IMG/VR virus record: IMGVR_UViG_3300012931_000895 | Coordinates: 1 to 35,725 of that record | Strand: one strand, 5' to 3' | Source: a virus | DNA length: 35,725 nt | In this document: positions 1 through 35,725 of the stretch, piece by piece | Numbering within the stretch: position 1 is the stretch's first letter | Layout of the letters: every line of letters starts with the position of its first letter | Position numbers and translations under genes: made by a program | Notes under the pieces: generated by a model | Told to the model about the DNA's origin: nothing | What the model saw: only the letters and a program-made list of their open reading frames with translations | Databases searched by the model: none

Positions 1-1179
1 ATGGGACGCCCTCCAAAGGACATCAAGTATAAACGCGACAAGGCCTCCGGCCGCCTCATGGTGAGTTTCGCGGAGAGCCCGACTACCTACCACATGACGC
101 CCGAGCCGGAGGTCGACGGGGCCCTCGCCTGGGCTAGACGCAATCGTCGCCGTCTTCTCTCGGATCCCGAAAAGCCGCTCCTCTTCCGCGATCTCGCGCC
201 GGGCTTCTTCGACGCTGACGGAGCCTGGTACAAGGACCAGGTGAAGAAGGGCCGCAGCATGACGGAGAAAAGCCTCGCGATTCGGCAGGGCCATATCGTC
301 AACTACATCATCCCGCTCTTCGGCGACTTCGATATCCGCGAACTCAAGGGCGCCGACATCGACCGCGCGATCCTCGACGCGCCGCGTTATACGGCACGCG
401 TCGGCTCAATGACGCCCGCCGCAAAAAAACCGCTCTCGCGGGGGACTCGGTCGAAGCTCCTATACTCGCTGAAGCTCATGTACGACCGCTGGCAGTATCT
501 CGGTATGGTCGAGCAGAACCCAACGGCCGGCATCACGAAGTACTCGAAGGACCCCGAACGGCCGCGATCTGCCCTTCCCCGAAACGCGCTCGAAAAGCTC
601 TTCCCCGCGACGCACGGCGAACTTGTCCGAGTCTGGGGCTCCTCCATGTGGGCCTCGCTTATGCTCGTGCTCTACGACACCGGCAGCCGACCCGGCGAGG
701 TCCGCGCGGTGAAGTGGAGTGACTATTACCCTGAGGAGCGCTACCTCCCCGTGCGCAAAGCGATCGAGAGTGGGACTACGTCGAAGATCAAGGGGACTAA
801 AGGCGGGACGATCAAGCCGAGCTACCTCTCCGAGCGGACAGCTCAAGAGCTCGCGATCTGGAGGGCGGAGTCCCGAAAGCACGATGATGGGGACTACATC
901 TTCCCGGGCCGCGGCGAGGCGCCGGTCACAGACGCCGCCGTAGGCGTTGCCTTCGAGCGGGCCCTTCGGAGCCTCGGCTTCGATACGACGGGTTGGACGC
1001 CCTACTACCTCCGTCACACCTTTGCGACAAAGGCGATGGAGGTCCTCAACGACCAGGAACTGCAGATGCTCCTCGGCCACACGAACCTTACTACTAACAA
1101 GATCTACAGGCACCCCTCGAACGAGACGATGCTAAAGCGGACAAAGGGTTTCCGAGATAGGCTAGATAGTGCGAGATAG
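1..1179 (+). CDS. int: Tyrosine recombinase (phage integrase)
   Basis: A 392-residue tyrosine-family site-specific recombinase that would integrate and excise the phage DNA. The N-terminal 60 residues resemble an arm-binding region, about residues 65-170 a SAM-like core-binding domain, and residues 195-390 the catalytic domain. Catalytic residues visible are Arg230 (TGSRPGE), a probable Lys267, Arg338 (YYLRHTFA), His360 (LLGH) and the nucleophile Tyr369 (NKIYRH). The His of the usual HxxR box is replaced by Tyr335, a known tolerated variation. The ATG is base 1 of the window, so its upstream signals are not visible unless the molecule is circular; joined to the window end, the preceding gene would stop immediately before it (TAG|ATG). 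The neighbouring downstream DNA turns abruptly AT-rich. Confidence 0.95.
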   Translation: MGRPPKDIKYKRDKASGRLMVSFAESPTTYHMTPEPEVDGALAWARRNRRRLLSDPEKPLLFRDLAPGFFDADGAWYKDQVKKGRSMTEKSLAIRQGHIVNYIIPLFGDFDIRELKGADIDRAILDAPRYTARVGSMTPAAKKPLSRGTRSKLLYSLKLMYDRWQYLGMVEQNPTAGITKYSKDPERPRSALPRNALEKLFPATHGELVRVWGSSMWASLMLVLYDTGSRPGEVRAVKWSDYYPEERYLPVRKAIESGTTSKIKGTKGGTIKPSYLSERTAQELAIWRAESRKHDDGDYIFPGRGEAPVTDAAVGVAFERALRSLGFDTTGWTPYYLRHTFATKAMEVLNDQELQMLLGHTNLTTNKIYRHPSNETMLKRTKGFRDRLDSAR

Positions 1180-1282
1180 CAATTGGACTAGATATGGCTA
1201 ACCAATACAGATCATCTAGAGACAGAGGTATCTATATTACGTGTAATAGATATATTAAATAAATTACACGCAATACTACCTA
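1180..1282. other. AT-rich intergenic region after int, candidate attachment-site region
   Basis: This short non-coding stretch marks the change from GC-rich phage DNA to the AT-rich block. It holds an 8-bp inverted repeat, CGTGTAAT at 1240-1247 and ATTACACG at 1263-1270, with a 15-nt AT-only-like loop, and a nested TATTAC/GTAATA repeat at 1235-1248. It could be an int 3' end structure or integrase arm sites. No core attachment sequence can be proven because no second copy lies in the window. Confidence 0.3.
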
Positions 1283-1396
1283 TCATTTCCCGCCATTTGC
1301 CGCTTTCATAATAGCCTCAGCCGCAGCCTTTATCACTGCCCATGAGACACTACCTAATTGTCTTACTGCTTCCGCTACTGCTTCCGTCCAAGTCAT
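1283..1396 (-). CDS. 37-residue hydrophobic/amphipathic microprotein
   Basis: A short frame (MTWTEAVAEAVRQLG, then a region rich in Ala, Val and Ile, ending ANGGK) that is below usual ORF cut-offs. Its reality is supported by a near-perfect Shine-Dalgarno AAGGAGG (1402-1408) five bases before the ATG and by a promoter-like pair upstream (TTGGTA, 18 nt, TATTAT). Hydrophobic residues alternate with Glu, Lys and Arg as expected for an amphipathic helix, so membrane association is possible. It lies 118 bp after the stop of the AT-rich operon, on the same strand, and appears to be transcribed separately. No family is recognised. A toxin-like, signalling or regulatory peptide is possible, but function is inference only. 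Confidence 0.55.
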   Translation of the reverse strand: MTWTEAVAEAVRQLGSVSWAVIKAAAEAIMKAANGGK

Positions 1397-1425
1397 GATC
1401 GCCTCCTTAGGTTCAGTAATCCATG

Positions 1426-1455
1426 ATAATAGTGCAAAATGCTAATAAATACCAA
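1426..1455 (-). promoter_or_regulatory. Promoter of the 37-residue gene
   Basis: On the minus strand TTGGTA (1455-1450) and TATTAT (1431-1426) are separated by 18 bp, matching sigma70 consensus at 4/6 and 5/6. Transcription would start about 20-25 bases before the strong AAGGAGG site. Upstream lies a 7-bp inverted repeat AATTACT/AGTAATT (1464-1470, 1484-1490), which may be an operator or the 3' end structure of the preceding operon. Confidence 0.5.
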
Positions 1456-1514
1456 TTTTTTCGAATTACTAGATCTTTACTTCAGTAATTAGCTTTATTA
1501 GTTAATGCCTTATT

Positions 1515-2276
1515 TCATTTCTCCCTTACAAGCGAATTTACAAGTCCCACCAGATTCCAATCTGGCCTATAATTAAAATTAATTGATTGATTATTGTTAT
1601 ATACCGAACAATCAATTATTTTGATTCCGTTGCTTGAATGGTTCTTTGCTTCAGTTTTGTAGTCATCCATTTCTAGATAATGTTTCTTCCCATCTTCATC
1701 TATCAACATTTGAAGTAATGCATCAAAATAAAAATTATCAATATCCGCTATGTAGCCCTTCGCTTCATATTTGCAATATAGCAAACTATTACTTGGAACC
1801 TTATAAAAATATACCAACGGATCATTATAGGGATAATCATTCGAACTATGCGTCTCATGATATTTTCCATCAAAAGACCATAATGTTATAAGTACGTCTT
1901 CAATATACTCTCCAGTATCGCTGTCTTTTGCTCCAGTTATCAATATATATTTTTCTTTTCTTTCTGGAACAAAAACTGAATTTATTTCCTGCAGCTCTTC
2001 CTTGCTGCTCTTTTGTTCTGAAGTACGCACCAAACTATCAAAATTATTCACATACGATATCTCATTCGTATTCTTTCTATCCGCATATGTTGGCAATAAC
2101 ACTAATAGCAAAGATCCAATTATGGCAGAAATAACAACAAATATCCCAGCGATATATACTTCTCTATGCTTCTTTTTCAAGGAATGATCTACAGCGTTCT
2201 TATTCTGTTGTTCTTCATCAACACCACTCGCCTCAGGTTTTATTATTTCATTACTGATTTTACAGCCTCCCGCCAT
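1515..2276 (-). CDS. Single-pass membrane protein of the AT-rich operon
   Basis: A 253-residue protein that I do not recognise. Residues about 1-40 are polar and Lys/Glu-rich, residues about 41-65 form one clear hydrophobic transmembrane helix (begins YIAGIFVVIS), and the remaining 185 residues form a soluble, Asp/Tyr/Asn-rich domain. The pattern suggests an N-in anchor with an external domain, or a membrane-tethered domain. The ATG lies 34 bp inside the end of the upstream gene, so translation is probably coupled; no good later in-frame ATG exists. Last gene of a five-gene operon. Codon use is AT-rich, unlike the flanking phage genes. By position it may be a membrane effector or sensor of the putative defence module; that role is inference. 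Confidence 0.75.
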   Translation of the reverse strand: MAGGCKISNEIIKPEASGVDEEQQNKNAVDHSLKKKHREVYIAGIFVVISAIIGSLLLVLLPTYADRKNTNEISYVNNFDSLVRTSEQKSSKEELQEINSVFVPERKEKYILITGAKDSDTGEYIEDVLITLWSFDGKYHETHSSNDYPYNDPLVYFYKVPSNSLLYCKYEAKGYIADIDNFYFDALLQMLIDEDGKKHYLEMDDYKTEAKNHSSNGIKIIDCSVYNNNQSINFNYRPDWNLVGLVNSLVREK

Positions 2277-3601
2277 ACTTTCAAATGATTAATTAATGCA
2301 CCATATGTTACTGATGATATTTCTTTATAGTCTACTTCAAGTTCATCAAGTAATTCTCTCAACGGTTGTTCATTGATTCGCTTTATTTCTTCTGCCTTGT
2401 TATACAGGTAATGCCTTATTCCTGCTTCTTTCGCTCCCGCTGTAGGGTACTCAAATCTTCGAATCGTACCCTTAACCGGAACTACCGTTACTTTACTATC
2501 ACCATATGCATTAAAAGCACCCTCCGCACTTCCATACTCCTTAATTAGGCTCTCGCACTTAAGACATCTACATACTTTGTCGTTGAATGTTTTTTTACTC
2601 TCTAGCCATCCTTTAGATATAACTATTCTTGCAGCATCTGCATACTTTAGCCTCGAATGCGCCTTCATTAAATAGAATCTTGCCTGTGGCAATCCACCAC
2701 CAACTGGTACGACTTCTCTATGCTCGCCATAATTCACAGAGTGACCGAATCCTGTTAAAAGATACTCAGCATCCTTATGACACAACAGTTCTGACAGATA
2801 GCCTCCATGGATATTGACCACTTCTGACGTCAAGCTCTTTAGCGACCGTAAAAAAACAATATATTCTTTGCACTCCGAAGTAGATAGATTCTCTTCCTCA
2901 TGACTATCTATCCAGAGGAGTATTCCATCTACTGGTATCTTTATTTCTTTGATTGTTCTAGCGATCTCGGGTACTGAGTCCAACATCATTCCCGGCAGAA
3001 TGAGAGCTAGGAATATTTTTGAAGATGAGTATTTTGCTTTTGCTTCGCTGTAAAAAGCAAGATTAATCTTTAACCATTCTTTCCATGCATTTGGTGTCAG
3101 ATAAAAATATGGCGCAACAACAAACTCTGGAGATAGAAAAGATAAATCTCCTATCATATCTCGTGTTTCATCATCAATTGATTCTCTTAAGAAATTCAAT
3201 TGAAAATCTACTATGTTTTTACAAACACCTTCTATTACTTTTCCAATAGGATTTCCTTTTGAATCAAGAAACGTCCTAGGCGTAAGTGGTTTATCTTCTT
3301 CTATCACGGAAGCAAAGGGCTCAAGTAAATGTTCTCGAGCCAGACTGACAATGGAAGGCTTGAATTCATATTCTAATCCATTACTACTTTTGCGTTTGAG
3401 ATGAATCGTATCATGCTGGAAAGCATGTGTTTGCGGATCTATATAGAATGGCTTCGCTGCTGTTGCTAGCATTGAGGCTATTCCGTCTGGAGTATGAGAA
3501 ACAATATTTCCATTCAGCCCGATGCAATCATAATGATGACGATCTTTTCCAAGGAAAAATCTTTTTTCAGCATGAACGTTATAATGAAGAATATGTTTCA
3601 C
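2243..3601 (-). CDS. TGT/DpdA-like TIM-barrel protein with CxCxxC motif
   Basis: A 452-residue protein with alternating hydrophobic strands and helices across residues about 120-340 that looks like a TIM barrel. A CRCLKC motif (Cys344, Cys346, Cys349) followed by His397 (IRHYLYNK) matches the spacing style of the zinc site of tRNA-guanine transglycosylases and the phage DNA-modifying DpdA relatives (CxCxxC then distant His). The N-terminal part carries a conserved-looking FYIDPQTHAF segment around Asp55. This makes a base-exchange or nucleic-acid base-recognition enzyme plausible, but the typical TGT active-site signatures are not obvious, so the assignment is tentative. Start is GTG, overlapping the stop of the nuclease-like gene by 4 bp. 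It overlaps the next gene by 34 bp. AT-rich composition. Confidence 0.8.
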   Translation of the reverse strand: MKHILHYNVHAEKRFFLGKDRHHYDCIGLNGNIVSHTPDGIASMLATAAKPFYIDPQTHAFQHDTIHLKRKSSNGLEYEFKPSIVSLAREHLLEPFASVIEEDKPLTPRTFLDSKGNPIGKVIEGVCKNIVDFQLNFLRESIDDETRDMIGDLSFLSPEFVVAPYFYLTPNAWKEWLKINLAFYSEAKAKYSSSKIFLALILPGMMLDSVPEIARTIKEIKIPVDGILLWIDSHEEENLSTSECKEYIVFLRSLKSLTSEVVNIHGGYLSELLCHKDAEYLLTGFGHSVNYGEHREVVPVGGGLPQARFYLMKAHSRLKYADAARIVISKGWLESKKTFNDKVCRCLKCESLIKEYGSAEGAFNAYGDSKVTVVPVKGTIRRFEYPTAGAKEAGIRHYLYNKAEEIKRINEQPLRELLDELEVDYKEISSVTYGALINHLKVWREAVKSVMK

Positions 3602-4011
3602 CTAAATTGCTCCTCCATTATTCGTCTACGAAGCTGTTCCCTCCGCAGTGGCCATGCAGCATGACTCCACACAGGCGCCCAAGCCTCTTCGACTTGACCA
3701 CTCGAAGAAACAAATATTAAACCAATGCCTTTTTCTCTTATCAAGGCAACTGTAAATGGCTTTAGTGTTCTTCGATATGTAGCAACCACCACCTGATCGG
3801 CTGAGAGCTTATGAGTACTTAGCTGAGCAATAGCTCTCTTTATATCTGACATTTTACATTCAACTACCAATACCCTTCCATCTGGTCCGATCGCTGCAAT
3901 GTCAGCACTTCGATGGAAGTTTGCAACTTCAGTTGCCACTATATAACCCTTCTCGACCAGGTTTGCTTTCACTGCTTGTGTAATTGTTTCTTCATAGTTT
4001 ATACACTTCAT
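3598..4011 (-). CDS. PD-(D/E)XK-superfamily nuclease-like protein
   Basis: A 137-residue protein with the hallmarks of a minimal restriction-endonuclease-like fold: Glu28 in the preceding helix, Asp37 (SADIAAIGP), Glu51-x-Lys53 (VVECKMS) and a downstream Gln63 (AIAQLSTH). These correspond to the E...D...ExK...Q pattern of RecB-like and VRR-like nucleases. It would cut or nick DNA, or, if catalytically weak, bind it. There is no separate DNA-recognition domain, so specificity could come from partners in the same operon. ATG overlaps the upstream stop by 4 bp and its own stop overlaps the next start by 4 bp, so stoichiometric production with both neighbours is likely. A Holliday-junction-resolvase-like archaeal fold is the main alternative. 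Confidence 0.8.
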   Translation of the reverse strand: MKCINYEETITQAVKANLVEKGYIVATEVANFHRSADIAAIGPDGRVLVVECKMSDIKRAIAQLSTHKLSADQVVVATYRRTLKPFTVALIREKGIGLIFVSSSGQVEEAWAPVWSHAAWPLRREQLRRRIMEEQFR

Positions 4012-4529
4012 GATACATATTCCTTACGCAGATATCGACCAGCCAATTCATTAACCCAAGTTATGCGATGCTCAATAAAACAGATCAGCATCAACTGTGA
4101 AACAAATCCAAAAAACGGGACAATGAATACGAGTACTAATTCCCCCCAATAACAATCTGGATAGTATTTCGTCAAAACCATCGCAGATAATGCGATACAG
4201 ACTAGTACAATAATCAGTATTGAAACACAAATGCCTAAACATCTTCTTGCAAGTCGGTTAATGAAATATATTCCTTGATAATCATTCAATAATGCGAAAT
4301 GTAGTCGTGCAAACCGCTCAGCCCGGCTTCTTGTTTCGCCGACACTCACTCTCTCAGCCTCGCTCTGATATTCTTGGATAAATCCTTCTGAATAACAAAA
4401 CCTCAACTCATCACGAATGATTGTTTTAAGACTATCGATCTTTTCGATCGCAGTACGACGAGTTGCAAGGATTATAGTCAGTAGAATATTCAGTGCGCCT
4501 AAAAAATAGCCAACAATGGCGACAGTCAT
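4008..4529 (-). CDS. Three-helix membrane protein of the AT-rich operon
   Basis: A 173-residue protein with a hydrophobic helix near the N-terminus (about residues 4-22), a charged helical segment of about 70 residues, then two closely spaced hydrophobic helices (about 97-120 and 127-152). No known family is recognised. The layout, with a cytoplasmic helical middle and paired C-terminal helices, is seen in many small effector membrane proteins of defence systems, but also in unrelated proteins. ATGA overlaps with both neighbours show strict translational coupling. Within a module that also encodes a nuclease-like protein and a Panacea-like protein, a membrane-damaging or signalling part is possible; this is inference from context only. 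Confidence 0.75.
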   Translation of the reverse strand: MTVAIVGYFLGALNILLTIILATRRTAIEKIDSLKTIIRDELRFCYSEGFIQEYQSEAERVSVGETRSRAERFARLHFALLNDYQGIYFINRLARRCLGICVSILIIVLVCIALSAMVLTKYYPDCYWGELVLVFIVPFFGFVSQLMLICFIEHRITWVNELAGRYLRKEYVS

Positions 4530-5089
4530 TTTGAAACCAAATACCGATCTCTTATTAGTGATTTCTCGGTATATCCATCTTTATATTTTTTATATACATA
4601 CTCGAGTATTTTATTCAAAGGTGTAGAAGTCATAATATCTCGATAATGGCCTATTGCTTCTTTTTGACTTTCCAACAACTCATTCCAAGCCTCAAGAGCC
4701 TTATCATTCCCTTTGTCTGTTAAGAAGAATTCTTCACTTATATATTCATCATCTGCGTCTTCTTGACCAGAATCATCGAGCCAGTATTCGTATTCTTCTA
4801 GCTCCTCGTCAGTAGCACGATTCCCGGATTTAATCTGTACAAAATTCCAATTGATAAGGAACTCAAGATCATTCAGCACATCTGATGAAAATGGTCCATA
4901 CTTCCATGCAAAAAACTCAGGTAATTTTTCCTCAACAACTTCTCCCTTTTTTATCTCAGGCCATAATTCCTTTTGGAAAAGAAAAACCATTTTCATGAGT
5001 CTCGTTCGACCTGAGACTGGAGGTAGTGGCTTTTCTTTGTTGGGTGAACACAATAAGAGCAAGATAATTTTCTTACCAGACAATTTCAT
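4526..5089 (-). CDS. Panacea/YwgA-like (DUF4065-related) protein
   Basis: A 187-residue protein. The start MKLSGKKIILLLL followed by GRTRLMKMVFLFQKE and FFAWKYGPFSSDVLNDL matches the pattern of YwgA/SocA/DUF4065 (Panacea) proteins, which often serve as antitoxins or adaptors in toxin-antitoxin and defence loci. I chose the ATG at 5089 because it has an upstream AGGATGAG site, starts exactly at the family-like region, and lies just after a promoter; the open frame continues further upstream but without convincing protein sequence. First gene of the operon, so made first or in most amount, as expected of a neutralising component. The C-terminal half is acidic (about residues 95-125). Antitoxin function is inferred from the family, not shown. 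Confidence 0.75.
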   Translation of the reverse strand: MKLSGKKIILLLLCSPNKEKPLPPVSGRTRLMKMVFLFQKELWPEIKKGEVVEEKLPEFFAWKYGPFSSDVLNDLEFLINWNFVQIKSGNRATDEELEEYEYWLDDSGQEDADDEYISEEFFLTDKGNDKALEAWNELLESQKEAIGHYRDIMTSTPLNKILEYVYKKYKDGYTEKSLIRDRYLVSK

Positions 5090-5116
5090 ATACTCATCCT
5101 GAGGGAAGGCTAACTC

Positions 5117-5145
5117 AGTATGAATAAGTGAGAAAGATCCGTCAA
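5117..5145 (-). promoter_or_regulatory. Promoter of the AT-rich five-gene operon
   Basis: On the minus strand TTGACG (5145-5140) and CATACT (5122-5117) are 17 bp apart, 5/6 and 4/6 of the sigma70 consensus. The predicted transcript starts about 20 bases before the ATG at 5089. The -35 box lies two bases from a perfect 11-bp inverted repeat, suggesting regulated expression. Confidence 0.55.
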
Positions 5146-5147
5146 CT

Positions 5148-5173
5148 GAAGGTGTAGCCTCCGCTACACCTTC
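5148..5173. repeat. Perfect 11-bp inverted repeat upstream of the operon promoter
   Basis: GAAGGTGTAGC (5148-5158) and GCTACACCTTC (5163-5173) are exact inverse complements with a 4-base centre. Neither side is followed by a T-run on the transcribed strand, so it is not a normal intrinsic terminator; the position next to the -35 box fits an operator bound by a dimeric regulator. Confidence 0.5.
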
Positions 5174-5193
5174 CTTTGATTTCAAAAGTAGCG

Positions 5194-5226
5194 TTGTCTC
5201 CAGCACATAACAATCATCGGAGACAA
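5194..5226. repeat. Second inverted repeat upstream of the operon
   Basis: TTGTCTCC (5194-5201) and GGAGACAA (5219-5226) are perfect 8-bp inverse complements 17 bp apart. It sits between the repressor gene end and the 11-bp repeat. It may be a further operator or mark the edge of the inserted AT-rich block. The rest of 5090-5318 has no convincing gene. Confidence 0.35.
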
Positions 5227-5318
5227 TGTACGAATATGAATTTGGACATTTGTCTACAGAGTACCTTTTCAGCGCTGCCGATGATCTCCGATAAACATTT
5301 CGCCTTTTTTTATCAGCC

Positions 5319-5693
5319 TCAGGCGCCCGCCTGGGCCGCATCCCTGCGCACCCTCGCCTCCTCCGCAGCCGCGTGAATACCCGTGACCCAGGAATTCCGC
5401 ACGGACTCATCCAGGACAACCAGATCTTCGAGAACCATCTGATACTGCTTCGCCTTTGCTAGTAAGGCTTTATCGGCAGAGCCAAGAGCGGCGGCTTCTA
5501 TTCCATCGACGAGATACTCGACCGTCATACCAAGCTCTCGTGCAACCGCCGATGCTTCGTCAGCTCGAGGGAGAAGCCCGCGTCTACGGTACGTGTTCCA
5601 CGCCCCTCGGGTGAGTCCCGCTTTCCCAGCTAGGTACTCGATGGTCGTTCCTCGAGCCTTGGCCGCGGTCTTCACCCGTTCGAAAAAGTCCAT
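5319..5693 (-). CDS. CI-like phage repressor (XRE-type HTH)
   Basis: A 124-residue regulator. Residues 1-60 (MDFFERVKTAAKARG, then TTIEYLAGKAGLTRGAWNTY) form a helix-turn-helix of the bacteriophage CI-repressor type. The C-terminal 60 residues are a helical, Ala-rich segment without an S24 self-cleavage domain, so RecA-driven autocleavage is not expected. The frame is open six codons further to a TTG, but the ATG at 5693 is preferred. It is divergent from the AbrB-like gene, as in CI/Cro switches, and three GTGACC-containing sites lie between them. A promoter with -10 at 5708-5703 would start transcription almost at the ATG, and there is no ribosome site, so the message may be leaderless, as for lambda cI from PRM. 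Confidence 0.85.
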   Translation of the reverse strand: MDFFERVKTAAKARGTTIEYLAGKAGLTRGAWNTYRRRGLLPRADEASAVARELGMTVEYLVDGIEAAALGSADKALLAKAKQYQMVLEDLVVLDESVRNSWVTGIHAAAEEARVRRDAAQAGA

Positions 5694-5702
5694 ATATGAA
5701 AT

Positions 5703-5730
5703 ATCGTACAATAATGTGACCCCGGAGCAA
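5703..5730 (-). promoter_or_regulatory. Repressor promoter, possibly giving leaderless mRNA
   Basis: On the minus strand TTGCTC (5730-5725) and TACGAT (5708-5703) lie 16 bp apart. The expected start point is within two or three bases of the repressor ATG at 5693. The operator-like TGTGACCCCGG (5715-5725) lies between the two boxes, so a protein bound there would block this promoter. Confidence 0.45.
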
Positions 5731-5795
5731 CTTTTTTCCTTGACAAGGTGACCTCGTGGCTATATAACAGCGCATATTGTTACCCGGAGGTCACA
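5715..5795. promoter_or_regulatory. Three operator-like GTGACC sites in the immunity region
   Basis: TGTGACCCCGG (5715-5725, plus), AGGTGACCTCG (5746-5756, plus; its core AGGTGACCT is a palindrome) and the reverse complement of TGTGACCTCCGG (5784-5795) share GTGACC and repeat about every 33-35 bp. They cover the divergent promoters and the ribosome site of the AbrB-like gene. This matches the arrangement of CI/Cro operators. Confidence 0.6.
5740..5768 (+). promoter_or_regulatory. Strong early rightward promoter
   Basis: TTGACA (5740-5745), 17 bp, TATAAC (5763-5768): a near-consensus sigma70 promoter driving the AbrB-like regulator and the early operon behind it. The middle GTGACC operator-like site lies inside the spacer, so the repressor would block it directly. 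Confidence 0.8.
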
Positions 5796-5993
5796 ATGCC
5801 TGTGCGCATAGGGCGTTACAAGCTGAGGGCGACCGGAAGCCGCGGATCGGCGATTACAGTCCCCGAGGTCTTCCTCGAGGACGAAGCCCTGCAGAAGGGA
5901 GACGAGGTTGATCTCTCCCGAGTAGGCCGTCTTCTGATCGTCGCCCCGCTCGGTGTTTCGGTCGACGACGAGTTGAAAAAGGCTGCATCGTGA
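5796..5993 (+). CDS. AbrB/MazE-like swapped-hairpin regulator in the Cro position
   Basis: A 65-residue protein: IGRYKLRATGSRGSAITVP, then an acidic stretch and GDEVDLSRVGRLLIVAP. This is the two-hairpin pattern of AbrB/SpoVT DNA-binding domains, which dimerise to bind DNA. It is the first gene of the rightward early operon and divergent from the CI-like repressor, so it probably plays the Cro role. I chose ATG 5796 because a GGAGG (5786-5790) sits five bases before it; the frame is open back to 5748 but that part contains the promoter. The ribosome site overlaps the third operator-like site, so translation and transcription control may coincide. An AbrB fold in place of an HTH Cro is unusual. 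Confidence 0.75.
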   Translation: MPVRIGRYKLRATGSRGSAITVPEVFLEDEALQKGDEVDLSRVGRLLIVAPLGVSVDDELKKAAS

Positions 5994-6217
5994 GCAGCCC
6001 CACCGCCTACGAGCACGTCGCCCTCTACCTCAAGCAGGGGAGCCCGGTCCATAAGGTCGACCCGGAGACCGGCGCCACTCTCTGCGGGCTCCTCCCGAAG
6101 GGCTTCTACCACATCCCAGACCGCTTCGTGTCAACGCGAATCCCCTGCTGCACCTGCGATCGCATTGCCACCGAGCGCGAGGCGGCCGCGGCCCTCGTCG
6201 AAGGCGGTACCTCATGA
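5990..6217 (+). CDS. Small Cys-rich early protein
   Basis: A 75-residue hypothetical protein starting with GTG that overlaps the previous stop by 4 bp. Cys32 (TLCGLL), Cys53, Cys54 and Cys56 (IPCCTCDRI), together with His21 (VHKVDP), could bind a zinc ion. Such small zinc-binding proteins are common in phage early operons, but no function is recognised. The next gene starts inside its stop codon. Confidence 0.65.
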   Translation: MSSPTAYEHVALYLKQGSPVHKVDPETGATLCGLLPKGFYHIPDRFVSTRIPCCTCDRIATEREAAAALVEGGTS

Positions 6218-6309
6218 TCTTGGATTACGCCCCGGAGATCCTGGTCCTGCTCCCGCTGTTGGGATACCTGATCGAGCGGCACTTAAAGGCCAGGCGGAAG
6301 GCCAGATGA
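6214..6309 (+). CDS. 31-residue single-TM microprotein
   Basis: MILDYAPEILVLLPLLGYLI followed by a basic tail (ERHLKARRKAR): one hydrophobic helix with a positively charged C-terminal end, expected to sit in the inner membrane with the tail inside. Its start overlaps the preceding stop (ATGA at 6214-6217) and its stop overlaps the next start (ATGA at 6306-6309), so it fills a coupled operon slot exactly. That is good evidence that this very short gene is real. Function unknown. Confidence 0.6.
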   Translation: MILDYAPEILVLLPLLGYLIERHLKARRKAR

Positions 6310-6629
6310 GCGACAACCTGGACGTCTCCCGGCCAGATCCTGCGACCGATCTAGTTGGGGCTTTGCGCTACGTCATGGACGGGCTCGATGACCTCAAGCG
6401 GGATCGGGCCGCCCGGAAGCACAACGCGAGCGAGGCGGCGCGCGAGCTCGGATATAACGCCCGCTACTTCCACGGCCGGCCTTGGCGGATCCCGAGCTTC
6501 GGTCTCCACGGCCTCATGCATCCGCTCTCTGTCTGGAAGGCCTGGGACGAGAGGCCCGAGGCCGAACGGCGCGCCGAGTGGGACGCTATGCCCGTCGCCG
6601 AGCGCACGAAGGCACGGAGGGCTGTATGA
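6306..6629 (+). CDS. Hypothetical early protein with HTH-like segment
   Basis: A 107-residue protein of unknown function. Residues about 40-62 (NASEAARELGYNARYFHG) resemble a helix-turn-helix in spacing (AxxLG followed by a turn and a second helix), so DNA binding is possible. The C-terminal part is rich in Trp, Arg and Glu. The start at 6306 is chosen because it overlaps the previous stop by 4 bp; the longer frame upstream is only a shadow of earlier genes. The next gene starts in its stop codon. Confidence in the gene is fair, in any role low. Confidence 0.6.
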   Translation: MSDNLDVSRPDPATDLVGALRYVMDGLDDLKRDRAARKHNASEAARELGYNARYFHGRPWRIPSFGLHGLMHPLSVWKAWDERPEAERRAEWDAMPVAERTKARRAV

Positions 6630-7060
6630 GCTGGGAATCCGTCTGCGCATTCGACGTCCAAGGCCTCCCGAAAGGCCAGCCACGCGCGAAGGCGTGCATC
6701 AGGGGAACACATGCCGCAGTCTACGACCCTGGAACTGCAGAGGGTTGGAAGGCTCAGGTCGCGCTCGCTGCCCAGCCCTTCCTACCTCCAGCGCCCCTCG
6801 ACTGCCCTCTGCGCCTGACCATCGTGCTCTTCTTCCCGAGGCCGCAGCGGCTCATGAGAGCGAAGGATCCTGAGGGCCCGATTCTCTGCACAGCCAAGCC
6901 CGATTTCGACAACGCCGCGAAGGCGATCGCCGATTGCCTGACGCAGATCGGTATGTGGCGAGACGACAAGCTCGTGTGCTCGCACATGTTCGAGAAGTAC
7001 TACACGGCCAAGCTCTCGAGGCCTGGCGCCGCTATTCAGATCTTCAAGGAGGCATCATGA
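6626..7060 (+). CDS. rusA: RusA-family Holliday junction resolvase
   Basis: A 144-residue enzyme that cuts Holliday junctions in recombination and before packaging. The family signature KPDFDNAAKAIADCL is present: Asp93 and Asp95 with a third acidic site at Asp113/Asp114 (GMWRDDKLV) match the three metal-binding Asp residues of RusA. The N-terminal strand with GQPRAKACIRG and the length both fit the family. ATG 6626 has a GGAGG (6616-6620) and overlaps the preceding stop. It lies in the early operon ahead of the recombination genes (possible annealing protein and SbcDC fusion), which fits joint work in DNA processing. Confidence 0.88.
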   Translation: MSWESVCAFDVQGLPKGQPRAKACIRGTHAAVYDPGTAEGWKAQVALAAQPFLPPAPLDCPLRLTIVLFFPRPQRLMRAKDPEGPILCTAKPDFDNAAKAIADCLTQIGMWRDDKLVCSHMFEKYYTAKLSRPGAAIQIFKEAS

Positions 7061-7647
7061 ATCCGAAATCGTTCGAGGTGGACAAGGGAAAGCACGCCGT
7101 GGTCGTCTCCTATACGAAGCACGACGATGCCACGGAGTCCGACGAGGAGCGAACCGAGAAGAACTTCCAGCGGCCGCGGCCGAAGCTCATTCTCGAGCTC
7201 GCCACGCTGGCCCTCGCCATCAAGGACTACTGGAAGCTCGGTGATCTCAAGCTGAAGGTGACGAAGATCTCCTTCGCCGAGAACAAGGACGGTCACTTCG
7301 CGAAGTTCTCCCTCGTCAGCACCGACGACGAGAACCCGCTCAAGATCGGGCCCCTCAAGATCAAGCGCGAGCTCGATCTCATGCCGGGGACCGATGACAG
7401 GAACGAGGACTCCCTCAAGAACCCCATCATCGACAGCGTCGACACCCTGGAGAACCTGATCATCGCCTACCTCGGCGGGGAGCGGGAGCAGCCCGAGCTT
7501 CCCCCCGTGAAAGAGGACGCCGCGGCGAAGGTACCCGGACTCTTCGGGCGCGCCGGCCAGGCGATCAAGAACGCGGTCCCGCGGAGGCGCAAGGCGGTGG
7601 CGCCCGCAGGAGAGGCGGCAGGGGCCGCCGCAGCCGCGCCGGCCTGA
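7057..7647 (+). CDS. Conserved-looking early phage protein, unknown function
   Basis: A 196-residue protein. Residues 1-140 look like a folded alpha/beta domain (PRPKLILELATLALAIKDYW; strands LKLKVTKISFAEN and FAKFSLVS), followed by a linker and a basic, Ala-rich tail (AVPRRRKAVAPAGEAAG). The tail suggests nucleic-acid binding or flexibility. ATG 7057 has an AAGGAGG site and overlaps the rusA stop by 4 bp. The position between a resolvase and recombination genes suggests a role in DNA metabolism, for example an accessory single-strand-binding protein, but I do not recognise a family. Confidence 0.65.
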   Translation: MNPKSFEVDKGKHAVVVSYTKHDDATESDEERTEKNFQRPRPKLILELATLALAIKDYWKLGDLKLKVTKISFAENKDGHFAKFSLVSTDDENPLKIGPLKIKRELDLMPGTDDRNEDSLKNPIIDSVDTLENLIIAYLGGEREQPELPPVKEDAAAKVPGLFGRAGQAIKNAVPRRRKAVAPAGEAAGAAAAAPA

Positions 7648-7695
7648 GCATCCCGCCCCGCGTAGCGGAGGCGATCAACGAGTTGGAGGTAAGAC

Positions 7696-7827
7696 ATGCC
7701 GAACGAGAACGAGGGCCAGGGCGAGCAGCAGAACGAGGGAGCCCAGATGGGCGCGCAGCAGCAGAGCGAGGGCGGCGCGACCGACGGCGCCTCGCAGGGC
7801 TCCGGAGAGCAGTCGAGCGGCGAGTAG
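7696..7827 (+). CDS. 43-residue disordered Gln/Glu/Gly-rich microprotein
   Basis: Starts MPNENEGQGEQQNEG and consists almost only of Gln, Glu, Gly, Ser, Asn and Ala with no hydrophobic core, so it should be intrinsically disordered and acidic. A GGAGG (7685-7689) with good spacing precedes the ATG, which supports translation. It ends 77 bp before the tRNA-like gene. It could be a decoy, DNA-mimic or anti-restriction-type acidic peptide, but nothing specific is seen. Confidence 0.45.
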   Translation: MPNENEGQGEQQNEGAQMGAQQQSEGGATDGASQGSGEQSSGE

Positions 7828-7879
7828 ACGATCCCCCCGATAGTCACCTCGCTCCCGGCGAGCATTCCGGGAAGCCGGC

Positions 7880-7895
7880 GCGATCCCCCGATCGC
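7880..7895. repeat. Hairpin GCGATC-CCCC-GATCGC before the tRNA-like gene
   Basis: A 6-bp perfect inverted repeat with a 4-base loop, ten bases before the tRNA-like acceptor stem. It may be a processing signal or the end structure of the upstream operon; there is no T-run. Confidence 0.3.
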
Positions 7896-7904
7896 CCGGC
7901 GCAT

Positions 7905-7994
7905 ACGGGAGTAGCTCAGCGGAAGAGCGGTCGCCATGCCCGTGCATCGTCCGGGACACGCGACAGGTCGCGGGTTCAAGCCCCGCCCCCCGTT
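7905..7994 (+). tRNA. tRNA-like gene with a 25-nt anticodon loop
   Basis: Cloverleaf parts seen by hand: acceptor ACGGGAG (7905-7911) with CCCCCGT (7987-7993; one A-C mismatch); T8-A9; D stem GCTC/GAGC (7914-7917, 7925-7928) with loop AGCGGAA holding A14 and G18G19; five-base variable region AGGTC (7965-7969) with C48 able to pair G15; T stem GCGGG/CCCGC (7970-7974, 7982-7986) with loop TTCAAGC. The anticodon stem GTCGC/GCGAC (7930-7934, 7960-7964) closes a 25-nt loop rather than 7, which can itself fold (CCCG 7939-7942 with CGGG 7952-7955). No encoded CCA. No standard anticodon can be assigned. It may be a tRNA with an 18-nt insertion, a tRNA-like decoy, or a decayed gene. Confidence 0.5.
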
Positions 7995-8087
7995 CGAGAA
8001 AGAAGGCCACGCACCACTCGGAGGATCCTCGGGTGGCGCGCGGGGGCGTTCGGACTGGACCGCCCTCGCCTCTTTCTGGGAGTCAAA

Positions 8088-8375
8088 ATGGAGATCTTCA
8101 CCATCGAGGTCACCGCGTCGGTCCTCGTCGGCGTGGAATTCGGAGGTATCGAGGAAGCGAAGAAAGCTGCCCGCGATCATGTCGCGAATGATTGGCTTCT
8201 CAGGTATCTGGACGGTGTCCGGCTCAAGGCCGGGCATTTCTATGTGAAGGGCGTATCCGCGGAGGTCGGGACCGGCGACTACTTCGTCGGGAACCTCCGC
8301 GTTGAGCGCAAGAGAAAGGTCGCGGCGCCGGTACAGGCCGCGGAGCTCCCCGAGGGGGAGCCGGACATCTTTTGA
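8088..8375 (+). CDS. Hypothetical early protein
   Basis: A 95-residue protein, beginning MEIFTIEVTASVLVGVEF, with alternating strand and helix pattern and an acidic C-terminal end. No family recognised. ATG 8088 has a GGGAG site a few bases upstream. It follows the tRNA-like gene, and its stop overlaps the TTG start of the next gene (TTGA). The region 7828-8087 contains only the hairpin and the tRNA-like gene. Confidence 0.6.
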   Translation: MEIFTIEVTASVLVGVEFGGIEEAKKAARDHVANDWLLRYLDGVRLKAGHFYVKGVSAEVGTGDYFVGNLRVERKRKVAAPVQAAELPEGEPDIF

Positions 8376-8719
8376 AGACAACCCTTCCGATCGTCGCGCG
8401 GCTGATGCTCTTTGTCATCGGGCTCTTCATCGTCGCGGCCGCTGGTTCCATGATCTACATGGCGACGGCTTCGCACGAGGAACCCAAGCCGCAACGGAGC
8501 TTCTACATCTTGGAGATCATCAAGCCGGTCGCGCCGATCGCCCCTCGCATGATCCTCACCTACCAGCTCATCTATTCAGCCGACGGCATCAACCAGGCGC
8601 TCGAGTTCCCGACGCGGGAACGGCTCGAGTCCTTCCTCACATGGCTATCTACTCGGGGGGAGATCACGGGGCCGGCGGATGATGGGGGCTGGACGGAGCT
8701 GGCGAAGGCTACGCGATGA
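8372..8719 (+). CDS. Small membrane-anchored protein
   Basis: A 115-residue protein starting with TTG at the previous stop (4-bp overlap); an ATG at 8405 is the alternative. Residues about 8-32 are strongly hydrophobic (LPIVARLMLFVIGLFIVAAA), acting as a signal anchor, followed by a soluble domain of about 80 residues. Topology N-in, C-out is expected. In this early-lysogeny position, superinfection exclusion is one possibility, but no family is recognised. Confidence 0.55.
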   Translation: MKTTLPIVARLMLFVIGLFIVAAAGSMIYMATASHEEPKPQRSFYILEIIKPVAPIAPRMILTYQLIYSADGINQALEFPTRERLESFLTWLSTRGEITGPADDGGWTELAKATR

Positions 8720-8727
8720 GCGATCGA

Positions 8728-8949
8728 CTAGTCGGTTTTAGGTGCTCGGGGACGGCGCGCCTTGGGCTTCTCCTCGGGCATCTCGAAGAGCTTCACGCGC
8801 TCGCGGATTATCGGATCAGAGTCGAAAGCCCAAAGGATCCATTCGATCAAATCGTTTCTGCTTCGCCCGAACTTGGGCGCCCATCCAGCCATCCGTTCCA
8901 TGATCGAGGGTGTAAATCTGAGTCCCGACGGCTTCTTCGTCTCTGCCAT
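8728..8949 (-). CDS. Ribbon-helix-helix (Arc/CopG-like) regulator
   Basis: A 73-residue protein. KKPSGLRFTPSIMERMAGWA followed by RSRNDLIEWILWAFDSDP matches a ribbon-helix-helix: a short basic strand, helix, turn, and second helix with the usual RNDLIE-type start. The C-terminus is basic and Pro-rich (KPKARRPRAPKTD). I prefer ATG 8949 because it starts right at the domain; an ATG at 9072 with a GAGG site would add 41 residues of unremarkable sequence. It faces the 9169 gene across a promoter flanked by two TGTATATACA palindromes, the classic arrangement for RHH dimers, so it probably controls that promoter and possibly itself. Confidence 0.65.
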   Translation of the reverse strand: MAETKKPSGLRFTPSIMERMAGWAPKFGRSRNDLIEWILWAFDSDPIIRERVKLFEMPEEKPKARRPRAPKTD

Positions 8950-8957
8950 TCCAGGAA

Positions 8958-8997
8958 GATAGCGCAATGCAGAGCAACTGTAAAGCAATCCGCTATC
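8958..8997. repeat. Inverted repeat GATAGCG/CGCTATC upstream of the RHH gene
   Basis: GATAGCG (8958-8964) and CGCTATC (8991-8997) are perfect 7-bp inverse complements 26 bp apart, just before the chosen ATG of the RHH gene on the minus strand. Possible operator or leader structure; no clear promoter boxes for that gene are seen here. Confidence 0.3.
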
Positions 8998-9092
8998 GCG
9001 TTGCGGGGGCACATCGGCCCGATAGTCCAGGTCACCGCCGCGGTACCCGTCCTCGTTCTGGTCGCCAGCCATAGCGCCCCCTCGATTACTAT

Positions 9093-9141
9093 TGTATATA
9101 CACTTGATATCATAGTCAACCAGCTATATAATGTATATACA
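9093..9141 (+). promoter_or_regulatory. Promoter framed by two TGTATATACA palindromes
   Basis: TTGATA (9104-9109), 17 bp, TATAAT (9127-9132) form a near-perfect sigma70 promoter for the gene at 9169. Identical palindromes TGTATATACA lie at 9093-9102 and 9132-9141, centred 39 bp apart, touching the -35 and overlapping the -10 box. Binding of a dimeric repressor at both would shut the promoter and could loop the DNA. Confidence 0.75.
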
Positions 9142-9168
9142 TCTGCTACTACTGGAGGAATAAAAGCC

Positions 9169-9405
9169 ATGGCGCACGAAGATTTACGGGATAACGTCAA
9201 AACCGTCCGGGCGTTCCTTCACTCCCCAGCCGGGGACCGAGCGCGGCGGGAACTGATGTTCGGCCGGGGCTGGCCGTATGAGCGCTTCGTCGGTGAAGCG
9301 GTCGTCCAGGAGACCAGCCTGAAGCGCTACGAGGAGATCAGCGCCGTGACCGACCAGGTCATCATCGAGGAGCTGCGGGCCGAGCCCGCGAGGGCCGAGG
9401 CATGA
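9169..9405 (+). CDS. Small helical early protein
   Basis: A 78-residue protein (MAHEDLRDNVKTVRAFLHS) rich in charged residues and expected to be all helical. No family recognised. GGAGG at 9154-9158 precedes ATG 9169, and a strong, apparently repressed promoter lies directly upstream, so it starts the second early transcription unit, which continues through the recombination and replication genes. Its stop overlaps the next start (ATGA). Confidence 0.6.
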   Translation: MAHEDLRDNVKTVRAFLHSPAGDRARRELMFGRGWPYERFVGEAVVQETSLKRYEEISAVTDQVIIEELRAEPARAEA

Positions 9406-9578
9406 AAGGCCCTTTACCGAAATACGCTCCGCTCAATCCGCTCTTCGCCGCGCTCTGCGCGCCCATGATGTCGCTCGGCGAGCGCCAGGCCTCCATCGAC
9501 TACCTCAACAGCATCGAATCCAAGCCGAGCCCCGAGGGGCCGGAGGAGATAGAACCGGCAGGGGCCGGGAAGGAGTGA
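9402..9578 (+). CDS. 58-residue hypothetical protein
   Basis: A short protein (MKGPLPKYAPLNPLFAALCA, then a helical segment and an acidic tail). It overlaps the previous stop by 4 bp and an AAGGAG at its 3' end serves the next gene. No recognised function. Frame accepted because it fills the operon without gaps. Confidence 0.5.
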   Translation: MKGPLPKYAPLNPLFAALCAPMMSLGERQASIDYLNSIESKPSPEGPEEIEPAGAGKE

Positions 9579-9580
9579 CC

Positions 9581-9772
9581 ATGGACGAGAACAGCGGGAA
9601 GCGGACCCGGATGAACTTCTCCCAGGACGCGAAGGGCTTCGTGAAGATGGACCTGACGGTCGAGTACGAGACCGTCGAGGAAACCGAGCAGAACGCGAAG
9701 CTGGCGATCGACGCCTACAAGCGCGTCTGCGACGAGAAGGGGCTCCGGCTCCTGCAACCAACGGCCGCGTAG
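9581..9772 (+). CDS. 63-residue hypothetical protein
   Basis: Starts MDENSGKRTRMNFSQDAKGF; contains a beta-like half (FVKMDLTVEYETVEE) and a helix (QNAKLAIDAYKRVCDEKG). ATG 9581 follows AAGGAG with five bases of spacing. The strand-then-helix pattern resembles the small proteins encoded next to single-strand annealing genes, and the following gene has a similar layout, so the two may be distant paralogues. Function unknown. Confidence 0.55.
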   Translation: MDENSGKRTRMNFSQDAKGFVKMDLTVEYETVEETEQNAKLAIDAYKRVCDEKGLRLLQPTAA

Positions 9773-9781
9773 GTGCGAGCG

Positions 9782-9958
9782 ATGAAAGTCGAACGAGTCA
9801 CCTACAGGCGAATCTTCAACCTCGGCAACTACGAGAGCGCGACCGTCGAGCTGGCGGCCGAGCTCACGCCCGGGGAAGACCCCAAGGCTGCCCTCGATGC
9901 GCTCGCCGCCGAGGCAAAGGCCTGGCGGAAGTCGAAGGACTCCGCGCCCGCCGCATAG
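9782..9958 (+). CDS. 58-residue hypothetical protein, similar in layout to its neighbour
   Basis: MKVERVTYRRIFNLGNYESA followed by TVELAAELTPGEDPKAALDALAAEAKAW: two strands and a helix. This GNYES...PKAALDAL pattern is common in small phage proteins from recombination operons. ATG 9782 is preferred over a GTG at 9773. It is followed by a structured non-coding leader. Function unknown. Confidence 0.55.
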   Translation: MKVERVTYRRIFNLGNYESATVELAAELTPGEDPKAALDALAAEAKAWRKSKDSAPAA

Positions 9959-9968
9959 GAAAGAGCGG

Positions 9969-10063
9969 ATGGGCCCCGGCGGCGAATCGTCCGCGGCCGG
10001 GGCTCATCCTCCAACCCCACCGGGCGGGAGACGAGCTTCGGGGCAACCCGAAGCCCGCCCGGT
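9969..10063 (+). promoter_or_regulatory. Two tandem stable hairpins in the leader of the recombination genes
   Basis: Hairpin 1 pairs 9969-9980 with 9996-10007 (12 bp, one G-T). Hairpin 2 pairs ACCGGGCGGG (10019-10028) with CCCGCCCGGT (10054-10063), has a one-sided AGACGAG bulge, and carries an inner stem CTTCGGG-GCAA-CCCGAAG (10036-10053) capped by a GNRA-type loop. CTTTT follows at once, then the AGGAGG of the next gene. It may be a leaky terminator, mRNA-processing or translation-control element. Confidence 0.55.
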
Positions 10064-10081
10064 CTTTTCCAGGAGGAAGCC

Positions 10082-11230
10082 ATGAATTCGAATCTGCCGG
10101 CCGTCATCACGACAGCCGCGAAGAACCAGGGCCTCGCACTCGCCGAGGTCAACTTGATCATGCCGACCGAGACCTTCGGCGCCGTTCTCGGGGAATTCGA
10201 CAAGGTCACCATCGAAACCGTCAGCATCAACGCCAACGACTCGCGCGAGACCTACGAGCCCAACGGCGAGGGGAAGGGCTTCGCCTTCACGAAGACGACG
10301 CTCCAGAAGTTCGCTTCAGCCCTGACCATCCAGTGGGATCCCCGATATACGGGCATCGTCGAGAGCACCGCAACACGCAGCCGCGCGAAGGCCGTCGGCT
10401 ACATGCGCAAGCCCAACGGCGAGACGATCACGCAGACCGAGGAGAAGACAATCGATCTGGTCGTCGAAGAGGACGACCTGCGCGTCAAGGCTGAGAAGGA
10501 CTCCGAAGGCGGGCGCGTCATCCGGTGGGAAAAGACCGCGAACGGGAAGAACCGCCCCATCAAAGAACCATGGAAATCCGAGCAGGATCGACGCGACTGG
10601 GTCGAGCTCCGGATCAAGGAAGGCATCAAGCAGAAACGGAAGTTCAAGGACGAGCTCGCGGTCACGGGCGCGAAGGACCGGGTCATCCGCGCCTTCCTCG
10701 CGCTCAAGTCGACCTATTCAGCGGAGGAGCTGTCGAAGCCCCTCGCCTTCCCCCGCGTCACGACCGACACCGGGAAGCTACTCGCGGATCCCCGGACCCG
10801 ATCAGCTGCTATCGGCATGATCGGCAAGGCGACGAGCGAACTCTTCGGCGCGAAGCCCGAGGAGCTGATCGAGTCCGAGAAGCCGGTGGAGACGGGACCG
10901 GCGGCCGCGGCCGAGGCGGATCCCGCAACGGAAGCGCGCAGCGTCGGGCGAGGCCCGGGCGAGGCGGCGGAAGAACCCGCGGACGACTGGGACGATGAAC
11001 CCGCAGCCGCCTCGGCGACCGCATCCCCCTCGATCGACCCGAAAGTCGCCGAAATGCAAACGACCCTGCACGACTACATCAACACGGGAGTCATCTCGAC
11101 GAAGGGCGTCGCCGAGATCCAGGCCGCCCTCGATCGGGGCGAGACCGATCCCATCATCCTGGCCGACTTGGTCAAGCGCGCGAAGGCCTTCTACGAGAAG
11201 GCCCAGGAGCGCGTGCGGGGGAGGGCGTGA
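10082..11230 (+). CDS. Possible recombination (annealing-type) protein
   Basis: A 382-residue protein. Residues about 1-250 form the folded part, with FAFTKTTLQKFASALTIQWD, and a basic, Lys/Arg-rich stretch near 165-200 (ELRIKEGIKQKRKFKDELAV); residues about 255-325 are an acidic, Ala/Glu-rich linker; a helical C-terminal segment follows. The large size, acidic linker and direct coupling to an SbcDC-type nuclease suggest a DNA-annealing or recombination-mediator role (RecT/Sak-like position), since phages pair such proteins with an exonuclease. I cannot confirm a named family. AGGAGG at 10071-10076 precedes ATG 10082. Its stop overlaps the next start (TGATG). Confidence 0.65.
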   Translation: MNSNLPAVITTAAKNQGLALAEVNLIMPTETFGAVLGEFDKVTIETVSINANDSRETYEPNGEGKGFAFTKTTLQKFASALTIQWDPRYTGIVESTATRSRAKAVGYMRKPNGETITQTEEKTIDLVVEEDDLRVKAEKDSEGGRVIRWEKTANGKNRPIKEPWKSEQDRRDWVELRIKEGIKQKRKFKDELAVTGAKDRVIRAFLALKSTYSAEELSKPLAFPRVTTDTGKLLADPRTRSAAIGMIGKATSELFGAKPEELIESEKPVETGPAAAAEADPATEARSVGRGPGEAAEEPADDWDDEPAAASATASPSIDPKVAEMQTTLHDYINTGVISTKGVAEIQAALDRGETDPIILADLVKRAKAFYEKAQERVRGRA

Positions 11231-14200
11231 TGAAGCTTATCCACACCGCCGACATCCACGCCTGTCGCGAGCACTGGGCCGAGGCCTGCCAGAGCCTGGA
11301 CGTCCTGGAGGAGACCGGACGCCGCGAGGAGGTCGGCCTCTTCGCGATCGCAGGCGACCTCGCGAATGGCCCGCTCATGAATACGGAGCGGGACATCTTC
11401 GATGCCCTCTGCGGGCGCCTGCAGCGCCTCGCGGACATCGCCCCCGTCGCCCTCGTCGAAGGGACGCCGAGCCACGACGCGCCCGGCTCGCTCGAGGTCT
11501 TCGAGCGGCTCGCAGCCGAGAACGAGATCTCGATCCTGAGGCCCGGACAGGCCTACTTCTTGGCGCCTGGGGGCATCTACCAGGATCCCGGCGAGGTAGA
11601 CGACAGGCTCCTGCTCTTCGGGATCCCGGAGCCGCAAAAGAAGTGGCTCCTCGCGAACGGAGGAGCCACGGGGAAGGACGCCACGGACGAAGCCGTGCGT
11701 GTTGCGATGGGGAATCTGCTTCTCGGTCTTGGCGGGCTTCGAAGGCAGTATCCTCACCTACCCTGCGTCGCACTCTATCACGGGCAGGTCTCCGGGGCCA
11801 GGACCGGCACGGGCTACACAGCCGGCTCAGGCATCGCGATCTCGCGCGACGACCTCGCGCAGATCGACGCGGATTACTACGCCCTGGGCGACATCCATCT
11901 GCCGCAACAGATACCCCACCTGGAGGCCTACTACCCAGGGAAGATCTACACGGGCGACTGGAAGGAGCAGGGCTACGTCCCCGGATTCAACCTGGTGGAG
12001 TTCCGGCCCTGGGAGGATGGCGACGAGGACCCGGCGGACCACGGCTACGTGGTGGACGTCTCCCGCGTCGACTTCCCGCACCCGGAGCGGGTAAAGATCG
12101 CACGGAGATCGGGGGATGACCTCGCGTACAACGATTACGGCGTGGGCGACAAGCTTGTCTGGGAGGAATGGACACTTTCACGCGAAGAGGCGGAAGCCAA
12201 CTTCGACGCGGCCGAGGTGCTGAAGTTCCTCATCGACGCTTGCGGCGCCCTCCCAGACTCCATGGTCACGCTCAACATCATCCCGACCGAGACGGTCCGC
12301 GCCGGGAACATCGCCGAGAAGCCATCGCTACGCGGTAAGGCCCAGGTCTGGGCGGAGAATTCCGCCATCACGCTGGCCGAGAGCGTCCTGGCCAAGGCCG
12401 ACGCACTCGAGCGCGAGGTCGGCGCCATCGCCCAGCTGTCGGGGCCCCCGCGCCGCTTCCGCAACGTCTCGACCTTCCTCCGGGGATCGAAGGGCCTGTA
12501 CCGGCGCCAGAAGAAAGACGAGGTCTTCATCGACTGGGAGTCGTACGGCGAGGGCGTCGTCGCCTTTGTCGGCCCGAACGGCTTCGGTAAGACGACCCTG
12601 TTCGACTTCTCGAAGCCCTGGCCCGTGCCGGTTTCACGGCGCCCGAAGACGCTCAAGGCGCACTTCCGCCTCCGGGATTCCGTCGTCGAGAACGTGTACC
12701 TCGAGGAGGTCTCCGGGATCCGGTACAAGACCACGATCAACATCGACGGCGCGAACAAGTCGGGCGGCGCCGAGTACTTCCTCTTCATCGACGAGGGCAA
12801 GGGATGGAAGCCCGTTGAGGGCGTGAACGGCCGGCAGGATCCCTTCCTCGAGGCCATCGAATCCATCTTCGGCTCGATGGCGATCTACCTGCGGACCGCC
12901 TACGTTCCCCAGAAGCCCACGAAGGACTACCCTGATATCGCCGAGGCCTCTCAGGAGGAGAAGAAGGGCCTGATCGCCGAGCTGGCGGGAAAGGACTTCT
13001 CCCCCTACCAGGACGCGGCCAAGGCGCGCGGGGACGGGCTCGACTCGGAGATCCGGCTCCTCGAGGCTTCGATCACCGGGGCCGGTGACATCGAAGGCGA
13101 GATCACCCGTGCCACGGCCGAGAAGACCGAGGCGGAGTCCAAGCGCGCGGCCGCCACGAATGTGGGCATAGAGCTCGCGGTAGAAGAGGGGCGCCTCGAA
13201 GCGGTACGGGACCACCTCGCGGAGAAGGTGGCCGCCCGCCGGCAGAAGATCGACCGGAAGGAAGCGCTCGCGGCCGAGGTCCAGAGCCTCCTGGCGGAAG
13301 TGCGGACCGCCGAGGAGTCGATCGCCCTTTTCAGGGACGCCGCGGAGAGGAAGGACGCGGCGGAAGCGGATATCGAACGAATCAAGGACCTCGAAGTCAA
13401 GAAGGCGGAGCTGCTCGCGGAGCGCTCGAAGCTTACCGAGGCGGATTGGCGCGCCATGGCGGCCTACCAGGAGACGGCCGCGGCCGCCCGAGACCGCCAA
13501 GGGGCGGCCCGCTCGGTCGTCGACGCGCGACGCCGCGAGGTCAACGAGCAGGAGCGCGCGCTCGCCGTCGCGCGCTCGCGCGTCCCCTCCGCTGATCCGA
13601 CCTGCCCGGTCGACGGTGAGCCCTGCTCGCGCGTCCCGGTTGAAGCACTGCAGAAGGCACGAGCGGACGCTGAGGCAGAGGTGACGCGCCTCGAAGGCGC
13701 CCTGGCCATCGCTCAGGGGCTCTTTTCGACCGCCGAGGCTGACCTGGCCGCCATTATCATTCCGACCGCGCCGCCCCCTACCCCCTTCGTCCGCGCGGAA
13801 GAACTGGCCGGTGTCGAGAACGAGCTGGCCTGGGAAGACAAGGAGGCCGCTGAGAAGACCCTGGCGGATTCTCGGGATGCCGGCGTCAGGATCGAAGCCG
13901 CGGAGAAGGCGAAGGCCGCCGCTCAGGAGCGGGCCACCCTCCAGCAGCTCGAGGTCAACGAGCTGACCATCCAGATCTCGGCCGACGCCTCGCCGGACGA
14001 GTACGAGAAAGCGATAGCGGCCGTCAAGGAGAACCTCGAGCGCCTGACCGCGGCCCGGGAGGCCTTCGCCCACGCTAAGGCGACTGTGGAGGCAGCCGAG
14101 AGGAGTATCGCCGAGGCAAAGCGCCGGCGGGCGGCGCGAGACGAAGCGGCCCGGAAACGAGACGAGAAGGCCCTCGAGCGAGACGACTGGCGCCTCCTCG

Positions 14201-14721
14201 AGCGCGCCATCGAAGGAGTCCGAGATCTCGAGCTCGACGTCCTGGCCCCTTCGATCGCCGATATCGCGACGAGGCTCCTGCAGAGCTCCGGGGACGATGG
14301 GCACATCGAGATCGAGACGACCCGGATCGGCTCAGGGAGCGCGAAGAAGGCCAAGCAGATCGAGGACTTCCTCGTCTTCTACGTTGCCCAGGACGGGGAG
14401 CGCCAGGATATCGCGACCTGTTCCGGCGGGGAGATGGTCTGGCAGCGGAAGGCGCTTTACGACGCCTTCGCGGTCATGCGCTCCCGGAACGCAGGGATCC
14501 GCTTCACGACGGGCTTGCTGGACGAGACGGACGGCGCCCTCCATCCGAAGCGGAAGATGGACTACTTCAGGATGCTCGAGGCCTCGCATCGCGAGAGCGA
14601 GCGCTTCCAGACGATCCTCATCACCCAGGACGCGGGGATAGCCGCAATGGCTTCCAGCGTCATCGACGTGGCCGCACTCGGGCCGCGGTCGGCCGAAGCG
14701 GCGAAAGAGAGCGCGGCATGA
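11230..14721 (+). CDS. SbcD-SbcC (Mre11-Rad50) single-chain fusion
   Basis: A 1163-residue protein joining a calcineurin-like nuclease to an SMC-type ATPase. Nuclease motifs: Asp8 and His10 (HTADIHA), AGDLANG, GTPSHD in place of GNHD, YHGQVSG and LGDIHLP. ATPase part: Walker A GPNGFGKTT (448-456), two long coiled-coil arms, signature CSGGEM (1064-1069), Walker B with Asp1098-Glu1099 (GLLDETDG). The arm tip carries Cys792-PVDGEP-Cys799, six residues between the cysteines rather than the CxxC zinc hook. It would resect DNA ends for phage recombination or replication. One uninterrupted frame of about 3.5 kb with no start codon context between the halves argues against two genes. Coupled to the upstream gene (TGATG). 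Confidence 0.9.
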   Translation: MKLIHTADIHACREHWAEACQSLDVLEETGRREEVGLFAIAGDLANGPLMNTERDIFDALCGRLQRLADIAPVALVEGTPSHDAPGSLEVFERLAAENEISILRPGQAYFLAPGGIYQDPGEVDDRLLLFGIPEPQKKWLLANGGATGKDATDEAVRVAMGNLLLGLGGLRRQYPHLPCVALYHGQVSGARTGTGYTAGSGIAISRDDLAQIDADYYALGDIHLPQQIPHLEAYYPGKIYTGDWKEQGYVPGFNLVEFRPWEDGDEDPADHGYVVDVSRVDFPHPERVKIARRSGDDLAYNDYGVGDKLVWEEWTLSREEAEANFDAAEVLKFLIDACGALPDSMVTLNIIPTETVRAGNIAEKPSLRGKAQVWAENSAITLAESVLAKADALEREVGAIAQLSGPPRRFRNVSTFLRGSKGLYRRQKKDEVFIDWESYGEGVVAFVGPNGFGKTTLFDFSKPWPVPVSRRPKTLKAHFRLRDSVVENVYLEEVSGIRYKTTINIDGANKSGGAEYFLFIDEGKGWKPVEGVNGRQDPFLEAIESIFGSMAIYLRTAYVPQKPTKDYPDIAEASQEEKKGLIAELAGKDFSPYQDAAKARGDGLDSEIRLLEASITGAGDIEGEITRATAEKTEAESKRAAATNVGIELAVEEGRLEAVRDHLAEKVAARRQKIDRKEALAAEVQSLLAEVRTAEESIALFRDAAERKDAAEADIERIKDLEVKKAELLAERSKLTEADWRAMAAYQETAAAARDRQGAARSVVDARRREVNEQERALAVARSRVPSADPTCPVDGEPCSRVPVEALQKARADAEAEVTRLEGALAIAQGLFSTAEADLAAIIIPTAPPPTPFVRAEELAGVENELAWEDKEAAEKTLADSRDAGVRIEAAEKAKAAAQERATLQQLEVNELTIQISADASPDEYEKAIAAVKENLERLTAAREAFAHAKATVEAAERSIAEAKRRRAARDEAARKRDEKALERDDWRLLERAIEGVRDLELDVLAPSIADIATRLLQSSGDDGHIEIETTRIGSGSAKKAKQIEDFLVFYVAQDGERQDIATCSGGEMVWQRKALYDAFAVMRSRNAGIRFTTGLLDETDGALHPKRKMDYFRMLEASHRESERFQTILITQDAGIAAMASSVIDVAALGPRSAEAAKESAA

Positions 14722-14948
14722 TCGTGGAAATTCCGTCCTGCGATGAGCACGCAGGTTCGCCCCTCTGCCTAGTCCGGCTCGAGATCTCTGATACCTGTCC
14801 GGTGTGCGGGGGGCCACGAGGGGCTCCCTACCGGACCATCAGTTACGACGGTAGCCGCCGCCTGAACTGCGATGGCTGGATCAATCCCTGCGGCCACATC
14901 GACAAGTACGCGAGCGTTCGGAAGGAAGGAAAGGCGGTTCCGGCATGA
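14718..14948 (+). CDS. Small zinc-finger-like protein
   Basis: A 76-residue protein with CPVCGGPRG and LNCDGWINPCGH: four cysteines and a histidine in treble-clef or zinc-ribbon-like spacing. It overlaps the stop of the SbcDC fusion by 4 bp and the next start by 4 bp. It may bind DNA or partner with replication proteins; no family recognised. Confidence 0.65.
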   Translation: MIVEIPSCDEHAGSPLCLVRLEISDTCPVCGGPRGAPYRTISYDGSRRLNCDGWINPCGHIDKYASVRKEGKAVPA

Positions 14949-15238
14949 TGGTCGTACGGTTTCCCAATGGGCAGGCGGTCCAGTACAACAACGCGCACTA
15001 TGTGACCAGACGAAGCGAATACTCCGATCTATACCAGTTCGAAAACAATAAGAGCTGGATCGCTCAGGTACCCAACGACTGCATCATCGAAGTCGTCCCG
15101 GCCTGCCGCGTCTTCAACGCCGTCGACGCGCTTCCTATGGAGCTATCCAAGGAACTGAAGGCTACACGTCGGCGGCTCGAATCGGTCGAGGGGCAGATGC
15201 GGATACTCGCCCGGGCGATCGCGCAGGGAAGGTACTGA
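14945..15238 (+). CDS. Hypothetical protein with C-terminal helix
   Basis: A 97-residue protein, strand-rich at the N-terminus (VVRFPNGQAVQYNNAHYVTR) and with a coiled helical C-terminus (LSKELKATRRRLESVEGQMR). Starts ATGATG overlapping the previous stop. The C-terminal helix suggests oligomer formation. No recognised function. The 75 bases after it hold no gene and lead into the replication gene. Confidence 0.6.
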   Translation: MMVVRFPNGQAVQYNNAHYVTRRSEYSDLYQFENNKSWIAQVPNDCIIEVVPACRVFNAVDALPMELSKELKATRRRLESVEGQMRILARAIAQGRY

Positions 15239-15313
15239 TGTCCCAGTTTTGAGCAGATTCAGTAGCGGAGCGGCATAACGATTTCATAGCCCGGATGGGG
15301 AGGGGCGAGCATC

Positions 15314-16099
15314 TTGAAGACCGATCTTCCGTTCTTCTCGCACGACAACAACGCACGGAACCACCCGAAGATGAAGGCACTCCGGGCTCAGTTCGGACCC
15401 TCAGGGTACGGTCAGTTTTGGATGCTGAACGAGATGATCGCCGAAGCAGAGGAGGCGCGGCTCGACCTCACGAAGCGGGTCAATAAGGGTGCCGCCGCCG
15501 GCGAACTCGGCATGGACTATGACCAGTTCGACGCCTTCTTGGCCTTCCTCTCGGACCCGGAAATCGACCTCATCAACTACTCCGAGGGCATCGTGACGAC
15601 CGACCGGACGACCGAAGACTACGCCCGCGTCAAGGTCGAGCGGGAGGCTGCACAGGCCAGGAAAAGCAGGAAAAAAGAAAGTTCACCCGAAAAAGACGAA
15701 AGTTCGGGCGAACTTCCTAAAAGTTCGGGCGAACTTTATAAGAGAGCAGAGCAGAGCAGAGCAGAAGAGAATAAGAGCAGCAGCTGCGCGCGCGAGGAGT
15801 TATCCCCAGAGTTGAGAAAGGCCTTCCACGGCTGGGCCGTCCATGAGGCTCGGAAGGTCCCAGGAATCCGGAAGCCTGAGCGGTACGCCGAGAAGATCGA
15901 GGCGGACCCGGAGCGGCTCAAGGAGTTCCTCGCCTCACTCCCTCAGCCGGACATCCCCGACCCGGGGCCCTGTACTCGCGAAGGCTGTGGAGGCGCCATC
16001 GTCGCGAACAAGCGGGTCAAGGCCGGGAAGTGCTCCTCCTGCGGCGCGATCTACGAGTACGACGACTGGACGGGCTGGATGCGGGCCGACGGAACATAG
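15314..16099 (+). CDS. Replication protein, DUF4373 (Lin1244/Lin1753-like) N-terminus
   Basis: A 261-residue protein. The N-terminus (FFSHDNNARNHPKMKALRAQ, FGPSGYGQFWMLNEMIAEAE) matches the DUF4373-type domain found in phage replication-initiation proteins of the DnaD/O-like kind. A low-complexity middle (about residues 118-155) contains 7-residue repeats (SSGELPK, SSGELYK). The C-terminus has a zinc ribbon (CTREGCGG and KCSSCGAI). Start is TTG at 15314 with a weak GAGGGG site. The middle region's DNA holds 21-bp iterons and a DnaA-box-like sequence, as in lambda O where the origin lies inside the gene. It would bind its own gene's repeats and recruit the host replication machinery. Confidence 0.75.
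   Translation: MKTDLPFFSHDNNARNHPKMKALRAQFGPSGYGQFWMLNEMIAEAEEARLDLTKRVNKGAAAGELGMDYDQFDAFLAFLSDPEIDLINYSEGIVTTDRTTEDYARVKVEREAAQARKSRKKESSPEKDESSGELPKSSGELYKRAEQSRAEENKSSSCAREELSPELRKAFHGWAVHEARKVPGIRKPERYAEKIEADPERLKEFLASLPQPDIPDPGPCTREGCGGAIVANKRVKAGKCSSCGAIYEYDDWTGWMRADGT
15679..15808 (+). repeat. Putative replication origin: iterons plus DnaA-box-like site
   Basis: AAGTTCGGGCGAACTT, a near-palindrome, occurs at 15700-15715 and 15721-15736; a degenerate copy starts at 15679, giving an exact 21-bp period (two helix turns). Behind them lie a run of GCAGA repeats (about 15744-15767) and TTATCCCCA (15800-15808), one base off the DnaA-box consensus. The arrangement inside the replication gene resembles lambdoid origins. 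Confidence 0.55.
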
Positions 16100-16150
16100 G
16101 GCTTGCGCATTCGAAACAATCGCGATAGATTCCGAATTGACGACGGTCCT

Positions 16151-16280
16151 CGGCCGCAAGGCCTCGAGCCAGTCCCTCGAATGGGATCGTCCGAGTAAGG
16201 ATCCCCCGGCGTTGACCGGGCCGCAGGCCCTGAGAGATCAGGGTCCAGCGTAAGCCTTGCTCGGACGGTCCCTTTTCTTT
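16151..16280 (+). ncRNA. Highly structured RNA ending in an intrinsic terminator
   Basis: An 18-bp stem pairs GGGATCGTCCGAGTAAGG (16183-16200) with CCTTGCTCGGACGGTCCC (16255-16272), including two G-T pairs. Inside are hairpins CCCGG-CGTTGA-CCGGG (16205-16220) and CCCTGA-GAGA-TCAGGG (16228-16243); just upstream is GGCC-GCAA-GGCC (about 16152-16163). Two GNRA-type loops and a branched shape go beyond a simple terminator. The long stem is followed by TTTTCTTTTTC (16273-16283). It could be a small regulatory RNA released at the end of the early transcript, or a terminator controlling entry to the late genes. Confidence 0.55.
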
Positions 16281-16308
16281 TTCTCCTGGGACCGGGGAAT
16301 GGCCCGTC

Positions 16309-17610
16309 GTGCCTGTACTGCGGAATTGCAAAACAATCTCCGAGGAAATCCGCATCACCTGCCGCGGCGCGGACGTGATCGCCCTCGACGCCCTCGTCGA
16401 CTTCCAAGGCGGGCTGAAGAAGAGGACGCCTCGAGACCTCGACGCCATTCTCCTGTCGATCCTGCGCTTCGGCTTCTCGTTCCCCTTCTTCGTCTGGCAG
16501 CACGAAGGGACGAACTACTGTCTCGACGGTCATGGCCGTATCGAGGCCTTGAAGCGCTGGCGGGCCCAGAGCCACGAGCTCCCGCTCTTCCCCGTCGCCT
16601 ACATCGAGGCTGCGGACGAAGCTGAGGCGCAGCAGAAACTCCTGCGACTGAACAGCCAGTACGGGACCATGTCCGTCGACTCGGTTCTCGAGTTCATGGG
16701 CGGCCTAGCTGTGGACTTCGACGAGCTCTCCCTCCCGGGCGCGCGCCTAAGCTTCCCCACCGCCGGCCCTGCTACTGCGGGCGACGACGAGTTCGAGATG
16801 CCCGCCCTCTCCGGCGCCGCTCTGGGCGACGTCTTCGAACTCTCGAGTGGTGGAGCGCCGCATAGGCTCATCTGTGGCGACTCCTCCGATCCCTTCGTGA
16901 TCGGCAACCTGATGGCCGGCGCTGCCGCAGATCTCTGGCTTACGGATCCGCCGTACAACGTCGACTACACGGGAAAAACCAAGGCTGCGCTCAAGATCAA
17001 GAACGACCACAAGACCGAGGAGGAATTCAGGGCGTTCCTGACGGCATCCTTCCGCGCGGCCGCGACCCCGCTGCGCGCGGGCGGCTCCTTCTACATCTGG
17101 CATGCAGATTCCGAGGGCCTCGCCTTCCGCTCGGCCTGCAGGGATGCCGAGCTCAAGGTCAGGCAGTGCCTCATCTGGGCGAAGAACTCGATGGTCATGG
17201 GCCGGCAGGACTACCAGTGGCAGCATGAGCCCTGCCTCTACGGCTGGAAGGACGGCGCAGCGCATTCCTGGTTCGTCGATCGCAAGCAGACGACGCTGCT
17301 GCCTTTCGCCCGCCCGGCCCGGAGCGAGGAGCACCCGACGATGAAGCCGGTCGATCTCTTTGCCTCACTCATCCTCAACAGCACGAAGCTCGGCGAGCTG
17401 GTCCTCGACACTTTCCTCGGGTCCGGGACTACGCTCGTCGCCTGCGAGAAGCTCGGGCGCATCTGCTACGGCGCCGAGCTCGATCCGGTCTACTGCGACG
17501 TGATCGTCCGGCGGTTCGTCGACTGGTGCCTGCGAAACGGTCGTACGCCGACGATCGCGCTGAACGGCTCTCCTGTCCCTCTACCCTCAGTCATCGCAGG
17601 AAGGGGCTGA
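16309..17610 (+). CDS. ParB-like/DNA methyltransferase fusion (class beta)
   Basis: A 433-residue protein. Residues about 20-115 are a ParB/Srx-type N-terminal domain with CLDGHGRIEALKRW (Asp73, His75, Arg77). Residues about 175-420 are an amino-methyltransferase with TDPPYNVDY (Asp213-Tyr216) before FLGSGTT (369-375), the class beta motif order typical of N6-adenine or N4-cytosine methylases; DPPY favours adenine. It would methylate phage DNA, perhaps against host restriction or as a packaging signal. No restriction partner is visible. Start GTG 16309, directly after the structured RNA. It opens the late block and is followed by the small terminase after one base, so co-expression with packaging is likely. 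Confidence 0.88.
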   Translation: MPVLRNCKTISEEIRITCRGADVIALDALVDFQGGLKKRTPRDLDAILLSILRFGFSFPFFVWQHEGTNYCLDGHGRIEALKRWRAQSHELPLFPVAYIEAADEAEAQQKLLRLNSQYGTMSVDSVLEFMGGLAVDFDELSLPGARLSFPTAGPATAGDDEFEMPALSGAALGDVFELSSGGAPHRLICGDSSDPFVIGNLMAGAAADLWLTDPPYNVDYTGKTKAALKIKNDHKTEEEFRAFLTASFRAAATPLRAGGSFYIWHADSEGLAFRSACRDAELKVRQCLIWAKNSMVMGRQDYQWQHEPCLYGWKDGAAHSWFVDRKQTTLLPFARPARSEEHPTMKPVDLFASLILNSTKLGELVLDTFLGSGTTLVACEKLGRICYGAELDPVYCDVIVRRFVDWCLRNGRTPTIALNGSPVPLPSVIAGRG

Positions 17611-17611
17611 T

Positions 17612-17986
17612 GTGGCGAATCCTGCCTGGGTCAAGGGCGTATCCGGAAACCCGAAAGGACGCCCGAGGAAGGGCAAGACCCTCACCGACATCCTCGAGAA
17701 GGAACTCCGCAAGAAGAATGTACGGACGCCTGAGGGAGATATTCCCGCGAAGGAGGCACTCGCTCGCAAGATCATCGCCCTTGCGATCGATGGGGACGTG
17801 GCAGCCCTCAAGTACATCTTCGATCGCGTCGACGGCAAGCCCCTCGCGAGCGTCGACGTGCACGATGATTCCGGCACCTTCCTCGACGCTCTCGAGGAGG
17901 CTCACAGGATCCGCGAGCGCGAGGCCGCGCAGAAGCGCGCGCCCGAGCCCGGGCAGCCCGAGGCAGGGAAAAGCGCCGATGCGTAG
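17612..17986 (+). CDS. DUF5681 protein, probable small terminase
   Basis: A 124-residue protein. The N-terminal VKGVSGNPKGRPRKGKTL is the DUF5681 signature, common in small proteins directly ahead of the large terminase. A helical middle (KEALARKIIALAIDGDVAAL) and acidic/proline tail follow. It probably recognises the packaging site and presents DNA to the large subunit. GTG 17612 has a GGAAGGGG site and starts one base after the methylase stop. It overlaps the large terminase start by 8 bp. Confidence 0.75.
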   Translation: MANPAWVKGVSGNPKGRPRKGKTLTDILEKELRKKNVRTPEGDIPAKEALARKIIALAIDGDVAALKYIFDRVDGKPLASVDVHDDSGTFLDALEEAHRIREREAAQKRAPEPGQPEAGKSADA

Positions 17987-19328
17987 CAGCTCCGCGGCGC
18001 TCGCGCTCGCGCGCTACATCGACGACCCGGTCGCCTTCGTCCGGGAGCTGCTCCACGCCGACCCGGATCCCGTGCAGGAGACCGTCCTCCGCGCCGTGGC
18101 GACCAACCAGGCCGTGGCCGTGAAGTCGGGGCATGGCGTCGGAAAGACGGCCCTCGACTCCTGGACCATCATCTGGTTCCTCGTGACGCGGCCCTTCGCC
18201 AGGATCCCCGTGACCGCGCCGACCATGCACCAGCTGGATGACATCCTCTGGCCCGAGGTCGCCAAGTGGATCGAAGGCTCGGCCGTGAAGGGCCTCCTCG
18301 ATTGGCACAAGCAGCGCCTCTCGGTTCGGGGGTACGAGGATACCTGGTTCGCCGTCCCCCGAACGGCGAGCGTCCCCGAGAACCTCCAGGGCTTCCACGC
18401 CGACCATGTCCTCTTCGTCGTCGACGAGGCCTCGGGCATGAAGCAGGTGATCATGGAGGTCGTCGAGGGCGCGATGACGAACGAGGGCGCCCGCCTCCTC
18501 ATGACCGGCAACCCGACGCAGATCACGGGCACGTTCCATTCCGCATTCCACCGCGACCGTGAACTCTTCAAGCCCTTTACGATCTCATCGGAGGGCGCGC
18601 CGCGCGTCTCCCGGACCTATATCGAGCGCATGGCGAAGAAGTACGGCAAGGACTCGGACGTCTACCGCGTCCGCGTCCTGGGAGAATTCCCCCGCGGCGC
18701 CGCTGACGACTTCATCCCCTTGTCCATCGCCGAGGCGGCTATCGGGCGGGACGTGCCGCATCTCTTCTCCCGGCCCTGGTCGATCGGCGTGGATCCCGCG
18801 CGCTTCGGCGACGACGAGTCGGTCGTCGCCCTACTAAACGACGATGTCCATCTCCTGCCGCTCCGCGCTTTTTCCGGGATGGACGGCCCGCGCCTTGCCG
18901 GCCAGGTCGTCCTCGCGATTAAGGATATCCGGACCCTCGGCTACTCGGGGAAGATCCCCGTCCGCGTCGACGAGACCGGCGTGGGCGCGTCCTGCTACGA
19001 CCAGCTCGCGCTCCAGGAGTCCGTGCTGAACATCGACCTGCAGGGCGTCAACTTCGGCGGCCAGGGCGACGACGAGCACGACGACACGGCCGCCCTGATC
19101 TGGGGCCAGCTCAAGGCAGGGCTGCCGGCGATGCATCTGCCCGACGACGACGACCTGGTCGCGCAGCTCTCATGCCGGAAGTACCACATTCAGCCGAACG
19201 GGAAGATCAAGCTCGAGCGCAAGGAAGACATGAAGAAGCGGGGCATCGCCTCGCCCGATCGGGCTGACGCCGTCGCCCTCGCAAAGGGCAAGCCGCCGAT
19301 CAGGTCGGTGGCGAAATCACTCTGGTAG
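17979..19328 (+). CDS. terL: Terminase large subunit
   Basis: A 449-residue DNA-packaging motor. Walker A at residues 49-57 (KSGHGVGKT), Walker B with acidic pair in VLFVVDEAS, a motif III-like LLMTGNPTQ, and a C-terminal RNase H-like nuclease with GVDPARFGDDES, VDETGVG and a late DRADAVAL. The first residues are a short helical leader; ATG 17979 is chosen because it lies in the end of the small terminase gene and begins the family-like sequence. The longer upstream frame is a shadow. It would pump DNA into the prohead and cut concatemers. Next to portal, as usual. Confidence 0.93.
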   Translation: MRSSSAALALARYIDDPVAFVRELLHADPDPVQETVLRAVATNQAVAVKSGHGVGKTALDSWTIIWFLVTRPFARIPVTAPTMHQLDDILWPEVAKWIEGSAVKGLLDWHKQRLSVRGYEDTWFAVPRTASVPENLQGFHADHVLFVVDEASGMKQVIMEVVEGAMTNEGARLLMTGNPTQITGTFHSAFHRDRELFKPFTISSEGAPRVSRTYIERMAKKYGKDSDVYRVRVLGEFPRGAADDFIPLSIAEAAIGRDVPHLFSRPWSIGVDPARFGDDESVVALLNDDVHLLPLRAFSGMDGPRLAGQVVLAIKDIRTLGYSGKIPVRVDETGVGASCYDQLALQESVLNIDLQGVNFGGQGDDEHDDTAALIWGQLKAGLPAMHLPDDDDLVAQLSCRKYHIQPNGKIKLERKEDMKKRGIASPDRADAVALAKGKPPIRSVAKSLW

Positions 19329-19337
19329 GAGGGGACC

Positions 19338-20888
19338 ATGCCGCACGATATCCAGGTAGCTCTTTCATCGAAGCGACAGGCGGAGCTCCGCGAACGCATC
19401 GAGATGTTCAACAACAAGTGGGCGACGCAGCTCGACAAGGAGCTGAAGAAGCAGTTCCACGAGAAGACCTATCCCGAGGTCGCGAAGATGGCGGACACGA
19501 GCATGAACATCTTCCGACGTATCGTCCGCGAGATCTGTACGGTCTACCGCGAGCCCGCCGAGCGCAAGATGAAAGGCGCTGCGGAGAATCAGCAGGCCGC
19601 CCTCGACACGATATACCGCGGGATGAAGATCGACGCGACTATGCAGGTCGCACACCGCTACGCGAAGGCCGCGACCATCTCGTTCATAGTCGTCCGCCCG
19701 GTCGAAGAAGGCGGACGCCTCGTACTCCGCGTCCTGACGCCCGACCAGGTCTACGCCGAGGCCGACCCCGAGGATCCGACGATGATGTCGCTCTTCGCCT
19801 ATGCCTCCGACGTCCGGGACACGAACAAAAAACTTGTGAAGATCTGGACGGTCTACACGGACGAGGAACGCTGGTTCTGCAACTCGGCCGGGAAGGTTCT
19901 AGACAAACCGAAGCTCCTCGAGGTCTTCGGGGAAGAGAAGGCCAAGGACCTCGAGGATCCGAAGAACAAGTACGAGATCATCCCCGCCGTCCCCTTCCCC
20001 GCCGAGTTCCAGATCTGCGGTTTCTGGAACGAGGATTGGAATAAGGACGCGGCCGAGGCAAACCTCAAGATCGGCATGCTCCTCACGTACATGAACTACC
20101 TGGTGAAAACGCAGTCCTTCAAGCAGATCGTCATCAGCGCGGACAAAGTCGACGAGAAGCTCAAGGACTCGATCCTCGATCCTCTCTTCCCGCTCCTCAT
20201 GAGCGGGAACGGTCAGGCGACCACCCTCGACCTGAACACGCGCGTGGACATGATCGACCAGGTCATCCGCGGGAAGGTCGCGGCGATCGCGAATAACTAC
20301 GGGATCTCGAACGAGAACTTCACGCTAACGACTCAGGCCGCCTCGGGCTTCTCCCTCAAGATCGCGAACCAGTCCCTCCAGGACATCCGCGAGGCGGACA
20401 TCCCGCTGTGCGCTTCCGTCGAGCAGGCCCTGTACAAGGTCATCGCGAAGGTCGCGGCCATAGAGGACCTCGGCACCTTCCCGGAGGACGGCGAGCTCCA
20501 GCTGAACCCGGGCGAAGTCTCTTGGCCTGAGGAATGGACTACCGAGCAGGCTCGTTGGGAGTTCGAGTTCAAGAATGGCGTCTCGAGCCCCGTGGATTAC
20601 GTCATCGAACGGGATCCGCAGAAGTCGCGCGAGGAGGCGATCGCCTATATCCAAGAGAGGCAGGCGGAGATCAAGAAGCTCAAGCCGAGCATGAGCGCCT
20701 GGGACCTGGTCCTCCAGGGCAATATCGGCGCCGGCTCCGGCAGCGGGCAGGCGCCTGGGCCCGGACCGACCCAGGCCCTGGCTGGCGTCGCTCTCGATGA
20801 GAGCGCGCCCGCGGCCCCGCCCGGACAGCAGGCCGAGGGAGCCAAGCCGGCGGCCGCCGAAAGCAAGGGAGCGCTCGTCAATGCTTGA
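19338..20888 (+). CDS. Portal protein
   Basis: A 516-residue protein in the standard position after the large terminase. It has an N-terminal helical stem (RQAELRERIEMFNNKWATQL), a mixed wing region, the long helical crown region near residues 290-400 (IANNYGISNENFTL, typical of portal helices), and a disordered Gly/Pro/Ala-rich tail (last 60 residues). It forms the dodecameric ring through which DNA enters. AGGAGG at 19328-19333 precedes ATG 19338. SPP1/HK97-like portal is assigned from size, position and overall pattern rather than a single diagnostic motif. Confidence 0.8.
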   Translation: MPHDIQVALSSKRQAELRERIEMFNNKWATQLDKELKKQFHEKTYPEVAKMADTSMNIFRRIVREICTVYREPAERKMKGAAENQQAALDTIYRGMKIDATMQVAHRYAKAATISFIVVRPVEEGGRLVLRVLTPDQVYAEADPEDPTMMSLFAYASDVRDTNKKLVKIWTVYTDEERWFCNSAGKVLDKPKLLEVFGEEKAKDLEDPKNKYEIIPAVPFPAEFQICGFWNEDWNKDAAEANLKIGMLLTYMNYLVKTQSFKQIVISADKVDEKLKDSILDPLFPLLMSGNGQATTLDLNTRVDMIDQVIRGKVAAIANNYGISNENFTLTTQAASGFSLKIANQSLQDIREADIPLCASVEQALYKVIAKVAAIEDLGTFPEDGELQLNPGEVSWPEEWTTEQARWEFEFKNGVSSPVDYVIERDPQKSREEAIAYIQERQAEIKKLKPSMSAWDLVLQGNIGAGSGSGQAPGPGPTQALAGVALDESAPAAPPGQQAEGAKPAAAESKGALVNA

Positions 20889-21114
20889 GCGATTGGACAT
20901 CGAGCAATACACCGCCTCGAAGCAGGAGCTACAGATCGTCGTCGAGACGCTCTTCGCTGAGCTGATGGAGCGCTTCGACCTGGTCGCATTCCTCGCGGCT
21001 CCGCGCGAGTACACGCGGGCCGTCCTCGCCGTAGGGGCGCGCGATGCGATCGAAGCGGTGGTTGGCGACGCCTATAGGACGGGTCAGGCCCTGGCCCTGA
21101 AGGCGAAGGAGTAG
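20881..21114 (+). CDS. Small helical protein after portal
   Basis: A 77-residue, wholly helical, acidic protein (MLERLDIEQYTASKQELQIV). It overlaps the portal stop by 8 bp. It may be a head accessory or morphogenesis protein. No family recognised; accepted on coupling and good coding composition. Confidence 0.6.
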   Translation: MLERLDIEQYTASKQELQIVVETLFAELMERFDLVAFLAAPREYTRAVLAVGARDAIEAVVGDAYRTGQALALKAKE

Positions 21115-21117
21115 AGC

Positions 21118-21258
21118 ATGCTGCAGAAGACCGAGAAGGAACTGTTGACCGCGGCCGGGAAGGCCATCGGATATATCATCGGCGTGGCCATGCTCGCGTC
21201 CGCGCTGATCTTGGCCTTCGGCGCGCTGCGCGCTCTCGCGCGGGTCGTCCTCGGATGA
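21118..21258 (+). CDS. 46-residue single-TM protein
   Basis: MLQKTEKELLTAAGKAIGYI leads into a hydrophobic helix (about residues 19-37) and a basic end (LRALARVVLG). Preceded by GGAG seven bases before the ATG. A small inner-membrane protein inserted between portal and head genes is odd; it might be a minor membrane-interacting virion peptide. Function unknown. Confidence 0.5.
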   Translation: MLQKTEKELLTAAGKAIGYIIGVAMLASALILAFGALRALARVVLG

Positions 21259-21295
21259 GCGGCCGCGCTGAACGGGCCGCCCGGCAGGTGCGTGC

Positions 21296-21724
21296 ATGAG
21301 CGAGCTCGAGAAGACGTGGAAGCTCGACAAGATCGACCTGCGCGAACTTCCTCAAGCGCTCATCCAGTGCGGCCGCGCCGTCGTCAAAGAGATCACGCGA
21401 TGCGTGCTCGAGCGCAAGAAGCCCGACGGCTCGCCGCAGAAGGACAACGCGATGTCCACGGTCGTGAAGAAAGGCCACGACCATCCTGTCGCCGAGAAGC
21501 GCTTCCGCTTCGCGAAGGAGTCAACGTTCCACGTGGAACCGCGCGGAGAGATGAGCGTCATGATCTCATGCGCGAGCGCGGAGGATGGCGAGATCGGAGC
21601 GAAGCTCGAAGAGCGCGGCTATGAGTTCTTCGGGATCACCGACAAGGCGAGCGAGGACGCCTTCCGCATCATGGATACCTACCTCACGAACGCCGTGGTG
21701 AAGTCCTTCGAGGGGAAGCGATGA
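21296..21724 (+). CDS. Virion morphogenesis-like protein
   Basis: A 142-residue protein containing KKPDGSPQKDNAMSTVVKKG and a late RGYEFFGITDKA. This resembles Mu gpG-like 'virion morphogenesis' proteins (DGSP followed by a basic loop and GxxFFG-type end), which act in tail or neck assembly. The match is by pattern only. It overlaps the next gene's start by 4 bp. Confidence 0.55.
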   Translation: MSELEKTWKLDKIDLRELPQALIQCGRAVVKEITRCVLERKKPDGSPQKDNAMSTVVKKGHDHPVAEKRFRFAKESTFHVEPRGEMSVMISCASAEDGEIGAKLEERGYEFFGITDKASEDAFRIMDTYLTNAVVKSFEGKR

Positions 21725-22317
21725 ACGGATCGACGGTCTACTACGACTTCGACAAGGAGATGGAGCAGGTCGCCATCTTCCTGAACGCCGAGTCCGACCT
21801 TCTCGCGGATCGGCTCGAGCTCAAGATCAAAGGCATGATGACCTCGGGCATGGGGCCGAAGGAGATCCTCGAGGTGCTGCGCCGAGATCTCCGCGAAGGC
21901 GGGCAGCTGTTCTCCGGCTTCAACTCAACCTTCCGCCGGAACGTCTTCCCGGTCATCGACAATGTCGCCCAGGGCGCGGTCATTCGCGAGAATCCGAAAG
22001 CCGCTCTCTGGGAATGGATCACGACCTCGGCCGAGCCCTGCCCTGATTGCCTGCCCCGGCACGGCGTGCAGAAGGTCTATGCGGAGTGGGAGAAGATCGG
22101 GCTCCCGCGCTCGGGGTTCTCGCGCTGCGGAGACAACTGCAAGTGCGCCCTCGTCCCTGCCGTCCAGGTCGGGCGATCGCTCGAGGACGGGCCCGTAGTC
22201 GTGGATCCGCTCGCCGCGGCCCGCGCCGATTTCCAAGCGCGCCTCGCGACGGACCCCGCCCTCCAGCAGCGGATGGAAGACTATCGCGCCTCGGTGCGGG
22301 CGCGCAGATCGAAATAG
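21721..22317 (+). CDS. Head morphogenesis protein (SPP1 gp7/Mu F-like)
   Basis: A 198-residue protein. The stretch WITTSAEPCPDCLPRHG followed by CGDNCKCALVP is the Cys/His-rich signature of the Mu F/SPP1 gp7 C-terminal domain, placed here after a helical N-terminus. Such proteins are minor capsid proteins near the portal and may hold the end of packaged DNA. Shorter than full-length gp7 proteins, so it probably represents only the C-terminal domain type. ATG overlaps the previous stop; the scaffold gene follows. Confidence 0.75.
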   Translation: MNGSTVYYDFDKEMEQVAIFLNAESDLLADRLELKIKGMMTSGMGPKEILEVLRRDLREGGQLFSGFNSTFRRNVFPVIDNVAQGAVIRENPKAALWEWITTSAEPCPDCLPRHGVQKVYAEWEKIGLPRSGFSRCGDNCKCALVPAVQVGRSLEDGPVVVDPLAAARADFQARLATDPALQQRMEDYRASVRARRSK

Positions 22318-22346
22318 GACTTGCCAAAGTCCTAAAGGAGCGGTAT

Positions 22347-23030
22347 ATGATCATCAGACCAAGGTTCCTTTACTCTCCAGGCGGAGAGGGAGGAAGCGGA
22401 GGTTCGGCCGGTGGCGGCCAGGGCGGTGCAGGAGCAGGAAGCTCAGGCGCTGGCCAGGGTGCTGCGGGCCAAAGTCCCCCCGGGAAGGGGGGCGAGGGCG
22501 GTCAGGCCGATCCCCCTCTTCCAGACGATCCCGTAAAGCTCAAAGAACTGCTCGCCACCGAGAAGGCGGAACGCGCACGACTCGCCCAGGTCCACGAAGA
22601 GATGAAGGGCAAGTTCACCGAGCGCGAGCAGAGGGAAGAGACGGCTCGTCAGGAGAATCTCAAGAAACAGGGCGAATTCCAGAAGCTCCTCGAGGAGCAG
22701 ACCCCGAAGTTCCAGGCGGCCACGGCGGCCGTCAAGCGCTACGAGGAGATCCTGGGGCGATACCTCGAGGTCGAGCTGAAGGCCGTTCCGGAGAACCTGA
22801 AGGCACTCATGCCGGAGGGCGACCCGGGCGTCAAGCTCGATTGGATAGCGAAGGCGAAGGCCGCGGGAACATTTACCACCGGCGCGCCGGCCGCGCCGAA
22901 GAAGCCCGGAGACGGATCCCCGCCCCCGGGAGGCTCTTCGGCTGCGATCATGACGAGGGCCGCGTTCGACGCTCTCAGCCCTTCGGAGAAGGTGAAAGCG
23001 TCGAAGGAGGGAGTGAAGCTTACGGATTGA
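22347..23030 (+). CDS. Scaffold protein
   Basis: A 227-residue protein with a Gly/Ser/Gln-rich N-terminus (about residues 10-55), a central charged coiled-coil (RARLAQVHEEMKGKFTEREQ onward, about 75-150), and a helical C-terminus. This layout directly ahead of the major capsid gene is typical of scaffold proteins, which form the internal core of the prohead and leave before DNA packaging. AAAGGAG at 22334-22340 gives the start. No protease domain is seen, so processing, if any, must come from elsewhere. Confidence 0.8.
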   Translation: MIIRPRFLYSPGGEGGSGGSAGGGQGGAGAGSSGAGQGAAGQSPPGKGGEGGQADPPLPDDPVKLKELLATEKAERARLAQVHEEMKGKFTEREQREETARQENLKKQGEFQKLLEEQTPKFQAATAAVKRYEEILGRYLEVELKAVPENLKALMPEGDPGVKLDWIAKAKAAGTFTTGAPAAPKKPGDGSPPPGGSSAAIMTRAAFDALSPSEKVKASKEGVKLTD

Positions 23031-23043
23031 ACGCCTGGCCGCC

Positions 23044-23115
23044 ACGTCGTGAGACATTGCGAGACCAGACGTCATGAGCGTCGTGAGACGCCCAGATCAG
23101 AACGTCGTGAGACGT
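23044..23115 (+). promoter_or_regulatory. Three GTGA-loop hairpins before the coat gene
   Basis: ACGTC-GTGA-GACAT (23044-23057, one mismatch), GCGTC-GTGA-GACGC (23078-23091) and ACGTC-GTGA-GACGT (23102-23115). The second and third differ at both ends of the same base pair (G-C versus A-T), a compensating change that supports selection for RNA structure. All carry a GNRA-type loop. They lie just before the AAGGAGG of the capsid gene and may control mRNA stability or translation. Confidence 0.55.
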
Positions 23116-23131
23116 CCAGAAGGAGGCCGCG

Positions 23132-24286
23132 ATGGCCAACGTATTCACGGGGCTCATCCCCATCATCTACCTGGCGATGGACCAGGTCGCGCGGGAGCTC
23201 ACCGGGTTCATCCCGTCGGTCTACCGCAACTCGAGCGCCGAGAAGGCCGGCAAGGACCAGACGGTCCGCTACCCGATCAGCGCGCCGGTCGTCGGCGAGA
23301 ACATCACTCCCGGCGATAATCCGGCCGATTCCGGGGATACCACGGAAGAGTACGCGGACATGACCATCTCAAAGGCCCGCGCCTTCCCCGTCCGCATCAC
23401 CGGAGAGGACTATAAGACCCTCGATACCCAGCCGGGCCTCTACGATCTCATCATGCAGGACCGCTTCGCGCAGGCGATCCGCGCGGCCGTCAATGAGATA
23501 GAGGCCGACCTCGCTGCACAGGCCGCCTACGCCTCGCGCGCCTACGGTACGCCCGGCACCACGCCCTTCGGCAGCTCCCTCGCCGACATCGCGGCGGTGC
23601 GGAAGATCCTCAAGGACAACGGTTGCCCGGACGGGGATCAGTCCCTCGTCATCGACACGGCCGCCGGCCTCGCCATGCGCTCCCTCGCTCAGTACATCGA
23701 GGTCGACAAGGCCGGTAGCGATCAGGGCCGGCGCAACGGCGTCCTCCTGCCGCTCTTCGGCATGGACGTCCGCGAGTCCGCCGCGGTCATCGAGCATACG
23801 AAGGGAACGGCCACCGGCCTCGACATCAACCACGTAGGCGGCTACGCCGTGGGCGACAAGACACTCCTCGTCGATGGCGGAGATGCCGGGACCGTGCTCC
23901 AGGGCGATATCGTGACCTTCGCCGGGGACACGAATAAGTACATCATCCTGTCGGCCACCGCATCGGGCGCTGCGAGCGGCAACGTCGTCCTGGCCAAGCC
24001 CGGCCTGCGCAAGGTCGTGGCGGACGCGGTCGAGATGACGATCGGTAACACCTACCGGGCGAACCTGGCCTTCCACCGCTCCGCTCTCCACCTCGTGACC
24101 AGGGCCCCGGCCTCCCCGAGGGAGGGCGACTCCGCCCTCGATGTGACGACGATCACCGACCCCGTGAGCGGCCTGACCTTCGAGGTACGCGCCTATGCGC
24201 AGTACCGCCGGGTCAAGTACGAGGTCGCCATTGCCTGGGGCACGAAGATGGTCAAGCCGGAGTTCGCGGCCATCCTGGCCGGCTAA
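23132..24286 (+). CDS. Major capsid protein (P22 coat-like)
   Basis: A 384-residue protein that forms the icosahedral shell. The N-terminal LIPIIYLAMDQVARELTGFI, the central ADLAAQAAYASRAYG and the C-terminal SGLTFEVRAYAQYRRVKYEV followed by AWGTKMVKPEFAAIL match P22 gp5-type coat proteins with an HK97-like fold and an inserted domain (about residues 220-320). Strong AAGGAGG start. Preceded by three covarying hairpins and followed by a stable hairpin, consistent with a very abundant message. A P22-type coat in a genome with a long siphovirus-like tail shows mosaic origin. Confidence 0.9.
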   Translation: MANVFTGLIPIIYLAMDQVARELTGFIPSVYRNSSAEKAGKDQTVRYPISAPVVGENITPGDNPADSGDTTEEYADMTISKARAFPVRITGEDYKTLDTQPGLYDLIMQDRFAQAIRAAVNEIEADLAAQAAYASRAYGTPGTTPFGSSLADIAAVRKILKDNGCPDGDQSLVIDTAAGLAMRSLAQYIEVDKAGSDQGRRNGVLLPLFGMDVRESAAVIEHTKGTATGLDINHVGGYAVGDKTLLVDGGDAGTVLQGDIVTFAGDTNKYIILSATASGAASGNVVLAKPGLRKVVADAVEMTIGNTYRANLAFHRSALHLVTRAPASPREGDSALDVTTITDPVSGLTFEVRAYAQYRRVKYEVAIAWGTKMVKPEFAAILAG

Positions 24287-24293
24287 GGCAACG

Positions 24294-24315
24294 GGGCGGG
24301 GCATACGCCCCGCCC
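24294..24315 (+). terminator. Stable hairpin after the coat gene
   Basis: GGGCGGGGC (24294-24302), loop ATAC, GCCCCGCCC (24307-24315). The 9-bp GC-only stem lies eight bases after the capsid stop. No T-run follows, so partial termination or protection of the coat message is more likely than full termination. Confidence 0.5.
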
Positions 24316-24337
24316 ATCCTCATTCCAGGAGCCTGAA

Positions 24338-24604
24338 ATGGCGGATAGCGTCGAGACCATCAAGATCGTCAAAGACAACGGCCGAACGGGTTACGCGATC
24401 ATCAACAAGTCCGACTTCAGCCCGAAGATCCACAAGGAATTCAAGGACAAGTCGGCGCCGGATACTGGCGTCCAGGCCCGCGCCGCGCGCAAGGCCCTCG
24501 AGGAAGAGGCCGTCACGCTCAAGATCGGGACCGCCGAGGACATCGTGAAGATGCCCGACGAGGCCCTGGCGGCCGCCATCGCGAAGGCGAAGGCGACCTC
24601 CTAA
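24338..24604 (+). CDS. Small head accessory-type protein
   Basis: An 88-residue protein (MADSVETIKIVKDNGRTGYA) with an N-terminal strand pair that resembles the start of small head-fibre or decoration proteins placed just after coat genes, then a charged helical tail ending in Ala/Lys. AGGAG seven bases upstream. Role is inferred from position only. Confidence 0.6.
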   Translation: MADSVETIKIVKDNGRTGYAIINKSDFSPKIHKEFKDKSAPDTGVQARAARKALEEEAVTLKIGTAEDIVKMPDEALAAAIAKAKATS

Positions 24605-24614
24605 GGCCGAGGGC

Positions 24615-25508
24615 ATGAGGCAAGAAATACTGAAGGGCGGGGCCGATGGGCTCCGCCTTTCGCTCACCGAGCACGGCCGCGCGGTCGTTCCTTCCGCATG
24701 CTCGGCCCGGATCGTCCACCTCGGGACGCTCCTCGAGCAGGGCGCGGCCGCCGGGGGGATATATACCCCCGGCGCCGCGACCGTCGGGCAGGTCCGGCAG
24801 GACGTCGCCATCGAGTGGACCTATACCGTCTCGGGCGAGGCACGGAAGCACGTCGAGCTCTTCGACGTCGTCCTCTTCAAGCTCTACCCCATGGCCTCGG
24901 AGGCCGACCTGCTCAATGAAGCTCCATCCCTGGTCGAGTCCGCGAGGATCCACCGAGGCACCGTCTCGAGCGCCTCCGCTGCCGGTATCATCGATTCCGA
25001 GCTGATCGGCGATATCGAGGACTATACGGGCGCCGTGCTCACCATGCGCTCAGGAGCCGACGCGGGCTCGCAGTACATCATCACCGGCTTCACATCATCG
25101 ACAGGCGAGCTCGCCTTCACCCCTTCCCATACTCCCGTCGCTGGGGACGTCTACACCATCCGCAAGAGCTTCCAATTCGCGCTCGATACGGCCTGGGGAA
25201 ACATCTACGACCGGCTCATCCTCGCTTGCTCCAATGCACCCGGGGGGATCGGCGATCGCGCCTCGCGGCCGTACCTCATCATGACCCCAGATCGCCTTAG
25301 GCGGCCGCAGATCCTCAGGGCTCTAGAGATCATCTTCCGGGGGATCGCCGACGATCAGAACGGCGCCGACTGGGCGCGGGCCGACTATTACGCCAAGGAA
25401 TACGAGGCGGCCTGGTCGGGGATCCGCCTCGTATTCTCCTTCGACTCCGATAGTTCGGAGCCGGTAGCCGAGAGCGAAAGCTCGGTGCAGTTCGGGTTCC
25501 ATCGATGA
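24615..25508 (+). CDS. Head-tail connector or structural protein
   Basis: A 297-residue protein, strand-rich with regions such as VAIEWTYTVSGEARKHVELF and a beta-like insertion SGADAGSQYIITGFTSSTGE (typical of phage structural beta-sandwich insertions). Placed between coat and tail genes, where adaptor, stopper and tail terminator proteins are expected. ATG 24615 follows GAGG; the next gene starts in its stop codon. Specific role not identified. Confidence 0.6.
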   Translation: MRQEILKGGADGLRLSLTEHGRAVVPSACSARIVHLGTLLEQGAAAGGIYTPGAATVGQVRQDVAIEWTYTVSGEARKHVELFDVVLFKLYPMASEADLLNEAPSLVESARIHRGTVSSASAAGIIDSELIGDIEDYTGAVLTMRSGADAGSQYIITGFTSSTGELAFTPSHTPVAGDVYTIRKSFQFALDTAWGNIYDRLILACSNAPGGIGDRASRPYLIMTPDRLRRPQILRALEIIFRGIADDQNGADWARADYYAKEYEAAWSGIRLVFSFDSDSSEPVAESESSVQFGFHR

Positions 25509-25861
25509 TCGCCACCATCTGGACGTCAATCGTGGCCGCCATGCAGACGCTCGGCTACGTCCTGGACAAGTCCGACAGCGATTCTCTCCAGGATCACCGC
25601 TATTCAATCAAGCTCCCTTCCTCCGCGCGCGACGATCGCACATCACAGTTCGCGAAGACTCGGATCAAGCGCGACGTCCGTATTCGTCTGCAGTTCAAGG
25701 ATAGGAAGGACACCTATTTTCAGCGCGACGTCGAGACCGAAGTGGAGAAGGTGGCCACGGCCCTCCGATCCACTCTTCTTTATGAAACCTCCTCCCACGA
25801 AGAGCGGGCCGGGGGCCTGGTGGTCGAGATTCAATTCTCGGCGACCGACAGCATGAGCTAA
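25505..25861 (+). CDS. Probable tail terminator/completion protein
   Basis: A 118-residue protein (MIATIWTSIVAAMQTLGYVL) with a helix followed by strands (IKRDVRIRLQFKDRK, then GLVVEIQFSATDSM). The alpha/beta layout, size and place just before the tail tube gene are those of tail terminator proteins that cap the tail tube and join it to the head. Overlaps the previous stop (ATGA). Assigned from position and layout. Confidence 0.6.
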   Translation: MIATIWTSIVAAMQTLGYVLDKSDSDSLQDHRYSIKLPSSARDDRTSQFAKTRIKRDVRIRLQFKDRKDTYFQRDVETEVEKVATALRSTLLYETSSHEERAGGLVVEIQFSATDSMS

Positions 25862-25871
25862 GGAGGCCATC

Positions 25872-26876
25872 ATGGCCGGAGCCAGCGCCCTATCCGGGCG
25901 GAATATGTGGTTGGGGCTCGGGAAGCAGGCGGTCAAGAATACGGCTGTTGCCCCTACGAAGTATTTCGAGGTCACCGAGATCTCGGGGATCCTCGAGGAA
26001 TACGAGACGAAGAAGTCCGACCGTCGTGTAGGTTCGCGATTCAAGCCGCTAGGGCGCAAGACCAACAAGAAGGTCCCCCTCAGCTTCTCCGTCGAGGCGA
26101 ATCCCGAAAATGTGGGGCTCATCCTGAAGCTCGCCCTCGGTGCCGAGGTAGTCGCGGCCGCGGGCGCGGCCTACCAGCATACCTTCAGCCTCGCCGAAGA
26201 GCTCCCCTATTTCACGGCGGTCGCCTCGTCCGCGGATGTTGCGAGCTCTGCGGCCGGCGAGACGGTCCACCAGATCATCAATTGCAAGGTCGTCTCGATT
26301 AAGATCGACGCGACTACGGATGACGTTATCAAGATCGCGATCGAGGCGATCGGGACGGCCCGGTCAGCTGTCGCGGCCGCCACCTTCACGCCCGACTTCC
26401 CCGATGCTGATCCCTTCTTCGCCAAGGCCGAAGAGGGACAGGCGAAACTCGAGATCGGCGCCGCCGTCGCCTCACTCGCAGAGTTCGACGAGGCCAACGA
26501 GTTCCACCTCTCGATCTCCAACGGCGTCGCGACCGATATGCGCATCGACAACACGGATTCGGCGTTCGCCCTGCGCGAGGGTGACTCCGAGATCACCGGC
26601 AACATGAAGGCCATGTATAACCGGAACACGCTCACGGAGATCGAGGCCTTCCAGGCAGGAACACAGCGCGCCATCCGCTTCACCGCGACGAGCGAAGAAG
26701 AGGCGGCCTCGGGTTATTATTTCACGCTCATCTTCACGGCCGACAAGGCGAAATACTCGGGCGCTCCGGCCTCATGGGACCCCGACGTCATCTCAGCCGA
26801 TGCGGCTTTCGAAGTCGAGAAAACGACGAGCTATCCGATCATCAGCCTCGTCAACGCCGATGCGGCGGAATACTAG
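25872..26876 (+). CDS. Tail tube (major tail) protein
   Basis: A 334-residue protein, almost all strands, with the tail-tube-like start SGRNMWLGLGKQAVKNTAVA and later FHLSISNGVATDMRIDNTDS and GYYFTLIFTADKAKY. It forms the stacked hexamer tube. It is directly followed by the tail-assembly chaperone pair and tape measure, the fixed order in siphoviruses; no sheath gene is present, so the tail is non-contractile. TAAGGAGG start. Confidence 0.8.
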   Translation: MAGASALSGRNMWLGLGKQAVKNTAVAPTKYFEVTEISGILEEYETKKSDRRVGSRFKPLGRKTNKKVPLSFSVEANPENVGLILKLALGAEVVAAAGAAYQHTFSLAEELPYFTAVASSADVASSAAGETVHQIINCKVVSIKIDATTDDVIKIAIEAIGTARSAVAAATFTPDFPDADPFFAKAEEGQAKLEIGAAVASLAEFDEANEFHLSISNGVATDMRIDNTDSAFALREGDSEITGNMKAMYNRNTLTEIEAFQAGTQRAIRFTATSEEEAASGYYFTLIFTADKAKYSGAPASWDPDVISADAAFEVEKTTSYPIISLVNADAAEY

Positions 26877-26885
26877 GAGGTCGTC

Positions 26886-27320
26886 ATGGCCGAACCGGTC
26901 AAAGTCAAGATCAAGGGAATACGAAACGTTGCGCCGCAGGAGGTCGACCTCTCGAAGTTTTTCGAGGGATTGGCCTTCGTCATGATCAAGCCGCTTCCTG
27001 TTCCGGCCCGGGCGAAGATCCAGGAGCTCATGACCAATGGGACGCGTTATGCAACGAAGCAGAGCAAGAAGTCGCTCGACATCAACGCGATCGAGCAAGC
27101 CATGCCGGCGGAAACGGTGCTCGAGATCCGCAAGGTCAAGCTCGCCGAGGGCGTCGTCGAGCACAACCTCGTCAATGAGGAATCGGGCGAGAAACTTCCC
27201 TGGAATGAAGCAACCTGGGACGCGCTCGACGAAGCCAATCCGTCAATCCTATCGAAGGTCATCGACGCGATCACTGAACTTACCTATCCCGACGACGAGG
27301 ACGGGAAAGACCCTACTTAG
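26886..27320 (+). CDS. Tail assembly chaperone (G-type)
   Basis: A 144-residue protein in the position of lambda gpG, between tube and tape measure. TAGGAGG precedes the ATG. Just after its TAG the -1 frame continues open for about 115 codons, which in siphoviruses gives the longer G-T product. The frame-0 stop is at 27318. The protein is needed in assembly but usually absent from the virion. Confidence 0.75.
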   Translation: MAEPVKVKIKGIRNVAPQEVDLSKFFEGLAFVMIKPLPVPARAKIQELMTNGTRYATKQSKKSLDINAIEQAMPAETVLEIRKVKLAEGVVEHNLVNEESGEKLPWNEATWDALDEANPSILSKVIDAITELTYPDDEDGKDPT

Positions 27321-27676
27321 CCGACGCGGAGAAAGCAGAAATTCGGGCAGCTGTCGCGGCCGCTCTCGACAAGAGCAAGCCTGAATATCGCGTCGGATCT
27401 GATTCATATAGGGCGGTTGGGAAATGGGGGTTCTATGTCGATGCATTCAGCGCGACGTGCAACCCCGACAACATGAGTTTTCAACTGAGCCCCCTCGAGT
27501 ATATGGAGGCTCTACGGAAAGAGCCAAGGCTGATGGCGATCTTGCGCGTGGTACAAGACGAGATGCGCGTAAGGCTCGCTCCGAAGCCAAAGGCTGGGAA
27601 GATCGGAAGCGGGATCCAGAATGGTAATCGGGCGCCGGGAATTCAAGATCGTCATGTCGCTCGACGACCAAACTAG
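27278..27676 (+). CDS. T-type extension of the tail chaperone in the -1 frame
   Basis: The -1 frame is open from 27278 to the TAG at 27674-27676. It reads YLADAEKAEIRAAVAAALDK, then a coherent helical protein with WGFYVDAFSATCNPD, SPLEYMEALRKEP and a Lys-rich end. There is no ATG, GTG or TTG before an internal ATG at 27473, so fusion to the G-type protein by frameshifting between 27278 and 27318 is the simplest reading. The known GGGAAAG heptamer (27303-27309) is present but in the wrong phase; C-CCT just before the stop (27311-27314) allows a P-site slip on proline codons. It overlaps the tape measure start. Confidence 0.65.
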   Translation, partial: TYLSRRRGRERPYLADAEKAEIRAAVAAALDKSKPEYRVGSDSYRAVGKWGFYVDAFSATCNPDNMSFQLSPLEYMEALRKEPRLMAILRVVQDEMRVRLAPKPKAGKIGSGIQNGNRAPGIQDRHVARRPN

Positions 27677-29555
27677 TCGCGAGCGCGAGAAGCTCAATCA
27701 GAGCCTCGGGAATACTCACCGCGCCTCCAAGAAAATGAAAGACGAGGCGAACCAGTCTATCGTCGAAATCGCGAAATCATCCAAGCAGCACATGGAGGGG
27801 ATCAAAGCAGTTCTCGAGCTCGGCGGCTGGCTCATGATGGCGCGCCAGGTCGGGAAAGCCTTTATGGACATCACAGCCGAGGCTCGCAAGAACTCGACGG
27901 CCTTCAAGGAAGCCGGCGCCGCCCTCGACGTTATGAAAGGGCAGATCGGTTCGAGCCTCGTGAAGGCTCTCGAACCGGTCGCAAAAGGCTTCACGTCGCT
28001 TCTCACCTATGGCACGGCCGTCTTCAAGAATTTCCCCGAGGTTGCAAAAGCGACGTTCGATTTCGTCGGGGCCATCATTAAAAAAACCTTCACGTGGGAT
28101 GGGATCAAGAACCTCTTCGTCACAATCGGCGAAGGCATAATCACGATCTTCCGTGCGTCGTTCGAATACATCCCGAAGCTCTTCACGCAGATGATCCAAC
28201 TGCTTCTAAATCCAATATATCGATTCGGCGAATATGTCGCCGAAGTCCTCGCGAAGGCCTTCGCCCTTAAGTTCGACGAGATCGAGACGCCCGGGTCGTT
28301 CATGGCGCGGATCGCCACCGAACAGACTGAAAAGATGGGCGAAATCGTGAAGGGCGCGAAAGATTACGTCATGACGCAGGCAGCTAACGTCAAAGCAGCA
28401 GCAGCAAACGTCGCCGAGCTCTACGCACCCGAGGGCAAAGAATACGCGAAGCGATTGAACGGAATCCTCGCGCCCGATATCGCGGAATTTCAAAAGGCCA
28501 CATCAGAACAAGTAAAGAAAAACGAAGGAACTACTACCGGGACGGGCGTTCTCGACTCATGGCAGATGAAACTAATGCAGCAGACCGAAGATCGATTGAA
28601 GATCCTCGATCTCGAGCGCATACAGGCTCTCGCATCCCTACAAGAACAACTCAAAGATACCGAACAGCTTCGGCAGGCCGAGGCCCTAGTCAATCAATAT
28701 TATGACGCCGAAACGCTTAAAGCGAAAAAAGATGCGGCGAATGAAGCGCTCAAGACAGAGATTCAGAAAAATGCAGCGATAGCGGCCGCTGATGCCGAAG
28801 CGCGGAAGCTCGCGCTCGAAGCCGCGCGGAGCTCCGCGGAGCAGGCGCGATCATCGAACCTCCAAGGGAAGAACGGACTCGGGGCCGCGGTACGCGAAAA
28901 TCTTTCGGGCACTGAGGTCATGAGCCCCGCCGGGGATCTGCTTACGTCGATCTTCTCAAAGCTTGGCGCCTTCCTCCCGTCAGTCTCGAATCTAATCGCG
29001 CTTCTCAATCCGCTCCAGACCATTATGTCCGCGGCCTTCGAAGTCCTCGAGCCGCTGCTTAACAATCTACTCGCTCCGCTCGTCGGGATTCTGAAGATCA
29101 TCGGCTATACGATCGGGAAACTTCTAGCTCCGGCTCTCGAAATTCTTCGGCCTATCATCGAAGCAATCGCGACACTCTTCGTGTGGGTATACAACAAGAT
29201 CATCGTCCCCATCTACAACGGCATCATGTATGTCTTCAACATGATCTATAACGGATTCGCCGCGTTCGTGAATGCCATCCTCGAGATAGTAGACGCCATT
29301 CCCTTCGTCGACGTTGGGCGAGTCAGCTACCGCTCTGCGGATCAGGGATTCCTCAGTGAAATATCTCTCGACACGGTCGCCAGTGCAGGATCCACAAGTT
29401 CATCTGGTGGTAGTGCTTCTTATTCTGCCGGCACCAGCGTGGTTATCGAAAGCCTCGAAATCAACGTAGGAGTCGTCGCAGGCGATGAGGCCATGGACGA
29501 CTTCTCCCTGATGGTGCGCGACCACATCGCCGAACTCTCGGGCCTGGGGCGATAG
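27621..29555 (+). CDS. Tape measure protein
   Basis: A 644-residue protein that sets tail length. The N-terminal REFKIVMSLDDQTSREREKL is the usual strand plus coiled-coil start; long helices fill about residues 15-130 and 290-430; a long hydrophobic, helical region (about 446-570) can enter the host membrane during DNA entry. By the common rule of about 1.5 angstrom per residue the tail would be near 100 nm. ATG 27621 is chosen over 27654 because the preceding residues belong to the first strand. It overlaps the chaperone extension. Confidence 0.85.
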   Translation: MVIGRREFKIVMSLDDQTSREREKLNQSLGNTHRASKKMKDEANQSIVEIAKSSKQHMEGIKAVLELGGWLMMARQVGKAFMDITAEARKNSTAFKEAGAALDVMKGQIGSSLVKALEPVAKGFTSLLTYGTAVFKNFPEVAKATFDFVGAIIKKTFTWDGIKNLFVTIGEGIITIFRASFEYIPKLFTQMIQLLLNPIYRFGEYVAEVLAKAFALKFDEIETPGSFMARIATEQTEKMGEIVKGAKDYVMTQAANVKAAAANVAELYAPEGKEYAKRLNGILAPDIAEFQKATSEQVKKNEGTTTGTGVLDSWQMKLMQQTEDRLKILDLERIQALASLQEQLKDTEQLRQAEALVNQYYDAETLKAKKDAANEALKTEIQKNAAIAAADAEARKLALEAARSSAEQARSSNLQGKNGLGAAVRENLSGTEVMSPAGDLLTSIFSKLGAFLPSVSNLIALLNPLQTIMSAAFEVLEPLLNNLLAPLVGILKIIGYTIGKLLAPALEILRPIIEAIATLFVWVYNKIIVPIYNGIMYVFNMIYNGFAAFVNAILEIVDAIPFVDVGRVSYRSADQGFLSEISLDTVASAGSTSSSGGSASYSAGTSVVIESLEINVGVVAGDEAMDDFSLMVRDHIAELSGLGR

Positions 29556-29556
29556 C

Positions 29557-32500
29557 ATGGCGACGTATAAGGTCGAAATAGATCTCGGAGTAGGGCCGAT
29601 CGACATCACGTACCTGGTCAGGCCCGAATCGATAAAGCGCCGCCTTGAGATTCACAACTCGCTAAGCCCTACGACCAATACCTGCAAATTCACGATCGCC
29701 CCCGATGCGGCGATCTATGCGACGCTCCTCGCAGGCGAGTCAGACATCCTCTGCACAATCACGAAAGACTCCTCCCCGTTCTTCTATGGGCTAATCCAGC
29801 GACTTCCTCAGACCTCAGTGCGGTCCCGGCTCGAGGACATGCAGCTCGTGGCCTATGATCATTCGATCGTCCTGAAGCGGAATATAGAGGAGACCTATAA
29901 GAAAACTTCCAGCACCGTTTCGACGATCGTCTATGAGGTCCTAACCCTTGCGGGGATTTCCCGTCAGGCTATCGATTCTATTCCCAAGACGATCGACGCG
30001 ATCAATTATGTAGCGGGATCTATCACCTATGAGGAGCTGATCCATAAGGTCCTCTCATCATTCGGATATGTGCTCTGGTTCAACGAAAGCGGCTATGCCC
30101 AGACATTCCTTCTCTTCCCCAGCGCCACGGTCCCAACCAGGACCTATCAAACCGGAGAATCCGGCAACGTCATTGATGAGCTGAAAATCGCTCGAAAGCA
30201 GCGACGCTATGGCGGTGCGCGGGTCGAATTCTACAAGCATAAGACCAAGACGAATGCTATCGTCTTCTCAGACGGAACGAACGCCGGGACACTGAACAAA
30301 TGCAATATCGACCTGACAGAATACGACGGAATCTACCCTCCGCGCGACGATCCCGATACGCTCGTCTATAGCGATTACGCAATCTCAGGCGAGACGATCC
30401 TCGGCACGTCCGGCGCCTCCTTATCTTGGAATGGAACCGGGGGAGTGACCGAGCATTTCGTTGACGACGGGCTACGCGGCGAGATCAAGATGACCGGGAC
30501 AGGGATCATCACGCGGCTCGATGTCTTCGCTACCTCCGTGATTCTGCGCGGGAGCAAGGTGATAAAGGAGTCGATCATCGCGGGCCTCAGCGAAGAGCTC
30601 GAGGTCTTCGAGTCGGAGTTCATCACCACCGACGAGGACGGTGACTTCCTCGTCTCAGGTCGCGCGGCATATTGGGCAAATTCAGGCATTACACATTCAT
30701 TCGTGACCGAGGACCTTGCGACCGCAGGATCGATCATCACACTAATCGATTCGAATCTGCTTCTGAATATGATCGCGCTCGTGGTGGCTATCGAAGATGA
30801 TGACCTAGGGCAGCAGGTCGTGTACTGCGAAGCCCTGGAGCCGTATGTACCCGCGGGCAATATCACGACATCAGGCTTCGAAGGAGCCGCGCCCGAGGAA
30901 ACCCTCGGCGGCGAGTCGGCCCAGGCGCTCGCCGCCATGTCCTATATCTACAACCACGACGTTCCCCCATCAAACAACGTGACCAACCTCGCCTTCACGT
31001 CGGAGAACAACGCGGACGGCTCGGTCGACGTTCGCGCCTCATGGGATTATGAGCAGGGTGATGTCGAAGCCGACGGCTTCCTGATCTACTACAAGTCCGA
31101 CCTTTCGGCGCCGAGCGCGATAGACCTCTTCCATTCGCCTGCGAAGTACGTCCCGGCATCAACTCGAGAAATAACCCTGACGGCTCTGTCGGCTCGGTAC
31201 GGCGGCGCCGGGGCCGCGACGCGGCACTACCGCTTCGCCGTCGTCGCGGTGGGCGCGCGGAAGAGCGGATCTATTCCCCACGCTGACGGCGTCGTCGAGG
31301 TTGCAGGGTGGATTGATAAGACCTTCAATCCGACCTTCGACGCCGCAGAAGGCGGGGCAACCTTCTCTATCGAGGGCCAGTCCCTCGTCTGGCGCAACTC
31401 GACCACGGGCGTTGAGCTCGCGCGGATTCGGAACGACGTAGCCCTCTCCATGCTCAAGGCCTCCAACCTCGCCGCGCTCGTTCGGTACAGAGGCTCGTGG
31501 GTCGCAGGGTCCTGGGGATCGCCGTCGACGATCGAATCGACGACAACAATGAATAACAAAGAGGTGAAGCTCGACGACGGATCAATCGTCTGCGTTTACT
31601 TAAGCACGGCGGATTCTGCATTAAGGCAGAAAATCAGAAGCGCTGCAGGAGTCTGGGGTAGCTACACGTTAGTCAAAACGCTCGCGGCCGCCTCTGATGC
31701 GACATATATCTCGCTCGCAAAACTTCCCGACGGCCGCCTAATTCTGTTTTACTCGGGGGTATCAGGGACCCTGAAGGAAATGATACGTGGAACTGATGGA
31801 GTCTGGCAGGATTCTATCGACACTACGCTGACGGGAATAATAAAGCACGACGCTATAGCTCTCGGGGCAGGTGGCGTTCTTTTGACGTATACCGACGCGA
31901 GCAATAATTTAGTTGAGCGCGTCAGGTCCGAAGCCGGAAGCTATGGCTCTCCAATAACTATTGACTCAAGTGGACTGCTCGGATGGAACGGAACTTGTGA
32001 TCTTGGTGATGGACGAATCATTGTTGTCTATTCGCTGGGGACATCGATAGTACAGCGGATTCGCTCAACGGATGGAACATGGGGATCCTCCTCGTCCGTT
32101 GGCACAATTTCGAACGGAATCACGTCGGGCATTGACATAACCCTGCTGCCTGACGGTGGTATTATTTGCGCCACAATCCGGGCAAGCTCCTACGCCGTTC
32201 TCGTAGCTCAAATGACCTCGGGAGGAACCTGGGGCAGCTTTACTGTTATTGGATCGGACGCCCCGTGGGGTGGAATTCAGATCGCCGTTTTGGACAGCGG
32301 CGGTCTCGTCTTGACCTATCCGCTCAATTCAAACAGCTATCTTCGCCAGAATCTCGACACGTCTGCATTTTCCGCCATCCCCATCAAGGACGACTATGCC
32401 TATGTCGGTGCGGGCATCGAGGAGCTCGGCCAGAATTCGAACGGAACATATATCAAACTCAGCGAAGGGACGCTGATTCAATTTGGGAAGCCTGTTATTG

Positions 32501-32709
32501 CTAATGGCGCGACGGTCACATTTCCAATGTCATTTTATGCTGTGCCTGAATATTGTCGTATAGGCATAAACAACGACTCGTCTAATCCTTTGGTATCGCA
32601 AGCATACCCAATAACAGCAACGGGCTTCACAGCAAACCTCAGATTCGCTGCTGGCACAGCATGCCCCTCCGTGACTACGGCGTGGCTCGCAATAGGACGG
32701 TGGAAATGA
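29557..32709 (+). CDS. Tail-tip hub with FN3, propeller-like repeats and gp53-like C-terminus
   Basis: A 1050-residue protein. Residues about 1-440 look like a tail-hub/baseplate domain (VEIDLGVGPIDITYLVRPES). About 470-560 is a fibronectin III domain (VTNLAFTSENN to RFAVVAVGA). About 640-935 has six repeats of roughly 45-50 residues with a GxxDG..YS...IRS..G.WGS pattern (e.g. RSTDGTWGSS, RSAAGVWGSY), as in six-bladed sialidase-like propellers. About 955-1050 matches the gp53-like tail fibre C-terminus (YIKLSEGTLIQFGKP, VTFPMSF, WLAIGRW). It likely combines the tip hub with host binding, replacing separate fibre genes. The DNA of the last third is less GC-rich. Confidence 0.85.
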   Translation: MATYKVEIDLGVGPIDITYLVRPESIKRRLEIHNSLSPTTNTCKFTIAPDAAIYATLLAGESDILCTITKDSSPFFYGLIQRLPQTSVRSRLEDMQLVAYDHSIVLKRNIEETYKKTSSTVSTIVYEVLTLAGISRQAIDSIPKTIDAINYVAGSITYEELIHKVLSSFGYVLWFNESGYAQTFLLFPSATVPTRTYQTGESGNVIDELKIARKQRRYGGARVEFYKHKTKTNAIVFSDGTNAGTLNKCNIDLTEYDGIYPPRDDPDTLVYSDYAISGETILGTSGASLSWNGTGGVTEHFVDDGLRGEIKMTGTGIITRLDVFATSVILRGSKVIKESIIAGLSEELEVFESEFITTDEDGDFLVSGRAAYWANSGITHSFVTEDLATAGSIITLIDSNLLLNMIALVVAIEDDDLGQQVVYCEALEPYVPAGNITTSGFEGAAPEETLGGESAQALAAMSYIYNHDVPPSNNVTNLAFTSENNADGSVDVRASWDYEQGDVEADGFLIYYKSDLSAPSAIDLFHSPAKYVPASTREITLTALSARYGGAGAATRHYRFAVVAVGARKSGSIPHADGVVEVAGWIDKTFNPTFDAAEGGATFSIEGQSLVWRNSTTGVELARIRNDVALSMLKASNLAALVRYRGSWVAGSWGSPSTIESTTTMNNKEVKLDDGSIVCVYLSTADSALRQKIRSAAGVWGSYTLVKTLAAASDATYISLAKLPDGRLILFYSGVSGTLKEMIRGTDGVWQDSIDTTLTGIIKHDAIALGAGGVLLTYTDASNNLVERVRSEAGSYGSPITIDSSGLLGWNGTCDLGDGRIIVVYSLGTSIVQRIRSTDGTWGSSSSVGTISNGITSGIDITLLPDGGIICATIRASSYAVLVAQMTSGGTWGSFTVIGSDAPWGGIQIAVLDSGGLVLTYPLNSNSYLRQNLDTSAFSAIPIKDDYAYVGAGIEELGQNSNGTYIKLSEGTLIQFGKPVIANGATVTFPMSFYAVPEYCRIGINNDSSNPLVSQAYPITATGFTANLRFAAGTACPSVTTAWLAIGRWK

Positions 32710-33014
32710 AAATCAAATACTCCCCGTGCAAGTGGAATCCTAACGCGGCGGCCAGCCTCCCGTCGGGAACGTTGCCCGATACCGTCATCGAATACGTCGA
32801 CGAGAACACGATCACGATCGATGGTGAGCCGCAGGAATTCCCCATTGATGCCGTCGCCTTCCCTGGAATAGCAGAGGCATCGGAAGGCCGGATCCTCGAA
32901 GCCCGCCGCGAGTCCGGCGAGCTCCTTCTCGGCGCAAGGCGATTTTATACGCGGTCCTGCGCGGCCTGGGACACGGGGTACTATCAGGCCACTGGGCCGG
33001 GGGCCGCTCCGTGA
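32706..33014 (+). CDS. Small protein after tail-tip gene
   Basis: A 102-residue protein (MKIKYSPCKWNPNAAASLPS), strand-rich. It overlaps the tail-tip stop by 4 bp, the place where fibre assembly chaperones or small tail proteins are often found. No family recognised; a chaperone role for the receptor-binding protein is only inferred from position. Confidence 0.6.
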   Translation: MKIKYSPCKWNPNAAASLPSGTLPDTVIEYVDENTITIDGEPQEFPIDAVAFPGIAEASEGRILEARRESGELLLGARRFYTRSCAAWDTGYYQATGPGAAP

Positions 33015-33256
33015 AGTACGAAGGCAAGACGCAGGCCCAGGTCGACGCAGAAGCCAAGAAGGCCAAGGCCGAGGCGGAGCTGGCCTCCGCGAAGAGCGAG
33101 GCGGCTGCTCTGAATCTCGACGCGCTGCGGCCTCTTATCGCGATCGCCGCGGGGACCGCAACGGACGAGGATATCGCCAAGCTTAAAGAAATCGATGGAA
33201 TGCTCGGGATCGTCCGCGGAACGATCCGAGCGAAGACGCCGGACCTTGGAGGCTGA
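33011..33256 (+). CDS. Small Ala/Lys-rich helical protein
   Basis: An 81-residue protein with GTG start overlapping the previous stop. The first half (QAQVDAEAKKAKAEAELASA) is a charged coiled helix; the second half is a folded helical segment (LDALRPLIAIAAGTATDEDI). Function unknown, probably tail accessory. Confidence 0.55.
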   Translation: MKYEGKTQAQVDAEAKKAKAEAELASAKSEAAALNLDALRPLIAIAAGTATDEDIAKLKEIDGMLGIVRGTIRAKTPDLGG

Positions 33257-33257
33257 C

Positions 33258-33659
33258 ATGCTCGACACCCTGCCCGAAATCATCGCCGCCGGTACGTTCT
33301 TACTCCTCGCCCTCCTGCTTATCCTGCGGTTCGCCTCACGCGGCGGCCGCGTCAAGACGCCTGTCGCGGAGCTCGCGGGTATAAGCGAGCCCGCACCGCA
33401 GAGCGCAGATACAGTGACAATTCTCGCGAAGCTCGAGGAAATGAACAAGGAGCGCAAAGCGGCACGCGAACAGGCGGCGGAGAAAGAGAAGAACAACGAA
33501 CGGCGGTGGAAGAAAAATTTTACCATCCTCGACGCGATGGCCTCCTCCATGCTCGCGAACGGGATTGGAAATGGCGAACTCACGACTGCGCGCGATTTAA
33601 TCGCAGAATGCAAGGACGACCAGGTTGAGCAGCTCATCGAGCAGGGAGGTGGATCATGA
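33258..33659 (+). CDS. Membrane-anchored coiled-coil protein before the endolysin
   Basis: A 133-residue protein. Residues about 8-26 (IIAAGTFLLLALLLILRFAS) form one transmembrane helix; then about 40 polar residues and a charged coiled coil (LEEMNKERKAAREQAAEKEK). TTGGAGG start, overlap with the endolysin start by 4 bp. It could be a holin-like, antiholin or release-accessory protein; location at the start of the lysis cassette supports that but does not decide. Confidence 0.6.
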   Translation: MLDTLPEIIAAGTFLLLALLLILRFASRGGRVKTPVAELAGISEPAPQSADTVTILAKLEEMNKERKAAREQAAEKEKNNERRWKKNFTILDAMASSMLANGIGNGELTTARDLIAECKDDQVEQLIEQGGGS

Positions 33660-34252
33660 TCCGCGGCGCGCGCTACTGGAACGATCGGACGCGGTACTGC
33701 GTTCAGACGAACAACCCGACCGAGGAGCAGCTGCGGAAGCACGGCACCGGATCCTGGCTCGAGACCTGCGGCCCGACCGCGGCCGTCAACTGCCTCGGCG
33801 CCCTCGGTGTGAATCTGGCGATCGTCACCCCGGGCGGCTATGTCCCGCAGCCCGAGGAGGTCCTCGCGGACTGGTTCAACGATCCGGCCAACTACCAGAT
33901 TCTTCGCGCTGCCCGGCCCGACGTCGACCCGGCCGCGACCCCGTCCAACCGCGTCCCCCAGGACTACCCGCCCGCGGTCAGGGCGGTCTTCGGGGCGCAG
34001 GGGGAGTACTCCGAGTCGGCGACCTGGGCGCACGTGGCGGGATGGCTCAAGGAGGGCGCCGCCGTTCAAATTTGCCTAGCCTCGCCAGGGCACTACCTCG
34101 CGGCCGTGGCCTATGGCGAGCTGACCGATGAGTTGCTTTACCACGACTCATGGCCGGCCCGCGTCGGCGGGGATGGCTTCTGCAAGCGAATGAAGTCGGA
34201 CGAATACCTGCGCAGCGTCAAGAATTTCTGCATCGTCTATCGGGCCGCATAG
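33656..34252 (+). CDS. C39-like (papain-fold) endolysin
   Basis: A 198-residue protein with a papain-like arrangement: Cys38 (WLETCGPTAAVN), His146 (SPGHYLAAVAYG) and Asp164 (LLYHDSWPA). This matches peptidase_C39_2-type enzymes, which could cleave cell-wall peptides. No signal peptide is seen, so a holin must let it out. Position between a membrane protein and a holin, followed by spanin-like genes, identifies it as the cell-wall enzyme by elimination: no lysozyme, amidase or transglycosylase is found. Using a cysteine protease-like fold as the only lytic enzyme would be unusual. ATGA overlap. Confidence 0.75.
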   Translation: MIRGARYWNDRTRYCVQTNNPTEEQLRKHGTGSWLETCGPTAAVNCLGALGVNLAIVTPGGYVPQPEEVLADWFNDPANYQILRAARPDVDPAATPSNRVPQDYPPAVRAVFGAQGEYSESATWAHVAGWLKEGAAVQICLASPGHYLAAVAYGELTDELLYHDSWPARVGGDGFCKRMKSDEYLRSVKNFCIVYRAA

Positions 34253-34268
34253 CCCGGAAGGAGTTGAT

Positions 34269-34625
34269 ATGGACCTTGGAAGCATCGCTCTCGCTATGGC
34301 CTCGTGGATCCTCGGGGCGGTCATCGTCGTAGGGATTATGCAGACGGCCAAGAACGCTTTGCCGGCACTAGAGGGCGCCCAGGGATGGGTCAAGACCCTG
34401 ATCGCCGTGGCCCTAGCCGTCGGTGTCGGGCTTGCGCGCTACATCGGCGTCGAGATCAAGCCCGCCGAGGGCCCGCTCTGGACCTGCTTGGGGATCGTCG
34501 CAGTCTCGCAGACCTGCTATGAGGCCATCTACCGTGGCCTCCTGAAGCGGGGCGCAGCTTTCGCCGACGGCGAGCCCCCCGCAGCTACGGGGAGCAACAG
34601 GGCGGCCGGCGGGGGCGGGGCGTGA
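34269..34625 (+). CDS. Holin
   Basis: A 118-residue protein with three hydrophobic helices (about residues 6-24, 41-58 and 70-88: IALAMASWILGAVIVVGIMQ, TLIAVALAVGVGLARYIGV, LWTCLGIVAVSQTC) and a Gly/Ala-rich polar tail. This class-I holin-like layout and the place next to endolysin and spanin genes fit well. GGAAGGAG start. Its last codons overlap the start of the first spanin-like frame (GTGA). Confidence 0.75.
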   Translation: MDLGSIALAMASWILGAVIVVGIMQTAKNALPALEGAQGWVKTLIAVALAVGVGLARYIGVEIKPAEGPLWTCLGIVAVSQTCYEAIYRGLLKRGAAFADGEPPAATGSNRAAGGGGA

Positions 34626-35005
34626 ATGCGCGTAGGCTTGTGGCTTGTCTTGCTTGTACTCTGCTGCTCGGCGCCTGCATCGGCGCAGGTGGCTACTACC
34701 TCGCCACCCGCGGCGAGCTATCCGATCTACGAGAACGAGCTGACACGCTGTCTCGCGATTTCGACCAGGCTCGCGCAGATTTCCTCGGAGCTCGAGCTGA
34801 AGCTGTCGGCCTCCGAGGAGACCTCGACGCGGCTAACGACCGAACTCGAAGCGTTGAAGACCGAGCTGTCCGAGCTGAGGGCGACGCTCGAGTCCTCTCA
34901 GGCGCGCTCAGCGAAACTCGAGGAAGCAATCAAGAAAGCGGAAGCCTCGCTCGCGAACTCGGAGACATCCTTAGAGGAGTACAAAACCGCGGCCCTGTCG
35001 AATGA
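34622..35005 (+). CDS. Lipoprotein frame overlapping the spanin gene (o-spanin-like)
   Basis: A 127-residue frame starting GTG at the holin stop (GTGA overlap). MNARRLVACLACTLLLGAC ends in a good lipobox (LGAC, Cys19), which would send it to the outer membrane; a coiled-coil-like, charged sequence follows (LSDLRERADTLSRDFDQARA). It lies in the +2/-1 related frame of the 34626 gene, with starts only 4 bp apart and nearly complete overlap. Codon use is less GC3-biased than in the other frame, so it may be the secondary, overprinted frame. The pairing resembles Rz/Rz1 but with far greater overlap at the start. Confidence 0.45.
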   Translation: MNARRLVACLACTLLLGACIGAGGYYLATRGELSDLRERADTLSRDFDQARADFLGARAEAVGLRGDLDAANDRTRSVEDRAVRAEGDARVLSGALSETRGSNQESGSLARELGDILRGVQNRGPVE

Positions 35006-35108
35006 GCGGAAGCTGAAGCGGGATCGCTGGGCCTGGGGCGGGGCAGGCGCCGCCGCTGGCGCCCTGGCGGCCCTGCTGGCTGCGGCCGCGCTCGGCGCAT
35101 TCAGATAA
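34626..35108 (+). CDS. Spanin-like protein with signal and C-terminal TM segment
   Basis: A 160-residue protein: signal-peptide-like start (MRVGLWLVLLVLCCSAPASA), a long coiled coil about residues 38-125 (ELELKLSASEETSTRLTTEL onward), and a C-terminal hydrophobic helix (about 133-158, rich in Gly and Ala). With both ends able to touch a membrane it could bridge inner and outer membranes like a spanin; the N-terminal VLCC could be a relaxed lipobox, which would make it a unimolecular spanin. ATG directly follows the holin stop. Codon use matches other late genes, so this is the main frame here. Confidence 0.65.
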   Translation: MRVGLWLVLLVLCCSAPASAQVATTSPPAASYPIYENELTRCLAISTRLAQISSELELKLSASEETSTRLTTELEALKTELSELRATLESSQARSAKLEEAIKKAEASLANSETSLEEYKTAALSNERKLKRDRWAWGGAGAAAGALAALLAAAALGAFR

Positions 35109-35132
35109 TTTTGCACCATGACTTCCCTCGAG

Positions 35133-35154
35133 CTCACTGCCGTTTAGCAGTGAG
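35133..35154 (+). terminator. Hairpin after the lysis cassette
   Basis: CTCACTGC (35133-35140), loop CGTTTA, GCAGTGAG (35147-35154): perfect 8-bp stem 25 bases after the spanin stop. No T-run follows directly, but T-rich DNA begins about 25 bases later. Probably the end of the late transcript. Confidence 0.45.
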
Positions 35155-35223
35155 AAACGAGATGTGGCAATGGCACGATTTTTGGCTTTTCTTATATGTT
35201 AGAGATTTTTTCTTTTTCTGTTC

Positions 35224-35252
35224 TTGACACCGTGTAGCAGAGCCACTATATC
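35224..35252 (+). promoter_or_regulatory. Promoter in the right non-coding region
   Basis: TTGACA (35224-35229, exact -35 consensus), 17 bp, TATATC (35247-35252). Transcription would begin near 35259 and run straight into the hairpin/terminator structure. Confidence 0.6.
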
Positions 35253-35261
35253 CTGGATATG

Positions 35262-35331
35262 TCCTGGGGGCACATGCCGTTGGCATGAAAAAGCCCCAGG
35301 AGAGGTGAGACTCTCCCAGGGCTACGTTTTA
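35262..35331 (+). ncRNA. Possible ~70-nt small RNA or attenuator leader
   Basis: TCCTGGGG (35262-35269) can pair with CCCCAGGA (35294-35301) around an inner hairpin CATGCC-GTT-GGCATG (35273-35287). The same CCCCAGGA region can instead join GCCC-CA-GGAGAG / CTCTCC-CA-GGGC (35293-35304, 35311-35322), flanked by AAAAA (35288-35292) and TTTT (35327-35330), the look of a two-way intrinsic terminator. The two folds exclude each other, as in attenuators. With a promoter just upstream this could produce a short RNA or control the following gene and int. Confidence 0.5.
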
Positions 35332-35515
35332 ATGCGACTTGCGTCGCGGCTTACAATCCCATTTTGCGCGTGCGTTCTCGGCGAGTCAAGCGGAAAAGTG
35401 CGGATTTTCACGGATTTACAGAAGTATGTGCAGCCTTGCATCTTTCCCCGGTATTCGGATGAGTATTATCGCGTGAATAAGGACCAACGGCGCAAGTCCC
35501 GAAGGGGGCTCGCCT

Positions 35516-35725
35516 ATGGGCAGGCTATGGACCCGAGAGGAGCTTCTTGCGATCCTTGAAATCGAGAAGCTCAATGGACCGCTGACCTATCAACGGCCGA
35601 GGGATGTAGAAGATTTATTCTACAACCTCACCGGAATGTACAGGGCCAGCGGATGCATCTACATGGCTTATAAGCGCTTAAAGAAAGGCTTGTATGACCA
35701 CCTACTCGAAGGGGTAGTGGCGTAG
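35516..35725 (+). CDS. Small putative DNA-binding protein, excisionase candidate
   Basis: A 69-residue protein (MGRLWTREELLAILEIEKLN, then RPRDVEDLFYNLTGMYRASG) with a helical, basic C-terminus (YMAYKRLKKGLYDHLL). The WTREELLAIL start resembles small HTH or SANT-like proteins that bind DNA. AAGGGGG upstream. It ends on the last base of the window; if the ends join, its TAG touches the integrase ATG, making an operon like xis-int. Excisionase is inferred from that position only. Confidence 0.55.
   Translation: MGRLWTREELLAILEIEKLNGPLTYQRPRDVEDLFYNLTGMYRASGCIYMAYKRLKKGLYDHLLEGVVA

Follow-up and report, generated by a model that had tools for sequence, protein, structure and literature searches.

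A tRNA-like gene with an expanded anticodon loop in a viral genome and phage genes of the same build

Background

The usual explanations for the tRNAs of phages are codon use and resistance to defences that cut tRNAs, both of which require a readable anticodon. In decoding tRNAs this anticodon sits in a loop of 7 bases together with U33, a universally conserved tRNA base. In the bacterial Y RNA YrlA (RF02553), a tRNA-mimicking body is combined with a further module.

Evasion of anticodon nucleases and retrons by phage tRNAs has been described (PMC10264068, PMC11555353), and both a tRNA-dependent lysogeny (PMC10865867) and a bacterial pseudo-tRNA (PMC3399842) have been reported. In the engineered tRNA scaffold, foreign RNA is placed on a tRNA body for the sake of expression and stability (PMC3753655). 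This scaffold works like the RNA that we propose below, but it is man-made, and no natural phage counterpart of it was found in the open-licence PubMed Central literature. The same literature contained no phage tRNA bodies with expanded anticodon loops, although the phiC31 genome paper or subscription papers may mention them.

Here we analyse a tRNA-like gene in the virus record IMGVR_UViG_3300012931_000895, the whole 35,725 nucleotides of which are referred to as the window, and compare it with phage genes of the same build.

Results

Anatomy of the gene

A sequence-only reading of the window had placed a tRNA-like gene at 7905-7994, and these coordinates proved correct when the sequence was re-read. 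The gene and its immediate surroundings comprise the following features.

7696-7827, plus strand: upstream small open reading frame of 43 aa
7905-7994, plus strand: tRNA-like gene, body and base 73 (Rfam RF00005, E 8.3e-7; ARAGORN)
7905-7911, plus strand: 5' strand of the acceptor stem, ACGGGAG, pairing with CCCCCGT at 7987-7993 (sequence, ARAGORN drawing)
7914-7928, plus strand: D arm, GCTC-AGCGGAA-GAGC, 4/4 pairs (sequence, ARAGORN drawing)
7930-7934, plus strand: 5' strand of the anticodon stem, GTCGC (Rfam, ARAGORN, strict descriptor)
7935-7959, plus strand: expanded anticodon loop of 25 bases with A in the place of U33 (sequence, Rfam, ARAGORN)
7960-7964, plus strand: 3' strand of the anticodon stem, GCGAC, 5/5 pairs with GTCGC
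7965-7969, plus strand: variable loop (sequence)
7970-7986, plus strand: T arm, GCGGG-TTCAAGC-CCCGC, 5/5 pairs (sequence, ARAGORN drawing)
7987-7994, plus strand: 3' strand of the acceptor stem and base 73, a T (7994); CCA is not encoded
7997-8077, plus strand: possible second structure, a helix AGAAAGA/TCTTTCT (7 bp) closing two hairpins
8088-8375, plus strand: downstream gene of 95 aa (translation)

As had been stated, the acceptor, D and T arms fit a tRNA; the acceptor stem has 6 of its 7 pairs, the sixth being an A-C mismatch. The covariance-model scoring that had been proposed as a check gave 45.7 bits against the RF00005 cut-off of 29 bits, with a four-arm cloverleaf in which the whole excess lies in the anticodon loop, and no other Rfam family scored above its cut-off at this site. 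Rfam and the intron mode of ARAGORN agree on the 5/5 anticodon stem and on an 18-base excess, bearing out the claim that this stem closes 25 bases instead of the normal 7. Neither program found another tRNA in the 35.7-kb record.

Like the tRNAs of RF00005, the gene has acceptor, D, anticodon and T stems as well as the consensus bases of the D and T loops, and it is glycine-like by its T73; this base and the acceptor stem perhaps indicate a glycine-type origin. Unlike a tRNA, it has 25 loop bases, no U33 and no readable anticodon. The class II tRNA that ARAGORN draws by default, His(atg), was rejected, as it needs an anticodon stem of 3/5 pairs and a variable region of 27 bases. ARAGORN found no tmRNA here, and with RF00005 as the sole Rfam family this identity was rejected as well. 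The same applies to YrlA: the window gave no RF02553 hit even at an E-value limit of 5, and the scanned neighbouring proteins (a subset of the open reading frames) showed no Ro/Rsr-type family.

Shuffled versions of the loop, CATGCCCGTGCATCGTCCGGGACAC, fold equally well (z -0.31), so that the small extra hairpin of the sequence-only reading is within chance, and the whole RNA shows a z of -0.65 against its shuffles.

Decoding and splicing

An 18-base excision could leave eight possible 7-base loops, six of them distinct, and U33 occurs in none of these. If the anticodon stem is read as 4 or 6 pairs, U33 and purine 37 still do not occur together in any product, and no single excision restores a 7-base loop with these two bases. 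The RNA would thus lack the conserved U33 whether unspliced or singly spliced, which disfavours the idea, raised in the sequence-only reading, of a tRNA with an unknown removable insertion.

A class of phage genes with expanded anticodon loops

Viral contigs were scanned with a pattern in which the D arm and the T arm of a tRNA lie 10-34 bases too far apart. In most of the listed matches it is the anticodon loop that holds the excess, not the variable arm. With a strict descriptor covering every arm, at least 32 loci besides the window, with loops of 16-40 bases, were retrieved among the matches listed, against 0 in Markov-shuffled copies of the loci (2.47 Mb). When the class is defined by complete arms, at least 4/5 pairs in the anticodon stem and a loop of at least 15 bases, irrespective of U33, all of which hold for the window gene, it comprises at least 68 sequences (the window's own and 67 others) with loops of 15-43 bases. 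The class is apparently widespread across phages and undescribed. Its members were the main support for one option of the sequence-only reading, a tRNA-like molecule that does not decode.

The inserts are highly diverse in sequence. As a set, the class loops fold better than shuffles (Wilcoxon p 3.5e-4) and several contain frank hairpins; many of them, the window's included, fold no better than shuffles. An NCCA is encoded directly after the acceptor stem in 13 of the 67 listed sequences against a chance of 1/64 (p 4e-11), an approximately twelvefold enrichment, indicating that the tRNA body is retained as a tRNA in the class. Other tRNAs are present in the fetched stretch of 30 of the 67 listed copies. 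No neighbour gene is common to the listed members of the class, with terminase, RNA ligase and recombination genes recurring a few times only.

Several contigs of this collection carry further RNAs. The large tRNA array of the viral contig L147, which also holds an expanded-loop tRNA-like gene, includes an RNase P RNA (L147:2375-2772, class A, 162 bits), and a permuted tmRNA and a GOLLD RNA (L149:3852-4080 and L146:2958-3395) are found on viral contigs with expanded-loop genes. On the minus strand of L136 lies a tRNA-like gene with the loop TTCGATGGCCATCGAA, the anticodon stem and loop of which form a single long perfect hairpin (CCATCTTCGATGG/CCATCGAAGATGG). In Mycobacterium phage Sparky, an unannotated T-arm-like segment (L225:1501-1536) a short distance ahead of the gene for a Ro RNA-binding protein is probably a Y RNA, i.e. 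a tRNA mimic.

Comparison with archaeal intron tRNAs

As a control, the same pattern was run on genome contigs (L229-L348), and one script with equal filters was applied to both sets. The genome-contig matches listed come almost only from archaea with intron-bearing tRNAs and are uninformative on the frequency of the class in bacterial chromosomes. These archaeal tRNAs resemble the window gene in gross layout, a 5-bp anticodon stem around a long loop, but they keep U33 and purine 37, which the phage class does not. In detail, U33 was present in 10 of 31 viral expanded loops with 5/5 stems versus 72 of 74 archaeal ones (Fisher p 1.4e-12; the class II tRNA filter may drop some loops with U33 and was applied to both sets alike), and purine 37 in 17 of 31 versus 73 of 74 (Fisher p 3.6e-8). 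The ordinary tRNAs of the viral loci retain U33 in 39 of 42 cases, compared with the same 10 of 31 (Fisher p 7.4e-8). The contrast in both bases argues that the phage class as a whole is not made up of tRNAs in which splicing of an intron restores decoding, although this could apply to individual members that have U33.

The phiC31-type subfamily

A BLAST search from the copy in phiC31 (L202:2502-2590; NC_001978.3 31423-31519) retrieved 14 phage records. This copy lies between gp13 and gp14 and has no feature in the record table, and the same position between the homologues of these genes was found in nine phages examined. Among the record tables examined, only that of Lilbooboo has a tRNA feature at this locus (tRNA-Gly). 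The copies of phiC31, Vash, Lilbooboo, Euratis, Samora, Sebastisaurus, RemusLoopin and Heather share with the window gene a complete tRNA body and an expanded anticodon loop, and they lie, as the window's does, between small genes of the same strand. Their loops measure 22-24 bases between 5-base stem strands, four pairs of which are kept in nearly all copies, and differ from the window loop, to which they are unrelated in sequence, by a conserved core and a hairpin. The insert can be written as AAYCCGGRR-hairpin-KGCAC; the sequence of the hairpin and even its loop type vary while its pairing is kept.

For the covariation analysis nine sequences were aligned, from eight phages and the metagenomic contig L095. 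The predicted pairs are formed in 98.6% of the cells, and 10 of 24 pairs are changed on both sides, among them two pairs of the anticodon stem and one of the inserted hairpin. None of 500 shuffles had as many both-side changes, and slid controls gave 0-2. At the same locus phiBT1 (L206:1501-1578) has a short loop, GACGTTCGA, in place of the insert. As this natural insert-minus variant keeps the body, the insert must be dispensable in at least one lineage.

The second, metagenomic subfamily

A pattern search with the core CTCAnGGnnAAGGnCC...GCnGG led to 21 contigs. The alignment of 22 distinct sequences (A4) showed covariation in the acceptor stem, the T stem, an inner stem of the insert and the insert hairpin. 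The insert has the strongly conserved core TCAnGG-nnAAGG-nCC in these metagenomic phages (e.g. L082:5464-5561 and L153:417-516) and possibly forms a pseudoknot. Both this subfamily and the phiC31-type one thus bear the marks of selection. Several copies of the metagenomic group are placed within tRNA arrays of large phages.

The window copy

The window loop belongs to neither of these covarying subfamilies. Both CCGGGA and GTGCA occur in it and in the phiC31 insert, yet their order is swapped and no hairpin lies between them in the window, and we treat this sharing as a coincidence. No tRNA-like relative of the window copy was found by DNA or by loop pattern, nor by way of three proteins of the record (TerL, an SbcC-like protein and one of 382 aa), and the search also found no relative of the proteins neighbouring the gene. 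The search for the same loop in related phages, which had been suggested as a check, hence yielded no relative of this copy.

Two simple modes of action were tried and rejected. Self-antisense pairing is one of them: the best duplexes of the window loop with the translation starts of the phage do not surpass those of shuffled loops (p 0.52). The longest non-self complement of the loop within the window measures 12 bases and lies on the strand that is antisense to the portal gene. The other, palindromic dimerisation, was prompted by CCCGGG/TCCGGA in the phiC31-type phages; the loops of the class show no enrichment of palindromes.

Genomic surroundings

The source record is viral, is classed as linear and may be a fragment. 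An integrase lies at its left edge, RusA is encoded upstream of the tRNA-like gene, and genes for a methyltransferase, TerL, portal and major capsid protein follow on the right of the latter. TerL and the capsid protein match mostly bacteriophage proteins with less than 60% identity, suggesting that the host is likely a bacterium.

The downstream 95-aa gene has no PHROG match. The 81-base element at 7997-8077 starts two bases past the tRNA-like gene and reaches as far as the ribosome-binding region of the 95-aa gene; it matches no Rfam family, its fold has a z of -2.02 with 8 of 200 shuffles equally good, and it could be a leader structure.

Farther to the left, at about 1200-5400, minus-strand genes beside the integrase form a low-GC island (34-42% GC versus 60-67% around it) that looks like acquired cargo. 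Its 452-aa protein has no Pfam, PADLOC or PDB-sequence match, a 297-aa protein shows a weak PADLOC match to PDC-M19A and a small protein a weak match to capH.

Discussion

We consider it fairly probable that the window gene encodes a non-decoding tRNA-like RNA of the phage, in which the body serves processing, stability or recognition and the loop is the variable part. The kept acceptor, D and T arms and the anticodon stem would let the host tRNA machinery recognise the RNA, RNase P would cut its 5' end, the 3' end would be trimmed and CCA added, and a stable L shape would protect the RNA. The 25 bases that replace the anticodon loop would keep it out of translation and may be its working part, which would most likely be bound by a protein or a second RNA; in this way a tRNA would serve the phage as the scaffold of a small RNA module. 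We infer that the RNA is transcribed together with the neighbouring genes of the same strand, processed and stable, with the loop as the effector. The acceptor mismatch, the lack of an encoded CCA and a loop that is not unusually structured are points against the scaffold reading for this copy. The reading is further weakened by the negative searches for a relative, for a target of the loop and for a recurring neighbour gene, and by the insert-free locus of phiBT1.

The mismatch, the missing CCA and the loop without a significant fold favour a decaying phage-borne tRNA, perhaps of glycine type, whose anticodon loop took up an insertion and which now persists as a neutral relic, and so does the fact that only one copy is known. 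However, the D, anticodon and T stems are all intact, the insert lies exactly within the anticodon loop, and the same arrangement is found in many unrelated phages, with compensatory changes in two subfamilies that are not expected under neutral decay. Decay, which the sequence-only reading had listed as an option, is thus not supported for the class, given the covarying arms of the two subfamilies, whereas the window copy has no relative found to argue against it; for this copy we regard decay as unlikely, though it deserves some weight. Somewhat less likely still is a decoy that would occupy a host factor recognising the tRNA body, such as a defence nuclease, a toxin or a processing enzyme, and take no part in translation. 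The intact body, the loss of decoding and the CCA encoded in part of the class would suit a decoy, as would the role of phage tRNAs against tRNA-targeting defences (PMC10264068, PMC11555353). But anticodon nucleases read the anticodon loop, and the absence of their usual target, the 7-base loop, weakens the idea of a decoy for them, which the sequence-only reading had named beside a processing signal as a possible role; no defence partner was identified, and binding of the body only does not account for the variety of the inserts.

A slightly smaller chance is given to an element of an mRNA leader between the 43-aa and the 95-aa genes, whose cleavage by RNase P would split the messages or control them, perhaps with the participation of the structure at 7997-8077. 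The close genes of the same strand on either side, the foldable element directly downstream and the similar position of the phiC31 copy, about 40 bases before gp14, are in line with such a leader, but it leaves the expanded anticodon loop and the conserved subfamily core unexplained, and many copies elsewhere lie in tRNA arrays, with other tRNAs near almost half of the listed ones. It is highly improbable, finally, that the gene encodes a tRNA that decodes once an unknown splicing activity has taken out a very short intron: ARAGORN can indeed draw it with an 18-base intron, but neither the eight possible loops nor the shifted stem registers supply the bases that true intron tRNAs retain, and the viral class is without them too.

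Returning to the non-decoding RNA that we favour, a wider and decidedly more tentative suggestion is that the tRNA fold is a general carrier in phages of many kinds, with exchangeable payloads that stand in for the anticodon loop and bind factors of the host or the phage. These payloads would be hairpins, conserved cores or unstructured segments, and the window gene and the phiC31-type locus would be two of many members.

Conclusion

Gene finders miss genes of this kind or force arbitrary anticodons on them, so that counts of phage tRNA repertoires may contain errors. The presence of a member in the genetically tractable phiC31 makes the question directly testable. Widespread phage tRNA bodies that do not decode would call for an explanation different from those usually given for phage tRNAs, and the tRNA body may serve phages as a vehicle for other small RNA parts.
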